Shown here in pieces: positions 1-64,000 of a stretch of DNA of 64,000 nt (positions within the stretch are counted from its first letter, which is position 1; each line of letters begins with the position of its first letter). The position numbers and the translations under genes were made by a program. Under the pieces are notes generated by a model. It ran no database searches, had not been told where the DNA came from, and was given only the letters and a program-made list of their open reading frames with translations. The DNA is from Halobacteriales archaeon QS_8_69_26. Its GTDB lineage: Archaea > Halobacteriota > Halobacteria > Halobacteriales > SW-7-71-33. The stretch is taken from contig PXRX01000023.1 of assembly GCA_003023195.1 (NCBI GenBank), positions 62,001 to 126,000 of the forward strand, read 5' to 3'.

Positions 1-2
1 CC

Positions 3-83
3 AGGCTCGGATTGCCCCAGGCCGGTACAGCCAGCCAACAACAGGGCAACAACAACGACCCCGAAAAGGAGGAGCCGTCGTGA
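3..83 (+). CDS. C-terminal end of an unidentified protein (partial)
   Basis: The first 83 bases are open in one frame and end in TGA; the tail reads TASQQQGNNNDPEKEEPS, an acidic, Gln/Asn-rich end typical of haloarchaeal proteins. The rest of the gene lies before the window, so no function can be given. The following 135 bases are AT-richer and hold no gene that I can support. Confidence 0.45.
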   Translation, partial: RLGLPQAGTASQQQGNNNDPEKEEPS

Positions 84-218
84 GGGACACACCATACGCC
101 AATTATTTAGTTGCATGGTATAATGGGGTTTGGAAACTTAAATATACGCTTCACCGAGGAAATCGTCGATCTACCAAGACAGTACCGATCGACTGGAGTA
201 CCAATGAGGGCCGTACCG

Positions 219-758
219 TCAGGCGAACTCCGGGACCCGGTCGTCGTACCCCTCGTCGTGGGCACGTTCGATGATGGACATCACGAGGTCCGTCTTCGCC
301 TTCGTGTAGGCGTGGTGGTCGTCGCCGTGTTCCTCGACGGCCTCGCGTTTGACGCGTTCGTACTCGCGGCGGGCGTCCTCGTTCTCGCGCAGGTAGTCCC
401 GGAAGACTAGCTGGTTTCGCACCTTCACGTCGTCGCGGGTGTGCATCTTGACGAAGACGGCCTCCTCGTCGCCCCAGTCGATGACCACCATCGACTCCTC
501 GTCCTCGTCGTCCGCCTCGATGACGTGGTCCCCCTCGGCCAGGGCCTCCGCGGCGGCCCGCATCGATCCGTAGTCCTCGTAGACGGCGATGACGTCCAGG
601 GTCGGCTTGCCGGGCACGTCGGGGATGGCGGTGCTCCCGACGTGGAAGACACCCAGGAGGCCGTCGTCCGACGCCTCCTCCACTCGCTCGCGTTCGGTCT
701 CGTAGCGGTCCGTCCACAGCGGGTCGGGTTCGAGCCACACGTCCTCTTTGGGATCCAT
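219..758 (-). CDS. GrpB-like / UPF0157 family protein
   Basis: A 179-residue protein of the GrpB (UPF0157) family, distant relatives of nucleotidyltransferases. The family signature is visible around residues 40-58 as HVGSTAIPDVPGKPTLDV, followed by the acidic strand positions expected for the fold. The C-terminal half is helical and charged, with a run of Tyr/Glu/Arg (REYERVKREAVEEHGDD). The physiological substrate is unknown for most members. It stands alone; the divergent neighbour is a Rieske protein. Length is normal for the family, and the ATG at 758 is the only reasonable start. Confidence 0.85.
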   Translation of the reverse strand: MDPKEDVWLEPDPLWTDRYETERERVEEASDDGLLGVFHVGSTAIPDVPGKPTLDVIAVYEDYGSMRAAAEALAEGDHVIEADDEDEESMVVIDWGDEEAVFVKMHTRDDVKVRNQLVFRDYLRENEDARREYERVKREAVEEHGDDHHAYTKAKTDLVMSIIERAHDEGYDDRVPEFA

Positions 759-932
759 TGGGCGCGACGATCGGTAGCAGCTGCTAACAGAAATAATTTA
801 TGACTGAAATTGAATTTACTTCTTGCTTACTTTTTCGCACTGCTCACTTTTATGCGTTTCGGACCGGGCGGTCCCCGGCGGGACTCGCGCCGTCCGACAG
901 GGATTTCACCCTGCAACGTACACCGGTGGCCC

Positions 933-1427
933 ATGGCCGGTCGCTACCGACTGACGAGCGTCGAGGACGTCGTCGAGGAGGGGTCCTGGCTGTTCACGGT
1001 GCGGGACGAACACGGCAACGACGAGGAAGTCTTCCTGGTTCCCTGCGGGAACGGGACCGATACGGACGGCGAGAACGGGACCGATCCCGATGGCGGGCGG
1101 GACGCGGGCGACGACGCTCCGGGCGTCGAGGCGTGGGTCAACCGGTGTACCCACGAGGCACAGCGACTCCATCGGGAGGGGATCGGTGCGGTGGTCCGGA
1201 ACGGTGGAATCGTCTGCCCGAAGCACGGGTCCACCTTCGACGCCTGTTCCGGGTACTGCGACAACGGGGACGCCGCCGACACGACCCTCGTCTCGGTTGA
1301 CGTGACCGTCGAGGACGGGTCGGTCTACCTGACCGACGACGACGTGACCTTCCTCGCCCCGGGATCGGCCGTCGACGACGATGACGACGACGAGGGACCG
1401 AGTTCCACCTCGCACCTGCAACTCTGA
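933..1427 (+). CDS. Rieske [2Fe-2S] domain protein
   Basis: A 164-residue soluble Rieske-type iron-sulfur protein. Cluster ligands are C72-T-H74 and C95-P-K-H98, followed by GSTFDACSGYC, the usual pattern of Rieske ferredoxins that pass electrons to oxygenases or assemble with reductases. Acidic insertions at residues 39-65 and a poly-Asp C-terminus (about residues 150-156) are halophilic embellishments. I chose the ATG at 933 because it begins the conserved fold; the frame is open for another 41 codons upstream, but those residues are not haloarchaeal in composition. The 790-860 stretch before it is AT-rich and probably holds the promoter. Partner enzyme unknown. Confidence 0.85.
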   Translation: MAGRYRLTSVEDVVEEGSWLFTVRDEHGNDEEVFLVPCGNGTDTDGENGTDPDGGRDAGDDAPGVEAWVNRCTHEAQRLHREGIGAVVRNGGIVCPKHGSTFDACSGYCDNGDAADTTLVSVDVTVEDGSVYLTDDDVTFLAPGSAVDDDDDDEGPSSTSHLQL

Positions 1428-1460
1428 GGATGTGGATCCCCCGCGAATAGGAAACCGCCC

Positions 1461-2441
1461 CTACGTCCACCGGTCGAGGCCCGTCTGGACCGCCGACTTC
1501 CGGATCCGTTCGAACCCACGTTCGACCTCGTCGTCGTGGACGCCCCACTCCTCTACCACGTACTCGCGGGCGGCGTCGACGTCGGGGGTGATGTCGTCGT
1601 CGAACGCGACGTCCTCGTCGACGTTCGGGTCGAGGAACAGCGTCCGGACCAGGTCGGCGTCCGGGATGGTGTCTCCGCGAGCCTCCAGCACCGACCAGAG
1701 GTCGCCGTGCTCTTTGATTTCCGAGATGGCGGTCTTCGGGCCGACACCGGAAATCCCGTCGTTGAAGTCCGTCCCGATGAGGATGGCGGCGTCGACCAGT
1801 TGTTCGTAGGTGATCCCGTGGTCGTCCAGTGTGGCGTCGAGGTCCATCAACTCGGGGTCGCCCTTGCTCGTCAACTGGCGGAGGGTCAGGGGCGCGCCGA
1901 ACAGGAGGGCGTCGTAGTCCTCGGTGCCGACGTAGTCGACCGACCCGTGGCGGGCCACGTGGGCCGCCTGCGCTTCACCCTCCGCGGGGGCCTCGATTAC
2001 CGGGACGTCGAGCAACCGGAGCACCTCGCGGCTCGTCTCCTGGATGACGTCGGTGAGTCGCTGGGTGCGGCTCTCGAGGGTGGCGACCCGCACGTCGTCG
2101 CCCTCCTCGCGGGCCTCCTCCAGTTGCTCCTCGTAGTGCTCGCGCTGTTCGCGGCGGCGTTCTACCTCCTCGGTCTTCAGTTCGCTCGGTCCCCCGTCGA
2201 AGACGAACACCGGCGTGATCCCGTGTTCGAAGAACTTCGGCAGCCCCTGGACGATCCCGACGAGGTTGGCGACTTCCGTCCCGTCCCCGGTCGTGTACGC
2301 CTCGTCGGGGGTGAACCGCACCGTCGTCGTCAGGTAGCGGTACAGCCAGTTGTGGGCGTCGACCGCGACGACCGACCCCTCCAGATCCGCGAACGGGACC
2401 GTCTCTATGGCGGCCAGGTCCCGGAGCGCTGCGTTTCCCAT
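1461..2441 (-). CDS. fen: flap endonuclease FEN1
   Basis: Structure-specific nuclease that removes 5' flaps during Okazaki-fragment maturation and base-excision repair. At 326 residues it has the full XPG-N and XPG-I domains. Acidic active-site residues are visible: D28 (VAVDAH), D82 (FVFDGG), E154/E156 (APAEGEAQA), D175/D177 (TEDYDA), D225/D228 (GTDFND). A helix-hairpin-helix [10 protein letters not shown] follows. The C-terminus QTGLDRWT is a PCNA-interacting (PIP) motif ending the protein, with W in place of the usual aromatic pair. Monocistronic; divergent from the cold-shock gene. Confidence 0.96.
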
Positions 2442-2461
2442 CGCTATTCCGTAGTGGTGGC

Positions 2462-2523
2462 GGGTCTTTGAAGGATCCGGGATCGGGATGGTAGCGGGGT
2501 CTTCGACGGATCCGGGATCGGAC
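2462..2523. repeat. two imperfect 27-bp direct copies upstream of fen
   Basis: Copies begin at 2462 and 2497 (35 bp apart), each built on GGGTCTT-N4-GGATCCGGGATCGG. They lie in the fen promoter region, between fen and the cold-shock gene. Function unknown; the GGATC-rich wording recurs in many spacers of this genome, so a regulatory role is not implied. Confidence 0.6.
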
Positions 2524-2613
2524 CGTCGATCCCAGGCGCCCGGTCGGAGTATACACCTTCACCCTGGCCGGAGGGTATTTACGCGAGTACCGGGATAGAA
2601 ACGGTGAGGTACG

Positions 2614-2808
2614 ATGGCAACAGGCACGGTGGCGTTCTTCCACGACAGGAAGGGCTACGGATTCATCGAGACGGACGAGGCGGACGAGGACGTCTTCTTC
2701 CACATGGAGGACGTCGGCGGCCCCGACCTCGAAGAGGGCCAGGAGGTCGAGTTCGAGATAGAACAGGCCGAGAAGGGGCCGCGCGCGAAGAGCCTCGAAC
2801 GGGTGTAG
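2614..2808 (+). CDS. cspA: cold-shock domain protein
   Basis: A 64-residue CspA-type OB-fold protein that binds single-stranded nucleic acid and can act as an RNA chaperone. The RNP1-like motif KGYGFIE and the RNP2-like VFFHM are both present at the expected spacing, and the length is that of a single cold-shock domain. A GGTGAGGT sequence about 5-12 nt before the ATG and an upstream TATTTAC box suggest a short-leadered monocistronic mRNA. Confidence 0.95.
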   Translation: MATGTVAFFHDRKGYGFIETDEADEDVFFHMEDVGGPDLEEGQEVEFEIEQAEKGPRAKSLERV

Positions 2809-2820
2809 CGGCCCCGCCGT

Positions 2821-3381
2821 TCACTCCGAGCCCCCCACCGTCCGGTCCCCGGGCGGCCCAGCCTCGCGCTTGTCCGAGACGAACCGCCGTTCCTCCTCCT
2901 CCAGGTTCCGGTCGAGAAACAGCGACAGCCCCGCCTCGTACCGGTCGGGATCCGCCGGCGCCTCGCTGTCGAGGTCACGCTCCAGCACTAGCTCCGCAAT
3001 CCCGGTCTCCTCGCCGGTGTACCGGAACCCGGCCCGGTACAGGGCGTGGTAGGCGAACGGGTTGTTGACCGCGATCCGCACCAGTTCGTACCCCCGCTCG
3101 CGGGCCCTGTCGACGACGAACTCGACGAGTCGGGGTCCGATCCCCGCCCCGCGACGGTCGGCCCGGACGGTAACGTACCGGAGCCACATGGTCGACGGGT
3201 CGGTCCGGTCCTCGTTGAACGCGACTGCCGCGACCACCTCGTCGTTCTCCCGGGCGACGGCCTTGCCGGTCGAGGACATCACGAACTTCCCCGCGTAGCT
3301 GAACTCCCGGTAGTCCAGTCGCAGGGTCGGACCGTCCGGTGGCCACCCCAGCAGTTCGAGGTCGAGGTCCGGTCCGCTCAT
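2821..3381 (-). CDS. GNAT-family N-acetyltransferase
   Basis: A 186-residue acetyl-CoA-dependent N-acetyltransferase of the GNAT superfamily. The strand-4/motif-A region reads LRYVTVRADRRGAGIGPRL, carrying the R/Q-x-x-G-x-G/A pyrophosphate loop (RRGAGIG), and the motif-B region NNPFAYHALYRAGFRYTG is also recognisable. Substrate cannot be told. A charged helical tail of about 45 residues follows the fold. It is convergent with the cold-shock gene (only 12 bp between the stops). Confidence 0.88.
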   Translation of the reverse strand: MSGPDLDLELLGWPPDGPTLRLDYREFSYAGKFVMSSTGKAVARENDEVVAAVAFNEDRTDPSTMWLRYVTVRADRRGAGIGPRLVEFVVDRARERGYELVRIAVNNPFAYHALYRAGFRYTGEETGIAELVLERDLDSEAPADPDRYEAGLSLFLDRNLEEEERRFVSDKREAGPPGDRTVGGSE

Positions 3382-3438
3382 ATTGCCGTCCGTACCTCAG
3401 TCCCCCAGGTATTTACTTCCCCTCGGGAACGTTCGGAC

Positions 3439-4542
3439 ATGCAACTGCCCGATCCGCCGTGGGGACGCGTCGTCCGGGTGCGGGGGACCGAACGGAACCG
3501 AACCGAGGACCGGGTGACGGATCCCTCGGACGGTTCCAGGGATATCTCGGAAGAGTCGCCGGACTGCTCCGATCGAACCCTGCTGACCGACGGGTCGGGG
3601 GACCCCGACGGGGACGACGACGCGGGGGGTGACCCGGGTGCGGGTCCGGACGACGGACTCGGTGAAGGGGCCGAGGACGAACCGGAGACGGTCACCAAGG
3701 ACGTCTCGGAGTTCGGTCCCGAGGAGTTCCGTCGCGAGGCCGAGGAGTTCGCCGCCGCCCACGGGGACAAGGGGTTCGACTTCACCGTCGCGTCGCTGGA
3801 GGCGCTCGACGACTACGCGCTCGAACAGGCCGGGATCCTCGGCGTCCTCGGGGAGGAGGCCGACGACCGACTGTTCGACGAGGCGACCGCGGGGTTCGTC
3901 CTCCGGTTCGGGAGCTACTTCGGCGAGGTGCTGGTCCGGGAGTTCGACGCCGAGTGGGGGCGGGACGGCGAGGACGTCCACGTGGCGGTCCCCGCCGGCG
4001 AGTACACCGTCGAACTCTCGCCCCTGGAGGCGGCACTGACCGCGCTCCGGGAGGCACCCCGGTTCGCGGACCTGGCCGCCGACCTCCAGGACACCGTCGA
4101 GGACGCCGAGGCGGGCGACCTATCGCTCGGCGGGCCGGCGTCGCTCCACGAGGAGGTCAGGGGGGAGGCCGAGGACCTGGTCGAGTTCTGGACGGAGTAC
4201 GACCTGGACTACTCTCCCGACTCGCTCCCGGAACTCGAAATACTGGTCGACGCGGCCTGGGAGAACGACCGGTACGAGGACGCCGAGTACGGCGGCGACC
4301 GCGAACAGGACGTCGCCTTCACCCGCGTCGTCCGCCAGGTGGGGAGCTACTTCGGCGAGGTGCTGGTCCGGTCGCTCGACGCCGACTGGGTCCAGGACGA
4401 GACGACCGTGGTCGAGGTCCGGGGCCCCGACGGGGCCACGAACGTGGACGTCTTCGGCGTCGCCGAGGACAGTCTCACCGGCCCCTCAAGGTTCGTGGAA
4501 CCGTACGACGCCGCCCGGGAGGACGTCGGAATCGAGGACTGA
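3439..4542 (+). CDS. haloarchaeal protein with internally duplicated domain, function unknown
   Basis: A 367-residue acidic protein that I cannot assign. Residues about 1-85 are low-complexity and Asp/Gly-rich. After that, two related halves can be aligned: the segment around GSYFGEVLVREFDAEW and, about 145 residues later, GSYFGEVLVRSLDADW, each preceded by a helical stretch with a conserved ASLEALDDYA / DSLPELEILVDAA-like start. This is an internal duplication of a roughly 130-residue alpha/beta unit. No signal peptide or membrane segment. The ATG at 3439 is preferred over upstream in-frame starts because the sequence before it overlaps the promoter of the neighbour. Confidence 0.7.
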   Translation: MQLPDPPWGRVVRVRGTERNRTEDRVTDPSDGSRDISEESPDCSDRTLLTDGSGDPDGDDDAGGDPGAGPDDGLGEGAEDEPETVTKDVSEFGPEEFRREAEEFAAAHGDKGFDFTVASLEALDDYALEQAGILGVLGEEADDRLFDEATAGFVLRFGSYFGEVLVREFDAEWGRDGEDVHVAVPAGEYTVELSPLEAALTALREAPRFADLAADLQDTVEDAEAGDLSLGGPASLHEEVRGEAEDLVEFWTEYDLDYSPDSLPELEILVDAAWENDRYEDAEYGGDREQDVAFTRVVRQVGSYFGEVLVRSLDADWVQDETTVVEVRGPDGATNVDVFGVAEDSLTGPSRFVEPYDAAREDVGIED

Positions 4543-4573
4543 CCGGGTCGATCCGCGGTCCCCCGGTCGACGA

Positions 4574-5527
4574 CTACCGCGAGATGCCGTCGGCCCCGCC
4601 TTCGACGACATGGCGGACCTGTTCCGGGGTGACGACCGCGACGTCGCCGGGGATCCCTCGCTTCAGCGCGGCCGTGGCCGCACCGTACTCCAGGGCCTCG
4701 TCGGTCCCGCCGCCCGCGAGGCGTCGTGCGAGGTACCCCCCGACGAACGCGTCGCCGCTCCCGACCGGGTGGGCCGACCCCGCCGGGAAGGCGTCCTGGT
4801 CGTGGACCGCGCCGTCTCGCACGGCGAGGGCACCCTCCTCGCCGCGGGTGAGCACCGCAGTTCCGAGGTCGTAGTCGTCGGCGAAGCCGGCCGCCACCTC
4901 GGCGGGGTCGCCCGCCCTGTCGAAGACCGCGTCGGCGTCGCGTTCGGCGACGAACAGCAGGTCCACGTCGGGGAGCAGGTCCGAGAGCGTCTCCCGTGCG
5001 GCCGTCGGCGTCCACAGTTTCGCCCGGTAGTTCACGTCGAAAGCGGTGAGGGTCCCCGCCCCGCGGGCGGTCGCCAGTAGCTCACCCGTGGTCGCCGCCA
5101 GGGTGTCCGAGAGCGCCGGCGTGATCCCGGTGACGAAGAAGGCGTCGGCCGCCCGGATCCGCTCGACCGGGAGTTCGTCGGGGGTGGCGGTCCGGACTGG
5201 CGCGCCGGTCCGGTCGTAGGTCACCTCGGAAGCCAGGGGTTCGGGACCGTCCTCCAGGTAGTAGAGGCCCTGCCGCCCCTCGTCGCTCCAGGTCACCAGC
5301 GGTTCGACGCCGTGGCGGCGGACGCCGTCGACGACCCGCCGTCCCGGCGGCGAGTCCGGGAGCTTCGAGGTCCAGGCCGCGTCGAGGCCGAGACGCGCCG
5401 CCGTCACCGCGACGTTGCTCTCGGCTCCGCCGACGTGGACCGCCATCTCCCCGGTCGTCTCCACTCGCCCGTCGCCCGGCGGCGTGAACCGCAACATCGT
5501 CTCGCCGAACGTGACGATACTCGCCAT
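4574..5527 (-). CDS. kdgK: 2-keto-3-deoxygluconate kinase (PfkB family)
   Basis: ATP-dependent sugar kinase of the ribokinase/PfkB family, 317 residues, phosphorylating 2-keto-3-deoxygluconate (KDG) to KDPG in the semi-phosphorylative Entner-Doudoroff route. Seen: N-terminal FGETMLRFTPPG and GGAESNVAVTAARLG (PfkB signature 1), and the C-terminal HPVGSGDAFVGGYL with the catalytic base Asp in GSGDAF. The assignment to KDG rather than another sugar rests on neighbours (gluconate dehydratase, KDG aldolase, glucose dehydrogenase) and on the KdgK-like N-terminus. Start taken at the ATG 5527 (MASIVTFGE), since the 12 residues before it are not conserved in character. Confidence 0.88.
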   Translation of the reverse strand: MASIVTFGETMLRFTPPGDGRVETTGEMAVHVGGAESNVAVTAARLGLDAAWTSKLPDSPPGRRVVDGVRRHGVEPLVTWSDEGRQGLYYLEDGPEPLASEVTYDRTGAPVRTATPDELPVERIRAADAFFVTGITPALSDTLAATTGELLATARGAGTLTAFDVNYRAKLWTPTAARETLSDLLPDVDLLFVAERDADAVFDRAGDPAEVAAGFADDYDLGTAVLTRGEEGALAVRDGAVHDQDAFPAGSAHPVGSGDAFVGGYLARRLAGGGTDEALEYGAATAALKRGIPGDVAVVTPEQVRHVVEGGADGISR

Positions 5528-5666
5528 ACGGCTCCATCCGGCGGCGGTCGTCATAAGCGACACCCACGAGTGGCGGGCCTCGCGGGGGAGTCGGTCTTGC
5601 GGATTCGAGTGGGCGGATCGCCCCCGGATCCGGGTCGATGCTCCGGCGGATCGGGGTGGTCCGAGC

Positions 5667-6752
5667 CTATCGCTCCAGCACGTCCGGTCGCTCGAACGTC
5701 TCGTCGTAGTCGACGGCCCCGACGCGCCGGGTCGGCCAGTCGTCCGTCCGGGTCAGGGTCTCGTACCCGCCCTCGCGCACGAGGACCGTGTCCTCGCTCT
5801 TGGCGCCGTGGACCGTCGGGTTCCAGGCGTAGGCCATCGGGATCCGTACGGGGTCGGGCGAGTCGGGGGTCGCTATCCACTCCCGGCCGGCGAACCCGGC
5901 AGCGCCTCCCTGGTGGTGGGACCGCCACTCCTCGGGGTACCCCTCCTCGGCGTAGGCGTGCCGGACCGCGTCGAACACCGCCCCGGCGTCCCCGCCCCGC
6001 CGGCCGACGGCCCGCGTGGCGGCGAGCGCCGTCGCCTCTACCCGGGCGGCGCTCCGGTGGCGCTCGCGCAACCACGACGGGGGGTCGAAGGCCACGGTGC
6101 GGGTGCAACTCGCGAACAGCCCGCCCCGCGTGGTGGTGACCGAGACCAGCGCGTAGTCGCCCAGTCGCACGTCCTTGGGTGTGAAGTGGCGGTAGCGACC
6201 CGCCCGCTCCGCCCCGCCCACCAGCGCGACCGGTGCGTCGATCCCTCGCTCGGCCAGGGATCCGCGGAGTCGGGCGGCCACCGCGCGTTCGGTGTCCTCG
6301 CGGGCGGCGTCGCGACAGACCGCCTCGACCGCGGCGGCCGTCTCGGTCCCCAGTCGGCGGTACCGGCGGACGTCGTCCGAGGTGAGCGGTTGCCGGAGCC
6401 CCGAGGCGTCGACGTCGTCGAACCCCGGGACTGGGAAGTCTGCGGCCGCGGGGTCGGGGCTCCGGTCGGCCACCGCCTCGGCCAGCGACCGCTCGTGCCA
6501 GGGGTAGGTCTCGACCGCCACGGGGTCGGGCAGTTCCTCGGCCGCCAGGCGCGGTCCCTCGATGTCGTCCGTGACGACGGTCACCCCGTCGCCGTCGTAG
6601 CCGGCGGCCGCGACCCCCACCTCGGCCGCCCTGTCGACGCGGTTGTCGCCCCCGGTCAGCCACGCGAACCCGTTCGGGCGGGCGAACCAGACGGCGGAGA
6701 GATCCCCCTCGGCGAGGTAGCTGTCCAGTCGGTCCAGCTTTCTCTCGTCCAC
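5667..6752 (-). CDS. M24-type aminopeptidase/creatinase-fold protein lacking metal ligands
   Basis: A 361-residue protein with the two-domain creatinase/Xaa-Pro peptidase architecture: N-terminal domain to about residue 115, pita-bread fold after. In classical M24 peptidases the first metal Asp lies in GDxVxxD and the second in SDxTRT; here the matching positions are S204 (GDYALVSV) and C216 (SCTRT), so both Asp are missing, while HHQGGA and a late KSEDTV glutamate remain. It is therefore probably metal-free (as creatinase is) or non-catalytic. It sits inside the KDG gene cluster on the same strand, which may or may not be functional. Substrate unknown. Confidence 0.8.
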   Translation of the reverse strand: MDERKLDRLDSYLAEGDLSAVWFARPNGFAWLTGGDNRVDRAAEVGVAAAGYDGDGVTVVTDDIEGPRLAAEELPDPVAVETYPWHERSLAEAVADRSPDPAAADFPVPGFDDVDASGLRQPLTSDDVRRYRRLGTETAAAVEAVCRDAAREDTERAVAARLRGSLAERGIDAPVALVGGAERAGRYRHFTPKDVRLGDYALVSVTTTRGGLFASCTRTVAFDPPSWLRERHRSAARVEATALAATRAVGRRGGDAGAVFDAVRHAYAEEGYPEEWRSHHQGGAAGFAGREWIATPDSPDPVRIPMAYAWNPTVHGAKSEDTVLVREGGYETLTRTDDWPTRRVGAVDYDETFERPDVLER

Positions 6753-6822
6753 GCCCGATCCTTCGGGCGCTGACTGTTGAAGGTTGGCACCCGTTCGCGG
6801 CCCGGGTGGTCTCCGCCGTCCG

Positions 6823-8115
6823 TCAGGCCTCGTCGAAGAGCGTCTCGCCCTCGACGAGGTGGTCCGCGACGACGTCCACGTCGAGGGTCACGCCGAGGCC
6901 CGGTTCCTCGGGCACCTCGATCCGTCCCTCCTCGATGACCGGTCCCTCGACGAGGTCCTCCCACCAGGGCAGTTCGTAGGAGTGGAACTCGACGGCCAGG
7001 GCGTTCGGGACGGCGGCGGCGACGTGGGCGCTGGCGACGGTGCCGACGGGCGAGGCGACGTTGTGCATCGCCACCGGCACGTAGTAGGTGTCGGCCAGGT
7101 CCGCTATCTTCCGCGTCTCGCGCATCCCGCCGACCTTGGGCATGTCCGGTGCGATGAGGTCGACCGCGCTCTCCTCCAGGAGTCGACGCTGCCCGTGCTT
7201 TCGGTAGCGGTTCTCGCCCGCCGCGATGGGCGTCGTCGTCCCCCGGGTCACGTCCGCCTGGACGTCGATGTTCTCCGGGGGGACCGGGTCCTCCAGCCAC
7301 CAGACGTCGTACTCCTCCAGGCGGTCGGCGAGTCGTTTGGCGCTCCCGGCGGCGTAGCTCCAGTGACAGTCGAAGGCCACGTCGGCCCGGTCGCCGACCC
7401 GTTCGGTGACCGCCTCGACGATCCGTGCCTTGTGTTCTATCTCGGGACCGCGGAGGTGCCGGTTCGCCCGGTCCTTCGTGTGGCCCGAGGGCACGTCGAG
7501 GTCGAACTTCAGGGCGTCGAAGCCCAGTTCCTCGACGACGCGCTCGGCCTCCCGGGCGCAGGCCTCGGCGTGGGTCGCCTCGGTCGCGACGTCCTCGGGG
7601 TCCTCCGTGTCGGGGACCGCCTCCGTCTCCTCGCCCGCGTGGCAGTCGTTGTAGACCCGGACCTCGTCGCGGTACTTCCCGCCCAGGAGCTGGTAGGCGG
7701 GCACGTCCAGGAGCTTCCCGGCCAGGTCGTGCAGGGCCACCTCGATGCCCGAGATGGCGGTGACGGTCACGCCCGCCAGCGATCCCTCGCCGGAGGTCCG
7801 CTGGACCAGGTGTTCGTAGAGCCGGTCGATGTCCAGCGGGTTCTCGCCGACGACGAACGGGGCCATCCGCTCTATCATCTCGGGGACGCCGGCACCCCAG
7901 TAGGCCTCGCCGGTGCCGACGACGCCCGCGTCGGTGTAGACCCGGACGAGCGTCCAGGGGAAGTTGCCGTCGACCATCGCCGTCTGGACGTCGGTGATCT
8001 CGACGTCCCGCCCTTCGCCGCGGGACCGCTCGACGCCCATCGCCTCGGACGAGAGGTCCCGCATCGTGTACTCCGCGTTCGGGTCGCGCAAAGTTCGGTA
8101 GTTTCTGTCGCTCAT
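6823..8115 (-). CDS. gad: gluconate/galactonate dehydratase (enolase superfamily)
   Basis: A 430-residue mandelate-racemase/muconate-lactonizing-group dehydratase, converting D-gluconate (possibly also galactonate) to 2-keto-3-deoxygluconate. Seen: lysine in DALKFDLD, Mg ligands in AFDCHWSY (Asp), WWLEDPVPP (Glu) and IAAGENRYR (Glu), then a late MHNVASPVGT histidine and a terminal EFHSYELPWWED that resembles archaeal gluconate dehydratases. Neighbouring kdgA, kdgK and gdh support this substrate. The first about 35 residues are charged and poorly conserved in look, so an internal ATG (residue 17 or 26) is possible. Confidence 0.87.
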   Translation of the reverse strand: MSDRNYRTLRDPNAEYTMRDLSSEAMGVERSRGEGRDVEITDVQTAMVDGNFPWTLVRVYTDAGVVGTGEAYWGAGVPEMIERMAPFVVGENPLDIDRLYEHLVQRTSGEGSLAGVTVTAISGIEVALHDLAGKLLDVPAYQLLGGKYRDEVRVYNDCHAGEETEAVPDTEDPEDVATEATHAEACAREAERVVEELGFDALKFDLDVPSGHTKDRANRHLRGPEIEHKARIVEAVTERVGDRADVAFDCHWSYAAGSAKRLADRLEEYDVWWLEDPVPPENIDVQADVTRGTTTPIAAGENRYRKHGQRRLLEESAVDLIAPDMPKVGGMRETRKIADLADTYYVPVAMHNVASPVGTVASAHVAAAVPNALAVEFHSYELPWWEDLVEGPVIEEGRIEVPEEPGLGVTLDVDVVADHLVEGETLFDEA

Positions 8116-8226
8116 GGTGGGTTCTGATCACTCCGTCGGTATCGGTCCGTGGTAGTCGGTCGGTGTCGGATCGATCCGTCGGGATCGGTGGGTGGTGGTC
8201 GGTCGGTGTCGGTCGATGTCGGTCGC
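8116..8226. other. GTCGGTCGGTGTCGG-rich low-complexity spacer
   Basis: The 111-bp spacer between the aldolase gene and the dehydratase gene is made of overlapping short repeats of GTCGGT and GGATCGG units (for example GTCGGTCGGTGTCGG twice). No ORF and no clear TATA box are visible, so the dehydratase is likely co-transcribed with the upstream kdgA. Confidence 0.5.
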
Positions 8227-9135
8227 TCACAGCAGATCCATCTCCCGCAGTTCGCGTTCGAGCCTCGTTCGGCCGTCGTCGTCCATCGTCCGGAGTGGGT
8301 CACGGAGTGGACCGGGGTCGAAGTCCACGTCCCGCAGGGACAGCGCGGTCTTGACGCCGGCCATGTACGGGCCGCGCTTGAGCGCCCGCCTGACCTCGTA
8401 GACCCGGCTCTGGATCTCCCGGGCCCGCTCCTCGTCGCCCGCGGCGTAGGCCTCGTAACACTCGACGACCAGTTCCGGGAAGGCGTTGGCGACGGCACTG
8501 ACGAGTCCCGCACAGCCGACCTCCAGGCCGGCGAACAGCAGCGAGTCCGACCCCGCGAGGAAGGTCAACTCCGGGGCCGCGTCGATGGCCTGCCCGAGCC
8601 ACGGGACGTCCTTGCTGGAGTCCTTCAGCCCGGCCAGGCCGGCGTCCGCGAGCGCCGACACCGCATCCAGGGACAGTTCGTTGCCGGTTCGGCCCGGGAT
8701 GTGGTAGGCGTAGACCGCCACGTCGACCGCGTCGATCACGCGGCGGAAGTGGGTCGGGGCCGCCTCGTCGTCCAGCGGGTAGTAGTACGGCGTGACGACG
8801 ACCACGCCCTCGGCCCCGGCCTCGACTGCCCGCTTCGCATTGTTCACCGTCGCCCGGGTGCTCGGGGCACCGACGCCCGCGATGACCGGCACCTCGCCAC
8901 CGACCTCGTCGACGACCGCTCGGACGACGCGTTCCCGTTCCTCGGCCGTGAGAAGCGGGAACTCGCCGTTCGTCCCGAGTGGGAACACGCCGTGGGCGCC
9001 ACGGTCGACGACGAAGCGGGCGTGTGCCGCGGTCGCGCCGGGGTTCAGCGTCTCGCCCTCGTGGAACGCGGTAATCGTCGGCGGGACGACCCCGTGGAGG
9101 GAAAGCGGATCCGCCCCGCCGGTCGCCTCGCTCAT
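8227..9135 (-). CDS. kdgA: 2-keto-3-deoxygluconate aldolase (DHDPS/NAL family)
   Basis: Class I aldolase of the dihydrodipicolinate synthase/N-acetylneuraminate lyase family, 302 residues, cleaving KDG or KDPG to pyruvate plus glyceraldehyde (3-phosphate). Seen: substrate carboxylate loop PLGTNGEF (GTxGE, residues 52-59), Tyr144 in AYHIPGR and the Schiff-base lysine K171 in AGLKDSS. The start ATG at 9135 overlaps the stop of the upstream HAD gene by 4 bp, which fixes the start and implies translational coupling. Context identifies it as the Entner-Doudoroff aldolase rather than a lysine-pathway enzyme. Confidence 0.9.
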   Translation of the reverse strand: MSEATGGADPLSLHGVVPPTITAFHEGETLNPGATAAHARFVVDRGAHGVFPLGTNGEFPLLTAEERERVVRAVVDEVGGEVPVIAGVGAPSTRATVNNAKRAVEAGAEGVVVVTPYYYPLDDEAAPTHFRRVIDAVDVAVYAYHIPGRTGNELSLDAVSALADAGLAGLKDSSKDVPWLGQAIDAAPELTFLAGSDSLLFAGLEVGCAGLVSAVANAFPELVVECYEAYAAGDEERAREIQSRVYEVRRALKRGPYMAGVKTALSLRDVDFDPGPLRDPLRTMDDDGRTRLERELREMDLL

Positions 9136-10382
9136 CGTACCACCCTCGACAGCCGGTTGAGGGCGTACACCGTCCTGAGCGGGTCGGCCGCCCGCCCGCG
9201 GTCGAAGACGAGTTCGTCCGTGCTGATCACGTGGTCGAGGACGTCGCGCGAGGAGTGTTCGGGGGCGGCGGCGATGCCCTTCCCCTCCTCCTCGACCCAG
9301 CGCATCACCCGGAAGTCGGACTTGCTGTCCCCCATCACCATCGCGAATGGGTCGTCGATGCCGAGGACGTCGAACGCCGCCCGGACCCCGACCACCTTGT
9401 TGAGTTCGAGGCTGCCGACCTCGGCCGCGTCGGCCTCGTAGTAGGCCACGTCGATCCGTTCCAGCAGGTCGGTCGCCTCGGGTGGGACCTCGCCCGCGTC
9501 GGCGTCGGGCACCGCCCCGGTCGCCTCCAGGACGCCACGGATCTCGGGGTCGGCCGCCGCGTAGTGGGCCTTCGTCCACTCGACGACCCTGTCTGCACCC
9601 GCGTCGAGGTGACGGGCCAGGGCCTCCCCGAGGAGTTCGAGTTCGTACACCAGCGCCTCGTCGATTATCTCGCGGGCGCGGTCGCTGCCGGTCTCGAAGT
9701 TCGGCTTCAGGGTGACGTTGAACTCGTTGCCCTGGAGGTGACAGCCCCGGCGGATGGATTCGGGGGCGTCCGAGACGACCCGCGTCCGGACCTCGTCGAA
9801 CACCTCGCGGATCCCGGGGTCGAGGTCCTCGTAGAGGAGTTGCTTGGTCTCGGAGCCGTGCCCCGGCGTGAACACGCCGGTCCCCGCCTCGTACACGACG
9901 CTCACCCGCCCGGAGTGGACGATCTCGTTGCCGAGTCCCTGGATCAGGAAGCCCTTGACGTTCTCCAGGGTCTGGCCGGTACAGATGACGATCGGCGTCC
10001 CGGCCTCGTGGAACTCGGTCAGCATGTGGAGCGTCTCGCGGGGTATCTCGTTGTCGGTCCCGCCGGCCGAGCGCAGGGTCTCGTCGACGTCGAGGACGAG
10101 GACGTTGACCCCCCGTTCGTACTTTGTCAGGAGGTCCAGCGCGGTGAACGCCTGGTCGCGGCTGGTGGTGGCGGCGACCTCGGCGAACGTTCCGCCCGCC
10201 TCCGGGAACGCCTCCCTGATGTCGTCCTTCCGGGACGCCAGTTCGTCGCTCGCGTCCTGCCAGTACTCCAGCGCGACCCGGGAGTCAACCGGCGGAAACA
10301 CGTCGACGAAGTCCTGGTAGTCCCGCAGCGTGTCGGTGTCCACCTCGTCGTAGAGGCGGTAGAGTTCGTCGTACTGTTCCAT
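9132..10382 (-). CDS. HAD-superfamily hydrolase in the KDG operon
   Basis: A 416-residue HAD-fold phosphatase-like protein. Residues about 1-90 are a helical extension; motif I is VLVLDVDETL (Asp nucleophile, DxDxT), motif II is IVICTG, and motif IV VMGDSKSDFRVMRW gives the Mg-binding aspartates, as in the sugar-phosphatase (Cof/SPP-like) branch. It is the first gene of the minus-strand set HAD-kdgA-dehydratase, overlapping kdgA by 4 bp, so a role in dephosphorylating a pathway intermediate is likely but not proven. Two ATGs are possible (10391 or 10382); MEQYDELY at 10382 looks the better start. Confidence 0.8.
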   Translation of the reverse strand: MEQYDELYRLYDEVDTDTLRDYQDFVDVFPPVDSRVALEYWQDASDELASRKDDIREAFPEAGGTFAEVAATTSRDQAFTALDLLTKYERGVNVLVLDVDETLRSAGGTDNEIPRETLHMLTEFHEAGTPIVICTGQTLENVKGFLIQGLGNEIVHSGRVSVVYEAGTGVFTPGHGSETKQLLYEDLDPGIREVFDEVRTRVVSDAPESIRRGCHLQGNEFNVTLKPNFETGSDRAREIIDEALVYELELLGEALARHLDAGADRVVEWTKAHYAAADPEIRGVLEATGAVPDADAGEVPPEATDLLERIDVAYYEADAAEVGSLELNKVVGVRAAFDVLGIDDPFAMVMGDSKSDFRVMRWVEEEGKGIAAAPEHSSRDVLDHVISTDELVFDRGRAADPLRTVYALNRLSRVVR

Positions 10383-10489
10383 GGGGGGCATTCGGGCTCA
10401 CTCCGTATGAATTGCCGGCGGATCGGCGCGACACAGATATTAACTCGGAGATGAATAAACTTTTCCATGCTCGGCACGTGGGTACGCCC

Positions 10490-11551
10490 ATGAAGGCGAT
10501 AGCGATCCGCCGGGGCGACTCGGCACCCAGGCTCCTGGACCTGCCGCGACCGGACCCCGGACCGGGGGAGGCCCTCGTCCGCACGTTGCGGGTGGGCGTC
10601 GACGGGACGGACCACGAGGTCATCGAGGGGGCCCACGGCGGGTTCCCCGAGGGCGAGGACCACCTGGTGCTCGGCCACGAGGCCGTCGGCGTCGTGGCCG
10701 ACCCGAACGGCACCCGCTTCTCGGCGGGCGACGTGGTCGTGCCGACGGTCCGGCGACCGCCCGGCGGCGAGACGAACGAGGCGTTCGAGCGCGGCCAGGC
10801 CGACATGCTCCCGCCCGACCAGACGCACGAACGCGGCATCGACGGCGCCCACGGGTTCATGAGCGAGTACTTCACCAGCCCGGAGCAGTACCTGGTCTCG
10901 CTCCCGGAGGACCTCGCACCCCTGGGCTTCCTCGTCGAACCGATCAGCATCACGGAGAAGGCCGTCGAACACGCCTACGCCTCGCGGGCGGCGTTCGACT
11001 GGGAACCGGAGAGCGCGTTCGTCCTGGGCAACGGGTCGCTCGGTCTGCTGACGCTTGCGATGTTGCGGGACTACGACCGGACCTACTGCCTCGGACGGCG
11101 GGACCGCCCGGACCCCAGCATCGACCTCGTCGAGCGACTGGGGGCGACCTACGTGGACTCCCGGGAGACGCCGGTCCCGGAGGTCCCCGACGTCCACGAG
11201 CCGATGGACTTCGTCTACGAGGCGACGGGGTACGCCCGCCACGCCGTCGAGGCCGTCGGGGCCCTCGCCCCGGGCGGGGTGGCGGCACTGCTCGGCGTCC
11301 CGGAGCCGTGGACCTTCGAGGTCGACGTCGGGTCGCTCCACCGGGACGTGGTGATGAACAACAAGGCCGTGGTCGGGACGGTCAACTCCAGTGCGGACCA
11401 CTTCCGGGCGGCCGCGGACACCCTGGCCGGCCTCCCGGACTGGATCACCGACGAGTTCCAGCGAGGGGTCACCCCCGTCGAGGACTTCGAGCGGGCGTTC
11501 GATCCCGACGAAACGACCATAAAGACCGCGGTCCAATTCTCGGCCAGATGA
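10490..11551 (+). CDS. gdh: glucose 1-dehydrogenase (zinc MDR family)
   Basis: Haloarchaeal-type NAD(P)-dependent glucose dehydrogenase, 353 residues, first step of the Entner-Doudoroff route (glucose to gluconolactone). Medium-chain dehydrogenase/reductase fold: catalytic-zinc region around GVDGTDHEVIEG and LVLGHEAVG, Rossmann FVLGNGSLGLL in the middle, and the family-typical MNNKAVVGTVN near the C-terminus. Start ATG 10490 begins MKAIAIRRGD; an AATAAAC box lies about 33 bp upstream. The gene is divergent from HAD-kdgA-dehydratase and overlaps gfcR by the ATGA tetranucleotide. Confidence 0.93.
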   Translation: MKAIAIRRGDSAPRLLDLPRPDPGPGEALVRTLRVGVDGTDHEVIEGAHGGFPEGEDHLVLGHEAVGVVADPNGTRFSAGDVVVPTVRRPPGGETNEAFERGQADMLPPDQTHERGIDGAHGFMSEYFTSPEQYLVSLPEDLAPLGFLVEPISITEKAVEHAYASRAAFDWEPESAFVLGNGSLGLLTLAMLRDYDRTYCLGRRDRPDPSIDLVERLGATYVDSRETPVPEVPDVHEPMDFVYEATGYARHAVEAVGALAPGGVAALLGVPEPWTFEVDVGSLHRDVVMNNKAVVGTVNSSADHFRAAADTLAGLPDWITDEFQRGVTPVEDFERAFDPDETTIKTAVQFSAR

Positions 11552-12180
11552 AAAACGTCGACGACCTCATCGAGAACGCGGCGGAACTCGCAGAGCAGGG
11601 CTTCTCGAAGGGCGAGATCGCCGACGAGTTGAACGTCTCCCGGGAGACCGCGAGCTGGCTGGTCGAGCGTGGCGGGACGGCGGTGCCGACCAGGACCCAG
11701 TCGACCGAGGGGCCCGAGGACATCCACGTCGACTGGAGCGTGCTGGGCCGGGACTCCAGCAGGCTCTGGCACGCCGGCGCGGCGATGGCGGACCTGCTCC
11801 AGAAGCAGGGGGAGGACGTGGACCTGACCGTCGGCATCGAGAAGGCCGGGGTGCCCCTCGCGACGACCGTCGCGCGGGAACTCGACAGCGACCTCGCGAC
11901 CTACGCCCCGCGCAAGCACCAGTGGGAGGACGGCGACATCGAGGACCTGCGCGGACGGCTCTCGCGGAACTTCGCGGAGATCCGGGACCGCGACTGCTAC
12001 GTCGTGGACGACACCATCACCAGCGGGACGACCATGACCGAGACCATCGAGGCCATCCGCGAACGGGGCGGCGAACCGGTCGCCTGCGTCGTCCTCGTCG
12101 ACAAGCAGGGGGTCGAGGAACTCGAAGGGGTCCCCGTCTACTCGCTGCTCCAGGTGATCCCGGTCGGAATGGGCGAGTAG
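11548..12180 (+). CDS. gfcR: PRTase-like sugar-metabolism regulator GfcR
   Basis: A 210-residue protein with an N-terminal helix-turn-helix (FSKGEIADELNVSRETASWL) fused to an orotate-phosphoribosyltransferase-like domain with the PRPP loop YVVDDTITSGTTMTE. This is the architecture of GfcR, described in Haloferax volcanii as an activator of sugar-induced glycolytic genes. It was formerly annotated as PyrE-like. Its start overlaps the gdh stop by 4 bp, so the regulator is translated with the first enzyme of the pathway, and pgk follows 132 bp downstream. A sugar-phosphate effector bound in the PRTase pocket is inferred. Confidence 0.92.
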   Translation: MKNVDDLIENAAELAEQGFSKGEIADELNVSRETASWLVERGGTAVPTRTQSTEGPEDIHVDWSVLGRDSSRLWHAGAAMADLLQKQGEDVDLTVGIEKAGVPLATTVARELDSDLATYAPRKHQWEDGDIEDLRGRLSRNFAEIRDRDCYVVDDTITSGTTMTETIEAIRERGGEPVACVVLVDKQGVEELEGVPVYSLLQVIPVGMGE

Positions 12181-12193
12181 CGGACAACCGACG

Positions 12194-12281
12194 CCGATCC
12201 CCGCCCGCGACGAGACGCGAACACCGATCCCCGCCCGCGACGAGACGCGAACACCGATCCCCGCCCGCGACGAGACACAAC
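12194..12281. repeat. three tandem 30-bp repeats between gfcR and pgk
   Basis: Three nearly identical copies start at 12194, 12224 and 12254, each CCGATCCCCGCCCGCGACGA plus GACGCGAACA; the third ends in ACACAAC. They fill the whole spacer ahead of the pgk promoter. They are short-period tandem repeats without inverted symmetry; copy number could vary between strains. Regulatory role unknown. Confidence 0.85.
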
Positions 12282-12312
12282 GGTTTTGCGCTCCGACCGG
12301 GGAGAGGCCCAC

Positions 12313-13560
12313 ATGGTACTCACCCTCGACGACCTGGCCGTGGAGGGGCGGACCGTCGGGGTGCGGGTCGACGTCAACAGTCCCACAACCGAGGACGGGG
12401 GACTGGCGGACGACGCCCGCCTGCGCGCCCACGTCGACACCCTCTCGGAGTTGCTGGACCGGGGGGCGCGGGTAGCGGTGCTGGCCCACCAGGGCCGTCC
12501 CGGCGACGACGACTACCACCGCCTGTCGGCCCACGCCGACCGGTTCGACGAACTGCTGGACGGGCCGGTCGGCTACGTCGACGCCACCTTCGGGTCCGCC
12601 GCCCGGGAGCGGATCGCCGCCCTGGACGACGGCGAGGCGGTCCTCCTGGAGAACACTCGCTTCTACGCCGAGGAGTACATGGAGTTCCCCCCGGAGCGGG
12701 CCGCCCGCACCCACCTCGTCGAGGGACTGGTCGACGCCCTGGACGTCTACGTCAACGACGCGTTCGCTGCGGCCCACCGGTCCCAGCCGTCGCTCGTGGG
12801 GTTCCCCCCGCGTCTCCCCGCCTGCGCGGGCCGGGTGATGGAACGGGAACTCGACGTTCTCGGGGGCGTCGCCGACGCACCCCGGCCGCTGGTCTACGCC
12901 ATCGGCGGCGCCAAACTCGACGACGCCCTGGACGTGGCCTGGCACGTCCTGGAGCGGGGAAGGGCCGACGAGATGCTGGTCACCGGTGCCGTGGGCAACG
13001 TCTTCCTGTTCGCCGACGGCGTCGACGCCGGCACCGCAAGCGCCGAGTTCATCGAGGGGAAGGGCGGCTGGGAGCAGGTCGAACGCGCCCGCGACCTGCT
13101 GGACGCCCACGGCGAGAAGATACACCTTCCGCTCGACGTCGCCGTCGACAGGAACGGCCGCACCGAACTGGGGATCAACGCCCTGCCACCCCGGGAGGGG
13201 GAGGCGGCGATGGACGTCGGCAACCGGACCGTACGGGCCTTCGAGACGGTCCTCGACCGGGCCGGGACCGTGGTCCTCAACGGCCCCGCGGGCGTCTTCG
13301 AGGACGAGCAGTTCCGGTACGGCACCCGGGAACTGTTCGACGCCGCCACGCGGGTCGAACACAGCGTCGTCGGCGGCGGGGACACCGCCGCGGCCATCCG
13401 CGCCCTGGGGGTCGAGGGGTTCTCGCACGTCTCGACCGGCGGCGGCGCCGCCCTCAACCTGCTCTGTGGCGAGGACCTGCCCGCCGTCGAGGCACTCGAA
13501 GCGGCCGCCGACCGACGCGACTCACAGGAGGCCGAGGTGGATGCGGATCGAACCGGCTGA
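12313..13560 (+). CDS. pgk: 3-phosphoglycerate kinase
   Basis: Glycolytic/gluconeogenic kinase interconverting 1,3-bisphosphoglycerate and 3-phosphoglycerate; 415 residues, full length. Seen: N-terminal VRVDVNSP (PGK signature RVDxN), VLAHQGRPG, VYVNDAFAAAHRSQPS, and the C-terminal nucleotide loop VVGGGDTAAAI followed by FSHVSTGGGAALNLL. The ATG at 12313 places the first conserved strand at residue 18. Its location directly downstream of gdh-gfcR fits the lower part of the Entner-Doudoroff route. The last 20 bp overlap the next gene. Confidence 0.97.
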   Translation: MVLTLDDLAVEGRTVGVRVDVNSPTTEDGGLADDARLRAHVDTLSELLDRGARVAVLAHQGRPGDDDYHRLSAHADRFDELLDGPVGYVDATFGSAARERIAALDDGEAVLLENTRFYAEEYMEFPPERAARTHLVEGLVDALDVYVNDAFAAAHRSQPSLVGFPPRLPACAGRVMERELDVLGGVADAPRPLVYAIGGAKLDDALDVAWHVLERGRADEMLVTGAVGNVFLFADGVDAGTASAEFIEGKGGWEQVERARDLLDAHGEKIHLPLDVAVDRNGRTELGINALPPREGEAAMDVGNRTVRAFETVLDRAGTVVLNGPAGVFEDEQFRYGTRELFDAATRVEHSVVGGGDTAAAIRALGVEGFSHVSTGGGAALNLLCGEDLPAVEALEAAADRRDSQEAEVDADRTG

Positions 13561-14107
13561 GGGCGCGGACGTCAGTCGCCTCGCGGACCTGTGGGTCGAC
13601 CTCGCGACCGAGCAACGCGACCACGGCACCCACCTCCTCCCCGAGGGCAACCGCTCGACCGTCCACCAGGACCTGATGCGCCGGACGATCACCGGTGACG
13701 TACTGGTCGCGAGGGGTTCTCCCGGGGAGGACGGGAGCGACGCCCGGTCGGAGGGTGACGGAGCCGACGGCGACGACATCGTCGGGTTCGTCTCGTTCGC
13801 GATGGAGACCAGCGGCTACGACCAGGACGTCGAACGGGGGATGATATTCAACATCTACGTCGTTCCGGAACACCGTGGCGAGGGCGTCGGGTCGCGGTTG
13901 CTCGCCGCCGCCGAGGGGCGACTCACCGAGGCCGGTGCGGACGTCGTCGCACTGGAGGCGATGGCCGACAACGAGGCAGCACGGCGATTCTACCGGCGCA
14001 AGGGCTACGACGAACACCGCGTCGAGATGGAGAAGCGGGTCGGGATCGGCGGCCAGGACGCCGACTCCACGGACCGGGATCCTGCGGGCGAGGACGCCGA
14101 CCCCTGA
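13541..14107 (+). CDS. GNAT-family N-acetyltransferase
   Basis: A 188-residue acetyltransferase. The acetyl-CoA loop is VVPEHRGEGVGSRLLAAAE (R-G-x-G-x-G), followed by ALEAMADNEAARRFYRRKGY, the classic motif-B helix, so the fold is complete. Substrate unknown. The ATG at 13541 lies inside the end of pgk (20-bp overlap), pointing to co-transcription and coupling. The last 20 residues are a disordered acidic tail. Confidence 0.87.
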   Translation: MRIEPAEGADVSRLADLWVDLATEQRDHGTHLLPEGNRSTVHQDLMRRTITGDVLVARGSPGEDGSDARSEGDGADGDDIVGFVSFAMETSGYDQDVERGMIFNIYVVPEHRGEGVGSRLLAAAEGRLTEAGADVVALEAMADNEAARRFYRRKGYDEHRVEMEKRVGIGGQDADSTDRDPAGEDADP

Positions 14108-14146
14108 TCCCGGGAGTCTCCGGGACGCACCGCCTCTGCCTGGCAC

Positions 14147-14686
14147 CTACGGCGAGTGGGACCCGCTCCGAGTGTCGTCGATCCGTTTGGCGACCTCCCC
14201 GAGGTCGACGTCGTCGACCAGGCGCTTGACCGCGATCGTTCGCTCGTCCAGGTCCGGGAACCGGGCGGCCCAGGTCTCGCGGGCGGGTTGCACCGCCTCG
14301 AACAGTTGCAGGACGCAGGGGTCCCACCCGTCGCCGTCCGGGACGACCACCAGGGGGTTGCCGTCCGAGAGCATGGCGGTGACCCGTGCTCGGTCCATGG
14401 CGTCGAGTTCGCTCGCCGGGATCCGCATCGTTTCGGGGTCGGACGCGAGGTCCCCGACCGGCGAGAGCGACCCGAGTCTGGCGGTCAGCAACACGAATTC
14501 CGCCTCCGCGTTGACGACGAGGGCGACCTTGGCCTCGGCACCGGGGGGATACGCGAGGGCGACCCCCGTGACGCCGTCGTCCCGGAGCGCGACCGCCGGT
14601 CGGCCGTCGTCGGTCTCGCGAAGTACCTCCCAGTCCCCCGACAGCAGGGCGTGGGGGACCTGGAACCCGTCACTGGGGGCTGTCAT
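14147..14686 (-). CDS. haloarchaeal conserved-looking protein, function unknown
   Basis: A 179-residue acidic soluble protein, with no signal peptide, membrane segment or motif that I recognise. It contains a hydrophobic strand-rich middle (KVALVVNAEAEFVLLTARLG) and a helical C-terminus (VKRLVDDVDLGEVAKRI). Codon bias and third-position GC match the neighbours, which supports a real gene. It converges on the acetyltransferase gene, 39 bp apart. Function not assigned. Confidence 0.7.
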   Translation of the reverse strand: MTAPSDGFQVPHALLSGDWEVLRETDDGRPAVALRDDGVTGVALAYPPGAEAKVALVVNAEAEFVLLTARLGSLSPVGDLASDPETMRIPASELDAMDRARVTAMLSDGNPLVVVPDGDGWDPCVLQLFEAVQPARETWAARFPDLDERTIAVKRLVDDVDLGEVAKRIDDTRSGSHSP

Positions 14687-14837
14687 CTCGACTCACTCTC
14701 GTCCGACCGATCCCTTAAAAGGAGACGGCGATCGATCCGGATTTGGGGCGATTAAGCCGACTTTCGCGGTCGGCGAACCCCCCGAGGAGCGTCGAAAGCG
14801 ATACTCATACGAGGGACGACCCGCAAGGGCCGGACGC

Positions 14838-14911
14838 GCCAGGGGAGCTTGGGCGGTTCAAGCACTCGACTTGTAATCGAGAATTCGTGGGTTCGAATCC
14901 CACCCCTGGCT
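14838..14911 (+). tRNA. tRNA-Thr (anticodon TGT)
   Basis: A complete cloverleaf: acceptor stem GCCAGGG (14838-14844) pairs with CCCTGGC (14904-14910), discriminator T at 14911. The anticodon arm is CTCGA / TCGAG with loop CTTGTAA, anticodon TGT (14872-14874). The T arm is GTGGG-TTCGAAT-CCCAC. No intron and no encoded CCA. The TGT anticodon reads ACA/ACG-type threonine codons. Confidence 0.95.
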
Positions 14912-15039
14912 CTCGGCCGCGAGCGATCCCGCGAGCGGCCGTCTGCCCGGGATTCGAAGCAGGGAGGAGCTTCGCTCCGACCGGGGTTCCGGATCCCACC
15001 CCTCCTCGCTGAAATCGGGACAGTAGCCCTTACAGTCGG

Positions 15040-15558
15040 TCAGATGCCGTCGTCGGTGAACTCCGGTCCGGAGTCGCAGGCGTAGACCTCCAGGTCGACC
15101 TCGGTCGCGGTGTCGTCGGTCGAGTCGGTCGTTCCCCCATCGTCACCGGTCGTTCCCGGCGGGGACCGGCCGTCGCCCGGTCGGATCTCGAACAGGAAGT
15201 CCGCACAGTCGGGGTCGACGTCGCCCAGGTCCAGCGGCGCGTACTCGGGGCCCGCGCCGGTCCGGAGGCCGACCGCGGTCACGTCGTCGGGCCAGTCCGA
15301 CCCCAGCGGTACCAGCGCCGCCGACAGGAGTTCGCCGTCCTCGTAGGTCGCCGCCGGGACCCGGACCGGTCCGGACTCGCTCACGTAGCTCCCGTCCGGG
15401 ACGTCGTGTTGTCCGAGCCGAACGGTCACCTCGTGGGCCCGCCGGTCGCGGTTCAGGACGGTGATCGCCCCCAGCGACGCTCGCCCGCCGGAGTCGAGAC
15501 AGCCGGCCAGCGCGACCGTCCCCGCGGCCGCCAGCAGGCGTCGTCGCCGGATCCCCAT
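15040..15558 (-). CDS. Tat-type lipoprotein, function unknown
   Basis: A 172-residue precursor with twin-arginine start MGIRRRRLLAAAGTVALAGC: Arg-rich n-region, hydrophobic core and a lipobox ALAGC ending at Cys19, so it is exported folded by Tat and lipid-anchored outside the membrane. The mature part is strand-rich with a Thr/Asp/Gly-rich linker (about residues 130-155) before a short terminal segment containing one Cys (VYACDSG). Function unknown. A degenerate copy of the TACAGTA-type operator (15624-15641) lies 66 bp upstream of its start. Confidence 0.75.
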   Translation of the reverse strand: MGIRRRRLLAAAGTVALAGCLDSGGRASLGAITVLNRDRRAHEVTVRLGQHDVPDGSYVSESGPVRVPAATYEDGELLSAALVPLGSDWPDDVTAVGLRTGAGPEYAPLDLGDVDPDCADFLFEIRPGDGRSPPGTTGDDGGTTDSTDDTATEVDLEVYACDSGPEFTDDGI

Positions 15559-15623
15559 CGGGTAGCGCCTCCGCGGGGCGGGTAGAAGTGTTTTGGGGCA
15601 GTTCGGACCGTCCGAGAGCGGTT

Positions 15624-15641
15624 TACGGTAAGGTTACAGTA
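15624..15641. promoter_or_regulatory. degenerate TACAGTA-N4 operator-like element
   Basis: TACGGTA-AGGT-TACAGTA: two half-sites in direct orientation with the same 4-bp spacer as the five palindromes described elsewhere in this window. One half-site carries a mismatch. It lies upstream of the lipoprotein gene that starts at 15558. Membership in the same regulon is only possible, not shown. Confidence 0.35.
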
Positions 15642-15769
15642 AGACACGGAGGCCAGCCCGGCGGTACAGTCCTCCCCGGATCCGCCCGTCACGCCATCGG
15701 CCGGTTCGACACCGTCACCAGGAGATGAACCCCGAGCGGGCGTCGAGGTCGTCGTAGAAGGATGGATCC

Positions 15770-15995
15770 CTAGTCGGCGTCGGGGTCGTCCCGGAGGTAG
15801 ACGTCGAGTCGGGACTCCGTGACGTTCGCGTCGAGGGCGTACTCCCCTGCCGCGTACTCGAACTGCCACCCACATGCGTCACGGACCGGCAAGGGCTGGG
15901 GACTCGCGCCACCTCCCATCGCCAGGAGCGCCACCCCCCATCGCCAGGAGCGCCACCCCGAGGAGTCCGGCGAGGACCAGCCTGTGGGAAACCAT
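15770..15995 (-). pseudogene. small exported/membrane protein gene frameshifted by a 22-bp duplication
   Basis: From the ATG at 15995 the frame gives MVSHRLVLAGLLGVALLAMG, a signal/transmembrane segment, but then terminates early. Two 22-bp tandem copies (15907-15928 and 15929-15950, one mismatch) occupy the end of this segment. Deleting one copy restores an uninterrupted 67-residue protein whose remainder ends ...DACGWQFEYAAGEYA... and ...SRLDVYLRDDPDAD before TAG at 15770. The restored product is a single N-terminal membrane anchor or signal plus a short acidic exterior domain with one Cys; function not recognised. It may be a pseudogene, a slippage-driven on/off gene, or an assembly error. 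Confidence 0.65.
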
Positions 15996-16079
15996 ACCGG
16001 GACGCTTACCCGATGTGGTAAGTGATTGACGGTGACACGCCGGGGAGTTGCGCCCCGCCGCAGGAGTGGACGGCGCGGA

Positions 16080-17576
16080 TCAGTCGTCGGCCGGTTCGGC
16101 GCTCACCGCCGGTTCGCCGGCGGCCGTGAGCAGTCGGTCGAGGCCGTCCAGGACGGCGGTGACGCTGGCGAGGACGACGTCGGCGTCGGCCGCGGCGGCG
16201 TCCAGCGAGCGGTCGCCCCGGGAGAGTTCCACCTCGACGGTGACGAGGGCGTCGGTGCCCCCGGTGACGGCGTCGACGCGGTAGGAGTCCAGGCGGAACT
16301 CCACCTCGCCGAGCGCGGACCGCACGGCGGCGACGGCGGCGTCCACCGGGCCCGTTCCGGTGCCGGCACCGGTCCTGACCTCGCCGTCCACCGAGAGGCG
16401 GACGCTCGCCGCGGGGTCGCCGTCGCCCGCGGTGGCGGTCAGCTCCTCCAGGGTCACCCGCCGGTCGCCGTCGCCCCGCACGTCGGCGGCCAGGGCCAGG
16501 AGGTCGGCGTCGGTCACCCGTCCCCGGCGCTCGGCCAGGTCCTTGACCCGGCCGACGACCGCCGAGAGCGTCTCGTCGGAGACGTCGACGCCGTGGTCGT
16601 CGAGGACGGCCCGCACCCCGGAACGGCCGGCGTGCTTGCCGACGGCCAGGCGTCGCTCGCGGCCCACCGCCTCCGGAGGGTAGGGTTCGTACATCCGCTC
16701 GTCCTTGAGGGTGCCGTCGGCGTGGATGCCGCTCTCGTGGGCGAAGGCGTTCGCCCCGCAGACGGCCTTGTTCGGCGGCACGGGGACGCCGGTGGCCTCC
16801 GCGACGGCCCGCGAGAGGTCGTGGAGCGATCCCACGTCGACGGGCGGGGCGTCGTAGCAGTGCCAGAGCGCCACCGCCACTTCCTCCAGGGCGGCGTTAC
16901 CCGCACGCTCGCCGACGCCGTTGACCGTCGCGTGGACCAGGTCCGCCCCGGCGGCGACGCTGGCGAGGGCGTTGGTCACCCCCAGGCCCAGGTCGTCGTG
17001 GGTGTGAGTGCTGGTCGGTCCGAGGTCCACGAGTCGCGAGACCCTGTCGTAGGTTTCCTCCGGACTGGCGTGTCCGACCGTGTCGCAGAAGCAGACCCGG
17101 TCGGCACCGGCGTCCAGTGCGGCCCCGAGGAGTCGTTCCAGGAACTCGGGATCCGCGCGGGAGCCGTCCTCGCCGAGTACCTCGACCCAGAGGCCGTGGT
17201 CGCGGGCGTACTCGACGAGTTCGACCGTCCGCTCGACGACGCCGTCGCGGGTCGTCCCGACCTTCTCCTGGACGTGCCGGTCGCTGGCGGGCACGACGAG
17301 GTTCACGCCGTCGACGCCGCAGTCCAGCGCGAGGTCCAGGTCGGACCTGAGCCCGCGCACGAACGACGTCACCCTCGCGTCCAGGCCGAGGCCGGCGACG
17401 CGCTCTATGGCCGCCCGTTCGGCCTCGCCGGTCGGGGCGCTGCCCGCTTCGACGACGGCGACGCCCGCGTCGTCCAGCGCGCGGGCCAGTTCGACCTTCT
17501 CGTCGACGCCGAGCGAGACGCCCGGTGCCTGCTCGCCGTCGCGCAGGGTCGTGTCCAGTAGCTGTACGTCCGCCGT
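16080..17576 (-). CDS. LeuA-family synthase: (R)-citramalate or 2-isopropylmalate synthase, with regulatory domain; ACG start
   Basis: Acyl-transfer synthase that condenses an oxoacid with acetyl-CoA, about 498 residues. The catalytic barrel begins VQLLDTTLRDGEQAPG; HTHDDLG, NGVGERAGN and GANAFAHESGIH are metal/substrate motifs. Residues after about 380 form the allosteric LeuA dimerisation domain, which the neighbouring leuA lacks; one of the pair probably serves isoleucine (citramalate) synthesis. No ATG or GTG precedes the catalytic motif: upstream the frame opens only after TGA at 17619-17621. An ACG at 17576 (ACG-GCG-GAC-GTA) sits 28 bp from the TTTATT box, exactly where a leaderless start is expected. 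The first in-frame ATG or GTG that could be used would delete the active site. Confidence 0.8.
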   Translation of the reverse strand, partial: TADVQLLDTTLRDGEQAPGVSLGVDEKVELARALDDAGVAVVEAGSAPTGEAERAAIERVAGLGLDARVTSFVRGLRSDLDLALDCGVDGVNLVVPASDRHVQEKVGTTRDGVVERTVELVEYARDHGLWVEVLGEDGSRADPEFLERLLGAALDAGADRVCFCDTVGHASPEETYDRVSRLVDLGPTSTHTHDDLGLGVTNALASVAAGADLVHATVNGVGERAGNAALEEVAVALWHCYDAPPVDVGSLHDLSRAVAEATGVPVPPNKAVCGANAFAHESGIHADGTLKDERMYEPYPPEAVGRERRLAVGKHAGRSGVRAVLDDHGVDVSDETLSAVVGRVKDLAERRGRVTDADLLALAADVRGDGDRRVTLEELTATAGDGDPAASVRLSVDGEVRTGAGTGTGPVDAAVAAVRSALGEVEFRLDSYRVDAVTGGTDALVTVEVELSRGDRSLDAAAADADVVLASVTAVLDGLDRLLTAAGEPAVSAEPADD

Positions 17577-17713
17577 GGGGAAGGGGCTATCTCGAACCCC
17601 GAATAAATCGATCAGCGGTCATCGAAACCACGCCCCGACCGAGGCCGCGGGGGGTAGTGAACGCGCCGGTCCGACAGAGCGATCTGTTTCTCGCGCGATA
17701 TTTGCGGCCCGTC

Positions 17714-17776
17714 GCAATTCCTGTCCCTCTGCGGCAATTTCTGCCCCTAGTGGCAAGTATTGCGACCCTCGGCAAT
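17714..17776. promoter_or_regulatory. four GCAA repeats spaced two helical turns apart between the two LeuA genes
   Basis: GCAA cores begin at 17714, 17734, 17753 and 17772 (spacing 20, 19, 19 bp), preceded by C/GG and followed by T/G-T/A. The third forms a small palindrome GCAA-GTA-TTGC (17753-17763). The array ends 20 bp before the leuA TATA box and faces the promoter of the divergent LeuA-like gene. Same-face spacing is typical of a cooperative DNA-binding regulator; Lrp-type feedback control is an inference. Confidence 0.5.
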
Positions 17777-17790
17777 ACCTCGCAGCGACG

Positions 17791-17823
17791 CCGGGTTTAA
17801 GCCTCCTCCGGAGAGAGCGGTAG
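17791..17823 (+). promoter_or_regulatory. leuA promoter (leaderless)
   Basis: TTTAA at 17796-17800, preceded by the purine/C-rich BRE-like CCGGG, lies 26 bp from the GTG at 17824, the distance usual for haloarchaeal leaderless transcription. Confidence 0.6.
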
Positions 17824-19050
17824 GTGCAATGTCCAACAAGACGGAGGACACGTCGGACGCCCCGGCGGATCGAGTTCTTCCAGGGCACGCTGAGTAGCCC
17901 CTCCGACGTAGACGACGCACGGATTTTCGACACGACGCTGCGCGACGGCGAACAGTCACCGCGAACTTCGTTCTCCTACGACGACAAGCGCGAGATAGCG
18001 ACGGCGCTGGACGACATGGGTACCCACGTCATCGAGGCGGGGTTCCCGGTCAACTCCCAGGCGGAGTTCGAGGCGGTCCGCGACGTGGCCCGGTCGACCG
18101 ACGCGACGGTCGCCGGCCTCGCGCGGGTCGTCCCCGAGGACGTCGAGGCGGCGCTGGACGCGGGCGTGGACATGGTCCACGTCTTCTGCTCGACCAGCGA
18201 GGTCCAGCTCCGCGACTCGATGGGGATCACCCGCAGGCAGGCGACGGCACGGTCGGTCGAGGCCGTCGAACGGGTCGCCGACGCCGGCGTCGAGGTGATG
18301 TACTCGCCGATGGACGCCACCCGCACCGACGAGGAGTACCTCGTCGAGGTGGTCGAGGCCGTCACCGAGGCCGGCGCCGACTGGATCAACGTCCCCGACA
18401 CCTGCGGGGTGGCGACGCCCCGCCGGTTCCGGGACCTGATTTCGACGGTGACCGCGCACACGGACGCTCGGGTCGACGTCCACACCCACGACGACTTCGG
18501 GATGGCGACCGCCAACGCCGTCGCCGGCTTCGAGGCCGGGGCCGCCCAGGCCCAGGTGTCGGTCAACGGCATCGGCGAGCGTGCGGGCAACGCCGCCTAC
18601 GAGGAGGTCGTGATGGCCGTCGAGAGCGTCTACGGCGTCGACACCGGCATCGACACGACGAAGATAACCGACGTGGCCCGGACGGTCGAGGAGAAGAGCG
18701 GCGTGCGCGTGCCGCCGAACAAGCCCGTCGTCGGCGCGAACGCCTTCGCCCACGAGAGCGGCATCCACTCGGCCGGCGTCATCCAGAACAGCGACACCTT
18801 CGAGCCGGGGGTGATGACCCCGGAGATGGTCGGCGCCGACCGCGAGATCGTACTGGGCAAGCACGCCGGCCAGCACGCCGTCAGGGAGCACCTGACCGAG
18901 GCCGGGTTCGACCCGTCCGACGACGAGGTCCGGGCGATCACCCGCCGGGTCAAGGACTTCGGCGCGGAGGACCGGCGCGTGACCGAACGCGTCCTCGCCG
19001 AGTTCGCCCGCGAGGTCGGCGTCACCCGGGAACGAGTCGAGGCCGAGTGA
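17824..19050 (+). CDS. leuA: 2-isopropylmalate synthase (short form)
   Basis: First committed enzyme of leucine synthesis, about 408 residues. Catalytic start ARIFDTTLRDGEQSP, then VDVHTHDDFGMA, NGIGERAGNAAYEE and ANAFAHESGIHSAG; it ends soon after the helical subdomain and lacks the C-terminal regulatory domain, as many archaeal LeuA proteins do. The only start in frame before RIEFFQGTL is the GTG at 17824, giving an Arg-rich N-terminus (QCPTRRRTRRTPRR) unusual for a haloarchaeon. An ATG 5 nt later opens another frame encoding an acidic MSNKTEDTSDAPADR, so a one-base frameshift near 17870 is possible. A hairpin follows the stop. Confidence 0.9.
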   Translation: MQCPTRRRTRRTPRRIEFFQGTLSSPSDVDDARIFDTTLRDGEQSPRTSFSYDDKREIATALDDMGTHVIEAGFPVNSQAEFEAVRDVARSTDATVAGLARVVPEDVEAALDAGVDMVHVFCSTSEVQLRDSMGITRRQATARSVEAVERVADAGVEVMYSPMDATRTDEEYLVEVVEAVTEAGADWINVPDTCGVATPRRFRDLISTVTAHTDARVDVHTHDDFGMATANAVAGFEAGAAQAQVSVNGIGERAGNAAYEEVVMAVESVYGVDTGIDTTKITDVARTVEEKSGVRVPPNKPVVGANAFAHESGIHSAGVIQNSDTFEPGVMTPEMVGADREIVLGKHAGQHAVREHLTEAGFDPSDDEVRAITRRVKDFGAEDRRVTERVLAEFAREVGVTRERVEAE

Positions 19051-19059
19051 TCCAGTGAG

Positions 19060-19077
19060 TCCCCACGAACGTGGGGA
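19060..19077. terminator. 8-bp hairpin after leuA
   Basis: TCCCCACG-AA-CGTGGGGA is a perfect inverted repeat starting 9 nt after the leuA stop. No T-run follows, so it may be an RNA-stabilising 3' structure as much as a terminator. Confidence 0.5.
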
Positions 19078-19277
19078 TCCGACCGCGATCCCCAGTAGCG
19101 GCTGGCGGTGGCAGACTCCCGGTGCCGGTGACTGGCGGCCGACTCCCGCCGACCCTCGGCGGCGGCCCACACGCGGCAGTCACGAGGGACGGGTAGCGGC
19201 TGATCCGGTCCCGACAGTCCCCTGCGGCGTCCCGGAGTGGCCCCGTGCCCCCACGGACCGTCAATACTGCCACTCTC

Positions 19278-19313
19278 GAACGCTTTATGTCCCCGGGGCC
19301 AGTTCGGGCGCAC
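19278..19313 (+). promoter_or_regulatory. promoter of the ilv-leu operon
   Basis: TTTAT at 19284-19288, preceded by the BRE-like CGAACGC, is centred 28 bp before the ATG of the leader ORF. No other AT-rich box occurs between here and ilvB (19702), so this is the probable promoter of the whole operon, and the transcript would begin at the leader ORF. Confidence 0.6.
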
Positions 19314-19415
19314 ATGACGTCCCCGACCGACGGTGTGCAGGCCCGTCGCTCCCAGCGGCGGGACCGGTCCGGGGACGCGGCCGCCATCGCGGGGATCATT
19401 GTAGGGGCTCCCTAG
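19314..19415 (+). CDS. putative ilv leader peptide (33 aa)
   Basis: A leaderless-positioned ORF: MTSPTDGVQ at the start, an Arg/Gln-rich middle and an end AAAIAGIIVGAP, i.e. Ile at 25, 28, 29 and Val at 30, amino acids made by the enzymes encoded downstream. The final codons ATC-ATT-GTA-GGG-GCT-CCC include ATT, GTA and GCT, which the neighbouring genes seldom use. The TAG stop (19413-19415) falls in the loop/stem of a perfect hairpin. It resembles bacterial ilv attenuation leaders in position, length and residue content. It could also be a chance ORF; no homology can be checked here. Confidence 0.5.
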   Translation: MTSPTDGVQARRSQRRDRSGDAAAIAGIIVGAP

Positions 19416-19423
19416 CCCCTACA
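19400..19423 (+). promoter_or_regulatory. 10-bp hairpin at the leader-peptide stop codon
   Basis: TGTAGGGGCT (19400-19409), loop CCCT, then AGCCCCTACA (19414-19423): a perfect inverted repeat covering codons 30-32 and the stop. No T-run follows, so intrinsic termination in the bacterial sense is not evident; control by RNA folding, Rho-like factors or translation is possible. Confidence 0.65.
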
Positions 19424-19660
19424 CACCCCCTTCCACGACTTCTCGCCGCATCGCACCCGACCAGCGTCGCTCCCACGTTCCGGGGGCGACCGTCGACGCG
19501 ACACCCCCTGGCGGCGCGTCACCCAACCCCGCCACACGACCGACGATCCCACCCACACGATGACAGCACACCCGACACCGACACGACGGAGCGCGAACCG
19601 ACCGGACGACCGACGCCAACGACCGACGAACCTGCGCTATCGAGGGGCGGACGGATCACC

Positions 19661-19671
19661 GGAGCCCCTGC
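19661..19671 (+). promoter_or_regulatory. distal segment complementary to the leader hairpin's 5' arm
   Basis: GGAGCCCCTGC can pair over 11 positions (one G-U) with GTAGGGGCTCC at 19401-19411. It ends 31 nt before the ilvB start. The leader arm could therefore fold either into the local hairpin or onto this segment, a mutually exclusive arrangement as in attenuators. In GC-rich DNA an 11-bp match may also be chance. Confidence 0.35.
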
Positions 19672-19701
19672 CCGGAACCACACGGAACGGGGAGGGATCC
19701 A

Positions 19702-21633
19702 ATGAGCGGTAGCGAACCGACCGGTGCGGACCCCGGAGAGGACCCGACCGACGCCGCGACGAGTCCGGAGCGGGACGGGTGTCCCGACACGGACCGGGAG
19801 GGGTCGCCGGACCCCGAAACCGCGACCGACCGGGAGGGGTCGCCGGACCCCGAAACCGACCGGGAGGGACCGCCGGACCCCGAAACCGACCGGGAGGGAC
19901 CGCCGGACCCCGAAACCGCGACCGACCGGGTCACCACCGGCGCGGAGGCGGCGGTGGCGACACTGGAGCGTGCCGGCGTCGAACACCTGTTCGGCGTCCA
20001 GGGCGGCGCGATCATGCCGGTCTACGACGCGGTGTACGACAGCGAAATGAGCCACGTGACGATGGGTCACGAGCAAGGCGCGGCCCACGCCGCCGACGCC
20101 TACGGCCAGGTGACCGGCGAACCGGGCGTCTGCATGGCCACCTCGGGTCCGGGCGCGACCAACCTCGTGACCGGACTGGCCGACGCCGACATGGACTCCG
20201 ATCCCGTCGTGGCCCTGACGGGCCAGGTGCCGACCGCCCTGGTCGGTAACGACGCCTTCCAGGAGACCGATACGGTGGGCGTCACCGCACCCGTCACGAA
20301 GGCCAACTACTTCGCGACCGGCCCGGAGGCGGCCGGCGAGGCCGTGGGCGAGGCGTTCGCACTGGCCCGCGAGGGCCGGCAGGGACCGACCCTGGTCGAC
20401 CTCCCGAAGGACGTGACCCAGGCGGCGGCCGACCGCGCTCCCGACCGCCCGGAGTCGCCCGAGACCTACGACCCGCCGGAGCGGGCCGACCCCGACCGGG
20501 TCGCCGACGCGGCCGCCTGTCTCGCCGACGCCGAGCGACCACTGATCCTCGCCGGCGGCGGCGTGATCAAGGGCGAGGCGAGCCCCGAGTTGCGCCGGTT
20601 CGCCAGGGAGTTCGAGGTTCCGGTCGCCACCACGATGCCCGGCATCGGCACCTTCCCCGAGGACCACGACCTCGCGCTGTCCTGGGCCGGCATGCACGGC
20701 ACGGGCTACGCCAACATGGCGATCAGTCACTGCGATTGCCTGCTCGCGGTGGGAACCCGGTTCGACGACCGCCTGACCGGCGACGTCGCCACGTTCGCCC
20801 CGGAGGCGACCGTGGTCCACGTCGACATCGATCCCTCGGAGATATCGAAGAACGTCCACGCCGACCACCCGCTGGTCGGGGACGCGGGGACGGTGCTGGA
20901 GCAGTTGCACGAGGCGATGCCGTCAGTGCCCGAGGCGGCGGCCTGGCGCGAGCAGTGCGCCCAGTGGAAGCGAGAGTACCCGATGACCTACGCCGCCCCG
21001 GAGGACGAACCGCTCAAGCCGCAGTTCGTCGTCGAGGCGGCGGACGCGGCCACCGACGACGACGCCATCGTTACGACGGGCGTCGGACAGCACCAGATGT
21101 GGGCCGCCCAGTACTGGACCTACACCGAACCGCGGACGTTCGTCTCCTCGCACGGCCTGGGGACGATGGGCTACGGCCTGCCCGCGGCCATCGGCGCGAA
21201 AGTGGCGGCTCCCGACAAGCAGGTCGTCTGCTTCGACGGCGACGGATCCTTCCTGATGACCTGCCAGGAACTGTCGGTCGCCGTCCGGGAGAACCTGGAC
21301 ATCACCGTGTTCGTCCTCAACAACGAGGCCGTCGGGATGGTCCGCCAGTGGCAGGACGGCTTCTACGACGGCCGCCGGATGGCCTCGGAGTATCCCTGGG
21401 TGCCCGACTTCGCCCGCCTGGCGGAGGCGTTCGGGGCCGAGGGGTTCCGGATTTCCGGCTACGGCGAGGTGGCCGACACCGTCCGGGCGGCCATCGCCCA
21501 CGACGGCCCGGCCGTCGTCGACGCCCACATCGACCCCGCCGAGGAGGTGTACCCGATGGTGCCGAGCGGCGGCGCCAACGACCAGTTCGCGCTCCACCCC
21601 GACCACCTCGATAACGGAGGTGAGGACGAGTGA
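19702..21633 (+). CDS. ilvB: acetolactate synthase large subunit
   Basis: Thiamine-diphosphate enzyme of valine/isoleucine synthesis, 643 residues. After a long acidic N-terminal extension (about residues 1-72, containing tandem repeats) the catalytic chain starts [36 protein letters not shown] carries the catalytic Glu, and the ThDP/Mg motif runs [12 protein letters not shown] to [11 protein letters not shown]. The ATG at 19702 has a GGGGAGGG Shine-Dalgarno 5 nt upstream, in accord with a long mRNA leader. The stop overlaps the ilvN GTG start. Confidence 0.96.
19792..19930. repeat. 30/36-bp tandem repeats inside ilvB
   Basis: Units starting GACCGGGAGG at 19792, 19828, 19858 and 19888, with a degenerate fifth at 19924, encode [10 protein letters not shown] / [10 protein letters not shown]. 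They expand the disordered acidic N-terminus ahead of the enzyme core. All spacings are multiples of 3, so the frame is kept. Confidence 0.85.
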
Positions 21634-22385
21634 CGGACGAACGACCCGACAGCCGGACGGACCCCGACGACCCGGAGTTCATGGCCGACCGCGCCCCGAG
21701 TCGCGCCGACGGCGGGGCTCCCACGGCACCCGGCGCACTCCACGGACCGGGGCCGGACAAGCGTCCCCGCCCCGAGGGCCGGCGCACCGACCTGGGGATC
21801 CGGGTCGAGGGCGAGGCCGAGAGCGAGCACCCGCCACGGCGGGCCGTCGTCTCGGCGGTCGTCGACCACGAACCCGGGGTGCTCTCGGACGTGTCGGGGC
21901 TGTTCTCCCGGCGGCAGTTCAACATCGAGAGCCTCACCGTCGGCCCGACCGCCGACGAGGACTACGCACGGATCACCCTCGTCGTCGAGGAACCGGACCC
22001 GGGGATCGAACAGGTGAAGAAACAACTGGAGACGCTGCTGTCGGTCCGCGAGGTGCGCGAACTCGAAGAGTCGGCCGTCGAACGCGAGACGGCCCTCGTC
22101 GAGGTCCGCGCCGAGGACCCGGACGCCGTCCGGACGGCGGCGAGGACGACGGGCGGCGAGGTGGTCGACACCTCCCCCGGCACGATGACCGTCTCGGTGA
22201 CCGGTCCGACCGACCGGGTCGACGCCGCCATCGAGCGCCTGGCGGAGTTCGGGATCCGGGAGGTCGCACGGACCGGCGCGACCGCCCTCTCGCGGGGCGA
22301 GACGCCGACGACGGAGTGGCCGCGTCCGGCCCGCGAGGAGGACGCGGCGGACGGATCGCGACCGGAGCACGACACCGAGAACTGA
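21630..22385 (+). CDS. ilvN: acetolactate synthase small (regulatory) subunit
   Basis: Regulatory partner of IlvB that binds valine through its ACT domain; 251 residues. The ACT domain begins [20 protein letters not shown] and continues [16 protein letters not shown]; the second ALS-type domain follows ([19 protein letters not shown]). About 65 disordered acidic residues precede it and about 40 follow it, longer than in bacterial IlvN. Start is GTG at 21630, overlapping the ilvB stop (GTGA); ilvC begins 3 nt after the stop. Confidence 0.95.
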
Positions 22386-22387
22386 CG

Positions 22388-23548
22388 ATGACAGGAAATA
22401 CCGACGCCACGGATCACGCGGACGGAGCACAGCACGACGAACGAGCGACCGTATACTACGACCGGGACGCCGACCCGGACGCCCTGGCGGGCAAGACGGT
22501 GGCGGTCCTCGGCTACGGGAGCCAGGGCCACGCCCACGCCCTGAACCTCGCCGAGTCCGGCGTCGACGTGGTCGTCGGCCTCCGGGAGGGTTCGTCGTCC
22601 CGCGAGGCGGCGCGGGCCGACGGCCTGCGCGTCGAGACCCCGGCCGCGGCCGCCGCCGAGGGCGACGTCGTCTCGATGCTCGTCCCCGACACGGTCCAGC
22701 CAGCGGTCTTCGAGCGGATCCGCGACGGGATCGAGGCCGGCGACACCCTCCAGTTCGCCCACGGGTTCAACGTCCACTACGGGCAGGTCCGACCGCCCGA
22801 GGGCGTCGACGTGACGATGGTCGCCCCCAAGAGCCCGGGCCACCTCGTCCGGCGCAACTACGAGAACGACCAGGGCACGCCCGGACTGCTCGCGGTCTAC
22901 CGCGACGCAAGCGGCGAGGCCAGGGAGGAGGCGCTGGCGTACGCCCGGGCCATCGGCTGTACCCGTGCGGGCGTGGTCGAGACCACGTTTCGCGAGGAGA
23001 CGGAGACCGACCTGTTCGGCGAACAGGCGGTCCTCTGTGGCGGGGTGACCGAACTGATCAAGGCCGGCTACGAGACGCTGGTCGACGCCGGCTACAGCCC
23101 CGAAATGGCCTACTTCGAGTGCATGAACGAGATGAAGCTCATCGTCGACCTGCTGTACGAGGGCGGCCTGGCGGAGATGTGGAACTCCGTCTCCGACACC
23201 GCCGAGTACGGCGGCCTCACCCGCGGCGAACGGGTGGTCGACGACGAGGTGCGCGCGGAGATGGAGGCCATCCTCGACGAGGTCCAGAACGGCGAGTTCG
23301 CCCGGGAGTGGATCAACGAGAACCAGGCCAACAGGCCGGCCTACACCCAGCGCCGCCGCGCGGAGCAGTCACACGAGATAGAGGCGGTCGGCGAGGAACT
23401 CCGCGAGTTGTTCGCCTGGAGCGAGGGCGACACCGATGCGGACGACGCCGACGGGGATCCGACCGCCAGCGGGGAGTCCGGCGGGGATCCGACCGCAGGC
23501 GAGGACTCGAAGGAGCGACCCGAGCCGGAAGTACCGAACGACGACTGA
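22388..23548 (+). CDS. ilvC: ketol-acid reductoisomerase
   Basis: Second common enzyme of isoleucine/valine synthesis, 386 residues, class I (short) form. Rossmann motif [15 protein letters not shown] and cofactor loop [11 protein letters not shown]; the knotted C-terminal domain shows [30 protein letters not shown] and the Mg ligands. A disordered acidic tail of about 55 residues, with the repeat GGDPTA / DGDPTA, follows the enzyme core. An acidic about 20-residue start precedes [10 protein letters not shown]. Confidence 0.97.
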
Positions 23549-23576
23549 TCGACCACCCAGAACCCATCATCCAACC

Positions 23577-23999
23577 ATGAGCGAGAAATCGGACAAGCGA
23601 ACCGTGAAGGACATCGACCACACCCATCCCCACCACGACGAACCGTTCGGTACGAACGGGGTCTACGACCGCGGAACGTCCGGTAACTCGGAGGAGGATC
23701 CGGAGGCGGACGGAGACACAGCGTCGGAGGAGGACCCGGACGCCCGGACCGACGGACGCGGACCCGGGGACACCGCCACCGACGGCGGCCCAACGGGGGA
23801 TCGACCGGAGGGGCCGAGCAGGGCCGACAGCGAGTGGCCACGCCGGGTCCGCGACATCGACCACACCCCGCCGGACGACGTCGGCGCACAGCGCACCTTC
23901 GACCGCGGTGGGGAGGCAGCGGCCGAGGATCCGGACGAAGAGAACGCGGGAGACGGACCGGACGTCGGGGAGACCGACGCGCCGGACGACGGGGTATGA
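23577..23999 (+). CDS. small acidic DIDHT-repeat protein in the ilv-leu operon
   Basis: A 140-residue, almost entirely disordered acidic protein located between ilvC and leuC. Two imperfect repeats are visible: [20 protein letters not shown]...YDRG at residues about 9-34 and [24 protein letters not shown] near residue 90, separated by an Asp/Gly/Thr-rich spacer. The ATG at 23577 follows the ilvC stop by 28 nt, and the stop overlaps the leuC ATG by 4 bp, so it is a genuine operon member. No enzymatic motif; function unknown. Confidence 0.8.
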
Positions 24000-25417
24000 G
24001 CGCCGGCACGCTGTACGACAAGGTCTGGGACCGTCACCTGGTGGCGAACCTGCCCGACGGGCGCGACCAGCTGTTCGTCGGCCTCCACCTGATCCACGAG
24101 GTCACCAGCCCGCAGGCGTTCGGGATGCTCCGGGAGCGGGACCTGGAGGTGGCCTACCCGGACCTCACCCACGCGACGGTCGACCACATCGTCCCGACGG
24201 CGGACCAGTCCCGGCCCTTCGCCGACGACGCCGCCGAGGAGATGATGCGCGAACTGGAGGACAACGTCGGCGAGGCCGGCATCGACTTCTCCGACCCGAC
24301 CACTGGCGACCAGGGCATCGTCCACGTCATCGGCCCCGAGCAGGGATTGACCCAGCCCGGCAAGACCATCGTCTGTGGCGACTCCCACACCAGCACCCAC
24401 GGCGCGTTCGGCGCGCTGGCGTTCGGGGTCGGCACCTCGCAGATCCGTGACGTCCTCGCGACCGGCACCGTCGCCATGGAGAAAAAGAAGGTCCGGCGGA
24501 TCGAGGTCGCCGGCGACCTCGGCCCCGGCGTCACCGCCAAGGACGTGATCCTGACGATCATTCGCCGCCTCGGGACCGAGGGCGGGGTCGGCTACGTCTA
24601 CGAGTACGGCGGCCCCGCAATCGAGGCGATGGGCATGGAGGGCCGGATGTCGGTCTGCAACATGTCCGTCGAGGGCGGTGCCAGGGCGGGCTACGTCAAC
24701 CCCGACGAGACCACCTACGAGTGGCTCCGGGACACCGACGCCGTCCGCGACGACCCCGACGCGTTCGAGCGCCTGAAACCGTACTGGGAGTCGGTCCGGT
24801 CCGACCCGGACGCCGACTACGACGACGTGGTCGAGATAGACGGGTCGGCCATCGAACCCGTCGTCACCTGGGGCACCACGCCCGGACAGGGCGTGGGGAT
24901 CACCGAGCCGATCCCGGATCCGGACGAACTCCCGCCCGAGAAGCGCGAGACGGCCCGGCGCGCCCAGGAGCACATGCGCGTAGACCCCGGCGAGACGATG
25001 CGTGGCTACGACGTAGACGTCGCCTTCCTGGGGTCGTGCACGAACGCCCGCCTGGCGGACCTCCGGGCGGCCGCCGACGTGGTCGACGGTCGGGAGGTCC
25101 ACCCGGACGTCCGGGCGATGGTCGTCCCCGGGAGCCAGCGGGTGAAGGCCGCCGCCGAGGCGGAGGGGCTGGACGGGACGTTCCGCGAGGCGGGCTTCGA
25201 CTGGCGCGACGCCGGCTGTTCGATGTGCCTCGGGATGAACGAGGACCAGCTCGTGGGCGACGAGGCCTGCGCCTCCTCCTCGAACCGCAACTTCGTCGGC
25301 CGCCAGGGCTCGAAGGACGGACGCACCGTCCTGATGAGTCCGGTGATGGTCGCGGCCGCGGCGGTCGAGGGCGAGGTTACGGACGTCCGCGAACTGGCGG
25401 AGGTGCCGGCGGCATGA
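23996..25417 (+). CDS. leuC: 3-isopropylmalate dehydratase large subunit
   Basis: Aconitase-family [4Fe-4S] isomerase of leucine synthesis, 473 residues, working with LeuD. Cluster cysteines lie in [13 protein letters not shown] and in [30 protein letters not shown] is the substrate motif. Overlaps by ATGA with the DIDHT-protein gene upstream and with leuD downstream. Some archaeal LeuC/LeuD proteins act on homoaconitate or methylmalate; the operon makes the leucine role by far the most likely, with a possible second role in the citramalate branch. Confidence 0.96.
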
Positions 25418-26100
25418 GTCCCCGACCCGACGGCGGTTCGGCCGCGGACACCGGGAGCAACGCCCCGAGCATCGAGAGCGTCTCGGGCACCGGCGTCCCC
25501 GTCCGCGGCAACGACGTCGACACCGACCAGATCATCCCCGCCCGGTTCCTGAAGGCGGTCACGTTCGAGGGCCTGGGCCAGTTCGCCTTCTTCGACCAGC
25601 GGTTCGACGCCAACGACGACCCGAAGGACCACCCGTTCAACGAGGATCGCTACCGTGGGGCCTCGGTACTGGTCGTCAACGCCAACTTCGGCTGTGGCTC
25701 CTCCCGCGAACACGCCCCCCAGGCGCTGATGCGCTGGGGGATCGACGCGGTCGTCGGCGAGTCCTTCGCCGAGATATTCGCGGGCAACTGCCTGGCGCTG
25801 GGGATCCCCACCGTGACCGCCGACCGCGAGGACGTCCGGGCGCTCCAGGACTGGGTGGCGGCGAACCCGGACGGCGACGTCGACGTCGACGTCGAGTCGG
25901 AGACGGTGACCTTCGGCGACCGGACCGTCCGGGCGACGGTGGACGACAGCCAGCGCCAGTTGCTGGTCGAGGGCAAGTGGGACACCACCGCCCTCCTCCG
26001 GTCGAACGCGGAGGCCGTCAGGGACACCGCCCGTTCGCTCCCGTACGTGGACGAGGAGCAAGTCCCGGAGGAGCCGGCCGGTTCCGGAGCCGACGGATGA
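25414..26100 (+). CDS. leuD: 3-isopropylmalate dehydratase small subunit
   Basis: Swivelling domain subunit, 228 residues. Motifs: [16 protein letters not shown] near the start and the substrate loop [15 protein letters not shown]. It matches the bacterial LeuD fold rather than the shortest archaeal form. About 22 unconserved residues precede [11 protein letters not shown]. Translationally coupled to leuC (4-bp overlap) and leuB (4-bp overlap). Confidence 0.96.
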
Positions 26101-27077
26101 CCGAGGAAGTCGCCGTCATCGAGGGCGACGGGATCGGCCGGGAGGTCGTCCCGGCGGCGGTCCGGGTCCTCGAAGCGACCGAAGTGGACCTCTCGTTCGT
26201 CGAGGGGGAGGCAGGGGACGCCGTCGCCGACGAGCGAGGGGAACCGCTCCCCGAGGAGACCCGGGACCTTGCGGCCGGTGCCGACGCGACCCTGTTCGGT
26301 GCGGCCGGCGAGACGGCCGCCGACGTGATCCTTCCACTCCGCGAGGTCGTGGGATCGTTCGCCAACGTCCGCCCGGCGCGGGCCTACCCGGGCGTGGACG
26401 CACTCCACCCCGGGACGGACCTGGTCTTCGTCCGCGAGAACACGGAGGGCGTCTACGCCGGCATCGAGAGCGAGATAACCGACGGCGTGACCACGCTGAC
26501 CCGGGTGATCACCGAGGAGGCGTCCCGGCGGATCGCGGAGTACGGCTTCGAGTACGCCGACGCGAACGGCTACGACGTGACCGTCGCCCACAAGGCCAAC
26601 GTGATGCGGACGACCGACGGGCAGTTCCTCGACGCGGTGGCCGCCGTCGCCGACGAGCGTTGTGCGGACTACGACACCGCGCTGATGGACGCGCTTGCGA
26701 CCCACCTCGTGATGGACCCCGACGAGTACGGCGTCGTCGTCTGCCCGAACCTCGCCGGCGACGTGCTCTCGGACCTGGCCGCCGGTCTGGTCGGCGGCCT
26801 GGGCCTGCTCCCGAGCGCCAACGTCGGCGAGGACAACGCCCTGTTCGAACCCGTCCACGGCACCGCGCCGGACATCGCCGGACGGGGGGCCGCCAACCCG
26901 ACGGCCGCGATCCTCAGCGGTGCACACCTCCTGGAGTTCCTGGGGTACGACCGCGAGGGCGATCGGGTCCGCGAAGCGGTCCGGGCGGTCCTCTCGTCCG
27001 GTCCGCGGACCCCAGACCTCGGCGGCGACGCCGGCACCGACGCGGTGACCGACGCGGTCGTCGACCACCTCGACTGA
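26097..27077 (+). CDS. leuB: 3-isopropylmalate dehydrogenase
   Basis: NAD-dependent decarboxylating dehydrogenase, 326 residues, last gene of the ilv-leu operon. Motifs: [44 protein letters not shown], Mg-binding [14 protein letters not shown] and [17 protein letters not shown]. Slightly shorter than bacterial LeuB, like other archaeal members of the isocitrate/isopropylmalate dehydrogenase family. Followed by the AT-rich island, so the operon ends here. Confidence 0.95.
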
Positions 27078-27159
27078 CCTCCGGCGGCCCCCGTCGCCGT
27101 TCGCCCGCCATCAGGAGGACAGGTCGCGAAGTGCGTACCACGGGTGCGTCTCCTTGAGT

Positions 27160-27720
27160 GTTCAATTACGAGATATATAATATAGTAGATATATGATTAT
27201 AAAATTTATAATAATATTAATATATTTCTCACTATAGTGGTATACAACCATTATTCGTGCTGTATTCCTGGGATCTCCCCAGACACGGGTTGTTATTCGG
27301 TTAATTAAAATTGGAATTTGTGTTCTTCTCATAACAGCCGTATTAACAACTGAAAGCCCAGTATTTTAAATTACAATAAAATATTATAGTATATATTCAT
27401 TGTTTAAAAATATATTTTGAAATCTGGTATATAAAGAGTATCACAATATTAATGGTATATTCGATATTCGATCAGTAACTGGGAGATCTCGCGGAATCTG
27501 CTGGCTGGGCTAGCTCTCGTGCCGTGGTCCGTCTGCGGTGCCTTCGTTCGAACGGCGGTAACCAGCGAACCGAGAAATGAAGTCTCCATTAATATTTTCT
27601 AAAATTCTATACACTAAATAATATCCTAAGGGTGTTATAGAATGGGTGGATGGGTTGGTCCTTGTTACTCAATAACAAGACACAATTGGTGGAGTCGAAG
27701 AATGTAAGAGTTCTAACCTG
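27160..27720. other. AT-rich island without genes
   Basis: About 310 bp (27160-27470) and again 27570-27720 are strikingly AT-rich (for example ATATATAATATAGTAGATAT, AAAATTTATAATAATATTA) against a background near two-thirds GC. No ORF of coding character is visible on either strand, and no transposase, integrase or repeat array. It separates the leu operon from the SMC-like gene. It may be a remnant of foreign DNA, a nucleoid/SMC loading site, or a large intergenic promoter region. Confidence 0.7.
27661..27679 (-). terminator. 7-bp inverted repeat downstream of the SMC-like gene
   Basis: CTTGTTA-CTCAA-TAACAAG, a perfect 7-bp stem with a 5-nt loop, about 100 nt past the stop of the minus-strand SMC-like gene and within AT-rich DNA. 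Candidate transcript end only. Confidence 0.35.
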
Positions 27721-27776
27721 TATGCGGTGTGTGCCCTCCGGTCGTCGTACGGGTTCCGTGACGTCGAGCGGACGGA

Positions 27777-29624
27777 TCACGGCGGACCCGACGCAGGCAT
27801 GTGGTCCGAACGGGTCTCGAACTCCGCGTCGGCGGCCTTCTCGGGGTGGACAGCCGCCAGCACCAAGTCGGTCTTCTCCCCGAAGTACTCGACCAGTCGC
27901 TCTGTCCGTTCGGCGTCGAACGCGCCGAGCGAATCGATGACGAGTACGGGTGCGACCGACCCGACGTCGTAGGTGAGATACCCCGCGAGACAGGCCACGA
28001 GACCCACCATCTCGCGCTCGCTCTCCGAGAGGTGTTCGGGAACGTCCCGTTGGACGTTTCCGTCGAATTCCCGTGCGATGACCAGATCGAACGATCCGTC
28101 GAGCCAGACCCGCTCGATCCGGTCGAACGACAGCATGGCGACGAGGTCGTCCATCGCCTCGTTGAACTCGTCACGGAGGTGGTCCTCGATGTTCTCTATC
28201 TGCTCGGTCAGTTCCCGGATCTCGGTCGTGACCGTTTCGAGTCGGTCGCGGGTCCGTTCGCGTTTCTCGAGGCGGTCTTCGAGCGTATCGCACTCCTCGT
28301 CGACGGAAGCGATCTCGCGTTCCAACCGGGTGATCCGGACCCTCGTCTCCTCGATTCGCTCGTTGAGGTCGGCCTGTTCGGAATCGCGTTCGCTGGACCG
28401 TTCCTCGATTCGCTCGTTGAGGTCGGCCATCTCCTCGCGGACCGCTTCCAACTGGTCCCGCCGGCGTTCCAGCGATTCCAGCCGGGACTCCCGGTTTTCC
28501 TGGATAGACCGGAGTTTTGCCTCCAGTTCGTCGACCCGTCGCCGTGCACGCTCGGCCGCCTCGATGCGTTCCTCGATGCGCTCTAGCTCCGGTTCGTGCT
28601 CGTCCTTTCGCTCCTTCTCCGACGCGACGAGTTCCGCCAGTTCCTCGGCGGTCTCCTCGAAGTCCGCCGACGGTGCTTCCTGGCCACACGTCCAGCAGGT
28701 GATCCGGTCGTCGTCCAGTCCCGCCTCGTAACCGAGTGCCCCGAGCGCCCCCGACTCGAGCATCTCCCGGTTGGCCGTCAGCGCCGACTGCAGCACCTCG
28801 ATCCGTTTTTCGCGCTCCCGCACGTCCGCCCGGAGGTCCGACCGCCGGGACTGGAGGTGGTCCAGGTCGTCCGAGTCGGCCGTCTCGCGGACCGTCGCCA
28901 GTTCCGACCGGACCTCCTCAAGGCGCTCGTCGAGGCGGTCGACCGCCGACTCCAGGCGCTCGACCTGGTCGGCGTGGGACTCGCGTTCGGCCACCAGGTC
29001 CGCCCGGCGCTCCAGCAACTCCTCGTGGTCCCCGTCCTCGCCGGATTCGGATCGTCGCTCGTACAGTCCGTCCAGGCGTTCCTCCAGGGTCTCCCGGCGC
29101 TCCCTGAGTTCCGACCGTTCCTCCCGACACTCCTCGAGTCGCTCGTCGACGTCGGAAAGATCCTCAAGCCGGGACTGGAGCTCCCGCTTTTCCTCCATCT
29201 TCCTGGACTGCTCCCGGCGCAGGGCGTCGACGTTCATCGGTTCGGTCAGCAGGCGCTCGATGTCGCCCGATCCCCCGACCGCCGTCCTGAGGGGGTTCGT
29301 CTCCAGGAGCGCACCGAACCGCTCGAAGAGGGCGACGTCGTCGGGGTCCTCGATCCACCCCTGGCCCTCGACGGCGACGTCACCACTGCGGTGCCGGGCC
29401 GTTCGCGAGACGTGCTTGCCCTCGAACTCCATCTCCACGGTGGCGGTGTCCGCGTCGGTGTGTATCGGTACCGAATCCACGCCGAAGGCGAACTGGATCG
29501 CCCGCAATAGCGACGTCTTGTTCGAGGCGTTCGTCCCGGTAACGAGCGTAATACCCTCTCCGAACTCGACTTCGGTGGATTCGATTCCCCCGACGTTCTC
29601 GACTGTGAGGCGAAGTCCCGTCAT
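27777..29624 (-). CDS. archaea-specific SMC-related ATPase
   Basis: A 615-residue Rad50/SMC-type ATPase. Walker A is TGTNASNKTSLLRAI (from residue 29, with the N-K/R-T-S form typical of the archaeal SMC-related family). Two long coiled coils (about 135-300 and 320-500) are joined by a CWTC zinc-hook-like motif at 310-313. The signature is HLSESEREMVGL (about 532) and Walker B VLVIDSLGAFD (about 560-570). It overlaps the upstream rdfA-like gene by 4 bp, so the two are made together. Relatives (Sph family) sit beside rdfA in Haloferax; a role in chromosome or cell-shape organisation is inferred. Confidence 0.85.
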   Translation of the reverse strand: MTGLRLTVENVGGIESTEVEFGEGITLVTGTNASNKTSLLRAIQFAFGVDSVPIHTDADTATVEMEFEGKHVSRTARHRSGDVAVEGQGWIEDPDDVALFERFGALLETNPLRTAVGGSGDIERLLTEPMNVDALRREQSRKMEEKRELQSRLEDLSDVDERLEECREERSELRERRETLEERLDGLYERRSESGEDGDHEELLERRADLVAERESHADQVERLESAVDRLDERLEEVRSELATVRETADSDDLDHLQSRRSDLRADVREREKRIEVLQSALTANREMLESGALGALGYEAGLDDDRITCWTCGQEAPSADFEETAEELAELVASEKERKDEHEPELERIEERIEAAERARRRVDELEAKLRSIQENRESRLESLERRRDQLEAVREEMADLNERIEERSSERDSEQADLNERIEETRVRITRLEREIASVDEECDTLEDRLEKRERTRDRLETVTTEIRELTEQIENIEDHLRDEFNEAMDDLVAMLSFDRIERVWLDGSFDLVIAREFDGNVQRDVPEHLSESEREMVGLVACLAGYLTYDVGSVAPVLVIDSLGAFDAERTERLVEYFGEKTDLVLAAVHPEKAADAEFETRSDHMPASGPP

Positions 29625-30211
29625 CTTCCGTCGTCCCGGCTGACGTATCCCCGCCGGATGGCCCGGTCCGCGGGAACCCTGACGTGCGTATCCTCGTCTT
29701 CGAGTTCGACGGTGACGTGGACGCTGACGTCCCCGATCGCGTCGAGTTCTCCCTTGTTCTCCAGTGACCGGACGGCCTCTCGAACCTTTTCGGCCGCGTG
29801 CTCGGAGGCGATGTCGATGGCGTCGCGTTCCCACTCGCCGGACGTGTGTTCTCGTTCGGCGTCCAGACACTCCTTGAGGTGGGTCCGGACCACGCCGTAC
29901 GAGACGAAGTCGTCCTCCAGGCGGTCGACCGGGACGCCAGCGTCGCGGAGCGATTGGCGGACTTCGGCGGCGACCGTGGGATCGTCGCCGGTGAGCCTGC
30001 GGTACTTCGACTGTCCCTCCTCGCCCAGGGTCTCCATCCCCGCGGCGTCCATCTCGCGGCGCAGCATGGTGACGTTGAGCCACTCCGCGAGTTTTCGATA
30101 TCCACGTCGTCGAGGACCGTCCGCCTGCCAGTCCTCTACGAGCCTCGACTCGTGGTGTTCCATGTCGTGGTCGTCGAGGACTCGACACACCTTGCAACCA
30201 TTCCGCGTCAT
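29621..30211 (-). CDS. rdfA: RdfA-family (rod-determining factor) protein
   Basis: A 196-residue soluble protein beginning MTRNGCKVCRVLDDHDM, with a CxxC pair and a HTH-like helical block (GYRKLAEWLNVTMLRREMDAAG) typical of the RdfA family, first linked to the switch to rod-shaped cells in Haloferax volcanii. Its C-terminus is strand-rich. A CATATTACG box lies about 28 bp upstream of the ATG at 30211, favouring this leaderless start over the GTG at 30229. It forms an operon with the SMC-like ATPase, as RdfA relatives do elsewhere. Multiple paralogues are common in haloarchaea, so the exact role is uncertain. Confidence 0.78.
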   Translation of the reverse strand: MTRNGCKVCRVLDDHDMEHHESRLVEDWQADGPRRRGYRKLAEWLNVTMLRREMDAAGMETLGEEGQSKYRRLTGDDPTVAAEVRQSLRDAGVPVDRLEDDFVSYGVVRTHLKECLDAEREHTSGEWERDAIDIASEHAAEKVREAVRSLENKGELDAIGDVSVHVTVELEDEDTHVRVPADRAIRRGYVSRDDGR

Positions 30212-30322
30212 CCCGTGAAAACGAACCACGAGCTACGTAATATGAAGATCGATATCGGATCTTCTTGTCACGGCCAAGCGAGAACTTACGATCTCCACCG
30301 GAGCGGGGGTCGCTGCCGGGGA

Positions 30323-30820
30323 TCAGTCTTCCCGGTCGTTCGACTCCTCGATGGGGTAGTATTTCTCGACGTCGACGGCGCGGTCGGTTTCGATGATGTA
30401 CTCGACCGACGACACACCGTCGATCGCCCGCACGTCCGTGAGGAGGTCGTCAATGTCGCCGGTCCCGGTAACCGTCGAGACGGCGTAGATGTCGAAGGAA
30501 CCGAACCCCGACCCGACGAACCAGAACGGCAACTCCCGGAGGCGGTCGATGACCCGGTCCCTGGCGTCCTCCTCTTCGGTCACCGACAGCGCCATGCGGA
30601 CGATGTGCCAGTTCGCCTCGTCCGGCCTGAACGTGAAGAAGACGGAGGTCTCCTCGAAGAGGTTCTCGACCCGGTAGCGGATCCCCTGACTGCTCATCTC
30701 GTAGCCCCGCTCTGCCAGACGGTCGGCGATCTCCGAGTAGGGCGTCCGGGGGTTCTCGTTCAGGATCCCGAGGATTATCCGGTCGATCTCGTCCATCCCT
30801 TCTTCCGACGCGTGTCCCAT
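30323..30820 (-). CDS. Lrp/AsnC-family transcriptional regulator
   Basis: A 165-residue regulator with an N-terminal winged HTH (DEIDRIILGILNENPRTPYS, then EIADRLAERGYEMSSQGIRY) and a C-terminal ligand-binding alpha/beta domain. Such proteins bind palindromic or repeated operators and respond to amino acids or other small molecules. It lies just outside the catabolic island, so it is one candidate for the protein that recognises TACAGTA-N4-TACTGTA; this is inference only. Start either 30820 or 30796 (MDEIDRI). Confidence 0.88.
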   Translation of the reverse strand: MGHASEEGMDEIDRIILGILNENPRTPYSEIADRLAERGYEMSSQGIRYRVENLFEETSVFFTFRPDEANWHIVRMALSVTEEEDARDRVIDRLRELPFWFVGSGFGSFDIYAVSTVTGTGDIDDLLTDVRAIDGVSSVEYIIETDRAVDVEKYYPIEESNDRED

Positions 30821-30932
30821 GCGTCCCGGTTCCGTGCGGGGCAGACTTAGTTTCCGGGGGCCGCCGGCGGACGGGCACCGACCGGACACGGCCACGACGG
30901 TCGAACCTGTGGCCGACGGGAGGACCGGCGGA

Positions 30933-31355
30933 TCACGTCCGGAGGTCCTCGCGGTCCCCGACGTGGTCGGCGACCCCGGCGACGAACTCCGACGCCGCGA
31001 GTTCGTAAACCGTGTAGCCCCGGGGGTCGCGGTGTCGGCCGATGTCGAAGGCGTGACGGCCGTCGACCAGTACGGACCAGGCGTCGCCCGGCGTGACGTT
31101 CTTGCCGACGATCCGTACGTCGGCGTCGTGGTCCACCTCCAGACGGTCGAGGACCGGCGGGACTAACTCCCCGTCCGAGAAGCGGGGTGGCCGGTACGGC
31201 CGAAGTCCGAACGCCTCGTGTTCTTCGATGGCGGCCCGCCACCATTCCGGGAGAGCGTCCAGGTCCGTGTCGGCGTAGACGTCCTCGTCCTCGCCGGGTT
31301 CCCGGCCGGCCAGGTCCGAAACCGACGGCGTGGTGTCGTCCCCGTCCTCGTCCAT
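30933..31355 (-). CDS. small acidic haloarchaeal protein, function unknown
   Basis: A 140-residue soluble protein: acidic first third (MDEDGDDTTPSVSDL), then a conserved-looking core with LPEWWRAAIEEHEAFGLRPY and VRIVGKNVTPGD, and YTVYELAASEF near the end. No motif that I recognise. A GAATATTC box is centred about 28 bp before the ATG at 31355, which supports this start rather than an upstream one with Arg-rich codons. Unlinked to its neighbours in strand or operon. Confidence 0.7.
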   Translation of the reverse strand: MDEDGDDTTPSVSDLAGREPGEDEDVYADTDLDALPEWWRAAIEEHEAFGLRPYRPPRFSDGELVPPVLDRLEVDHDADVRIVGKNVTPGDAWSVLVDGRHAFDIGRHRDPRGYTVYELAASEFVAGVADHVGDREDLRT

Positions 31356-31638
31356 TGCCGGGGGGTAACGCGGCCCGGGACTTGAATATTCCCCGGCCGT
31401 CCCCGTCCGCGGCGATCCCGCCGTCTCGTTTGGTTCCGAAAGAACGTCAGGCGACTCGCCGTGCCCGTCCCGCCGGTTTCCCCGCTCCGTCGCGGAAACG
31501 GTGGGGATCCCGGAGCGCCGTTCCCGCGTTCGTCGGTCGGACATCTCGCCACCCGAAACTACTAACTTCGCCGTGACGGAATGGAGGTGTAGTCGAGAAC
31601 GGATCGCCGACTACGATCCCCAGACTGTCGAGGACGAA

Positions 31639-32385
31639 ATGACATCGGCACTACTCAGGACCCACGAGGTGGTAAAGAAGTTCGGCGGACTCGTGGCCGT
31701 CGACGGTGTCGACGTCGCCATCGAGGACGGGGACATCGTCGGTCTCATCGGGCCGAACGGGTCCGGGAAGACCACGCTGTTCAACTGCATCACGGGCGTC
31801 CTCTCGCCCACCAGCGGTCGCGTCGAGTTCGACGGGCGCGACATCACGGGCAAGTCACCGGACCAGATCGCACTCGACGGGTTGATCCGGGCGTTCCAGG
31901 AACCACGGATCTTCCCGGGGATCTCGGTACGGCGGAACCTTCTCGCCGCCCGCGCCCGTTCCGGCCGGGTCAGCGAGGCCCTGCTGGAACGCCAGGACTC
32001 CCCGGATGCCGTCGACCGCGCCCGGGAAACCGCCGAGTTCGTCGGTATCGGCGGTATGTTCGAGGAGAAGGCGAGTTCGCTCTCGCTGGGGCAGAAGAAA
32101 CTCCTGCAGGTGGCGATGGTCTTGATGCCGGACCCCGACCTGATACTGCTCGACGAACCGACTGCGGGCGTGAATCCGTCGATGATAACCGACATCGTCG
32201 ACCTGGTGCGCGAGGTGAACGAGGACGGGACGACCGTACTCCTCATCGAACACAACATGAATGTCGTCATGGACGTCTCGGACTCGCTGTACGTGCTCAA
32301 CAGCGGGCAGGTCATCGCCCACGGTCCGCCAGACGAGATACAGCAGAACGACCAAGTCCTCCGGGCGTATCTGGGATCAGCATGA
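31639..32385 (+). CDS. livG: ABC transporter ATP-binding protein, LivG type
   Basis: A 248-residue ATPase of a branched-chain-amino-acid-type (HAAT) importer. Walker A GLIGPNGSGKTTLFN, Q-loop region IRAFQEPRIFPG, signature SLSLGQKKLLQ and Walker B LILLDEPTAGVNPSM followed by the H-loop IEHNMNVVM are all intact; the EPTAGVNP wording is LivG-like. It overlaps livF by 4 bp. The permeases and binding protein (livM, livH, livK) are on the opposite strand 1.4 kb away, an unusual split. Confidence 0.93.
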   Translation: MTSALLRTHEVVKKFGGLVAVDGVDVAIEDGDIVGLIGPNGSGKTTLFNCITGVLSPTSGRVEFDGRDITGKSPDQIALDGLIRAFQEPRIFPGISVRRNLLAARARSGRVSEALLERQDSPDAVDRARETAEFVGIGGMFEEKASSLSLGQKKLLQVAMVLMPDPDLILLDEPTAGVNPSMITDIVDLVREVNEDGTTVLLIEHNMNVVMDVSDSLYVLNSGQVIAHGPPDEIQQNDQVLRAYLGSA

Positions 32386-33203
32386 CGGACGGAGACGGCA
32401 CCGGCGATTCGATGGACGTCCCTCCCGGGAACGAGGGGACCGGCGATTCGATGGACGCCCGGCCCGGGGACCACGGTACCGGCGAGTCCCCGGACGACGC
32501 CATCGTCGAGTTCGACGACATCTACGCGGGCTACGGCGAGACCACGATCCTCCACGGGATCACCGAGTACGTCCGCGAGGGCGGCATCACCGTGATCATC
32601 GGTCCGAACGGGGCCGGCAAGTCGACGCTCCTGCGCGCGGTGTTCGGCCTCATCGACGTCTCCTCGGGCCACGTCCGGTTCAAGGGCGAGGACGTGACCG
32701 ACCTCCACCCCCAGGAGCGCCTTGAGCGTGGCATCGCATTCCTGATGCAGGAATCGAGCGTCTTCGAACCGATGACCGTGCGGACGAACCTCGAACTGGG
32801 GGCGTTCCTCCTCGACGACGACCGGCGGAACGAACGGATCGACGCCGTCGTCGAGAAGTTCCCGCTCCTGGAGGAGAAATCCGGCGTCAAGGCCCGGACC
32901 CTCAGCGGCGGTCAGCGTCGACTGCTCGAGATCGCACGCTCCCTGTTGCTCGACCCCGACCTGTTTCTGATGGACGAGCCCTCTATCGGCCTCGACCCCC
33001 AGACCCGGGCGGACATCTTCGACCGGGTCGAACGCATCAACGAGTCCGGGACGACTGTCCTGATGGTCGAACAGAACGCCTCCGAGGCCCTGGAAGTCGC
33101 CGACCGGGCGATCGTCCTCTCCTCCGGGCAGATCGAACTGACCGGCGATCCCCAGGAGGTGCTGGAGGACCCACAGATCCGCCGGCTGTACCTCGGCGGC
33201 TGA
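32382..33203 (+). CDS. livF: ABC transporter ATP-binding protein, LivF type
   Basis: Second ATPase of the Liv-type importer, 273 residues. Walker A VIIGPNGAGKSTLLR, signature TLSGGQRRLLEIARSL and Walker B LFLMDEPSIGLDP are present. The first about 37 residues are an acidic extension with two copies of GTGDSMD, absent from bacterial LivF, so a later start is thinkable but the ATGA overlap with livG fixes translation here. The pair livGF would energise LivMH for uptake of an amino acid or related acid. Confidence 0.93.
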   Translation: MTDGDGTGDSMDVPPGNEGTGDSMDARPGDHGTGESPDDAIVEFDDIYAGYGETTILHGITEYVREGGITVIIGPNGAGKSTLLRAVFGLIDVSSGHVRFKGEDVTDLHPQERLERGIAFLMQESSVFEPMTVRTNLELGAFLLDDDRRNERIDAVVEKFPLLEEKSGVKARTLSGGQRRLLEIARSLLLDPDLFLMDEPSIGLDPQTRADIFDRVERINESGTTVLMVEQNASEALEVADRAIVLSSGQIELTGDPQEVLEDPQIRRLYLGG

Positions 33204-33291
33204 CCCTCCCGGTTCGGGGGTGTGCGCTTCCCCGGATGGTCCGGGTTCCGCGGACCGGGGGTTTATGCTCCCGGTGGTCCGACAACTGGGT

Positions 33292-34398
33292 ATGCAAGCC
33301 GTCGTTTGCAGTGACTTCCAGGAGGCCGAGGTAGCCGAAGTGCCCCGGCCCGACCCCGCCGACGACGAGGTACTGGTGGAGGTCGAGCGTGTACAGTTGA
33401 GCGTAACCGAGTGCGAACTCTACCGGGGGATCGCCACCTCCCCCTCCTACGACCGGGTGCGCGAGCGAATGGTGAACGGGGACGGCCTCCTGTTCGGCCA
33501 CGAGTTCTGCGGGACCGTCGTCGAGGCAGGTCCGGCGGTCGAGGCCTTCGACGTGGGCGACCGGGTGTACGCCCCGGGGAAGATACCCTGTCACGACTGC
33601 GCCTACTGCCGGGCGGGACGGGAGAAACTCTGTGCGAACAAGGCGACCATCGGCCTCGACCGGCCCGGGGCCCTAGCGGAGTACGTCGCCCTGCCGACCG
33701 AACCGCTGAGCCACCTCCTCGAGGACGTGTCGGCGGCGGCCGGCGCCGCGATGCAACCGGTGGCAGCGGCGATGATCGGCGTCCACGATGCACCGATCGA
33801 GAGCGGCGACGTCGTCGCCGTCGTGGGAACGGGCGCGATGGGCTTCTCGACCGGCCAGTTCGCCCGCTACGCGGGTGCCGGCGAGGTGATAGCGATCGAC
33901 GTCGACACCCAGAAACTCGACCTGGCCGCCGAACGCGACATGCGACCGGTCGACGCCCGGGAGGCGGACCCGGTGGCGGCCGTCGAGGACGCGACCGGGG
34001 GGATCGGTGCCGACGTCGTCTTCGAGTGCGTCGGCGGCGACCAGGACGACGCGACGGGCGGCGACGGACCTCTTGCACAGTCGTTCGCGATGGTGCGCCG
34101 GGGCGGGTCGGTCGTCCAGGTGGGGTACATCTGCGGCGAGGTGACGCTAACCCCGCGGGCCGTGAAGGCCGAGAGCGTCGACTGGCTGAATCCGCCGCGC
34201 TGGCTCCCGGAGCTGGGGCCGAACGCCGAGATGGGTACCCTCGCCGCCGAGATGGTCGCCGACGGGCGCGTCTCGGTCGAGGAGTTCGTCACCCACGAGT
34301 TCCGGGGGCTGGAGAGCTTCGAGCGAGCGATCGAGGTCACAGCGAACAAGCCGGACCACGATGCGCTTGGGCCCGCACAGATCGTCCTGACCGGATAG
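33292..34398 (+). CDS. zinc-dependent alcohol dehydrogenase
   Basis: A 368-residue medium-chain dehydrogenase. Catalytic zinc motif FGHEFCGTVVEAG, the four structural-zinc cysteines in PCHDCAYCRAGREKLC, and a Rossmann loop VVGTGAMGFSTG. A GTTTATGC box about 28 bp upstream of the ATG at 33292 indicates its own leaderless promoter. It lies between livGF and the convergent livKHM set; the substrate is probably an alcohol or sugar-acid intermediate of the catabolic island, not determinable from sequence. Confidence 0.88.
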   Translation: MQAVVCSDFQEAEVAEVPRPDPADDEVLVEVERVQLSVTECELYRGIATSPSYDRVRERMVNGDGLLFGHEFCGTVVEAGPAVEAFDVGDRVYAPGKIPCHDCAYCRAGREKLCANKATIGLDRPGALAEYVALPTEPLSHLLEDVSAAAGAAMQPVAAAMIGVHDAPIESGDVVAVVGTGAMGFSTGQFARYAGAGEVIAIDVDTQKLDLAAERDMRPVDAREADPVAAVEDATGGIGADVVFECVGGDQDDATGGDGPLAQSFAMVRRGGSVVQVGYICGEVTLTPRAVKAESVDWLNPPRWLPELGPNAEMGTLAAEMVADGRVSVEEFVTHEFRGLESFERAIEVTANKPDHDALGPAQIVLTG

Positions 34399-34642
34399 CG
34401 GCGCCGGCATCGAACCGGACCGGGCCGGGCGATCGATCTCGCCCCGTCCGGGCGATCGGACCCGACCCCGTCCGGGCGAGCCTCGAACCCACTCCTCCCG
34501 GGCGAGCGGTTTTCCCGCCGAACACCCGGGGGACCAGCGGGTCGTGCGTGATACCTTACCGCTCCCGGGATCCGATCGTCGTGTCGGCGGTCCCGAAACG
34601 TCGGGGGTTCCGGATACCGCCAGAAACGGTCACGGACGGATC

Positions 34643-35695
34643 CTATCGGTCCGACCGCTTGAGCAGGCTCAAGAGCCCGCCAGGGAGGTACAGCATCAGG
34701 ACGATCATCAGAAAGCCGTACAGGAGGTTCTTCACGTTGGAGAAGGTGGCGAACGTCTCCTCCAGCGTGAGCAGGACGAACGCGCCCAGGATGGGGCCGA
34801 AGACGGTGCCGAGGCCACCGAGGATGGCCTGGACCTGCATCCCGACGGAGATGTTGACGCTGAACACCGACCCGGGGATGATGAACCCGGAGTACATCGC
34901 GAAGGCGCTTCCGACGACGCCCGGGAAGAAGGCGCTGATGACGAACGCCACGAGCTTGTACTTGCGGACGTCGATGCCGAACGACTGGGCCAGCGTCTCG
35001 TCCTCGCGGATCATCTCGAAGTTCAGCCCCAGCATCGACCGTTTGAGGTGGTAGGTCGTCAGCACGACCGCGACAAGCAACATCAGGAACACCCAGTAGA
35101 ACAGCCCGTCGCTCCAGCCGATCCGGATGAACTCGCCCGACGATCCGCCGATGGTCATCAGCGAGCCGACCTCCCACTGTTCGAGGAAGAAGATGCGGAA
35201 CATCTCGGCCAGCGCCAGGGTCACCAGCGCGAAGTAGATACCCGTGGCGGTGATGGAGATGACCCCCACCGGGACGCTCACCGCGACGGCGACGACGCCG
35301 CCGGCCAGCAGGGTGAGGACCGGGTCGACTCCGGCGTTGGTGAGCAACACGGCGCTGTAGGCACCCAGCCCGTAGAAGGCGACGTGTCCCAGCGAGAACA
35401 GGCCGGCGTAGCCCGCGATGATGTTGAACGACTGGGCCAGCACCGCGAGCTGGAACATCCGGATCAGCACGTCGATGTAGAACTCGTTCTCGGTGACCAG
35501 GGGCACGGCGAACAGGACTAGGACGACTGCGACCCAGAGGCCGGCCTTCGCCCGGGCCGAGAGGCGCTCGTCGAGGGCGACGACCGCCCGGTTCCGGACC
35601 GACCGGAGGGGGTCGAGGGCATCGGACGCCCGGGCCCGGAGGGACCGTCCGGTTCGTTCGAACGTCGAGAGGAAGCCGTCGTCGGCCACGGTCAC
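34643..35695 (-). CDS. livM: ABC transporter permease, LivM type
   Basis: A 350-residue integral membrane permease of the HAAT family with about 8-10 hydrophobic segments starting near residue 52 (LWVAVVLVLFAVPLV). It carries SFNIIAGYAGLFSLGHVAFYGLGAY, the LivM signature region, written here only in part (GYAGLFSLGHVAFYGLG). The first 50 residues are a cytoplasmic, charged extension. Start GTG 35695 overlaps the livH stop (GTGA). Confidence 0.92.
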   Translation of the reverse strand: MTVADDGFLSTFERTGRSLRARASDALDPLRSVRNRAVVALDERLSARAKAGLWVAVVLVLFAVPLVTENEFYIDVLIRMFQLAVLAQSFNIIAGYAGLFSLGHVAFYGLGAYSAVLLTNAGVDPVLTLLAGGVVAVAVSVPVGVISITATGIYFALVTLALAEMFRIFFLEQWEVGSLMTIGGSSGEFIRIGWSDGLFYWVFLMLLVAVVLTTYHLKRSMLGLNFEMIREDETLAQSFGIDVRKYKLVAFVISAFFPGVVGSAFAMYSGFIIPGSVFSVNISVGMQVQAILGGLGTVFGPILGAFVLLTLEETFATFSNVKNLLYGFLMIVLMLYLPGGLLSLLKRSDR

Positions 35696-36576
35696 ACCTC
35701 CTCCAGGCCCCGGATGCCCATGATGCCCGTCGGCCGGACCGCCAGTACGACGATCAGGAGACCGAACTCCAGCCACGGCGTGAGTGCTCCCGGGACGAAG
35801 ATGTTCCCGACGTTGACGACGACGCCCAAGAGGATCCCGCCCACGAGCGTTCCGACGATGCTACCCATCCCGCCGAGAATGACCGCCACGAGGACGGTTA
35901 TGAGGAAGTCCAGTCCCGAGAAGGGACCGAACGACATGACGAAAAGCGTCATCGCGCCCGCCGCGCCGGCCATTGCCGACCCGAGGACGAACGCCACCGA
36001 CTTCACCCGTTCGGTGCGGATGCCGACGACGAGGCTGGCTTGCTCGTTGATCGAGGTGGCGTACACCGCCTGGCCGTACTTCGTCCTCGTCAGAAAGAGG
36101 TACAGCGCCGCGATCAGGATCACGCCACCGACCCCGACCAGGAGTCGGACCAGCGAGACGGTGAACGGGCCAAACGCGACCGATTCGAGCGACAGCGGGC
36201 TAGTGAAGGTCCGGGGGGTCGGGTCCCAGAGCAGCGCGAAGACGTTCTCGACTAGGATCAGCGCCCCGAACGTGATGACGATCTGGTTGAACACCGGCGC
36301 CTGGAGCATCCACTTGATGATGGTGTAATAGAGCACGGCTCCCGAGGCGATTCCGACCCCGACGGCGACGGCGAACGCGACCGGGAACGAGACGCCGTAG
36401 AGGGTCATCAGCCAGTAGGCGACGTAGGACCCGAGCACGACCTGGTCGCCGTAGACCAGGTTGAACACCCGGAGGACGCCGAACATCAGGCTGAACCCCG
36501 CGCCCATCGCCGCGAACAGGCATCCCAGCAGGATCCCGTTCACGACCGCCTGCGAGACGATGAGAGCGTCGACCAT
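35692..36576 (-). CDS. livH: ABC transporter permease, LivH type
   Basis: A 294-residue permease, partner of LivM, with about 8 transmembrane segments. The LivH family start VSQAVVNGILLGCLFAAMGA and the conserved QIVITFGALILVENVF are seen. It forms the operon livK-livH-livM with 10 bp after livK. Substrate class (amino acid, amide or short organic acid) depends on LivK. Confidence 0.92.
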   Translation of the reverse strand: MVDALIVSQAVVNGILLGCLFAAMGAGFSLMFGVLRVFNLVYGDQVVLGSYVAYWLMTLYGVSFPVAFAVAVGVGIASGAVLYYTIIKWMLQAPVFNQIVITFGALILVENVFALLWDPTPRTFTSPLSLESVAFGPFTVSLVRLLVGVGGVILIAALYLFLTRTKYGQAVYATSINEQASLVVGIRTERVKSVAFVLGSAMAGAAGAMTLFVMSFGPFSGLDFLITVLVAVILGGMGSIVGTLVGGILLGVVVNVGNIFVPGALTPWLEFGLLIVVLAVRPTGIMGIRGLEEV

Positions 36577-36586
36577 CCGGATCGGT

Positions 36587-37834
36587 TCAGGACGACAGCG
36601 GGTAGATGAAGTCGTCGGCCGTGCGCTGGTCGATGGGGTAGACGAGTTCCCGATCGCCTCCCTGTACCTGGACGGTCAGGTGGTTGAGCCCCGACGGCTT
36701 CCCGGCCATGTCGAAGTCCAGGGTGCCCATCGGCGTGGGCCAGATCCCGTCGTGGAGCGTGTCGATGATGTCCTGTTTGTCGAGGCTCCCGGCCTCCTTG
36801 GCGGTCTCGGTCGCCAGCAGCGTCTGGGTGAACCCCGCGCCGTCGTGCCAGCCCGGCACCGCGTTGTCCTGCTCGTACCGGCCGACCAGTTCGTCGGACA
36901 GCGGGGTCTTCGCACCGGGGTGGAACCCGGTGTATCCGACCATGCCGTTGGCGGCGTCCTTGACATCCTTCAGGAAGACGTCCAGGGATATCGAGACGCC
37001 TGCCATCTTGGCCTTCAGGTCCATGCCCTGCTGGATCGTTCCGCGGGCGACGGCGACGTCGCCCTTGTAGTGGCCGGCGTTCGCCAGGGCGTCGACGTTT
37101 GCGTTCTGGGCCTTCTGGAGCGAGGAGGTCATGTCCTTACCCCGGTCGTAGGTGTCGATGATCGACACGTCGAAGTCGAAGCCCCTGTCGTCGGCGTACT
37201 CGACCATCGCGGGCGCCATCTCCTCGCCGACGACGGTGTTCTCCTTGAGCACCCCGACCTTCTGTGGAGGGTTGCTCTGGAGTGCCATCAGTTCCAGAAA
37301 CCCCTTCCCGTACTGGGTGATCCGCGGAGCGGGGACGAACACCCACTCGGAGTTCAGTTCGGCGATGGTCGGGGTGTAGGAACTGTACGGGATGAACGGG
37401 ACCTCCTCGTCGTGGGCGACCGGGGCCACCGCCGACCCGTACGTCGACCCGGTGCCGGTCAGCAGGACGTGGACGTCGTCCTGGTCGACGAGGCGCCGGG
37501 CCTGCTGGCGTGCTTTCTCCGGGTCGCCCTCGTTGTCGTAGGTGATGTGCTCTATCTCGGCGTCGTCGCCCTGCAGGTTGAACCCGTTGTCCCGCGCGTA
37601 GGCGAGGCCGGTTTTCACTCCCTTCTGGTTCTGTTCGTCGAGCGATGCCACCGGTCCGGAGAGGCCCAGGGTCTGACCGATCCTGAGGGTGTTGCCGTCA
37701 CCGTCGCCGCCACCGCCACCGCCACCGAGACAGCCCGCGGTCCCGAGCGTGGCTGCTACGCCGATCGATTTGAGGGCAGTTCGCCTGTCGAATGACCGAC
37801 TGGTGGCACGGTGGGTAGCGCTATCGTCCGCCAT
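36587..37834 (-). CDS. livK: Liv-type substrate-binding lipoprotein
   Basis: A 415-residue exported solute-binding protein, type I periplasmic-binding fold (Leu/Ile/Val receptor family). The Tat-lipoprotein signal reads RRTALKSIGVAATLGTAGC, with a Gly-rich linker after the Cys. The mature start LRIGQTLGLSGPVASLDEQN is typical of amide/urea/amino-acid receptors. A TTATG box is centred 27 bp upstream of the ATG, so it is leaderless and heads the operon livKHM. The promoter overlaps the 3' end of the upstream RraA-like gene. Confidence 0.92.
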   Translation of the reverse strand: MADDSATHRATSRSFDRRTALKSIGVAATLGTAGCLGGGGGGGDGDGNTLRIGQTLGLSGPVASLDEQNQKGVKTGLAYARDNGFNLQGDDAEIEHITYDNEGDPEKARQQARRLVDQDDVHVLLTGTGSTYGSAVAPVAHDEEVPFIPYSSYTPTIAELNSEWVFVPAPRITQYGKGFLELMALQSNPPQKVGVLKENTVVGEEMAPAMVEYADDRGFDFDVSIIDTYDRGKDMTSSLQKAQNANVDALANAGHYKGDVAVARGTIQQGMDLKAKMAGVSISLDVFLKDVKDAANGMVGYTGFHPGAKTPLSDELVGRYEQDNAVPGWHDGAGFTQTLLATETAKEAGSLDKQDIIDTLHDGIWPTPMGTLDFDMAGKPSGLNHLTVQVQGGDRELVYPIDQRTADDFIYPLSS

Positions 37835-37838
37835 GCGT

Positions 37839-38531
37839 TCACCGAGCGGTCATCCACACATAAGCTTTTCTTACAAATATGTGATAGTAATGGCTGGGGG
37901 CGTAGCCGGCGATGTCGTAGAGGTCCTCCCCCGACTGGATGCGCTCGCGGATCTCGTCCTCGCGTTCGATCCGGTCGCGGGCCGCCGCCAGGGCCTCGGC
38001 GGCGTCCTCGCGGGGGACGATGGTCACACCGTCGCCGTCACCGACCACCAGGTCGCCCGGTTCGACGATGGTCCCGCCGACGGTGACGGGGACGTTCACC
38101 GACCCGGGCGTCTCCTTGACGGCACCGACGTGGTTGACGGTGCTGGCGAACAGCGGGAAGTCCATCTCTCGGATCTCCTCGACGTCGCGGACGTTGCCGC
38201 CGGAGACCACGCCCGCGATCCCTTTGCGCTTGGCGTTGGTCGTCGCCAGTTCGCCCCAGGTCGCCCCGCGGTCGGTCGTCGCCTCGATGACCAGGACGTC
38301 CCCCGGGGCGGCGACCTTCGCCCCGACGTGGATCATCATGTTGTCCCCGGTCGGCAGGCGGACCGTCGTCGCGGGCCCGACCACGCTCCCCCCCGCCACG
38401 CGGGAGATCTCCGGACCCATCCCGCCGGCCTTGCCCATCGCCTCGTGGACGTCTGCCGCGCCGATCCCTTCGAAGCCCTCTACCACGTCCGACGGCGGAC
38501 GCTGGATGTCGGTGACTATCTCGGGCGTCAT
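37839..38531 (-). CDS. RraA-family aldolase (HMG/CHA aldolase-like)
   Basis: A 230-residue protein of the RraA/HMG-aldolase fold, which includes 4-hydroxy-4-methyl-2-oxoglutarate and 4-carboxy-4-hydroxy-2-oxoadipate aldolases. Seen: ADVHEAMGKAGGM, GDNMMIHVGAK, the metal/substrate motif GGNVRDVEEIREMDFPLFA, and VVGDGDGVTIVPRE. A TATATTA box sits 27 bp before the start, and a TACAGTA-type palindrome another 54 bp upstream of that. The last about 20 residues (GYAPSHYYHIFVRKAYVW) are AT-coded and overlap the livK promoter; they look like an extension past an ancestral stop. Confidence 0.85.
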   Translation of the reverse strand: MTPEIVTDIQRPPSDVVEGFEGIGAADVHEAMGKAGGMGPEISRVAGGSVVGPATTVRLPTGDNMMIHVGAKVAAPGDVLVIEATTDRGATWGELATTNAKRKGIAGVVSGGNVRDVEEIREMDFPLFASTVNHVGAVKETPGSVNVPVTVGGTIVEPGDLVVGDGDGVTIVPREDAAEALAAARDRIEREDEIRERIQSGEDLYDIAGYAPSHYYHIFVRKAYVWMTAR

Positions 38532-38603
38532 GGACCGGACGAGGGTTCCCCTCGTAATATAGCTTCGCCCCGTTCGCTATGGTACAGTTCGGATCGGAAA
38601 TTC

Positions 38604-38621
38604 TACAGTATACTTACTGTA
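38604..38621. promoter_or_regulatory. palindrome TACAGTA-N4-TACTGTA, site 1
   Basis: TACAGTA-TACT-TACTGTA, a perfect 7+7 palindrome. Its centre is 54 bp upstream of the TATA box of the RraA-like gene. Same sequence and spacer as sites 2, 3 and 5. Confidence 0.8.
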
Positions 38622-38706
38622 AACCGACTATTCCGCGGGGCCTCGTCTTGCCGTCGAAACCCCCGTCTTTGGACTCGATCGAAGCACGGTACGGGACCGG
38701 TCGATT

Positions 38707-38724
38707 TACAGTAGGTCTACTGTA
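38707..38724. promoter_or_regulatory. palindrome TACAGTA-N4-TACTGTA, site 2
   Basis: TACAGTA-GGTC-TACTGTA, a perfect copy 103 bp from site 1 in the same divergent intergenic region between the RraA-like gene and hyuB. Confidence 0.8.
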
Positions 38725-39168
38725 CATTGTCCTGGCCACTCCGAGCACTGCCTTCACGGAGTCGAACTTCGGCGAGGGATCCGGCACCTGTCGCGCGGGA
38801 CGCGCCGACGGCCGTCCAGAAGCGGTGAGGCATCGATCCGGGTGGAACGAATGGGGGCGGGGACTCCGAGGTGTGTTCGGTGGATCGAGTAGCTGTCACG
38901 ACGGAGACGGGAGTGCCCTCCCGGGCGGATCCGACGTCGGTGGTTCGCTGAGCGACGACCGTATCGACCGCCGGTTTCAGTGCAGGGACGGGCCCGGTGG
39001 CCGCAGGGTACGTCCCCAGTGAGGACCGGTCGGACCAGAACGGGGTCGGTCGGACCGGGCCGGGATCCGGTCCGATCCCGACGAAAGTCACCTCGCGATC
39101 CCCGTTTCGTGACGTTCCCGTGCTAGCCGTCCCCAAAGAATATTAGCCGTCCTCCCCGCTGAAGGTGC
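38725..39168. other. gene-free spacer upstream of hyuB
   Basis: No ORF of haloarchaeal composition is visible in these 444 bases. A GAATATTAG box at 39139-39147 lies about 27 bp before the hyuB ATG and is the likely hyuB promoter (leaderless). The remainder is ordinary GC-rich sequence. Confidence 0.6.
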
Positions 39169-40944
39169 ATGGACGAGGTTTCGGTGGACCCCGTTACCCA
39201 CTCGGTTATCACGAACGCGCTCGACGAGATAGCGGCCGAGATGGACGAGATCGTCGTACGCACCGCGCGCAACCTCCCTATCGTCCTGGCACACGACTTC
39301 TCGGTCGGCCTCACCGACGGCCAGGGACGACTGATCGGCGGTACCCAGGGGATCCCCGTCCACCTGGGGTCGATCGACATGACCGTCCAGATGGTGATCG
39401 AACTGGTCCCCGAGATCGAACCGGGGGACGTCGTGTTGACCAACGACCCGTACCGGGCGGCCAACACCCACATGCCCGACTTCACCATGGTGAGCCCGGT
39501 GTACGGGCCGGACGAGGACGGCGACGGGGACCCGGTCCTGTACATGGCGTTACGGGCGGACCAGGCCGACATCGGGGCGAAGGACCCCGTCCGGTCGCCG
39601 GTCGATACGGAGGAGGCCTACAACGACGGGTTGATCATCCCGCCGGTGAAGGTGGTTAGGAACGACGAGGTGATCCAGGACGTCATCGGCCTGATCACCC
39701 GCAACTCCCGGGTCGAGAAGGTCCAGCGCGGCGACCTGTCCTCGATGATCGGGGCGATCCGCAAGGGCAAGGAGCGCTCCGTGGAACTCCTCGAACGGTA
39801 CGGCGTCGAGACGGTCCGGGCGAGCACCGACCGATTGCTCTCGACCACCGAACGGAAGGTCCGGGAGTACGTCGCGGACCTGCCGGACGGCACCTACCGC
39901 GGTCACAGCCAGACCGACGCGAACCCCAAGAGCGACGACCCGGTTCACATCCGTGTCGCGGTCACCGTCGACGGCGAGGACGTCACCTTCGATTTCGGGG
40001 GGTCGAGCGAGCAGATCCGCGCCCCGATCAACAACACCATCGGCGTGACCCACTCCGCGGTCAACAGCGCCTGGTTCGTGACGATGGATCTGGACATCCC
40101 CTTCAACGCCGGGTGCGTGGACGTGGTGGACGTCGAGGCCCCGATGGGCTCGATCGTCAACCCGGAGTTCCCCTACGCGACGGGCTACTCCACCGTCGAC
40201 TGCGTCCAGGAGACGATGGAGGCCTGCCTGGACGCGCTGACGGAGGTCAACCCCCGGAACGCCCCGGCGGGGTGGTCGCGGTGGGTGCGCCCGATGACCT
40301 CCGGGACCTACCCCGGTTCGGGCGAGGAGTACCGCGGGGCCGTCTCGTCGGTGATGGGCGGCGGCGGCGCGGTATGGGGGCGCGACGGCATGAACGCCAT
40401 CGGGGGGATCATCCTGCTCGGCGGGTTCGTGGGGATCGACCCCGAGATGTTCGAGGCGATGTACCCCATGTCCATCGACGAGATGGACCTCCGGAAGGAT
40501 TCGGGCGGGGCGGGCCGCTGGCGGGGCGGCCTCGGGCCGACGGTCGAAATCTCGCCGGATGGTCACGAGTCCATCTTCTCGGTCGGCGGCGACTTCGGGC
40601 GCGAGTCGCCGCCCCACGGTCACCTCGGCGGGAACGACGGCGACTCGGTGCGAGTGTTCCACGAACGCGCGTCGGGCGAGCGCGAGGAACTCGAACGGTC
40701 CTGGACAAACCTCTACATCACCGACGGGCGGTACGTCCAGGAGAGCGGCGGCGGCGGCGGCGTCGGCGACCCCCACGAGCGCGACCCCGAAATGGTCAGG
40801 CGGGACGTGAAGAACGGCTACGTTTCCCGGGCGGCCGCCCGCGAGGAGTACGGCGTCGTCCTCTCGGAGGACCTGGCGATCGACCGCGAGGCGACCAGTC
40901 GTCGCAGGTCGGACGCCAGCGTCGGGGGTGAGGACGATGAGTGA
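39169..40944 (+). CDS. hyuB: hydantoinase/oxoprolinase subunit B (HyuB)
   Basis: A 591-residue member of the HyuB family (B subunits of N-methylhydantoinases, 5-oxoprolinase, acetone/acetophenone carboxylases). It starts VDPVTHSVITNALDEIAAEMDE and contains VLAHDFSVGLTDGQGRLIGG and FTMVSPVYGPD, typical of the family. It pairs with HyuA immediately downstream (8-bp overlap), so the two form one ATP-dependent complex. Substrate cannot be deduced; the island also has a Liv importer and an aldolase. Confidence 0.92.
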   Translation: MDEVSVDPVTHSVITNALDEIAAEMDEIVVRTARNLPIVLAHDFSVGLTDGQGRLIGGTQGIPVHLGSIDMTVQMVIELVPEIEPGDVVLTNDPYRAANTHMPDFTMVSPVYGPDEDGDGDPVLYMALRADQADIGAKDPVRSPVDTEEAYNDGLIIPPVKVVRNDEVIQDVIGLITRNSRVEKVQRGDLSSMIGAIRKGKERSVELLERYGVETVRASTDRLLSTTERKVREYVADLPDGTYRGHSQTDANPKSDDPVHIRVAVTVDGEDVTFDFGGSSEQIRAPINNTIGVTHSAVNSAWFVTMDLDIPFNAGCVDVVDVEAPMGSIVNPEFPYATGYSTVDCVQETMEACLDALTEVNPRNAPAGWSRWVRPMTSGTYPGSGEEYRGAVSSVMGGGGAVWGRDGMNAIGGIILLGGFVGIDPEMFEAMYPMSIDEMDLRKDSGGAGRWRGGLGPTVEISPDGHESIFSVGGDFGRESPPHGHLGGNDGDSVRVFHERASGEREELERSWTNLYITDGRYVQESGGGGGVGDPHERDPEMVRRDVKNGYVSRAAAREEYGVVLSEDLAIDREATSRRRSDASVGGEDDE

Positions 40945-43039
40945 CGGCGGGACCTACCGGGTCGGCGTCGACATCGGCGGTACCCACACCGACTTCGCGA
41001 TGGTCACCCCGGAGGGCGACGTGGAGACCTACAAGGTCTCGACGACGCCCGGACGACTCTCGGGCGGGGTCATCGAGGGACTGACGGTGGCCGCGGACGA
41101 CCGGAACCTGGACCTCGGGGAGTTCCTCTCGGTCACCGACCGCATCGTCCACGGGACGACCGTCACGACCAACGCCCTCCTGGAGGACGACGAGGCGACG
41201 ACCGGACTGCTCACCACCGAGGGGATGCGCGACGTGATCGAACTCAACATGGAGCGCGATCCGGACATCTACGACCTCTGGTCGGACCACAAGGACCCCG
41301 GGCGGACGGTCATCGAGCGGTCGCTGCGACGGCCGGTCCCCGAACGGGTCGACGACGAGGGTCGGGTCCGGGAGGAACTCGACGAGTCGGACGTGACCCG
41401 GGCCGTCGACCGCCTCGTCGACGAGGGGGCCGAGTGTGTCGCAGTCGCCTTCATGAACTCCTACCTCGACGACCGCCACGAACGGGCGGCCGAACGCGTC
41501 CTGGCCGATCGCGAGGACGTCGCCGCCGTCTCCGTCTCGACGGCGGTGTTCCCGCAGATCGGTCTCTACGACCGCATCACCACCACTGTCATCGACGCGA
41601 GCCTCAAGCCGGTTCTCCGGGAGTACCTCGGCGACCTGGAGTCGAGCCTCCGGGACGCCGGCTTCGACGGTACCTTCCTGATCATGAAGGGCAACGGCGG
41701 GGTGTCCCTTCCGGAGGTGCTCGCCGAGGAACCCGTACTGTCGGTGAACTCCGGCCCGGCGGCAGCCACGGTCGGCAACGCCGCCACCGCGGGCGTCGCC
41801 GGCTTCGAGGACATCATCTCCGTGGACATGGGGGGCACCAGCACCGACGTCTGTCTCATCACGGAGGGGACGCCCCTCGTGACCACCGACAACAGCGTCG
41901 GGACCAAGCGCGTCCCGGTTTCGATGGTCGACATCAACACCATCGGTGCCGGCGGCGGGTCGATCGCGTGGCTCGACGGCCGCGAAGTGCTCCAGATCGG
42001 TCCCAAGAGCGCCGGTGCCGACCCCGGTCCGATCTGCTATGGCCAGGGGGGCGACCGGCCCACTGTGACCGACGCGAACCTCCTGCTGGGTTACCTCAAC
42101 CCCGAGTTCTTCCTGGGCGGGGAGACCAGCCTCGACGTCGAGGCCGCACGCCGGGGGATCCGCGAGCGACTGGCCGACCCCCTCGGCATCGACGTCGAGG
42201 AGGCGTGTGCGGGGGTCGTCGAGTTGATGAACGAACAGCTCATCAACCAGATCAGGCAGGTGTCGATCCAGCGCGGCTACGACCCACGGGAGTTCGCGCT
42301 GGTGACCGTCGGCGGCGCGGGGCCGCTCCACGTCGGCCCGCTTGCGCGGCGGTTCGAGACGACCGCAATCGTCCCCGAGACGGCGGGGACGCTCAGCGCC
42401 TCCGGGCTGTTGCAGTCGGACATCAAGCACAACTTCGTGCGCTCGTTCCCCCCGGAACCGCTCTCCGGGGCCGTCCTCGAACGGGTCAAGGAGGCCTTCG
42501 AGGAGATGGAGGCCGAGGCCCGCGAGACCCTGCGGGAGGAGGACACGCCCGAGGAGTCCTGGTCGTTCGAGCGGACCGTCAGCACCCGGTACGAGGGCCA
42601 GGTCCACTACGTCGACGTGGAGGTTCCACCGGAGGTCGAGAAACTGACCGACGTCGGGACCATCGAGGACTACCACCACGAGCAACACGAGAAGCTCTAC
42701 ACCTTCTGCGACGAGGAGAGCGCGGTCGAGGTGGTCAACATCCGGCTCACGGCAGTGGCGGAGACCGAAAAGCCCCGGCTCGCGGGGACGGGTGGCGGCG
42801 TCGACCCCGCAGAGGCCGTCAAGGACCACCGCGACGTCTACTTCCCCGCTCGCGGGGAGTTCGTCCGGACGCCGATATACGACGGCCGGCACGACGTCCA
42901 GGGGGACTTCGAGGGGCCGGGAGTCGTCGAGTTCCCCCACACGACGCTCGTCGTCCCGCCGGCGTTCGACGCGTCGGTCGACAGACGGGGCAACTACGTC
43001 CTCCGGCCGGAGGGCGTCGGAACCGACGGGGATCGATAG
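40937..43039 (+). CDS. hyuA: hydantoinase/oxoprolinase subunit A (HyuA)
   Basis: A 700-residue ATP-binding subunit of the same family. The N-terminal actin-like phosphate loop is VGVDIGGTHTDFAMV; DRIVHGTTVTTNALLE, SVDMGGTSTDVCLI and GPKSAGADPGPICYGQGG follow, all diagnostic of HyuA. The start ATG at 40937 lies inside the end of hyuB. Its stop TAG is within the first of three GGATCGATAG repeats. Member of a plus-strand run hyuB-hyuA, then reductase and transporter genes. Confidence 0.93.
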   Translation: MSDGGTYRVGVDIGGTHTDFAMVTPEGDVETYKVSTTPGRLSGGVIEGLTVAADDRNLDLGEFLSVTDRIVHGTTVTTNALLEDDEATTGLLTTEGMRDVIELNMERDPDIYDLWSDHKDPGRTVIERSLRRPVPERVDDEGRVREELDESDVTRAVDRLVDEGAECVAVAFMNSYLDDRHERAAERVLADREDVAAVSVSTAVFPQIGLYDRITTTVIDASLKPVLREYLGDLESSLRDAGFDGTFLIMKGNGGVSLPEVLAEEPVLSVNSGPAAATVGNAATAGVAGFEDIISVDMGGTSTDVCLITEGTPLVTTDNSVGTKRVPVSMVDINTIGAGGGSIAWLDGREVLQIGPKSAGADPGPICYGQGGDRPTVTDANLLLGYLNPEFFLGGETSLDVEAARRGIRERLADPLGIDVEEACAGVVELMNEQLINQIRQVSIQRGYDPREFALVTVGGAGPLHVGPLARRFETTAIVPETAGTLSASGLLQSDIKHNFVRSFPPEPLSGAVLERVKEAFEEMEAEARETLREEDTPEESWSFERTVSTRYEGQVHYVDVEVPPEVEKLTDVGTIEDYHHEQHEKLYTFCDEESAVEVVNIRLTAVAETEKPRLAGTGGGVDPAEAVKDHRDVYFPARGEFVRTPIYDGRHDVQGDFEGPGVVEFPHTTLVVPPAFDASVDRRGNYVLRPEGVGTDGDR

Positions 43040-43087
43040 CTCGTTCACACCGTCGGCGGGGATCGATAGTCGGGCGGGGATCGATAG
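43025..43087. repeat. three 15-bp repeats (GGCGGGGATCGATAG) at the hyuA stop
   Basis: Copies start at 43025 (one variant base, containing the hyuA stop), 43055 and 43073. Direct orientation; spacing 30 and 18 bp. No hairpin arises from them. Function unknown. Confidence 0.7.
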
Positions 43088-43173
43088 CCCGTCGACCCCG
43101 ACTGCACCCGAGGACGCGACCGGTAACCCAGCCGATAAAAACACTTTTTACAGCGGGAAGGTCCTATAGGGCT

Positions 43174-44097
43174 ATGCGGATAGGAGTCATAGGTGCGGGT
43201 TCACTAGGCGCACTGTTCGGCGGCTACCTCTGGGAGAACGGAGAGGACGTCTACCTCTACGACGTCTGGGAGGAGCACGTAGACGCCATCAACGACGAGG
43301 GCCTCTACATCGAACGTCTAGGTGCCGAGGACATGCGGGTTCACCCACCAGCCACGACCGATCCGGAGGAGATCGGTCCCGTCGACGTCGCGTTCGTGTT
43401 CGTAAAGAGCAACGACACGCGTACGGCCATGGAGGGGGCCAGCGCGATGTATGACGAGGAGACGACGCTGGTGACGCTCCAGAACGGGCTGACGAACTAC
43501 GAGGTCATCCAGGAGTTCACGGCCGACGACCGAGTGCTCGGCGGGACGACGCTCATCGGGTCGAACATGAAGGGCCCGGCCCACGTCTTCCAGGACGGCC
43601 TGGAGGGCAAGACGAAACTCGGGGGCGAGGACGACGAGGCCGCCGACCGGGTCGTGGAAGCCCTCAGGAGCGCGGGCTTCGAGGACACCCACCGGGTCGA
43701 CGACCCCATCCCACACATCTGGCACAAACAGATCACCAGCGTCGGCGTCAAGCCCATCGCGGGGCTGACCGGCCTGATGATCGGTCCGATCAGCACCTAC
43801 GAACCGACCCAGGAGGTGTTGCGGGCCCTCATCGAGGAGGCCGTGACAGTCGCCCGCGCGAAGGGCATCGAGGTCATCTCCGACGACCCGGTCGGGGACA
43901 CCATAGAGCACTGCCGGGACAACCCCGAGGTGATGTCCTCGATGCTGGAGGACGTCACGAAGGAGCGCAAGACCGAAATCGAGTACATCAACGGCGCCAT
44001 CGTGGAGTACGGCGAGGAGGAGGGAATCGAGACGCCGTACAACCGCGCGGTCACGGCGCTGATCCAGGGGAAGGAACACTCCTACCTCGACCAGTGA
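43174..44097 (+). CDS. ketopantoate reductase-like (PanE/ApbA family) oxidoreductase
   Basis: A 307-residue NADP-dependent 2-ketoacid reductase of the ApbA/PanE fold. N-terminal Rossmann MRIGVIGAGSLGALFGGYL, then VFVKSNDTRTAM and LQNGLTNYEVI, with the helical C-terminal domain containing WHKQITSVGVKPIAGLTGL (the Lys-Asn type active-site region appears as HKQ). True pantothenate synthesis is unlikely to be its only role because it lies in a catabolic island; it may reduce a branched oxoacid made there. A TTTTTACAG stretch lies upstream. Confidence 0.82.
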   Translation: MRIGVIGAGSLGALFGGYLWENGEDVYLYDVWEEHVDAINDEGLYIERLGAEDMRVHPPATTDPEEIGPVDVAFVFVKSNDTRTAMEGASAMYDEETTLVTLQNGLTNYEVIQEFTADDRVLGGTTLIGSNMKGPAHVFQDGLEGKTKLGGEDDEAADRVVEALRSAGFEDTHRVDDPIPHIWHKQITSVGVKPIAGLTGLMIGPISTYEPTQEVLRALIEEAVTVARAKGIEVISDDPVGDTIEHCRDNPEVMSSMLEDVTKERKTEIEYINGAIVEYGEEEGIETPYNRAVTALIQGKEHSYLDQ

Positions 44098-44236
44098 CGG
44101 TCCGAGGGCCCCGGATCGGAGCCAGTGGCCGGCAGACGACGACCGACGACCGGTAAGGCGACCCGAACGCGACCGTGCGCCGTCGACGCGACCCCCGGTC
44201 GCTCCCGGCAACCGGGAGGGCCGATCCCCGACCACG

Positions 44237-45481
44237 ATGCTAGAGACGCCGCGAACCTGGGTGCGGGACCTCGACCTCTACTACGGGTGGGTCGTCACCG
44301 GAGCGTGTTTCGCGCTCGTCCTCGCGGTGTTCGGCATCTCGTTCTCGTTCAGCGTCTTCTACGACTACCTGCTCGCCGACCTCGGGCGGTCGCGATCGGA
44401 AACATCGCTGGTGTTCTCGGTACAGACGATGACGCTGTACGTGAGTTCGGCCCTGATCGGTGGGATGGTCGACCGCTACTCCATCCGACGGGCCACGATG
44501 GTCGGGACGGTCCTCCTCGGGGTCGGACTCGCCGGCGCGAGCCAGTCGGGGACGCTGCCCGAGTTGCTGGTCTCCTACGGCCTGGTCGCCGGGGTCGGCA
44601 TGGGCATCGTTTACGTCGTCGGGTACACCACCGTCCAGCGGTGGTTCCATCGCCGGCGGGGGGTAGCGACGGCCATCGCCACCTCGGGACTGGGCGTTGC
44701 AACGCTTGTCGTCCCACACGTCGCCTCGTATCTGATCCGCGAACTCGGTTGGCAGACGGCCTACCTGTTCATCATGGCGGGAGCGCTGGCGGTCCTCGCG
44801 TCGGCGGCCGTCTTCCTCGCCGACGACCCGGTGTCGTTCGGCGTCGATCCCACGCAGGAGTTCCCCGAGGGGTACCTCGCGGGAAGCGACCGTCGCACCG
44901 TGCGCGAGCAGGTGGCGGAGGTGCTCTCGGTCGTCCGGTCGCGGGCGTTCGTCTCCGTGTTCCTGAACCTCGTCCTGACCTACACCTCGCTGTATGTGGT
45001 GCTGGTCCACATGGTGGTGTACACGAAAGACGTCGGGCTGGGCCGGGACGTCGGCGTCTGGACGGTCAGCCTCTCGGGCGCGGCGGCCATCCCCGGACGG
45101 ATCGCCCTCGGGTACGTCTCGGATCGCCTGGATCGGCTGACGACGTACGTCGCCCTCTCGGTCGGGATGGGCGTTCTGGTGATGAGTCTGTCCGTGGCGT
45201 CGACGGCACTGTCGCTGTACGCGTTCGGGCTCATCTACGGGTTCGTCTACGGCGGCGGCGCGGGCCTGGTCCCGACGCTAGTCGCGGATCTGTTCGGCGT
45301 CGACAACATCAGCGCCTTCTACGGGACCGCGGCGGTCGGTCTGGGCGTCGCCAGCGTCCTCGGGCCGTTCCTTGCCGGCACCTCATACGAGACCCTGGGG
45401 ACCTATACGCCCGTGTTCCTCGGGAGCGGCGCGCTGGCGTTCGTCGGCGCGGCGCTGGCGGCGACCTGGCGGTCGGGGTAG
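44237..45481 (+). CDS. MFS transporter (OFA/monocarboxylate-type)
   Basis: A 414-residue membrane carrier with 12 predicted helices: first YYGWVVTGACFALVLAVFG, the 2-3 loop GGMVDRYSIRRA and the central loop between helices 6 and 7 rich in charged residues (DPTQEFPEGYLAGSDRR). The YGWVV start and loop signatures point to the oxalate/formate or monocarboxylate subgroup, consistent with an organic acid linked to the island. It follows the reductase gene by 139 bp and is the last gene before the palindrome sites. Confidence 0.87.
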   Translation: MLETPRTWVRDLDLYYGWVVTGACFALVLAVFGISFSFSVFYDYLLADLGRSRSETSLVFSVQTMTLYVSSALIGGMVDRYSIRRATMVGTVLLGVGLAGASQSGTLPELLVSYGLVAGVGMGIVYVVGYTTVQRWFHRRRGVATAIATSGLGVATLVVPHVASYLIRELGWQTAYLFIMAGALAVLASAAVFLADDPVSFGVDPTQEFPEGYLAGSDRRTVREQVAEVLSVVRSRAFVSVFLNLVLTYTSLYVVLVHMVVYTKDVGLGRDVGVWTVSLSGAAAIPGRIALGYVSDRLDRLTTYVALSVGMGVLVMSLSVASTALSLYAFGLIYGFVYGGGAGLVPTLVADLFGVDNISAFYGTAAVGLGVASVLGPFLAGTSYETLGTYTPVFLGSGALAFVGAALAATWRSG

Positions 45482-45845
45482 CCGATCCGCGTTCGACAAA
45501 CGTCTCGTGCACTCTGGGATCCACCCTAGGAGTCCGTGAACGAAGGGTACCCACACCCACGTCCGACGATATCGGATACCTTCGCGGCGTCGACATCGGT
45601 GCCCCGGGGACGAGGAGTCCCGTACGAGCGAGAGGGGTTTCTCCCGTCCGCGGGGGCCGACGAGGACTACGGGTGACCCTCTCGTTCGGCTACGACGGGG
45701 GCGTCGCCCCTTCCTCTCGCCGATCCGCTTCGGGGGCCACAGGGAGGTCGGGGACGACGACCGGACCGCGACGTCGGGCATTTCGTCTGCCACGCCCTCC
45801 GATCCCGTTCGACCAGTGGTACCGTTCGGATCGGAGTACGGTTCA
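45482..45845. other. gene-free spacer between MFS gene and the amidohydrolase promoter
   Basis: Apart from the two palindromes that follow, this stretch has no ORF of coding character, repeat or RNA gene that I can support. Confidence 0.5.
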
Positions 45846-45863
45846 TACAGTAAGTTTACTGTA
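45846..45863. promoter_or_regulatory. palindrome TACAGTA-N4-TACTGTA, site 3
   Basis: TACAGTA-AGTT-TACTGTA, a perfect copy, 144 bp from the TATA box of the amidohydrolase gene and 83 bp before site 4. Confidence 0.8.
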
Positions 45864-45928
45864 TACGACTATCTCCACTAACCTTCGCTTTACTGTCCCG
45901 AACTCCCGTTTTTCGGGCCCGACCGAAA

Positions 45929-45946
45929 TACTGTAAATTTACTGTA
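45929..45946. promoter_or_regulatory. palindrome-like site 4 (one half changed)
   Basis: TACTGTA-AATT-TACTGTA: same length and spacer, but the left half reads TACTGTA instead of TACAGTA. Centred 61 bp upstream of the amidohydrolase TATA box, close to the 54 bp of site 1. Confidence 0.7.
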
Positions 45947-45995
45947 AACCGACCCGGCCGCTCCGAACGCTGCCACGCGGCCGTTCCCACAAACG

Positions 45996-46027
45996 TTTAT
46001 ATGCCGTACGTTACTACATCACGCAGG
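45996..46027 (+). promoter_or_regulatory. promoter of the amidohydrolase-Rieske operon
   Basis: TTTATAT at 45996-46002 is centred 29 bp before the ATG at 46028. Because this TATA box overlaps the upstream in-frame ATG at 46001, translation must start at 46028. Confidence 0.65.
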
Positions 46028-47146
46028 ATGAGCTCTAGCGGTAGTAAAACCCAGCAGATCCGTTCGCTGAGCGACCTCGAAGTGGTCGTGGACACGGACT
46101 TCCACCTGACCGAGCGCCAGGAGGACTTCCTCCCGTACCTCGACGACCCGTTCGACAGCCTACTGAACCGGGAGACGGGAGGTGACGACTACGGGTTCCT
46201 GAGCAGCCTCTTCCCGTCCCACGGGATGCTCGGGCCGGTCACCATCGGCAAGGTGGACAATCCCCCGGTACGGACGAAACGGCAGGTCCTCGACGGCAAG
46301 GAACTGATCGAGTGGGACCGTGCCATCGTGACGCCGACGCTGAACCTGTACCTGGGCGGGGTCCACCACCACGAACTCGCGGCCGCCCTGGCCTCGGCGT
46401 ACAACGAGTGGATCTTGGACGAGATACTCGACCCCGACGAGGGGATATACGGCGCCGCGGTCGTCGCGCCACAGCGCCCGGCCGAGATGGCCGAGGAGAT
46501 AGACGACCGGGCGGACGAGGAGGGCATCGTCGCCATCATGCTCCCCTCCAGCATCTGTAACCCCATCTTCGGCGACGACAAGTACCACCCCATCTACCGT
46601 GCGGCCGAGGACGCGAGACTGCCGATCATGATGCACAACGCCGCCGGGGCGACGATGATCCGCTTCCCCTCCCAGTGGCAGGCGATGAAGCGCCAACTAC
46701 CGATCCACGTGACCGCCCACCCGATGATGCACATGGTCAACATCGCCGACATGCTGACCCAGGGGATCCCGGAACGGTTCCCGGACCTGGAGTTCGTGAT
46801 CCAGGAGTCCGGCCTCGGCTGGTATCCCTACTTCATGCGCCGGATGGACCACGATTACCGGGCCGCGAAGTACGACGCGCCCCTCCTGGAGAAGATGCCC
46901 AGCGAGTACCTGGCCGACCAGTTCTACCTCACCAGCCAGCCAGTGGAGGGAGACGACGACCCCGCCTACCTCCAGAGCGTCATCGAAGCGTTCGACGGCC
47001 AGAACAACCTCATGTTCTCCTCGGACTACCCCCACTTCGACTTCGACATGTCCGAGGAAATCCTCAAGACGATCCGCGGCAACTTCGAGGTGGACGAGGT
47101 CAAGAACATCTACGGCGAGACCGCCGAGGACCTGTTCGCCTTCTAG
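46028..47146 (+). CDS. amidohydrolase-family (LigY/ACMSD-like) enzyme
   Basis: A 372-residue TIM-barrel metal hydrolase/decarboxylase of the amidohydrolase-2 group. The first strand has the DxH-type motif (VVDTDFHLTE), later MMHNAAGAT, VTAHPMMHMV and a terminal SSDYPHFDFD give further His/Asp ligands. Members hydrolyse ring-cleaved or decarboxylate aromatic acids, but the substrate is not set here. It is preceded by two TACAGTA palindromes and followed 3 bp later by a Rieske gene, so the two form an operon. Confidence 0.85.
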   Translation: MSSSGSKTQQIRSLSDLEVVVDTDFHLTERQEDFLPYLDDPFDSLLNRETGGDDYGFLSSLFPSHGMLGPVTIGKVDNPPVRTKRQVLDGKELIEWDRAIVTPTLNLYLGGVHHHELAAALASAYNEWILDEILDPDEGIYGAAVVAPQRPAEMAEEIDDRADEEGIVAIMLPSSICNPIFGDDKYHPIYRAAEDARLPIMMHNAAGATMIRFPSQWQAMKRQLPIHVTAHPMMHMVNIADMLTQGIPERFPDLEFVIQESGLGWYPYFMRRMDHDYRAAKYDAPLLEKMPSEYLADQFYLTSQPVEGDDDPAYLQSVIEAFDGQNNLMFSSDYPHFDFDMSEEILKTIRGNFEVDEVKNIYGETAEDLFAF

Positions 47147-47149
47147 GCC

Positions 47150-47611
47150 ATGCCCGACGACGAACCCGCCGGAGCGGACGCAGATGCCGGCGTCGAGGAG
47201 GGGAACACAGACGGGGCCGACCGGGGGACGGCTGCCGAAGGCCTCGACGATGTCGATCCCGACCAGTTACGTCCCGTGATCGCATCGGGGGAACTCGAGG
47301 ACGGCGACCGGGTCATCGCGGAGATCGACGGCCGCGAGATCGCCGTCTTCCGGGTTAACGGGGAACTCTACGCGCTGTTGAACTACTGTACCCACCAGGG
47401 CGGACCGGTCTGCGAGGGACTCCTGTCCGGGACGCTCGGCATGGACGAGGACGGGACGTTCACCTGGGATCGCGAGGGCAAGGTGATCGCCTGTCCCTGG
47501 CACGGCTGGGAGTTCGACATCACCGACGGCTACCACCTCGCCAGCGAACGGTACCGGATCCCCACCTACCCCGTGACAGAACGCGACGGCCAGATATACG
47601 TCGTCCTGTAG
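47150..47611 (+). CDS. Rieske [2Fe-2S] ferredoxin-like protein
   Basis: A 153-residue Rieske protein. Ligands: C80-T-H82 and C115-P-W-H118 (ACPWHGWEFDI), the form found in oxygenase ferredoxins. The first about 40 residues are acidic and disordered. The spacer between ligand pairs is long (35 residues, including DEDGTFTWDREG). It is coupled to the amidohydrolase and may be its electron partner, although no oxygenase is present in the window. Confidence 0.9.
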   Translation: MPDDEPAGADADAGVEEGNTDGADRGTAAEGLDDVDPDQLRPVIASGELEDGDRVIAEIDGREIAVFRVNGELYALLNYCTHQGGPVCEGLLSGTLGMDEDGTFTWDREGKVIACPWHGWEFDITDGYHLASERYRIPTYPVTERDGQIYVVL

Positions 47612-48287
47612 CCTCCCGGCGCGATGTTCGACGGGGGCCGCGTCGAACGCCCCGCGACGGGTACCGTTCCGGGAAGTCCCGATCGGCCGGGAACACATCC
47701 CGAAACTCTTCCTATCTTAGATCGTATCTATTCCTATAAACATAATCCTACACTGTATTATTGTATTCTTATGAATAAGGTTTTCTCTGCGTCGTCGCCC
47801 GGACCCGTTCCGGTGGCAGTCGATCTGCGATCGGGCCGTTGATCGTCAGTAAATGGTCCGAAATACGAAGAAATCGACATCCGGGAGTATCTCGCGGCAG
47901 TACTCTGCTGTCGTCCTGTTCCCCGGTTCCGGGACGACACGAAACGCGATTTACAGCCCGTAGAGCATCCGATAAGGGATCTGTAGCAGTGATACGTGTG
48001 TCGCCGACGACTCCAGGGGCGATCCCCGTTGTTAACATAAAAATACTTATGGTATAAGCTAAATATAGAAATAAAATAAATCCTGTTTGTAGATCATCGA
48101 TTCGGGGCTCCTTCCTCGGTCCATCGTCGTTGGTCGCGGGCGTCGAACCTGGGCGGTCGGCGGACACTGGATCGGTCCTGGGCGGACCGGGGATGTCGAC
48201 GGTTACCCGGCCCCCTGCGGCCCCGGGGATCCACCTGGCGACCGCCGGTGTGCGCATCCTTTTGTGGCCGGCGACGAATCGTGGGGC
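47612..48287. other. 676-bp gene-free spacer with two AT-rich stretches
   Basis: No ORF of haloarchaeal composition is visible on either strand. Stretches 47705-47780 and 48030-48090 are AT-rich (TATTCCTATAAACATAATCC; AACATAAAAATACTTATGG). They resemble the island at 27.2 kb and may be promoter-rich or foreign-derived; the promoter of the next gene lies near 48256. No repeats or RNA genes were seen. Confidence 0.55.
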
Positions 48288-48692
48288 ATGATCGCGGGAT
48301 GTCACCACGTCGGTCTGGTGGTCGACGACTACGTGCGAACGGTCGAGTTCTACCGGGACGTGCTGGGCGGCGAGGTAACGACCGAAACGGACGTCGATGA
48401 GAAGGTCCGGGTGGCCTTCGTCGACCTTCCCGACCACGCGGTCGAGGTAATCGTCCGCGAGGAACGGGGGACGGAACTGGACGACCTCCTCGACGTGCTC
48501 CGGGAACGTTCGGACTACCACGTCGCGTACGTCGTCCCGGACGTCGAGGCGGCGATGGTCGCCCTCGAACGCGAGGGGTACCGGCTGTTCGACGAGACGC
48601 CCGTCGAGGGCCTGGGCCCCTACGTCCGGGCGTTCGTCCACCCGGCGGACGTTCCGGGGATCCCGGTCGAACTCGTCGAACTCGACGGGTGA
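48288..48692 (+). CDS. VOC-superfamily (glyoxalase/methylmalonyl-CoA epimerase-like) protein
   Basis: A 134-residue single VOC module pair: HHVGLVVDDYVRTVEFYRDV is the first beta-alpha-beta unit with the metal-binding His, and YHVAYVVPDVEAAMVALE the second. Such proteins are metal-dependent epimerases, dioxygenases or lyases; the exact reaction is not evident. The ATG at 48288 is chosen because the upstream GTG lies in the promoter-like sequence. Downstream lies a convergent 3-hydroxyacyl-CoA dehydrogenase. Confidence 0.82.
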   Translation: MIAGCHHVGLVVDDYVRTVEFYRDVLGGEVTTETDVDEKVRVAFVDLPDHAVEVIVREERGTELDDLLDVLRERSDYHVAYVVPDVEAAMVALEREGYRLFDETPVEGLGPYVRAFVHPADVPGIPVELVELDG

Positions 48693-48717
48693 ACGCCCGT
48701 CGCGGGAGGTCGGCCGG

Positions 48718-49677
48718 TCACTCCTCCGCGTCGAGTACCCGACGGAGCGTCGCGAGTCGTTCGTCCCGGCGTCGGGTCACGGCCTCGGCCGGTTCGTCGT
48801 ACTCGAGGAACCCGGCCCCGTCCTCGACGCCACCCCGGCCGCGGTCGACGTGGTCGGCGAACAACTCGCCCGGTTCGTCGTCGTCACAGAGGTGTGGGTA
48901 CAGTCCCTCGGCGATCGTCTCGAACAGTTCGAGTCCGGCGATGTCCACCGTCTCGAACGGGCCGACGACCGCGGTCCGCCGGGCGTAGCCGTCCCGGACC
49001 GCCCGGTTGACGTCCTCCACGGAGGCGACGCCGGCCTCGACGATGTGGACGCACTCCCGCAGGACCGCGAACTGGATCCGGTTCCAGACGAACCCGGGGA
49101 CGTCGCGGCGAACGACGACCGGATCGCGGTCGACCCGTTCGACGAACGCCTGCGTTCGTCGGAGCGTCTCCGTCGACGTCTCCTCGCCGGCGACCACCTC
49201 CACCGGGCAGAGCAGGTATGGCGGGTACCACCAGTGACAGCCGACGACCCGGTCCCCGTGGCCCGGCGCCCCCTCCGCGACGTCGGTGACCTGGAGGCTC
49301 GACGTATTCGTCGCCAGCACCGCGTCGGTCGTGGCCCGCGCCGCCCGCTCGAACACCTCGCGCTTGATCGCGAGGTCCTCGCTGACGGTTTCGAGCACCA
49401 GGTCGGTCCCCGCGACGCCGTCGGCCAAATCGAGGGTGAATCCGGTCCGGTCGAGCACCGCGTCGGACGGCGTGTCGTCGGTCCCGGTCGGGGCGTCGGC
49501 GATCCCTCGCTCGTCGAGGAACTCCACGACGTCCGCGATGGTTTCCCGGGCGGCGTCGAGGTTCGACTGCCGGTGGTCGATCAGCGTAACGTCGAGGCCA
49601 CAGAGCGCGAACTGGACCGCGAGGCCGGTGCCCATCGCACCCGCGCCGACGACCGCCGTCCGTTCCGTCCGGTTCAT
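48718..49677 (-). CDS. 3-hydroxyacyl-CoA dehydrogenase family protein
   Basis: A 319-residue NAD-dependent dehydrogenase of the HAD/HCDH family. N-terminal Rossmann TAVVGAGAMGTGLAVQFALC; VLETVSEDLAIKREVFE and ATNTSSLQVTDVA are the conserved NAD-domain segments, then the helical domain from about residue 190 (VPGFVWNRIQFAVLRECVHI). Likely acts on short acyl-CoA or a hydroxyacid such as 3-hydroxybutyryl-CoA; some relatives are L-gulonate dehydrogenases. Start ATG 49677 is chosen because the extra 37 residues before it include the ilvD-side promoter. Confidence 0.87.
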   Translation of the reverse strand: MNRTERTAVVGAGAMGTGLAVQFALCGLDVTLIDHRQSNLDAARETIADVVEFLDERGIADAPTGTDDTPSDAVLDRTGFTLDLADGVAGTDLVLETVSEDLAIKREVFERAARATTDAVLATNTSSLQVTDVAEGAPGHGDRVVGCHWWYPPYLLCPVEVVAGEETSTETLRRTQAFVERVDRDPVVVRRDVPGFVWNRIQFAVLRECVHIVEAGVASVEDVNRAVRDGYARRTAVVGPFETVDIAGLELFETIAEGLYPHLCDDDEPGELFADHVDRGRGGVEDGAGFLEYDEPAEAVTRRRDERLATLRRVLDAEE

Positions 49678-49790
49678 GAGGAGTGGATCCACGTCGCGGG
49701 GGAAATACCCCGGGGTCGGCTGGCATCTCGCGGTGCGGTCCAAATTGGCGTGACCGGGACCGTTATGGGGCGTCTCCCCCGAACTCACCC

Positions 49791-51563
49791 ATGAGCACTC
49801 CCGAGGACGCCGACGGCACGGAAGAGTCCGGATCGCGGGGGGACCCCGAGGGATCCGGCAAGCTCGACCACCTCCCGAGCAACGACGTCACCGAAGGACC
49901 CGAACGCGCCCCGCACCGGGCGATGTTCCGGGCGATGGGCTACGACGACGCCGACTTCGACTCCCCGATGATCGGCATCCCGAACCCGGCGGCCGACGTC
50001 ACGCCCTGCAACGTCCACCTCGACGACGTGGCCGACGCGGCCTGGAACGGGGCCGACGAGGCGGGTGGGATGCCGGTAGAGTTCGGGACCATCACCATCT
50101 CCGACGCCATCTCGATGGGGACGGAGGGGATGAAGGCGTCGTTGATATCACGGGAGGTGATCGCGGACAGCGTCGAACTCGTCGCGTTCGGGGAGCGGGT
50201 GGACGGCCTCGTCACCGTCGGTGGCTGTGACAAGAACCTCCCCGGGATGATGATGGCCGCCATCCGGACCGACCTCCCCTCGGTCTTCCTGTACGGCGGG
50301 TCGATCATGCCCGGCGAACACGAGGGCCGGGACGTAACCATCGTCCAGGTGTTCGAGGGCGTCGGCGCGTACGCCGCCGGCGAGATGAGCGAAGACGAAC
50401 TCGACGACCTGGAGCGCAACGCCTGTCCGGGCGCGGGGTCCTGCGGCGGGATGTTCACCGCCAACACGATGGCGACGGTCTCGGAGGCCATCGGCCTCGC
50501 ACCCCTCGGGAGCGCGTCCGCCCCCGCCGAGGACGAGGCCCGCTACGAGGTGGCCCACCGGGCCGGGGAACTCGCGGTCGAGGTGGTCGAGGAGGACCGC
50601 CGGCCCTCCGACGTCCTCTCCCGGAAGTCCTTCGAGAACGCGATGGCCGTCGGGACGGCGGTCGGCGGGTCGACGAACCAGGTGCTCCACCTCCTCGCCC
50701 TGGCGGCCGAGGCGGGCGTCGACCTCGACGTGGCGGAGTTCGACCGGGTCTCCCGGCGTACGCCGAAGGTAGCGGACTTCCAGCCCGGTGGGTCACACGT
50801 CATGAACGACCTCCACGAGGTCGGGGGCGTTCCGGTCGTTGTCCGCCGCCTGCTGGAGGCCGACCTGCTCCACGGGGACGCCACGACGGTCACCGGTCGA
50901 ACGCTTGCGGAGGAGATAGCCCACCTGGAGGAGACCGGCCGGTTGCCCCCCGAGTCGGAGATAGACGCCGAGTTCCTCTCTCCCGTCGAGGAACCGAAAC
51001 AGCCGGAGGGGGCGATCAAGGTCCTCTCGGGCAACCTCGCCCCCGACGGGGCCGTCCTCAAGGCCACGAGCGACGACGTGTTCCGCCACGAGGGCCCGGC
51101 ACGGGTCTTCGAGAACGAGGAGGACGCGATGGCCTACGTCCAGGAGGGCCGCGTCGAGAGCGGGGACGTCATCGTGATCCGCAACGAGGGACCACGGGGC
51201 GGCCCGGGGATGCGGGAGATGCTCGGGGTGACCGCCGCCGTCGTCGGGCAGGGGCACGAGGACGACGTCGCCTTGATAACCGACGGACGCTTCTCGGGCG
51301 GGACCCGGGGCCCGATGATCGGTCACGTCGCGCCCGAGGCGTTCGTCGGCGGACCGATCGGCGCCCTGCGGGACGGCGACACCGTCCGGATCGACGTGCC
51401 GGACCGGACGCTGGCGGTCGATCTCCCGGACTCGGAGATCGATCGACGGCTGGCGGAGCGGGAGGACCCGGAGCCAGCGTACGATTCGGGGGTCTTGGCG
51501 AAGTACGGCCGGGACTTCGGATCGGCCGCCGACGGCGCGGTGACGAACCCCGGAGTCGAGTGA
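49791..51563 (+). CDS. ilvD: dihydroxy-acid dehydratase
   Basis: Fe-S dehydratase giving the 2-oxoacids of valine and isoleucine synthesis, 590 residues. Cluster/substrate motifs: VGGCDKNLPGMMMA and ACPGAGSCGGMFTANTM; the terminal ITDGRFSGGTRGPMIGHVAPEA is diagnostic of the IlvD/Edd family. The N-terminal DVTPCNVHLDD is also present. IlvD rather than gluconate dehydratase is favoured by the CDKN and GPMIGH wording. It is separated from ilvBNC by about 26 kb and is monocistronic. Confidence 0.95.
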   Translation: MSTPEDADGTEESGSRGDPEGSGKLDHLPSNDVTEGPERAPHRAMFRAMGYDDADFDSPMIGIPNPAADVTPCNVHLDDVADAAWNGADEAGGMPVEFGTITISDAISMGTEGMKASLISREVIADSVELVAFGERVDGLVTVGGCDKNLPGMMMAAIRTDLPSVFLYGGSIMPGEHEGRDVTIVQVFEGVGAYAAGEMSEDELDDLERNACPGAGSCGGMFTANTMATVSEAIGLAPLGSASAPAEDEARYEVAHRAGELAVEVVEEDRRPSDVLSRKSFENAMAVGTAVGGSTNQVLHLLALAAEAGVDLDVAEFDRVSRRTPKVADFQPGGSHVMNDLHEVGGVPVVVRRLLEADLLHGDATTVTGRTLAEEIAHLEETGRLPPESEIDAEFLSPVEEPKQPEGAIKVLSGNLAPDGAVLKATSDDVFRHEGPARVFENEEDAMAYVQEGRVESGDVIVIRNEGPRGGPGMREMLGVTAAVVGQGHEDDVALITDGRFSGGTRGPMIGHVAPEAFVGGPIGALRDGDTVRIDVPDRTLAVDLPDSEIDRRLAEREDPEPAYDSGVLAKYGRDFGSAADGAVTNPGVE

Positions 51564-51692
51564 CGGGAGGAGCCCGACCGAACCCCGGGCACCGACCCCG
51601 GAGTCGAGTGAGGGTCGCGCACCGCCGCGTAACGGTGACGCCCCTCGATCGAACCCCCGACGGACACCGGAGGGGACCCGCGTCCGCGACCC

Positions 51693-54356
51693 TCAGTGCG
51701 AGTCGTACAGGTCCGACAGCCGGTCGCGGAGGTAGATGACGTCCTCGTAGCGGTCGGCCTTCTCCTTGGCGAGGGCGGTGAGGAGGACGTCGTCGAGTTC
51801 GGGGGGCAGACCGGTGTCGACGGCAGTCGGGGGATCCGGCTCCTCGGCGACGACCGCCTCCATCACGCTGGCGGATCCCCCCTCGAACGGCGGCACTCCG
51901 GTGAACAGTTCGTAGAAGACGGCCCCGAGCTGGTAGATGTCCGTCGACTGGTCGGGGAGGCCACGGTCCTCCTCGACCTGCTCCGGGGCGGCGTAGGCCG
52001 GCGAGAACCCCTCGACCCCCGTCGAGCGCGCCAGCATGAACTCCGCCAGCCCCCAGTCGGCCACCTTCGGCACCGGCCAGGTCTCGCCGGTCGAGCGGAA
52101 CAGGACGTTCTCCGGCTTCAGGTCCAGGTGGGCGACGCCCCGCGTGTGGGCGTGGCGGACCGCCCTCGTGATCGTCAGTGCAGTCCAGAGAGCCTGGTCG
52201 ATCCCGAGGGTCCCGGCGCGGTCCCCCAGGTCGCCGGCGTCCATGTACTCCATGGCGATCCACGGCAGCGGCCGGGAACCCCAGTCGACGACCCCGACGA
52301 TGGCCTCGTGGTCGTCGAGGCTGGCCCAGGTCTCGGCCTCCTCCAGGAACGACTCGACTGTGTCGGCGTCCAGCGTGTTCCGGAACCGGGGTTCCTTGAC
52401 CGCGATGACTGCTTCGCCGACCCCGATGTCGACGGTGGCCTGGTAGACGTCGGCGTTGCCACCCCGACCGATCACCTCGCCGCGCTGGATGTCATCGTAG
52501 GTCAGCGAGAGGTCCGGGGCCAGCGGTACGGAGGACGGTTCCCCCGAGGGGCGACCGACGCCACCGACGACGCTCCCGTCCGGGGATCCGCCGTGGGCCG
52601 ACCCGTCGACGGGGTCCTCGTCGGGTGTGCGTGAGGATCCGCCGTGGGCCGACCCGTCGACGGGGTCCTCGTCGGGTGTGCGTGAGGATCCGTCTCCGGC
52701 CGCCCCGTCGCCCGGGTCCGCTTCCGGTTTCCCGTCGGATCCGCCGGCGGGCCCGTCGTCCGCTTCCCGTCCGGCGGGTGGGGGAGACCCACCGTCGGAC
52801 GGACCGTCGCCCGGTCGTGCGTCCGGAGCACCGGGGGATCCGACCCCGTCCCGTTCGTCGTCCCCCGGTGAACCGTCCCCGTCCCCGCCGCGGCGACCCC
52901 AGGCGACGCCAGCGGTCAGGGCCGCCAGGGTCGCCACCCCGCCGACTGCCAGGGGGACCACCGGGAGGTCGTCCCCGGACTCGACGGTCGTTCCCGTCGG
53001 GTCGCCGGATCCTCCGGCGGGGGTCGTCCCCCCGTCGGGGGCGGAGGGCGTGCCGCCGCCGGTCGAGGTGGAACCGGTCGTGGCGTCAGTGGTGGCCGTT
53101 CCGGTCGTCGCGTCGTCGCCAGCGGACGTCGTCGCAGTAGTGGCCTGCGTCTCGGTGGCCGTCTCGCCGGTCACCGCGTAGACGTGCCCGTCGTAACTCC
53201 CGACGTAGACCCGTCCGTCCGCGACCGCAACCGCGGACTCGACGTTGTCGCCCGTCCCGAAGGACCAGCGTTCGGTCCCGTCGGCGGCGTCGATGGCGTA
53301 AACGTTCGAGTCGATGCTCCCGACGTAGACGGTGCCCGCCGCGACCGCCGGCGACGTGTGGCGGTCCGTATCGAAGCGCCAGCGAACGTCGCCCGTCGCG
53401 GCGTCGATGGCGTGGAGGTCCCCCGAGAGGCGCCCGCCGACGAACACCGTGGCACCGGACGAGTCCGTGGACCCGCCGACCACCGCTGGCGAGTGAGTGA
53501 CGGGGTCGCTGATCCCGGTCCGCCACAGTTCGGTCCCGTCGGCGGCGTCGAGGGCGTAGACCGTCTCGTCCCGGCTTCCGACGAAGACGACGCGGTCCGT
53601 CCCCTCGGCGGCGGGAACCTCGGCGACCGCCGGCGAGGAGGCGACCTCTCCGCCGGTCTCGAACGACCAGCGCTCGCTCCCGTCGGCGTCGATGGCGTAG
53701 ACGTGGTCGTCGTCGCTCCCGACGTAGACCGTCCCGTCGAGGACTGCCGGGGACGAATCGACCCAGCTCCCGGTCTCGAAGGACCAGCGTTCGGTCCCCT
53801 CGGCGGCGTCGATGGCGTAGACGTGGTCGTCGTCGCTGCCGACGTAGACCGTCCCGTCGACCACCGTTGGGGAGGAGTAGACCGCTCCCCCCGTCCCGAA
53901 GGACCAGCGTTCGGTTCCGTCGGCGGCGTCGATGGCGTAGACGCGTTCGTCGGCGCTGCCGACGTAGACCGTCCCGTCGACGACCGCCGGCGAGGACTCG
54001 ACGTTCGTGCCGGCCTCGAACGACCAGCATTCGGTTCCGTCGGCGGCGTCGATGGCGGAGACGGTGCCGGCGAAGTTCCCGACGTAGACGGTTCCGTCGA
54101 CGACCGCCGGCGAGGAGGTCACCCGGTGGCCGGTGTCGAAGCGCCACTCCTCGGTGACCGATCCCACCGGCGCGGGTTCCCCGGCGGCGTGGCCGGTGTT
54201 CGCCGGGTCGTGACCGAAGGTCGGCCAGCCACCGATGGCCGTGGACGCGGCCACGTCCCTGTCGGCACCGGACGCGGTTCGCGACGTCGCGAGGCCGGCC
54301 ACCCCACCGCCGAGGGCGGCCGCGAGGAGGTGACGACGAGTGATCCCGCCCGACAT
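51693..54356 (-). CDS. Tat-exported PQQ-propeller, transmembrane Ser/Thr kinase
   Basis: A large 887-residue protein. The start MSGGITRRHLLAAALGGGVA is a Tat-type signal. Residues about 65-395 make eight beta-propeller (PQQ/WD-like) blades, each with xSPAVVDGTVYVG and VYAIDAADGTERW. A Thr/Gly-rich linker, a single membrane helix (464-487), then a long acidic linker and, from about 618 to the end, a Hanks-type kinase: Gly loop VIGRGGNADVY, Lys654 in IAVKEP, HLDLKPENV with Asp745, and DWG (Asp767) in place of DFG, then APE. This implies an external sensor controlling an internal kinase. Confidence 0.82.
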   Translation of the reverse strand: MSGGITRRHLLAAALGGGVAGLATSRTASGADRDVAASTAIGGWPTFGHDPANTGHAAGEPAPVGSVTEEWRFDTGHRVTSSPAVVDGTVYVGNFAGTVSAIDAADGTECWSFEAGTNVESSPAVVDGTVYVGSADERVYAIDAADGTERWSFGTGGAVYSSPTVVDGTVYVGSDDDHVYAIDAAEGTERWSFETGSWVDSSPAVLDGTVYVGSDDDHVYAIDADGSERWSFETGGEVASSPAVAEVPAAEGTDRVVFVGSRDETVYALDAADGTELWRTGISDPVTHSPAVVGGSTDSSGATVFVGGRLSGDLHAIDAATGDVRWRFDTDRHTSPAVAAGTVYVGSIDSNVYAIDAADGTERWSFGTGDNVESAVAVADGRVYVGSYDGHVYAVTGETATETQATTATTSAGDDATTGTATTDATTGSTSTGGGTPSAPDGGTTPAGGSGDPTGTTVESGDDLPVVPLAVGGVATLAALTAGVAWGRRGGDGDGSPGDDERDGVGSPGAPDARPGDGPSDGGSPPPAGREADDGPAGGSDGKPEADPGDGAAGDGSSRTPDEDPVDGSAHGGSSRTPDEDPVDGSAHGGSPDGSVVGGVGRPSGEPSSVPLAPDLSLTYDDIQRGEVIGRGGNADVYQATVDIGVGEAVIAVKEPRFRNTLDADTVESFLEEAETWASLDDHEAIVGVVDWGSRPLPWIAMEYMDAGDLGDRAGTLGIDQALWTALTITRAVRHAHTRGVAHLDLKPENVLFRSTGETWPVPKVADWGLAEFMLARSTGVEGFSPAYAAPEQVEEDRGLPDQSTDIYQLGAVFYELFTGVPPFEGGSASVMEAVVAEEPDPPTAVDTGLPPELDDVLLTALAKEKADRYEDVIYLRDRLSDLYDSH
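52584..52685. repeat. two identical 51-bp tandem copies in the kinase linker
   Basis: Copies starting at 52584 and 52635, with a partial third at 52686, encode SSRTPDEDPVDGSAHGG-type 17-residue units in the cytoplasmic linker. Length is a multiple of 3. Recent expansion; no effect on domains. Confidence 0.9.
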
Positions 54357-54576
54357 TCCCTCCGTCGGGATACTCCACCACGGGTATTCAGCGTTGTGCC
54401 CCCTGGCCACCGCCAGGCGCGACGATCGGTCGGGCCGGGAACCGCTCTTCGAACCGACGGGCCCCCATCCGTTCGACCGATCCGTCCGAAAGACGTATTT
54501 CCGTTCCCGCAGGATCGAAACCCGAAGACCGGTACGAACGGGAAATCCGGGGATCGACATGGGTGTCCAGGGTTGA

Positions 54577-56490
54577 CGCTGGACGGCCGGAGCGGGTGGT
54601 GCCGGTCCAGTCGCCGACGGACCGGGAGGTGCTGACCCGATCGTCGACCGACCGTACGGACCGGTGCTGTCCGCGTTCCGGGACCTCCCGGACCACGACT
54701 CGCTGGTGGCACACCTGAAGCGGGGTGCGACCGCGGTCGACGGTCCCGAGGCACTGGCGGCGGAGCGGACCGCCCTGTTCAACGAGGTGGCCGACGCGGT
54801 GCGGGAGCGGACGGAGGGGTCGCCGCTGGTCGTGTTCCTCGACGACCTCCACTGGGCGGGGCCGGACACCCTCCGCCTGTTCGCACACCTCTCGCGGACG
54901 GTGACGGAGTGGCTCTACCCGGTGCTGTTCCTCGCCACCTACCGCAGCGAGGCCGTCGCGGCCGACGACGGGTTCGGTGCGGTCGTCGACCGCATGACCG
55001 ACGCCGACCGCACCGACCACGTGAGGGTCGGCCCCCTGGGGGCGGCGGACAGCCAGGGGCTGGTGGCGTGGCTCGCCGACAGACCCGACCTCCCCGAGGA
55101 GTTCCTGACCGTCGTGCGCGAACGGACCGGCGGCAATCCCCTGCTGATCCGCGAGACGGTCCAGCGGTTGCTCGACGTCGGCACGCTGGCCGCAGACGGT
55201 GACGTGCCGACGGACCCGGACGACGTGCCGCTGCCGGAGGACGTGACCCGGGTCGTCGGGACGCGGGTGAAGGTCCTCCCCGAGGCGACTCGCCGGGTCC
55301 TGGAGGCCGCGGCGGTGGCCGGGGAGACGGTGGCACCGGAACTGCTGTCGGCGGGCCTCGACGAACCGGAGGCGTCCGTCAACGACCACCTCGACGTGCT
55401 GGTGACCGGCCGGTTCCTGGACCGGACCGGGGATTCCATCGCGTTCGTCGGCGGCGTCGTCAGGGACGCCATTCTGGACTCGCTCCCGGCCGACCGCCGG
55501 CGGTCGCTCCACGCCGCGGTCGCGGCGGCGATACCGTCGGTCTACCCGGACGCCGCCCGGGACCGCGCGGCGCGGATGGCCCACCACTACGAGCGGGCGG
55601 GGAACCGGCGGGCCGCACTCGAGACTCTATCACGTCCGGATCGTAGAGTTCGGAGGCCAACTACGAGCGGGCGGGGAACCGGCGGGCCGCACTCGAGGGC
55701 TACCGCCGGGCGGGGGACCGCGCCCGCGAGGTCTACGCCCACGAGGACGCGGTCGAGACGTACCGCAGCGCAGTCTCGCTGGCACGGGAACTCGGGGACG
55801 ACGCCGCCCGGAAGGAGGTACTGGTCGCGCTGGGCGACACCGAACTCACGCTGGGCCGGTACGGGGAGGCCCGCGAGCACTTCGAGGAGGCCCGCGACCT
55901 CGCCGGGGACACCGCCGAGCGCCAGCGACTCTACGAGCGGCGGGCGGAGACGTTCACGCACCAGGGGGAGTACGAGGCCGCCGTCGAGGCCGCGAGGGCC
56001 AGCCTGGCACTCGCGGTCGACGACACCGGGGACGACGGACCGACCGTGGAAGAGGGATCCGCGTCGGGTGACGGATCGGCCTCGACCCGCGATGGCGGAT
56101 CCGCGCTTGGCGGGGGATCGCGTTCGGTCGGGGAACACGCCGACGACGCTCTCGGGTGGACCCGGGATCCGGCCGGGGAGGGCCCCGCCGCCACGGCCGA
56201 GGTATCGGGACTGCTGTGTGCCATCGCGAACGCCCTCGAACAGACCGGCGACCTGTCGGCCGCCGGCGAGGTAGCCGCCAGGGCCTGCGAGTGTGCGAGT
56301 GCCGCCGACGCCCGGGACCAGGAGGCCAGGGCGCTGTTCCGGCGGGGCAACGCGGCCTACCGCCGCGGCGACTTCGCCGCTGCCGTCGAGCAGTTCGAGG
56401 AGAGCCTCGCGGTCCACAGGGAGATGGGCCACCGCCGCGAGCAGGCCCGGGCGCTCAACAACCTCGGGGCCGTCGCGTCGAGTCCTGGCC
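54577..56490 (+). pseudogene. broken STAND-type ATPase/TPR regulator
   Basis: Recognisable pieces: after a TGA at 54574-54576 the frame runs into DRPYGPVLSAFRDLPDHDSL, and PLVVFLDDLHWAGPDTLRLF is the Walker B region of predicted AAA/STAND ATPases. The nucleotide-binding Walker A that should precede is absent. The frame shifts at 55586-55697, where a 38-bp direct repeat and 36-bp unique segment add 74 bp; deleting 74 bp restores frame into TPR-like repeats (LFRRGNAAYRRGDFAAAVEQ). It then stops at ALNNLGAV and runs into the end of the neighbouring lipoprotein gene. Hence 5' loss, frameshift and 3' loss; the protein cannot be made intact. Confidence 0.75.
55586..55697. repeat. 38-bp direct repeat flanking a 36-bp segment (74-bp insertion)
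   Basis: Identical 38-mers at 55586-55623 and 55660-55697 flank 36 bp (55624-55659) containing the inverted hexamers ACTCTA (55624-55629) and TAGAGT (55644-55649). The arrangement frameshifts the ATPase pseudogene. Confidence 0.85.
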
Positions 56491-56500
56491 GACCTCCGAT

Positions 56501-57811
56501 CTACCCCGATCCGTCGACCGTGACCGTGACGGTCCCGTTCGTGCCGCTGGCGGTCGCGTTGCCGAGGAACGGATCCGTTCCAGTGAGCACGACGACGGTC
56601 TCGGGGGCGACGCGCACCGTCTCGAACCCGCCGTAGACGTCCTCGCTCCGGCGGTCGGCGAGCTCCGCCATCGCGTTCTCGAAGGCGTCGGCCTCGTCGG
56701 CGTCGGTCCACCGGAGGACCCACGCGAAGTCCAGCCTGTCCCCCTCGAAGCGGACGAGGGTGTCGTTGCTCCACCCCGCGGCAGCGGTGGCCGCGACGTC
56801 CCCGTCGAGTTCGCTCCGGAACATCGCCCGGAGGACGCCCTCGCCCAGGGTCCCCCGCCGCTCGTACTCCCGGTCCGGTGCGTCGACGTCCACCGACAGT
56901 GGCGCGGTCGGGTCGATGCCGGGACCGTGGATCACCTCGGCCATCGTTTCCGGGGGATCCTCGTAGGCCGCCCAGAGGTCGGCCGGGTCGTCGAGGCGCC
57001 GGTCGAAGTACCGCCCGCCGAAGTAGTAGGGACCCGTCCCCGCGACGCTCGTCGGTGGCCGCTCCCGGTAGTCCTTCGCCCGGTGGTCGATCGGGGTTCG
57101 CCCGTCACCGTAGGTCACGCCGTACTCGCGGGCGTAGACGTCGGTGACGTACACCGCACCGCCCTCCACGAGGGACCGTTGGACCTGCCGCGGGAGGCCG
57201 GCGCCGAACTCGCGGTCGCGCCGCGCCTCGCGCTGTAACTGGACGACGTGGACGAACTCGTGGACGAGGACGAGTTCGAGTTCGCCCCTCGGTGCCTCCT
57301 CGACGGTCGTGTTCCAGAGCGTCAGGACCACCGCGTCGTCGAACGCCCGTCCGCCCACGTCGCCCCGGAACGACTCGTCACCGGGGGCCTCCAGGCCCAT
57401 GCGGCGCTCGAAGGGCTGTTCGGAGGGCGTGAACCGGATGGTGGCGGGCGTCCGGAGTCGCACCTCCTCGGGCGTGTCGGCGTCCACGCCAAGCAGGCGT
57501 TCGACCCGCCGGAACACCAGCGTCGCGTTCAGCGGTAACTCCCCGTTCTTCACCGACACCGTTCCCGACCGGTCGGACGGCGTCGCCGTCCCATCGACTC
57601 CCGCCGCCCCCGTCCCCGTGGTGTTCGGCTCACTCGACTCCGACGGCGTGGCCTCGCCCGTCTCCGTCGTCGCGGGGCCGTCGGTCGTGCCGTCCCCCGT
57701 CGGGTCGACACCGGTCGTGGAGGGCTCCGGCGACCCCGGCGACAACTCGGCGCACCCGGCCGTCACGAGCAGTACCCCCACCGCAACCGGTAGGATCCAC
57801 TTCGGCACCAT
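56501..57811 (-). CDS. lipoprotein with a zincin (HExxH) motif, Hvo_1808-like surface protein
   Basis: A 436-residue precursor with a lipoprotein signal: MVPKWILPVAVGVLLVTAGC, then a long Thr/Ser/Gly linker. The mature chain has LVLVHEFVHVVQLQ, a HExxH zinc-metalloprotease motif, and later EGGAVYVTDVYAREYG. The arrangement of short repeats and this motif resembles the haloarchaeal Hvo_1808 family of surface proteins, whose function is unknown; that family name is a tentative identification. It sits convergent with the pseudogene. A AAAAATTTTT stretch near 57845 lies upstream. Confidence 0.75.
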   Translation of the reverse strand: MVPKWILPVAVGVLLVTAGCAELSPGSPEPSTTGVDPTGDGTTDGPATTETGEATPSESSEPNTTGTGAAGVDGTATPSDRSGTVSVKNGELPLNATLVFRRVERLLGVDADTPEEVRLRTPATIRFTPSEQPFERRMGLEAPGDESFRGDVGGRAFDDAVVLTLWNTTVEEAPRGELELVLVHEFVHVVQLQREARRDREFGAGLPRQVQRSLVEGGAVYVTDVYAREYGVTYGDGRTPIDHRAKDYRERPPTSVAGTGPYYFGGRYFDRRLDDPADLWAAYEDPPETMAEVIHGPGIDPTAPLSVDVDAPDREYERRGTLGEGVLRAMFRSELDGDVAATAAAGWSNDTLVRFEGDRLDFAWVLRWTDADEADAFENAMAELADRRSEDVYGGFETVRVAPETVVVLTGTDPFLGNATASGTNGTVTVTVDGSG

Positions 57812-58028
57812 CCAGTAGTTTCCAGTTCGGAACCTGTACGGAGAAAAATTTTTGGCCACGGACCGGCGGAACCTGGCCTGGATCGGACGAAACCGGTAAC
57901 TCCCGGTGAGTGCGGAGCCCACCGCGAGGGTTCGGACGGGATCCACACTCCTGGCAATGATTCATCCCGAACGGCGAGGAAACTTATGCCGCTGGGACTC
58001 CTCGTCCCCGTCGACGGTGACAGACCAG

Positions 58029-59255
58029 ATGCACACGCGGCGCGATCTGTTGCGATCCGGGGGGTACCTCGCGGCGGTCGCGGCCGTCGGCGCGTCGGGG
58101 TGTCTCGGTCGGTTCGGGACGGACGGTGGTGCCGACGAACCGGCGCTCGAACGGTGGCTTCCCAGCGAAGCCGCCTTCGGGGTCGACGGCGAGAGCTACT
58201 TCCTCTCGCGGCTCGACGTCGCGACGGTGGTCGAGAACCACGACCGGTTCGACCGGGAGCGGTACGAACGGTTCGTCGACGCCTACGGCGACGACTCGCT
58301 CCGCCCGCCGGTCGACACCGTCGAGACCGTTACCACGGCCATCGTCCCCGGCGCCCAGGCCACCCTCCTGGCCGTCGAGGGGTCGTTCTCCCGCGAGGCG
58401 GCGGTCGATGGGGTAACCGGCGCCGGGAACGAGCGGACCGGGGACCACGCCGGCTACGAGATGTACGCCGGGGATCGGGGCGCGTTCGGGGTGCGGGAGG
58501 GGACCCTGGTCGGCGTACCGAGCACCCGGGGGGACGCCGACGAACTCGCCCGGACGGTCATCGACGCGGGCCGGGGAGAGGCCGAACGACTGGTCGCGGC
58601 CGACGACGACGCCGCGAGACTGGTCGAGGCGCTGGGATCGGGGTTCGCCGCGGTCGGCCTCCTCGGCCCCCGGAACGTCGACCAGGCCTACGACTCCGGG
58701 TCACTGGTGGGGATGGGCCGGGCGGTCCGACTGACGGCCGACGCCGCGGAACTCGACCTCGTCTTCCTCTACGACGACGCGGAGGGGGTCGATCCGGACG
58801 CGGTCCGGTCGGCGGCCACCGACGACCCGTCGATGGCGGGCCAGTTGCGGGACGTCTCGGCGTCGTCCTCGGGGCGGGTTGCCCGGGTCACCGGGCACCT
58901 CGACGCGGACCAGTTGACCCTGGAGCGCAACTCCGTCGGCGTCGCCCGCGACGGGAACGGTGACGGCGACCCACCGACGCCGCCTGAGGCCTCCTTCGAG
59001 TTCGACCACGACCCGGACGCGGGGACCGTGACGGTCACCCACGGCGGCGGCGAGGCGTTCACGACGGAGAACACGGGGGCGCTCCTGTACGGCAACCGCG
59101 CCGCCGGGGAGGACGCCCTCCGGGAGTGGCCCCTCCCCGTGGCGGCGGGCGACTCGGTGACCGTCGACGGCGTGGCGTCCGGCGACGGGGTGGTGGTCAT
59201 CTGGGAGTCCCCGGGTGGCGACACGATGCCGGTCGGAACCTTCCAGGTTCCCTGA
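58029..59255 (+). CDS. Tat lipoprotein, haloarchaeal, function unknown
   Basis: A 408-residue precursor: MHTRRDLLRSGGYLAAVAAV followed by GASGC, a Tat-type signal with lipobox, so membrane-anchored outside. The mature part has several ALLAVEGSF / GYEMYAGDRG / GAFGVREGTLVGVPST segments and a C-terminal FEFDHDPDAGTVTVTHGGGE domain resembling an archaellin/type IV pilin-like beta domain. No catalytic motif identified. Independent of neighbours. Confidence 0.75.
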   Translation: MHTRRDLLRSGGYLAAVAAVGASGCLGRFGTDGGADEPALERWLPSEAAFGVDGESYFLSRLDVATVVENHDRFDRERYERFVDAYGDDSLRPPVDTVETVTTAIVPGAQATLLAVEGSFSREAAVDGVTGAGNERTGDHAGYEMYAGDRGAFGVREGTLVGVPSTRGDADELARTVIDAGRGEAERLVAADDDAARLVEALGSGFAAVGLLGPRNVDQAYDSGSLVGMGRAVRLTADAAELDLVFLYDDAEGVDPDAVRSAATDDPSMAGQLRDVSASSSGRVARVTGHLDADQLTLERNSVGVARDGNGDGDPPTPPEASFEFDHDPDAGTVTVTHGGGEAFTTENTGALLYGNRAAGEDALREWPLPVAAGDSVTVDGVASGDGVVVIWESPGGDTMPVGTFQVP

Positions 59256-59347
59256 CGTCGCGGGGAAGGGACCCGCACCGGCACCGGATACCGCCGGATC
59301 GAGTCGGTGGCCCGGATGACGGTACACGCACCGCATGGCGAGGGATT

Positions 59348-59365
59348 TACAGTATATTTACTGTA
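59348..59365. promoter_or_regulatory. palindrome TACAGTA-N4-TACTGTA, site 5
   Basis: TACAGTA-TATT-TACTGTA, a perfect copy whose centre TATATTTA also looks like a TATA box. It ends 65 bp before the next gene. A protein bound here would block the promoter, unlike sites 1-4, which lie upstream of TATA boxes. Confidence 0.75.
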
Positions 59366-59429
59366 ACCGGTCCGGTCCGCTTGCCACCCCGGACACAAGA
59401 CTCGATACCTCTCGGGTCGAACGGGGCGC

Positions 59430-59981
59430 ATGGAACTGACTCCTGAGACGGTGGCCGCGGAGCGCGAGTGGGTGCGCGGGCGGGCCGAGGTGGTGGTCCC
59501 GCTGATCAACCGGGTCCGGACCGACCTCGAGGAACTGTTCGACGCCGACGTCGAGACGGTGAGCGAGGACCGGTACCGCGAGGAGGTGGACCTGGTGTTC
59601 GCCGACGGCGACGTCGCTGTCAACGTCGCCGCACTGGTCGGCCTGTTGCGGGAACTGGACGTCCAGGGGGACTACCCCGGGTTCGTCGTGGACGAGGTGC
59701 TCGGCCGGGAACTGGCCGGGACCATCGGGGGCGACCAGCCACTCCGACTGCTGGGGGAGGCCACGTTCCACTACGCTGACCTGATCCACCCTGCGGACAC
59801 GGACCTCCTCACGGGAGCGGAGGGTGACGAAGCGGCGGATCCGACCGGGGACGACGACCACGGCGCGGCGGGACTCGACGACCTGGACGCCGCACTGGCC
59901 GCGGGCTTCCAGACCCGGCTCCCCGGGTGGGGGTGGACGGATCGACCCAGCCCGTTCGACGTCCCGCGGGACGGGGACTGA
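59430..59981 (+). CDS. haloarchaeal protein, function unknown, preceded by a TACAGTA operator
   Basis: A 183-residue soluble acidic protein starting MELTPETVAAEREWVRGRAE, with a helical N-terminal half (VVPLINRVRTDLEELF) and a Trp-rich end (RLPGWGWTDRPSPF). I recognise no family, HTH or catalytic motif. It is the only gene near site 5, so it is probably regulated with the catabolic island. The spacing suggests a leadered mRNA of about 48 nt. Not coupled to proS (114 bp downstream). Confidence 0.65.
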   Translation: MELTPETVAAEREWVRGRAEVVVPLINRVRTDLEELFDADVETVSEDRYREEVDLVFADGDVAVNVAALVGLLRELDVQGDYPGFVVDEVLGRELAGTIGGDQPLRLLGEATFHYADLIHPADTDLLTGAEGDEAADPTGDDDHGAAGLDDLDAALAAGFQTRLPGWGWTDRPSPFDVPRDGD

Positions 59982-60064
59982 GGCCGGGCCCCTCCATCGT
60001 CCCGCGTCCCGGGACCGGTGTCGGACCGGGATCCAGCGGTGCCGGCTCCGGGCGTAACACCGGC

Positions 60065-60095
60065 TTTAATACCGGCCTCCCTCTCCCTTCGGGTA
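60065..60095 (+). promoter_or_regulatory. proS promoter (leaderless)
   Basis: TTTAATA at 60065-60071 is centred 28 bp before the ATG of proS. Confidence 0.6.
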
Positions 60096-61550
60096 ATGAG
60101 TGGCGAACAGGAACTCGGGATCACCGAGAGCAAGGAGCACAACACGGGCGAGTGGTACGCCGAACTGATCCAGAAGGCGAACGTCGCGGACTACGCCCCG
60201 ATGGGCGGGTTCATCGTCACCCGACCCAGGGGGTACGCGCTGTGGGAAGGGATCCAGGACGCCCTGGACTCCCGGTTCAAGGCGACCGGGGTGCAGAACG
60301 CCTACTTCCCGATGTTCGTCCCCGAGTCGTACCTCGAACGCGAGAAGGACATCGTCGAGGGGTTCGACCCCGAGGTGGCGTGGGTTACCCACGGCGGCTA
60401 CGAGGAACTCGAGGAGCGACTTGCGGTCCGGCCGACCAGCGAGAGCATCATCGCGCCGTACATGGCCCAGTGGACCCGGAGCCACCGCGACCTGCCGCTC
60501 CGGCTGAACCAGTGGTGTTCCGTCTGCCGGTGGGAGGCCACCGAGACCAAGCCGTTCTTCCGCACCAAGGAGTTCCTCTGGCAGGAGGGCCACACCGCCC
60601 ACGAGGACCGGGAGGACGCCTGGGCGGAGACGATGCTCCGACTGGAGCAGTACGAGGAGGTTTACGAGGACGTCCTGGCCCTGCCCCCACTCGTGGGTCG
60701 CAAGCCCCCCCACGACAAGTTCCCCGGCGCGGACACGACCACGACCGTCGAGACGCTGATGCCCGACGGCAAGTCCGTCCAGGGGGCGACCTCCCACTAC
60801 CTCGGCACCTCATTCGGCGAGGCGTTCGACATCACCTACACCGACGAGGACGAGGAGGAGCAGGTCGCCCACACCACCTCCTGGGGGCTCTCCTGGCGGG
60901 CGCTCGGCGCGATGCTGATGGCCCACGGCGACGACCAGGGGCTGGTCCTGCCGCCGACGCTGGCCCCCGAACAGGTCGTCGTCGTCCCCATCTGGGGCGG
61001 CGACGACCGCGAGGAGGTCGTCGAGTACGCCGAGGGCGTCGCCGAGGACCTGGAGGACGCCGGCCTGCGCGTCGAACTCGACGACCGCGACGAACGCAAC
61101 CCCGGGTTCAAGTTCAACGAGTGGGAGCTAAAGGGCGTCCCCCTGCGGGTCGAAATCGGGTCCAACGAGGTCGAGGACGACACGATCACGGTCGTCCACC
61201 GGCCCGACGGCGAGGGGTTCGAACTCGACCGCGAGGGCGCCGCCGCGGCCGTCGAGGACCACCTCGACGAGGTCCACGAGAAGCTCTACGACGCCGCCGA
61301 GGAGAACCTCGAAGAGAACGTCCGCGAGGCCGACAACGTCGCGGACATCCTCGGCACGATCGGCCGGTACGGCGGCTACGTGAAGGCCGCCTGGTGTGGC
61401 GACCAGGCGTGCGAGGAGGTGATCAAGGAGGAGATCGCCGCCGAGATCGTCATGGTACCCCTGGACGAGGACCACGACCCGATCGACGACGAGTGTGCGG
61501 TCTGTGAGGACCCCGCGGGCTCGACCGCATACTACGCGAAGACCTACTGA
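60096..61550 (+). CDS. proS: prolyl-tRNA synthetase
   Basis: Class II aminoacyl-tRNA synthetase, 484 residues, archaeal/eukaryotic type. Class motifs: GGFIVTRPRGYALWEGIQ, then RPTSESIIAPYMAQW (motif 2 region: CRWEATETKPFFRTKEFLWQ), and the anticodon-binding domain VVVVPIWGGDDREEV. The zinc-like C-terminal domain has CGDQACEE and DDECAVCED, and the chain ends YYAKTY with the conserved terminal Tyr. Leaderless. Confidence 0.97.
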   Translation: MSGEQELGITESKEHNTGEWYAELIQKANVADYAPMGGFIVTRPRGYALWEGIQDALDSRFKATGVQNAYFPMFVPESYLEREKDIVEGFDPEVAWVTHGGYEELEERLAVRPTSESIIAPYMAQWTRSHRDLPLRLNQWCSVCRWEATETKPFFRTKEFLWQEGHTAHEDREDAWAETMLRLEQYEEVYEDVLALPPLVGRKPPHDKFPGADTTTTVETLMPDGKSVQGATSHYLGTSFGEAFDITYTDEDEEEQVAHTTSWGLSWRALGAMLMAHGDDQGLVLPPTLAPEQVVVVPIWGGDDREEVVEYAEGVAEDLEDAGLRVELDDRDERNPGFKFNEWELKGVPLRVEIGSNEVEDDTITVVHRPDGEGFELDREGAAAAVEDHLDEVHEKLYDAAEENLEENVREADNVADILGTIGRYGGYVKAAWCGDQACEEVIKEEIAAEIVMVPLDEDHDPIDDECAVCEDPAGSTAYYAKTY

Positions 61551-61639
61551 TCACCACTGCACCGGGTTCTTCGCCGCGATCCCCGGCGACGCGGGTCGCG
61601 GCTGGTAGCTATATCTCGCTCGCCGCCCTACCCCCGGTC

Positions 61640-62326
61640 ATGGCCTTCGAACCGGAGCGGGTGGAGACGGTCACCTTCGACTCGTACGGGACCATCGTCG
61701 ACGTGGGGGCCGCGGAGGCGGCCCTGGCCGACCTGGTCGCGGACCCGGCGTCGGTCTCGGACCTCTGGCGGTCGCGGTCGCTGGCGTACACCTTCGTCGC
61801 GAACTACGTCGACGGATACCGGCCGTTCTACGAGATAAACCGTGCGGCGCTGGAGTACGCGCTGGCGGCCCACGGTGCCGACCTCACGGAGACCGAACGG
61901 GAGGGGGTCCTCTCGGTGTACTACGACCTCGACGTCTACGACGACGTCCGTGACGGGATGGAGCGACTCCGGGAGGCCGGCTACGACTGCTGGGTGGTCT
62001 CGAACGGCAACCCCGAGATGCTCGAGTCGATGGTCGAGATCGCGGACATCGGCGACCTCGTCGAGGGTACGGTCAGTGCCGACGAGGTCCGGACGTTCAA
62101 ACCGGCGGCGGAGCTCTACCGCCACGCCGCCGCCCGGACCGGCACCCCGATAGACCGGATCGCTCACGTCGCCGCCGGGTGGTTCGACGTCCTCGGGGCC
62201 ACCAGCGCCGGCATGCAGTCGGTCTGGGTGAACCGCGCGGCCGGTCCCTGGGAACCGTTCGCCGGGGATCCGGGCCTCGTCGTCGACTCGTTCCACGACG
62301 TCGCGGACGAACTGTGTGGCGTCTGA
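61640..62326 (+). CDS. haloacid dehalogenase-like (HAD type II) protein
   Basis: A 228-residue HAD-fold protein annotated by similarity as 2-haloacid dehalogenase. The nucleophile region is VTFDSYGTIVD (Asp14), with WVVSNGNPEML (motif II) and VRTFKPAAELY (Lys). In bacterial L-2-haloacid dehalogenases the next loop reads VSSNxxD; here it is HVAAGWFDVLG, so the Ser/Asn pair is replaced. Dehalogenase activity is thus doubtful; a phosphatase or unknown hydrolase is possible. Monocistronic. Confidence 0.8.
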   Translation: MAFEPERVETVTFDSYGTIVDVGAAEAALADLVADPASVSDLWRSRSLAYTFVANYVDGYRPFYEINRAALEYALAAHGADLTETEREGVLSVYYDLDVYDDVRDGMERLREAGYDCWVVSNGNPEMLESMVEIADIGDLVEGTVSADEVRTFKPAAELYRHAAARTGTPIDRIAHVAAGWFDVLGATSAGMQSVWVNRAAGPWEPFAGDPGLVVDSFHDVADELCGV

Positions 62327-62382
62327 CGGACGGAACCGCGGGTCGGACGTTTTTTAGCGACCGACTGGATACCATCCGGGGA

Positions 62383-64000
62383 ATGACCGACGAGGACATC
62401 GGGAGACGACGCGTGCTGTCGGCCATCGCTGGCCTGGGCGTGGTCGGCGGGGCCGCCGCGGCCACGGGGGGCGAGTCGCGGCCCGACGCGAACCCGGACG
62501 ACCGCGGACGGACGCCGCCGCCCGCCCTCCTCTGGGAGCAACGATTTCCCGAGAGCGACCGGGGACCGGGAACGGTCGTCGTCGGCAACGACGGGGGCTA
62601 CGTCTTCGCCGACGCCGCGCGCTCCGAGGCCGACGCCACGCTCCGGGGGGCACGGGTCGTCCGGACCGACCCCTTCGGCAACGTCGCCTGGCAGCAGACC
62701 TACGGGAGCGAGGAGGACAGCGCCTACGACGTCACGTCCCGGAACAGCGGGGGGTACCTGTTCGCCGGGGAGACGACGGCCGGTGCCGGCGACTCGTCGG
62801 GGTGGCTGGTCGCCATCGACGACGACGGCGGGACCGAGTGGGCCCAGAGCTTCGACGGGTCCCGGGCCAAGACCGTGGTCCAGCGCGACCGGGGACGGAT
62901 CCTCGTGGCCGGAACCGCCACCGACGGCGTCTGGGCCGCCCTCACCGACGTCAGGGGCGGGATCCTGTGGGACCGGACCTACCGGGCGATAACGGCGAAC
63001 GCGGCGGCCGTCGACCGCGAGGCGTTCGTCGTCGCCGGGGAGCGGTGGGACGGCGGTCGGAACGCCTGGCTGGCACGGATCCGAACGGACGGCGAACTCG
63101 ACTGGACCAGGACCTACGGCGACGGGACCGAGGACGGGGCCACGTCGGTCCTCCCGGTCGACGACGGGTTCGTCCTCGCCGGTTCCCGGACTCCCGCGGG
63201 ATCGGACAGTAGCCGCGCCTGGGTGGCCCGGGTCGACAGCGTCGGGGCACTCCAGAACGAGGTTCTCGTCGGCGACGGCGAGACCGCTGCGCTGGACCTG
63301 GTCGACCTGGAGACGGAGGGGTTCCTCGCGGTCGGGCGCACCACGGCCGGGGACGAGGTGAGGGCGTGGATGGCACGACTCACTCCCGACCTGGGGGTCG
63401 AGTGGGAGGCGTCCTACGGTTCGGCCAGCATCCAGACCGCGCGCTCGGCGCTGGCGCTCCCGGACGGCCAGTTCCTCGTCGTCGGGCAGGCCGGGACCGG
63501 CGGCTGGATGGGGAAACTCGGTCCCGCGAGGGAGACGCCGACGGCGACGCCCACCGCGACGACGACGATGGACCCGACCACGACGCCGACGACGACCGGC
63601 CCGGCCACGACGCCCACGACGACCCGGACGCCGACCTCCGGTCCTGGCGGCCCGACGACGACATCGCCGGGGACCACCCCGCCGAACGGGACCACTCCGG
63701 GGGAGAGTGGCGGTGGGTTGCTGGAGGGGATCCCCCTGAAGACCATCGGGGCCGGCGCCGGCGGCCTGGTGGTCCTCGCCGGGGCCGGCGCGGCGGGCTA
63801 CTACCTCTACGACCGGCGCGACAGGCGCAAGGCGAAGATAAAACGGCCGAGCGAGGTCGAGGGCCCGGCCGAGGCGAGCGACTTCATCGACGACGAGTCG
63901 GGGAGCGATCCCGGGGACGACGGGGGGAGTGACGGCCCGGACGGGGGCGACGACCCCGACGGGGACGACCCGGGTGACTCCGGACCGGGCCCCGGCGGGA
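62383..64000 (+). CDS. Tat-exported surface protein with beta-propeller-like repeats (3' end beyond window)
   Basis: At least 539 residues without a stop; the gene continues past the window. The start TDEDIGRRRVLSAIAGLGVV is a Tat signal. Repeats with PFGNVAWQQTYGSEEDSAYD, ELDWTRTYGDGTEDGAT and GVEWEASYGS...ALALPDGQFLVVG form a delta-60/propeller-type array on the outside. A Thr/Pro-rich linker follows, then a transmembrane helix (TIGAGAGGLVVLAGAGAAG) and a short basic-acidic cytoplasmic tail ending in Asp/Gly runs. The propeller plus anchor resembles the exterior half of the kinase at 51.7-54.4 kb but without a kinase seen. Confidence 0.8.
   Translation, partial: MTDEDIGRRRVLSAIAGLGVVGGAAAATGGESRPDANPDDRGRTPPPALLWEQRFPESDRGPGTVVVGNDGGYVFADAARSEADATLRGARVVRTDPFGNVAWQQTYGSEEDSAYDVTSRNSGGYLFAGETTAGAGDSSGWLVAIDDDGGTEWAQSFDGSRAKTVVQRDRGRILVAGTATDGVWAALTDVRGGILWDRTYRAITANAAAVDREAFVVAGERWDGGRNAWLARIRTDGELDWTRTYGDGTEDGATSVLPVDDGFVLAGSRTPAGSDSSRAWVARVDSVGALQNEVLVGDGETAALDLVDLETEGFLAVGRTTAGDEVRAWMARLTPDLGVEWEASYGSASIQTARSALALPDGQFLVVGQAGTGGWMGKLGPARETPTATPTATTTMDPTTTPTTTGPATTPTTTRTPTSGPGGPTTTSPGTTPPNGTTPGESGGGLLEGIPLKTIGAGAGGLVVLAGAGAAGYYLYDRRDRRKAKIKRPSEVEGPAEASDFIDDESGSDPGDDGGSDGPDGGDDPDGDDPGDSGPGPGG

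Follow-up and report, generated by a model that had tools for sequence, protein, structure and literature searches.

Introduction

Attenuation by leader peptides is a textbook mechanism of bacterial gene regulation. For example, the ilvGMEDA and leuABCD operons of Escherichia coli are governed by ribosome-mediated attenuators with which the leader described here can be compared, and the attenuator in front of pheST, an aminoacyl-tRNA synthetase locus of E. coli, has a leader peptide (pheM) that senses the amino acid of that synthetase. For archaea, a paper of 2021 states that neither transcription attenuation nor antitermination is known (PMC8448881), in agreement with the earlier note on this DNA, which had called the mode not established for archaeal ilv genes, and we found no earlier description of the present leader in open-access papers.

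How does the haloarchaeal leader compare with its bacterial counterparts? Like the bacterial ilv/leu attenuators, among them that of Corynebacterium glutamicum ilvBNC (PMC11857589), it uses codons for the end products, with rare ones chosen; these control codons stand near the end of a conserved leader ORF and within the 5' arm of a hairpin that shows compensating changes, and the same genes follow downstream. Unlike them, it has a leaderless leader ORF and a single hairpin holding the stop codon, lacks a conserved antiterminator or U-run terminator, and is crossed by a second open frame, which we call the bridge ORF. Leader-peptide regulation in actinobacteria, likewise proposed from comparative sequence analysis and likewise placed before amino-acid genes, involves alternative mRNA structures (PMC1262725), whereas just one small hairpin is conserved in the haloarchaeal family.

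Gene order at the locus

The window, by which we mean the whole stretch of 64,000 nucleotides that was analysed, is positions 62001-126000 of contig 23 in a haloarchaeal genome bin of 46 contigs. The leader lies between leuA and ilvB (Table 1); 3' of ilvB are ilvC, leuC, leuD and leuB, with ilvN presumably ahead of ilvC.

Table 1. Features of the leuA-ilvB region, in window coordinates
Feature	Position	Strand	Remarks
leuA (2-isopropylmalate synthase)	17824..19050	+	NCBIfam matches; upstream gene, same operon as ilvB
Bridge ORF	19055..19705	+	GTG start just 3' of leuA stop; TGA end overlaps ilvB ATG (ATGA)
TATA-like box TTTAT, internal promoter	19284..19288	+	position conserved in 165 loci
uORF1, leader peptide MTSPTDGVQARRSQRRDRSGDAAAIAGIIVGAP*	19314..19415	+	leaderless mRNA expected
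Control codons ATC ATT GTA GGG GCT	19395..19409	+	conserved core ATT-GTA-GGG
Hairpin	19400..19423	+	5' arm contains the GTA GGG codons; stop codon in loop and 3' arm
Stretch 3' of hairpin	19424..19560	+	possible factor-dependent termination site
ilvB (acetolactate synthase large subunit)	19702..21633	+	NCBIfam; first gene past the leader

Conservation of the leader

Comparison among loci brings out a conserved uORF, a choice of rare codons, compensatory changes in the hairpin, a reuse of the leader ahead of valS and the bridge ORF. Loci were sampled with IlvB as bait, so the leader itself was not presupposed. A first scan found a uORF1 ending in (x)IVG(A/V/P)(x) in 80 of 80 haloarchaeal ilvB loci (the script required an IVG-like ORF end, a requirement that cost no locus). 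In nearly all of them a TATA-like box precedes the start by about 30 nt, promoter calls and start choices being based on simple patterns. The second sample covered 254 genomes, from which 95 upstream regions of 75 genera were read; the core [ACG]T[TC]-GTA-GGG-[GC] stands in 91 of the 95 and in 72 of the 75 genera, and the count per genus is the fairer one, related loci not being independent. Two of the four regions without the core (L136, L137) belong to the most divergent IlvB lineages, a third (L157) retains GTA within a leaderless uORF that has a GGGCC/GGCCC inverted repeat behind it, and in the fourth (L083) the upstream leuA match is merely distant. The combined set analysed below comprises 173 loci.

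In the window, the first base of the TTTAT box lies 30 nt before the uORF1 ATG, and leaderless mRNAs are common in haloarchaea (PMC4983044, PMC3986360); a leaderless uORF1 mRNA is therefore expected. The peptide ends in IAGIIVGAP*. Both the promoter-like box and the small ORF with a branched-chain end had been pointed out in the earlier note, which advised aligning the upstream regions of haloarchaeal ilvB in search of three things: a conserved small ORF, branched-chain residues at its end, and covariation in the hairpin. All three are found across the class: the box recurs, and the combination of ORF end, leaderless promoter and hairpin is repeated in the 173 loci.

The codons at the end of uORF1 have a near-invariant core of AT[TC]-GTA-GGG-G[C/T]N. 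The valine codon is GTA in all 173 leaders, whereas GTA makes up 0.5% of the 6972 valine codons in the ilvB genes. Among the first 81 leaders, GTA and GGG are each present in 81, and the codon preceding GTA is ATT in 63 and ATC in 18, against an ATT share of 7.4% of isoleucine codons in ilvB genes; the wobble position of this isoleucine codon takes T or C only, while the third base of the alanine codon is free. Departures from isoleucine are still branched-chain, namely GTC (L100), CTC (L132) and GTA (L263, L264), and the six codons before GTA contain isoleucine, leucine or valine in 100, 35, 62, 29, 39 and 53% of cases versus about 10% further upstream. Could base pairing alone hold GTA in place? 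Its three bases pair with the 3' arm of the hairpin in 55-72% of loci (its A in 125 of 173), and since they are often unpaired, pairing does not explain the constancy of GTA. To judge from the leaders themselves, this codon pattern bears the marks of control codons. ATT, GTA and GCT had been named as the rarer codons; the fixed GTA and the enriched ATT bear this out, whereas GCT drops out, its third base varying freely.

The hairpin and the RNA behind it

The perfect 10-bp hairpin described around the uORF1 stop is indeed present, with the TAG lying in its loop and 3' arm. Window positions 19390-19440 fold at -24.6 kcal/mol (z -4.5), and 0 of 200 shuffles do as well. Across the family, 172-173 of 173 loci pair the GGGG with the 3' arm, the mean stem has 7.0 pairs versus 5.8 with shuffled downstream sequence, and the stop codon falls inside the hairpin in 163 of 173. 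Two of six pairs show compensatory change (GC to CG, CG to UA) in an alignment of 27 sequences, for which the covariation score of the stem is reached by 0 of 500 shuffles; a further compensatory change occurs in one valS leader (L252). Several Natrialbaceae have the 3' arm within the ORF and the stop behind it, so that the hairpin persists even where the stop moves.

What follows the hairpin differs from a bacterial terminator. A G+C hairpin with an immediate U-run is not a conserved feature of the leader loci, TTT occurring within 60 nt past the hairpin in just 93 of 173, and no terminator-like site with a T-run was found in the window, as the earlier note had observed. The first 15 or so nucleotides past the stem are nearly free of G throughout the leader family, and the stretch is C-rich; it may be a mere unstructured spacer. 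No mutually exclusive antiterminator pairing is conserved among the leader loci. The proposed re-pairing of the 5' arm near 19661-19671 does exist in the window over 11 positions, but it is not conserved, and such complementarity is rarer than in shuffled sequence; we rejected pairing of either arm with the ilvB start region, for which downstream complementarity is at or below the shuffled level, as specific to the window. Searches against Rfam, including the T-box and amino-acid riboswitch models, gave no match above chance.

A related leader ahead of valS

A covariance model built from the leader hairpin was run on 197 genomes of the phylum, with strict filters that may have lost weak matches, and all of its matches fall within the window's own order. 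In 15 genomes it matched a second site, ahead of valS (the gene being recognised from sequence), and a set of valS loci retrieved by means of TIGR00422 showed the site once more. All 25 of the valS leaders that were read have GTA, and none has isoleucine before it, that codon being for Phe, Arg, Val or Leu. Peptide ends seen among valS leaders are FVGA, RVGA, VVGA and VVR. A different, bacterial-like type of valS (type B; L265-L275) is preceded at about 100-200 nt by a short leaderless uORF that carries GTA GTA in 11 of 11 genomes (for example MRVAVAVVRR* and MYRSSVVRV*) and has no GTA GGG palindrome or hairpin motif. For the window organism's own valS (L289), no such leader was found. Nor was one found before leuS (12 loci), ileS (29), trpC (28) or ilvD (30), the last two being weaker controls because gene strand was set by open-frame length and may be wrong for a few of their shorter genes.

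The valS leaders resemble E. coli pheST in placing codons for the synthetase's own amino acid ahead of its gene; pheST has a classical terminator/antiterminator, whereas haloarchaeal valS has either the GTA GGG hairpin or GTA GTA with no hairpin. The recurrence of the GTA module before valS lends strong support to amino-acid sensing. In other words, the biosynthesis leader would read isoleucine and valine and the synthetase leader valine, a division not easily accounted for unless charged tRNA-Val is sensed.

Proposed mechanism

We propose, with a probability of about 0.77, that a ribosome reading the leader senses charged tRNA-Val (and at ilvB also tRNA-Ile) and that ilvB expression is controlled through the hairpin. 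Transcription from the internal promoter between leuA and ilvB would yield a leaderless mRNA with Ile-Val(GTA)-Gly-Ala-(x)-stop at the end of its first ORF. Under shortage of charged tRNA-Val for the very rare GTA codon, or of charged tRNA-Ile, the ribosome would stall and its footprint would hold the 5' arm of the hairpin open; when supply is ample, the ribosome would finish and leave, and the hairpin would form and enclose the stop codon. Once formed, and with untranslated G-poor RNA behind it, the hairpin would lower expression of ilvB and the genes downstream. That shortage should raise expression is taken from the biology of the genes. Amino-acid sensing is the best-supported step, and a well-supported one in comparative terms; stalling, the direction of the response, the mode of output and the role of the bridge ORF are what we infer beyond it.

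FttA/aCPSF1 terminates transcription in archaea. The output of the leader would most likely be premature transcription termination, hairpin- or aCPSF1/FttA-dependent, or possibly a translational block. A hairpin in a coding region gave 59% transcription termination in a Haloferax volcanii reporter (PMC7237163), and termination of this kind or by FttA/aCPSF1 would fit. An effect during transcription would demand rapid ribosome release, since a ribosome that lingers on the stop codon itself masks the hairpin.

If the proposal is true, archaea sense amino acids through ribosomes that read leaderless mRNAs, by an element that is conserved in 72 of 75 haloarchaeal genera and used a second time before valS. 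Additionally, archaeal transcription-translation coupling would become directly testable in genetically tractable halophiles, and unannotated small ORFs and the bridge ORF would gain a role.

The bridge ORF and rival explanations

The bridge ORF, which links the leuA stop to ilvB, is new here; the earlier note, whose reading of the leader is partly supported, had missed both it and the central place of GTA, a very rare valine codon. Shifted by -1 from the uORF1 frame, the bridge ORF runs across promoter, uORF1 and hairpin. Both of its ends are in place in 158 of 173 loci: it begins no more than about 10 nt from the leuA stop and finishes close to the start of ilvB, in most cases with ATGA. Within uORF1, frame -1 is free of stops in 165 loci, where 80 +/- 7.5 would be expected from codon shuffles; after uORF1 it has 15 stops, while the other two frames have 131 and 83, and before uORF1, back to the leuA stop, it has 1 stop versus 128 and 124. 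The product is poorly conserved and Arg-rich and has no Pfam or NCBIfam match. A separate "uORF2" before ilvB, considered as a candidate, proved to be the 3' part of the bridge ORF in most loci. About 131 of 173 loci have an in-frame ATG within the bridge ORF, mostly 44-116 nt past the uORF1 stop (L002-L178), which is absent in the window; it could be an internal start on the internal-promoter mRNA.

What keeps this frame open? We infer a coupling ORF, by which ribosomes from leuA would cover the RNA through promoter, leader and hairpin and pass to ilvB; on an mRNA started at leuA, they would traverse the hairpin and hand over at ATGA, so that the switch is escaped. Translational coupling has been described for Haloferax volcanii, and archaeal polarity is probably due to FttA (PMC12548453). 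Alternatively, a hungry ribosome at ATY-GTA might slip -1 into the bridge-ORF frame, pass the uORF1 stop and reach ilvB at ATGA. We favoured such a starvation frameshift at first, as frame -1 is open from the leader site to the ilvB start in 162 of 173 loci and stop-free through uORF1 in all 165, is open also in loci where it lacks a start codon past the site, and a similar slip has been discussed for the neighbouring leuA (PMC8305020). It was demoted, and we now think it unlikely, because the frame is equally stop-free back to the leuA stop and has its own start there, which a coupling ORF explains with no slippage; moreover, tRNA re-pairing at -1 from ATY, GTA or GGG would be poor, and in a few loci the open frame is +1. 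Similarly improbable are two linked decoding switches, in which leucine shortage would cause a +1 slip into leuA and valine or isoleucine shortage a -1 slip to ilvB, frameshifting replacing termination as the output.

Two further readings do without codon supply, and both seem to us very unlikely. The palindrome GTAGGGGC-n-GCCCCTAC might be a DNA operator, i.e. a repressor or roadblock site, with the surrounding ORF incidental: the hairpin is also a DNA palindrome 3' of a promoter, and some trpC promoters of this group have a palindrome between TATA and start. However, the reading frame, the leaderless start, the T/C wobble of isoleucine, the free wobble of alanine and a GTA that stays fixed even where pairing is lost all track codons, and type B valS has its tandem GTA codons with no such palindrome. 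An arrest peptide would have the nascent IVGA end stall the ribosome on a metabolite; conservation of I-V-G-A as a peptide in the ilvB leaders speaks for it, yet the valS leader ends differ, and one synonymous valine codon is fixed despite being the rarest. Least probable of all is a protein- or ligand-binding, riboswitch-like RNA at the GUAGGGG hairpin with translation irrelevant, which would account for a near-invariant motif with compensatory stem changes but is at odds with the single short helix, the missing Rfam match, the coding constraints on the leader codons and the absence of the motif from type B valS. Sensing of charged tRNA by a leader-reading ribosome is the reading that we prefer.

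Observations at neighbouring and control genes

Several trpC matches (L181, L185, L190, L191, L193, L200, L203) have a GTGCATTAGTGTAC-like palindrome between the TATA box and the leaderless start, an arrangement that would suit a DNA-binding repressor; strand is unsure for some of them.

In most haloarchaea, leuA has no in-frame start codon after its promoter (window 17824-17897; leuA 5' ends of L002-L081). A leaderless ATG there opens the frame MSxxxGTSxSPAD..RVLPGH, one out of step with LeuA (V/I-EFFQGTL), and the junction of the frames has a conserved CGA GTT CTT CCA GGG, with CTT for leucine in 77 of 78. These junction codons suggest a +1 slip, perhaps controlled by leucine, and a leucine-controlled slip has been speculated for HVO_1510 (PMC8305020). 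The start-codon anomaly of that gene, leuA2, belongs to the neighbouring gene of the same operon and concerns LeuA production, not the ilvB leader. We rejected a conserved leucine leader before leuA ("RVLPGH"), which is an out-of-frame reading of the LeuA N-terminus V/I-EFFQG. In the window itself, a GTG at 17824 is in frame with LeuA. Lastly, near-repeats of a CCGGACCCCGAAACCGACCGGGAGGG-like unit occupy window positions 19790-19920, where the N-terminal part of ilvB carries an acidic repetitive extension.
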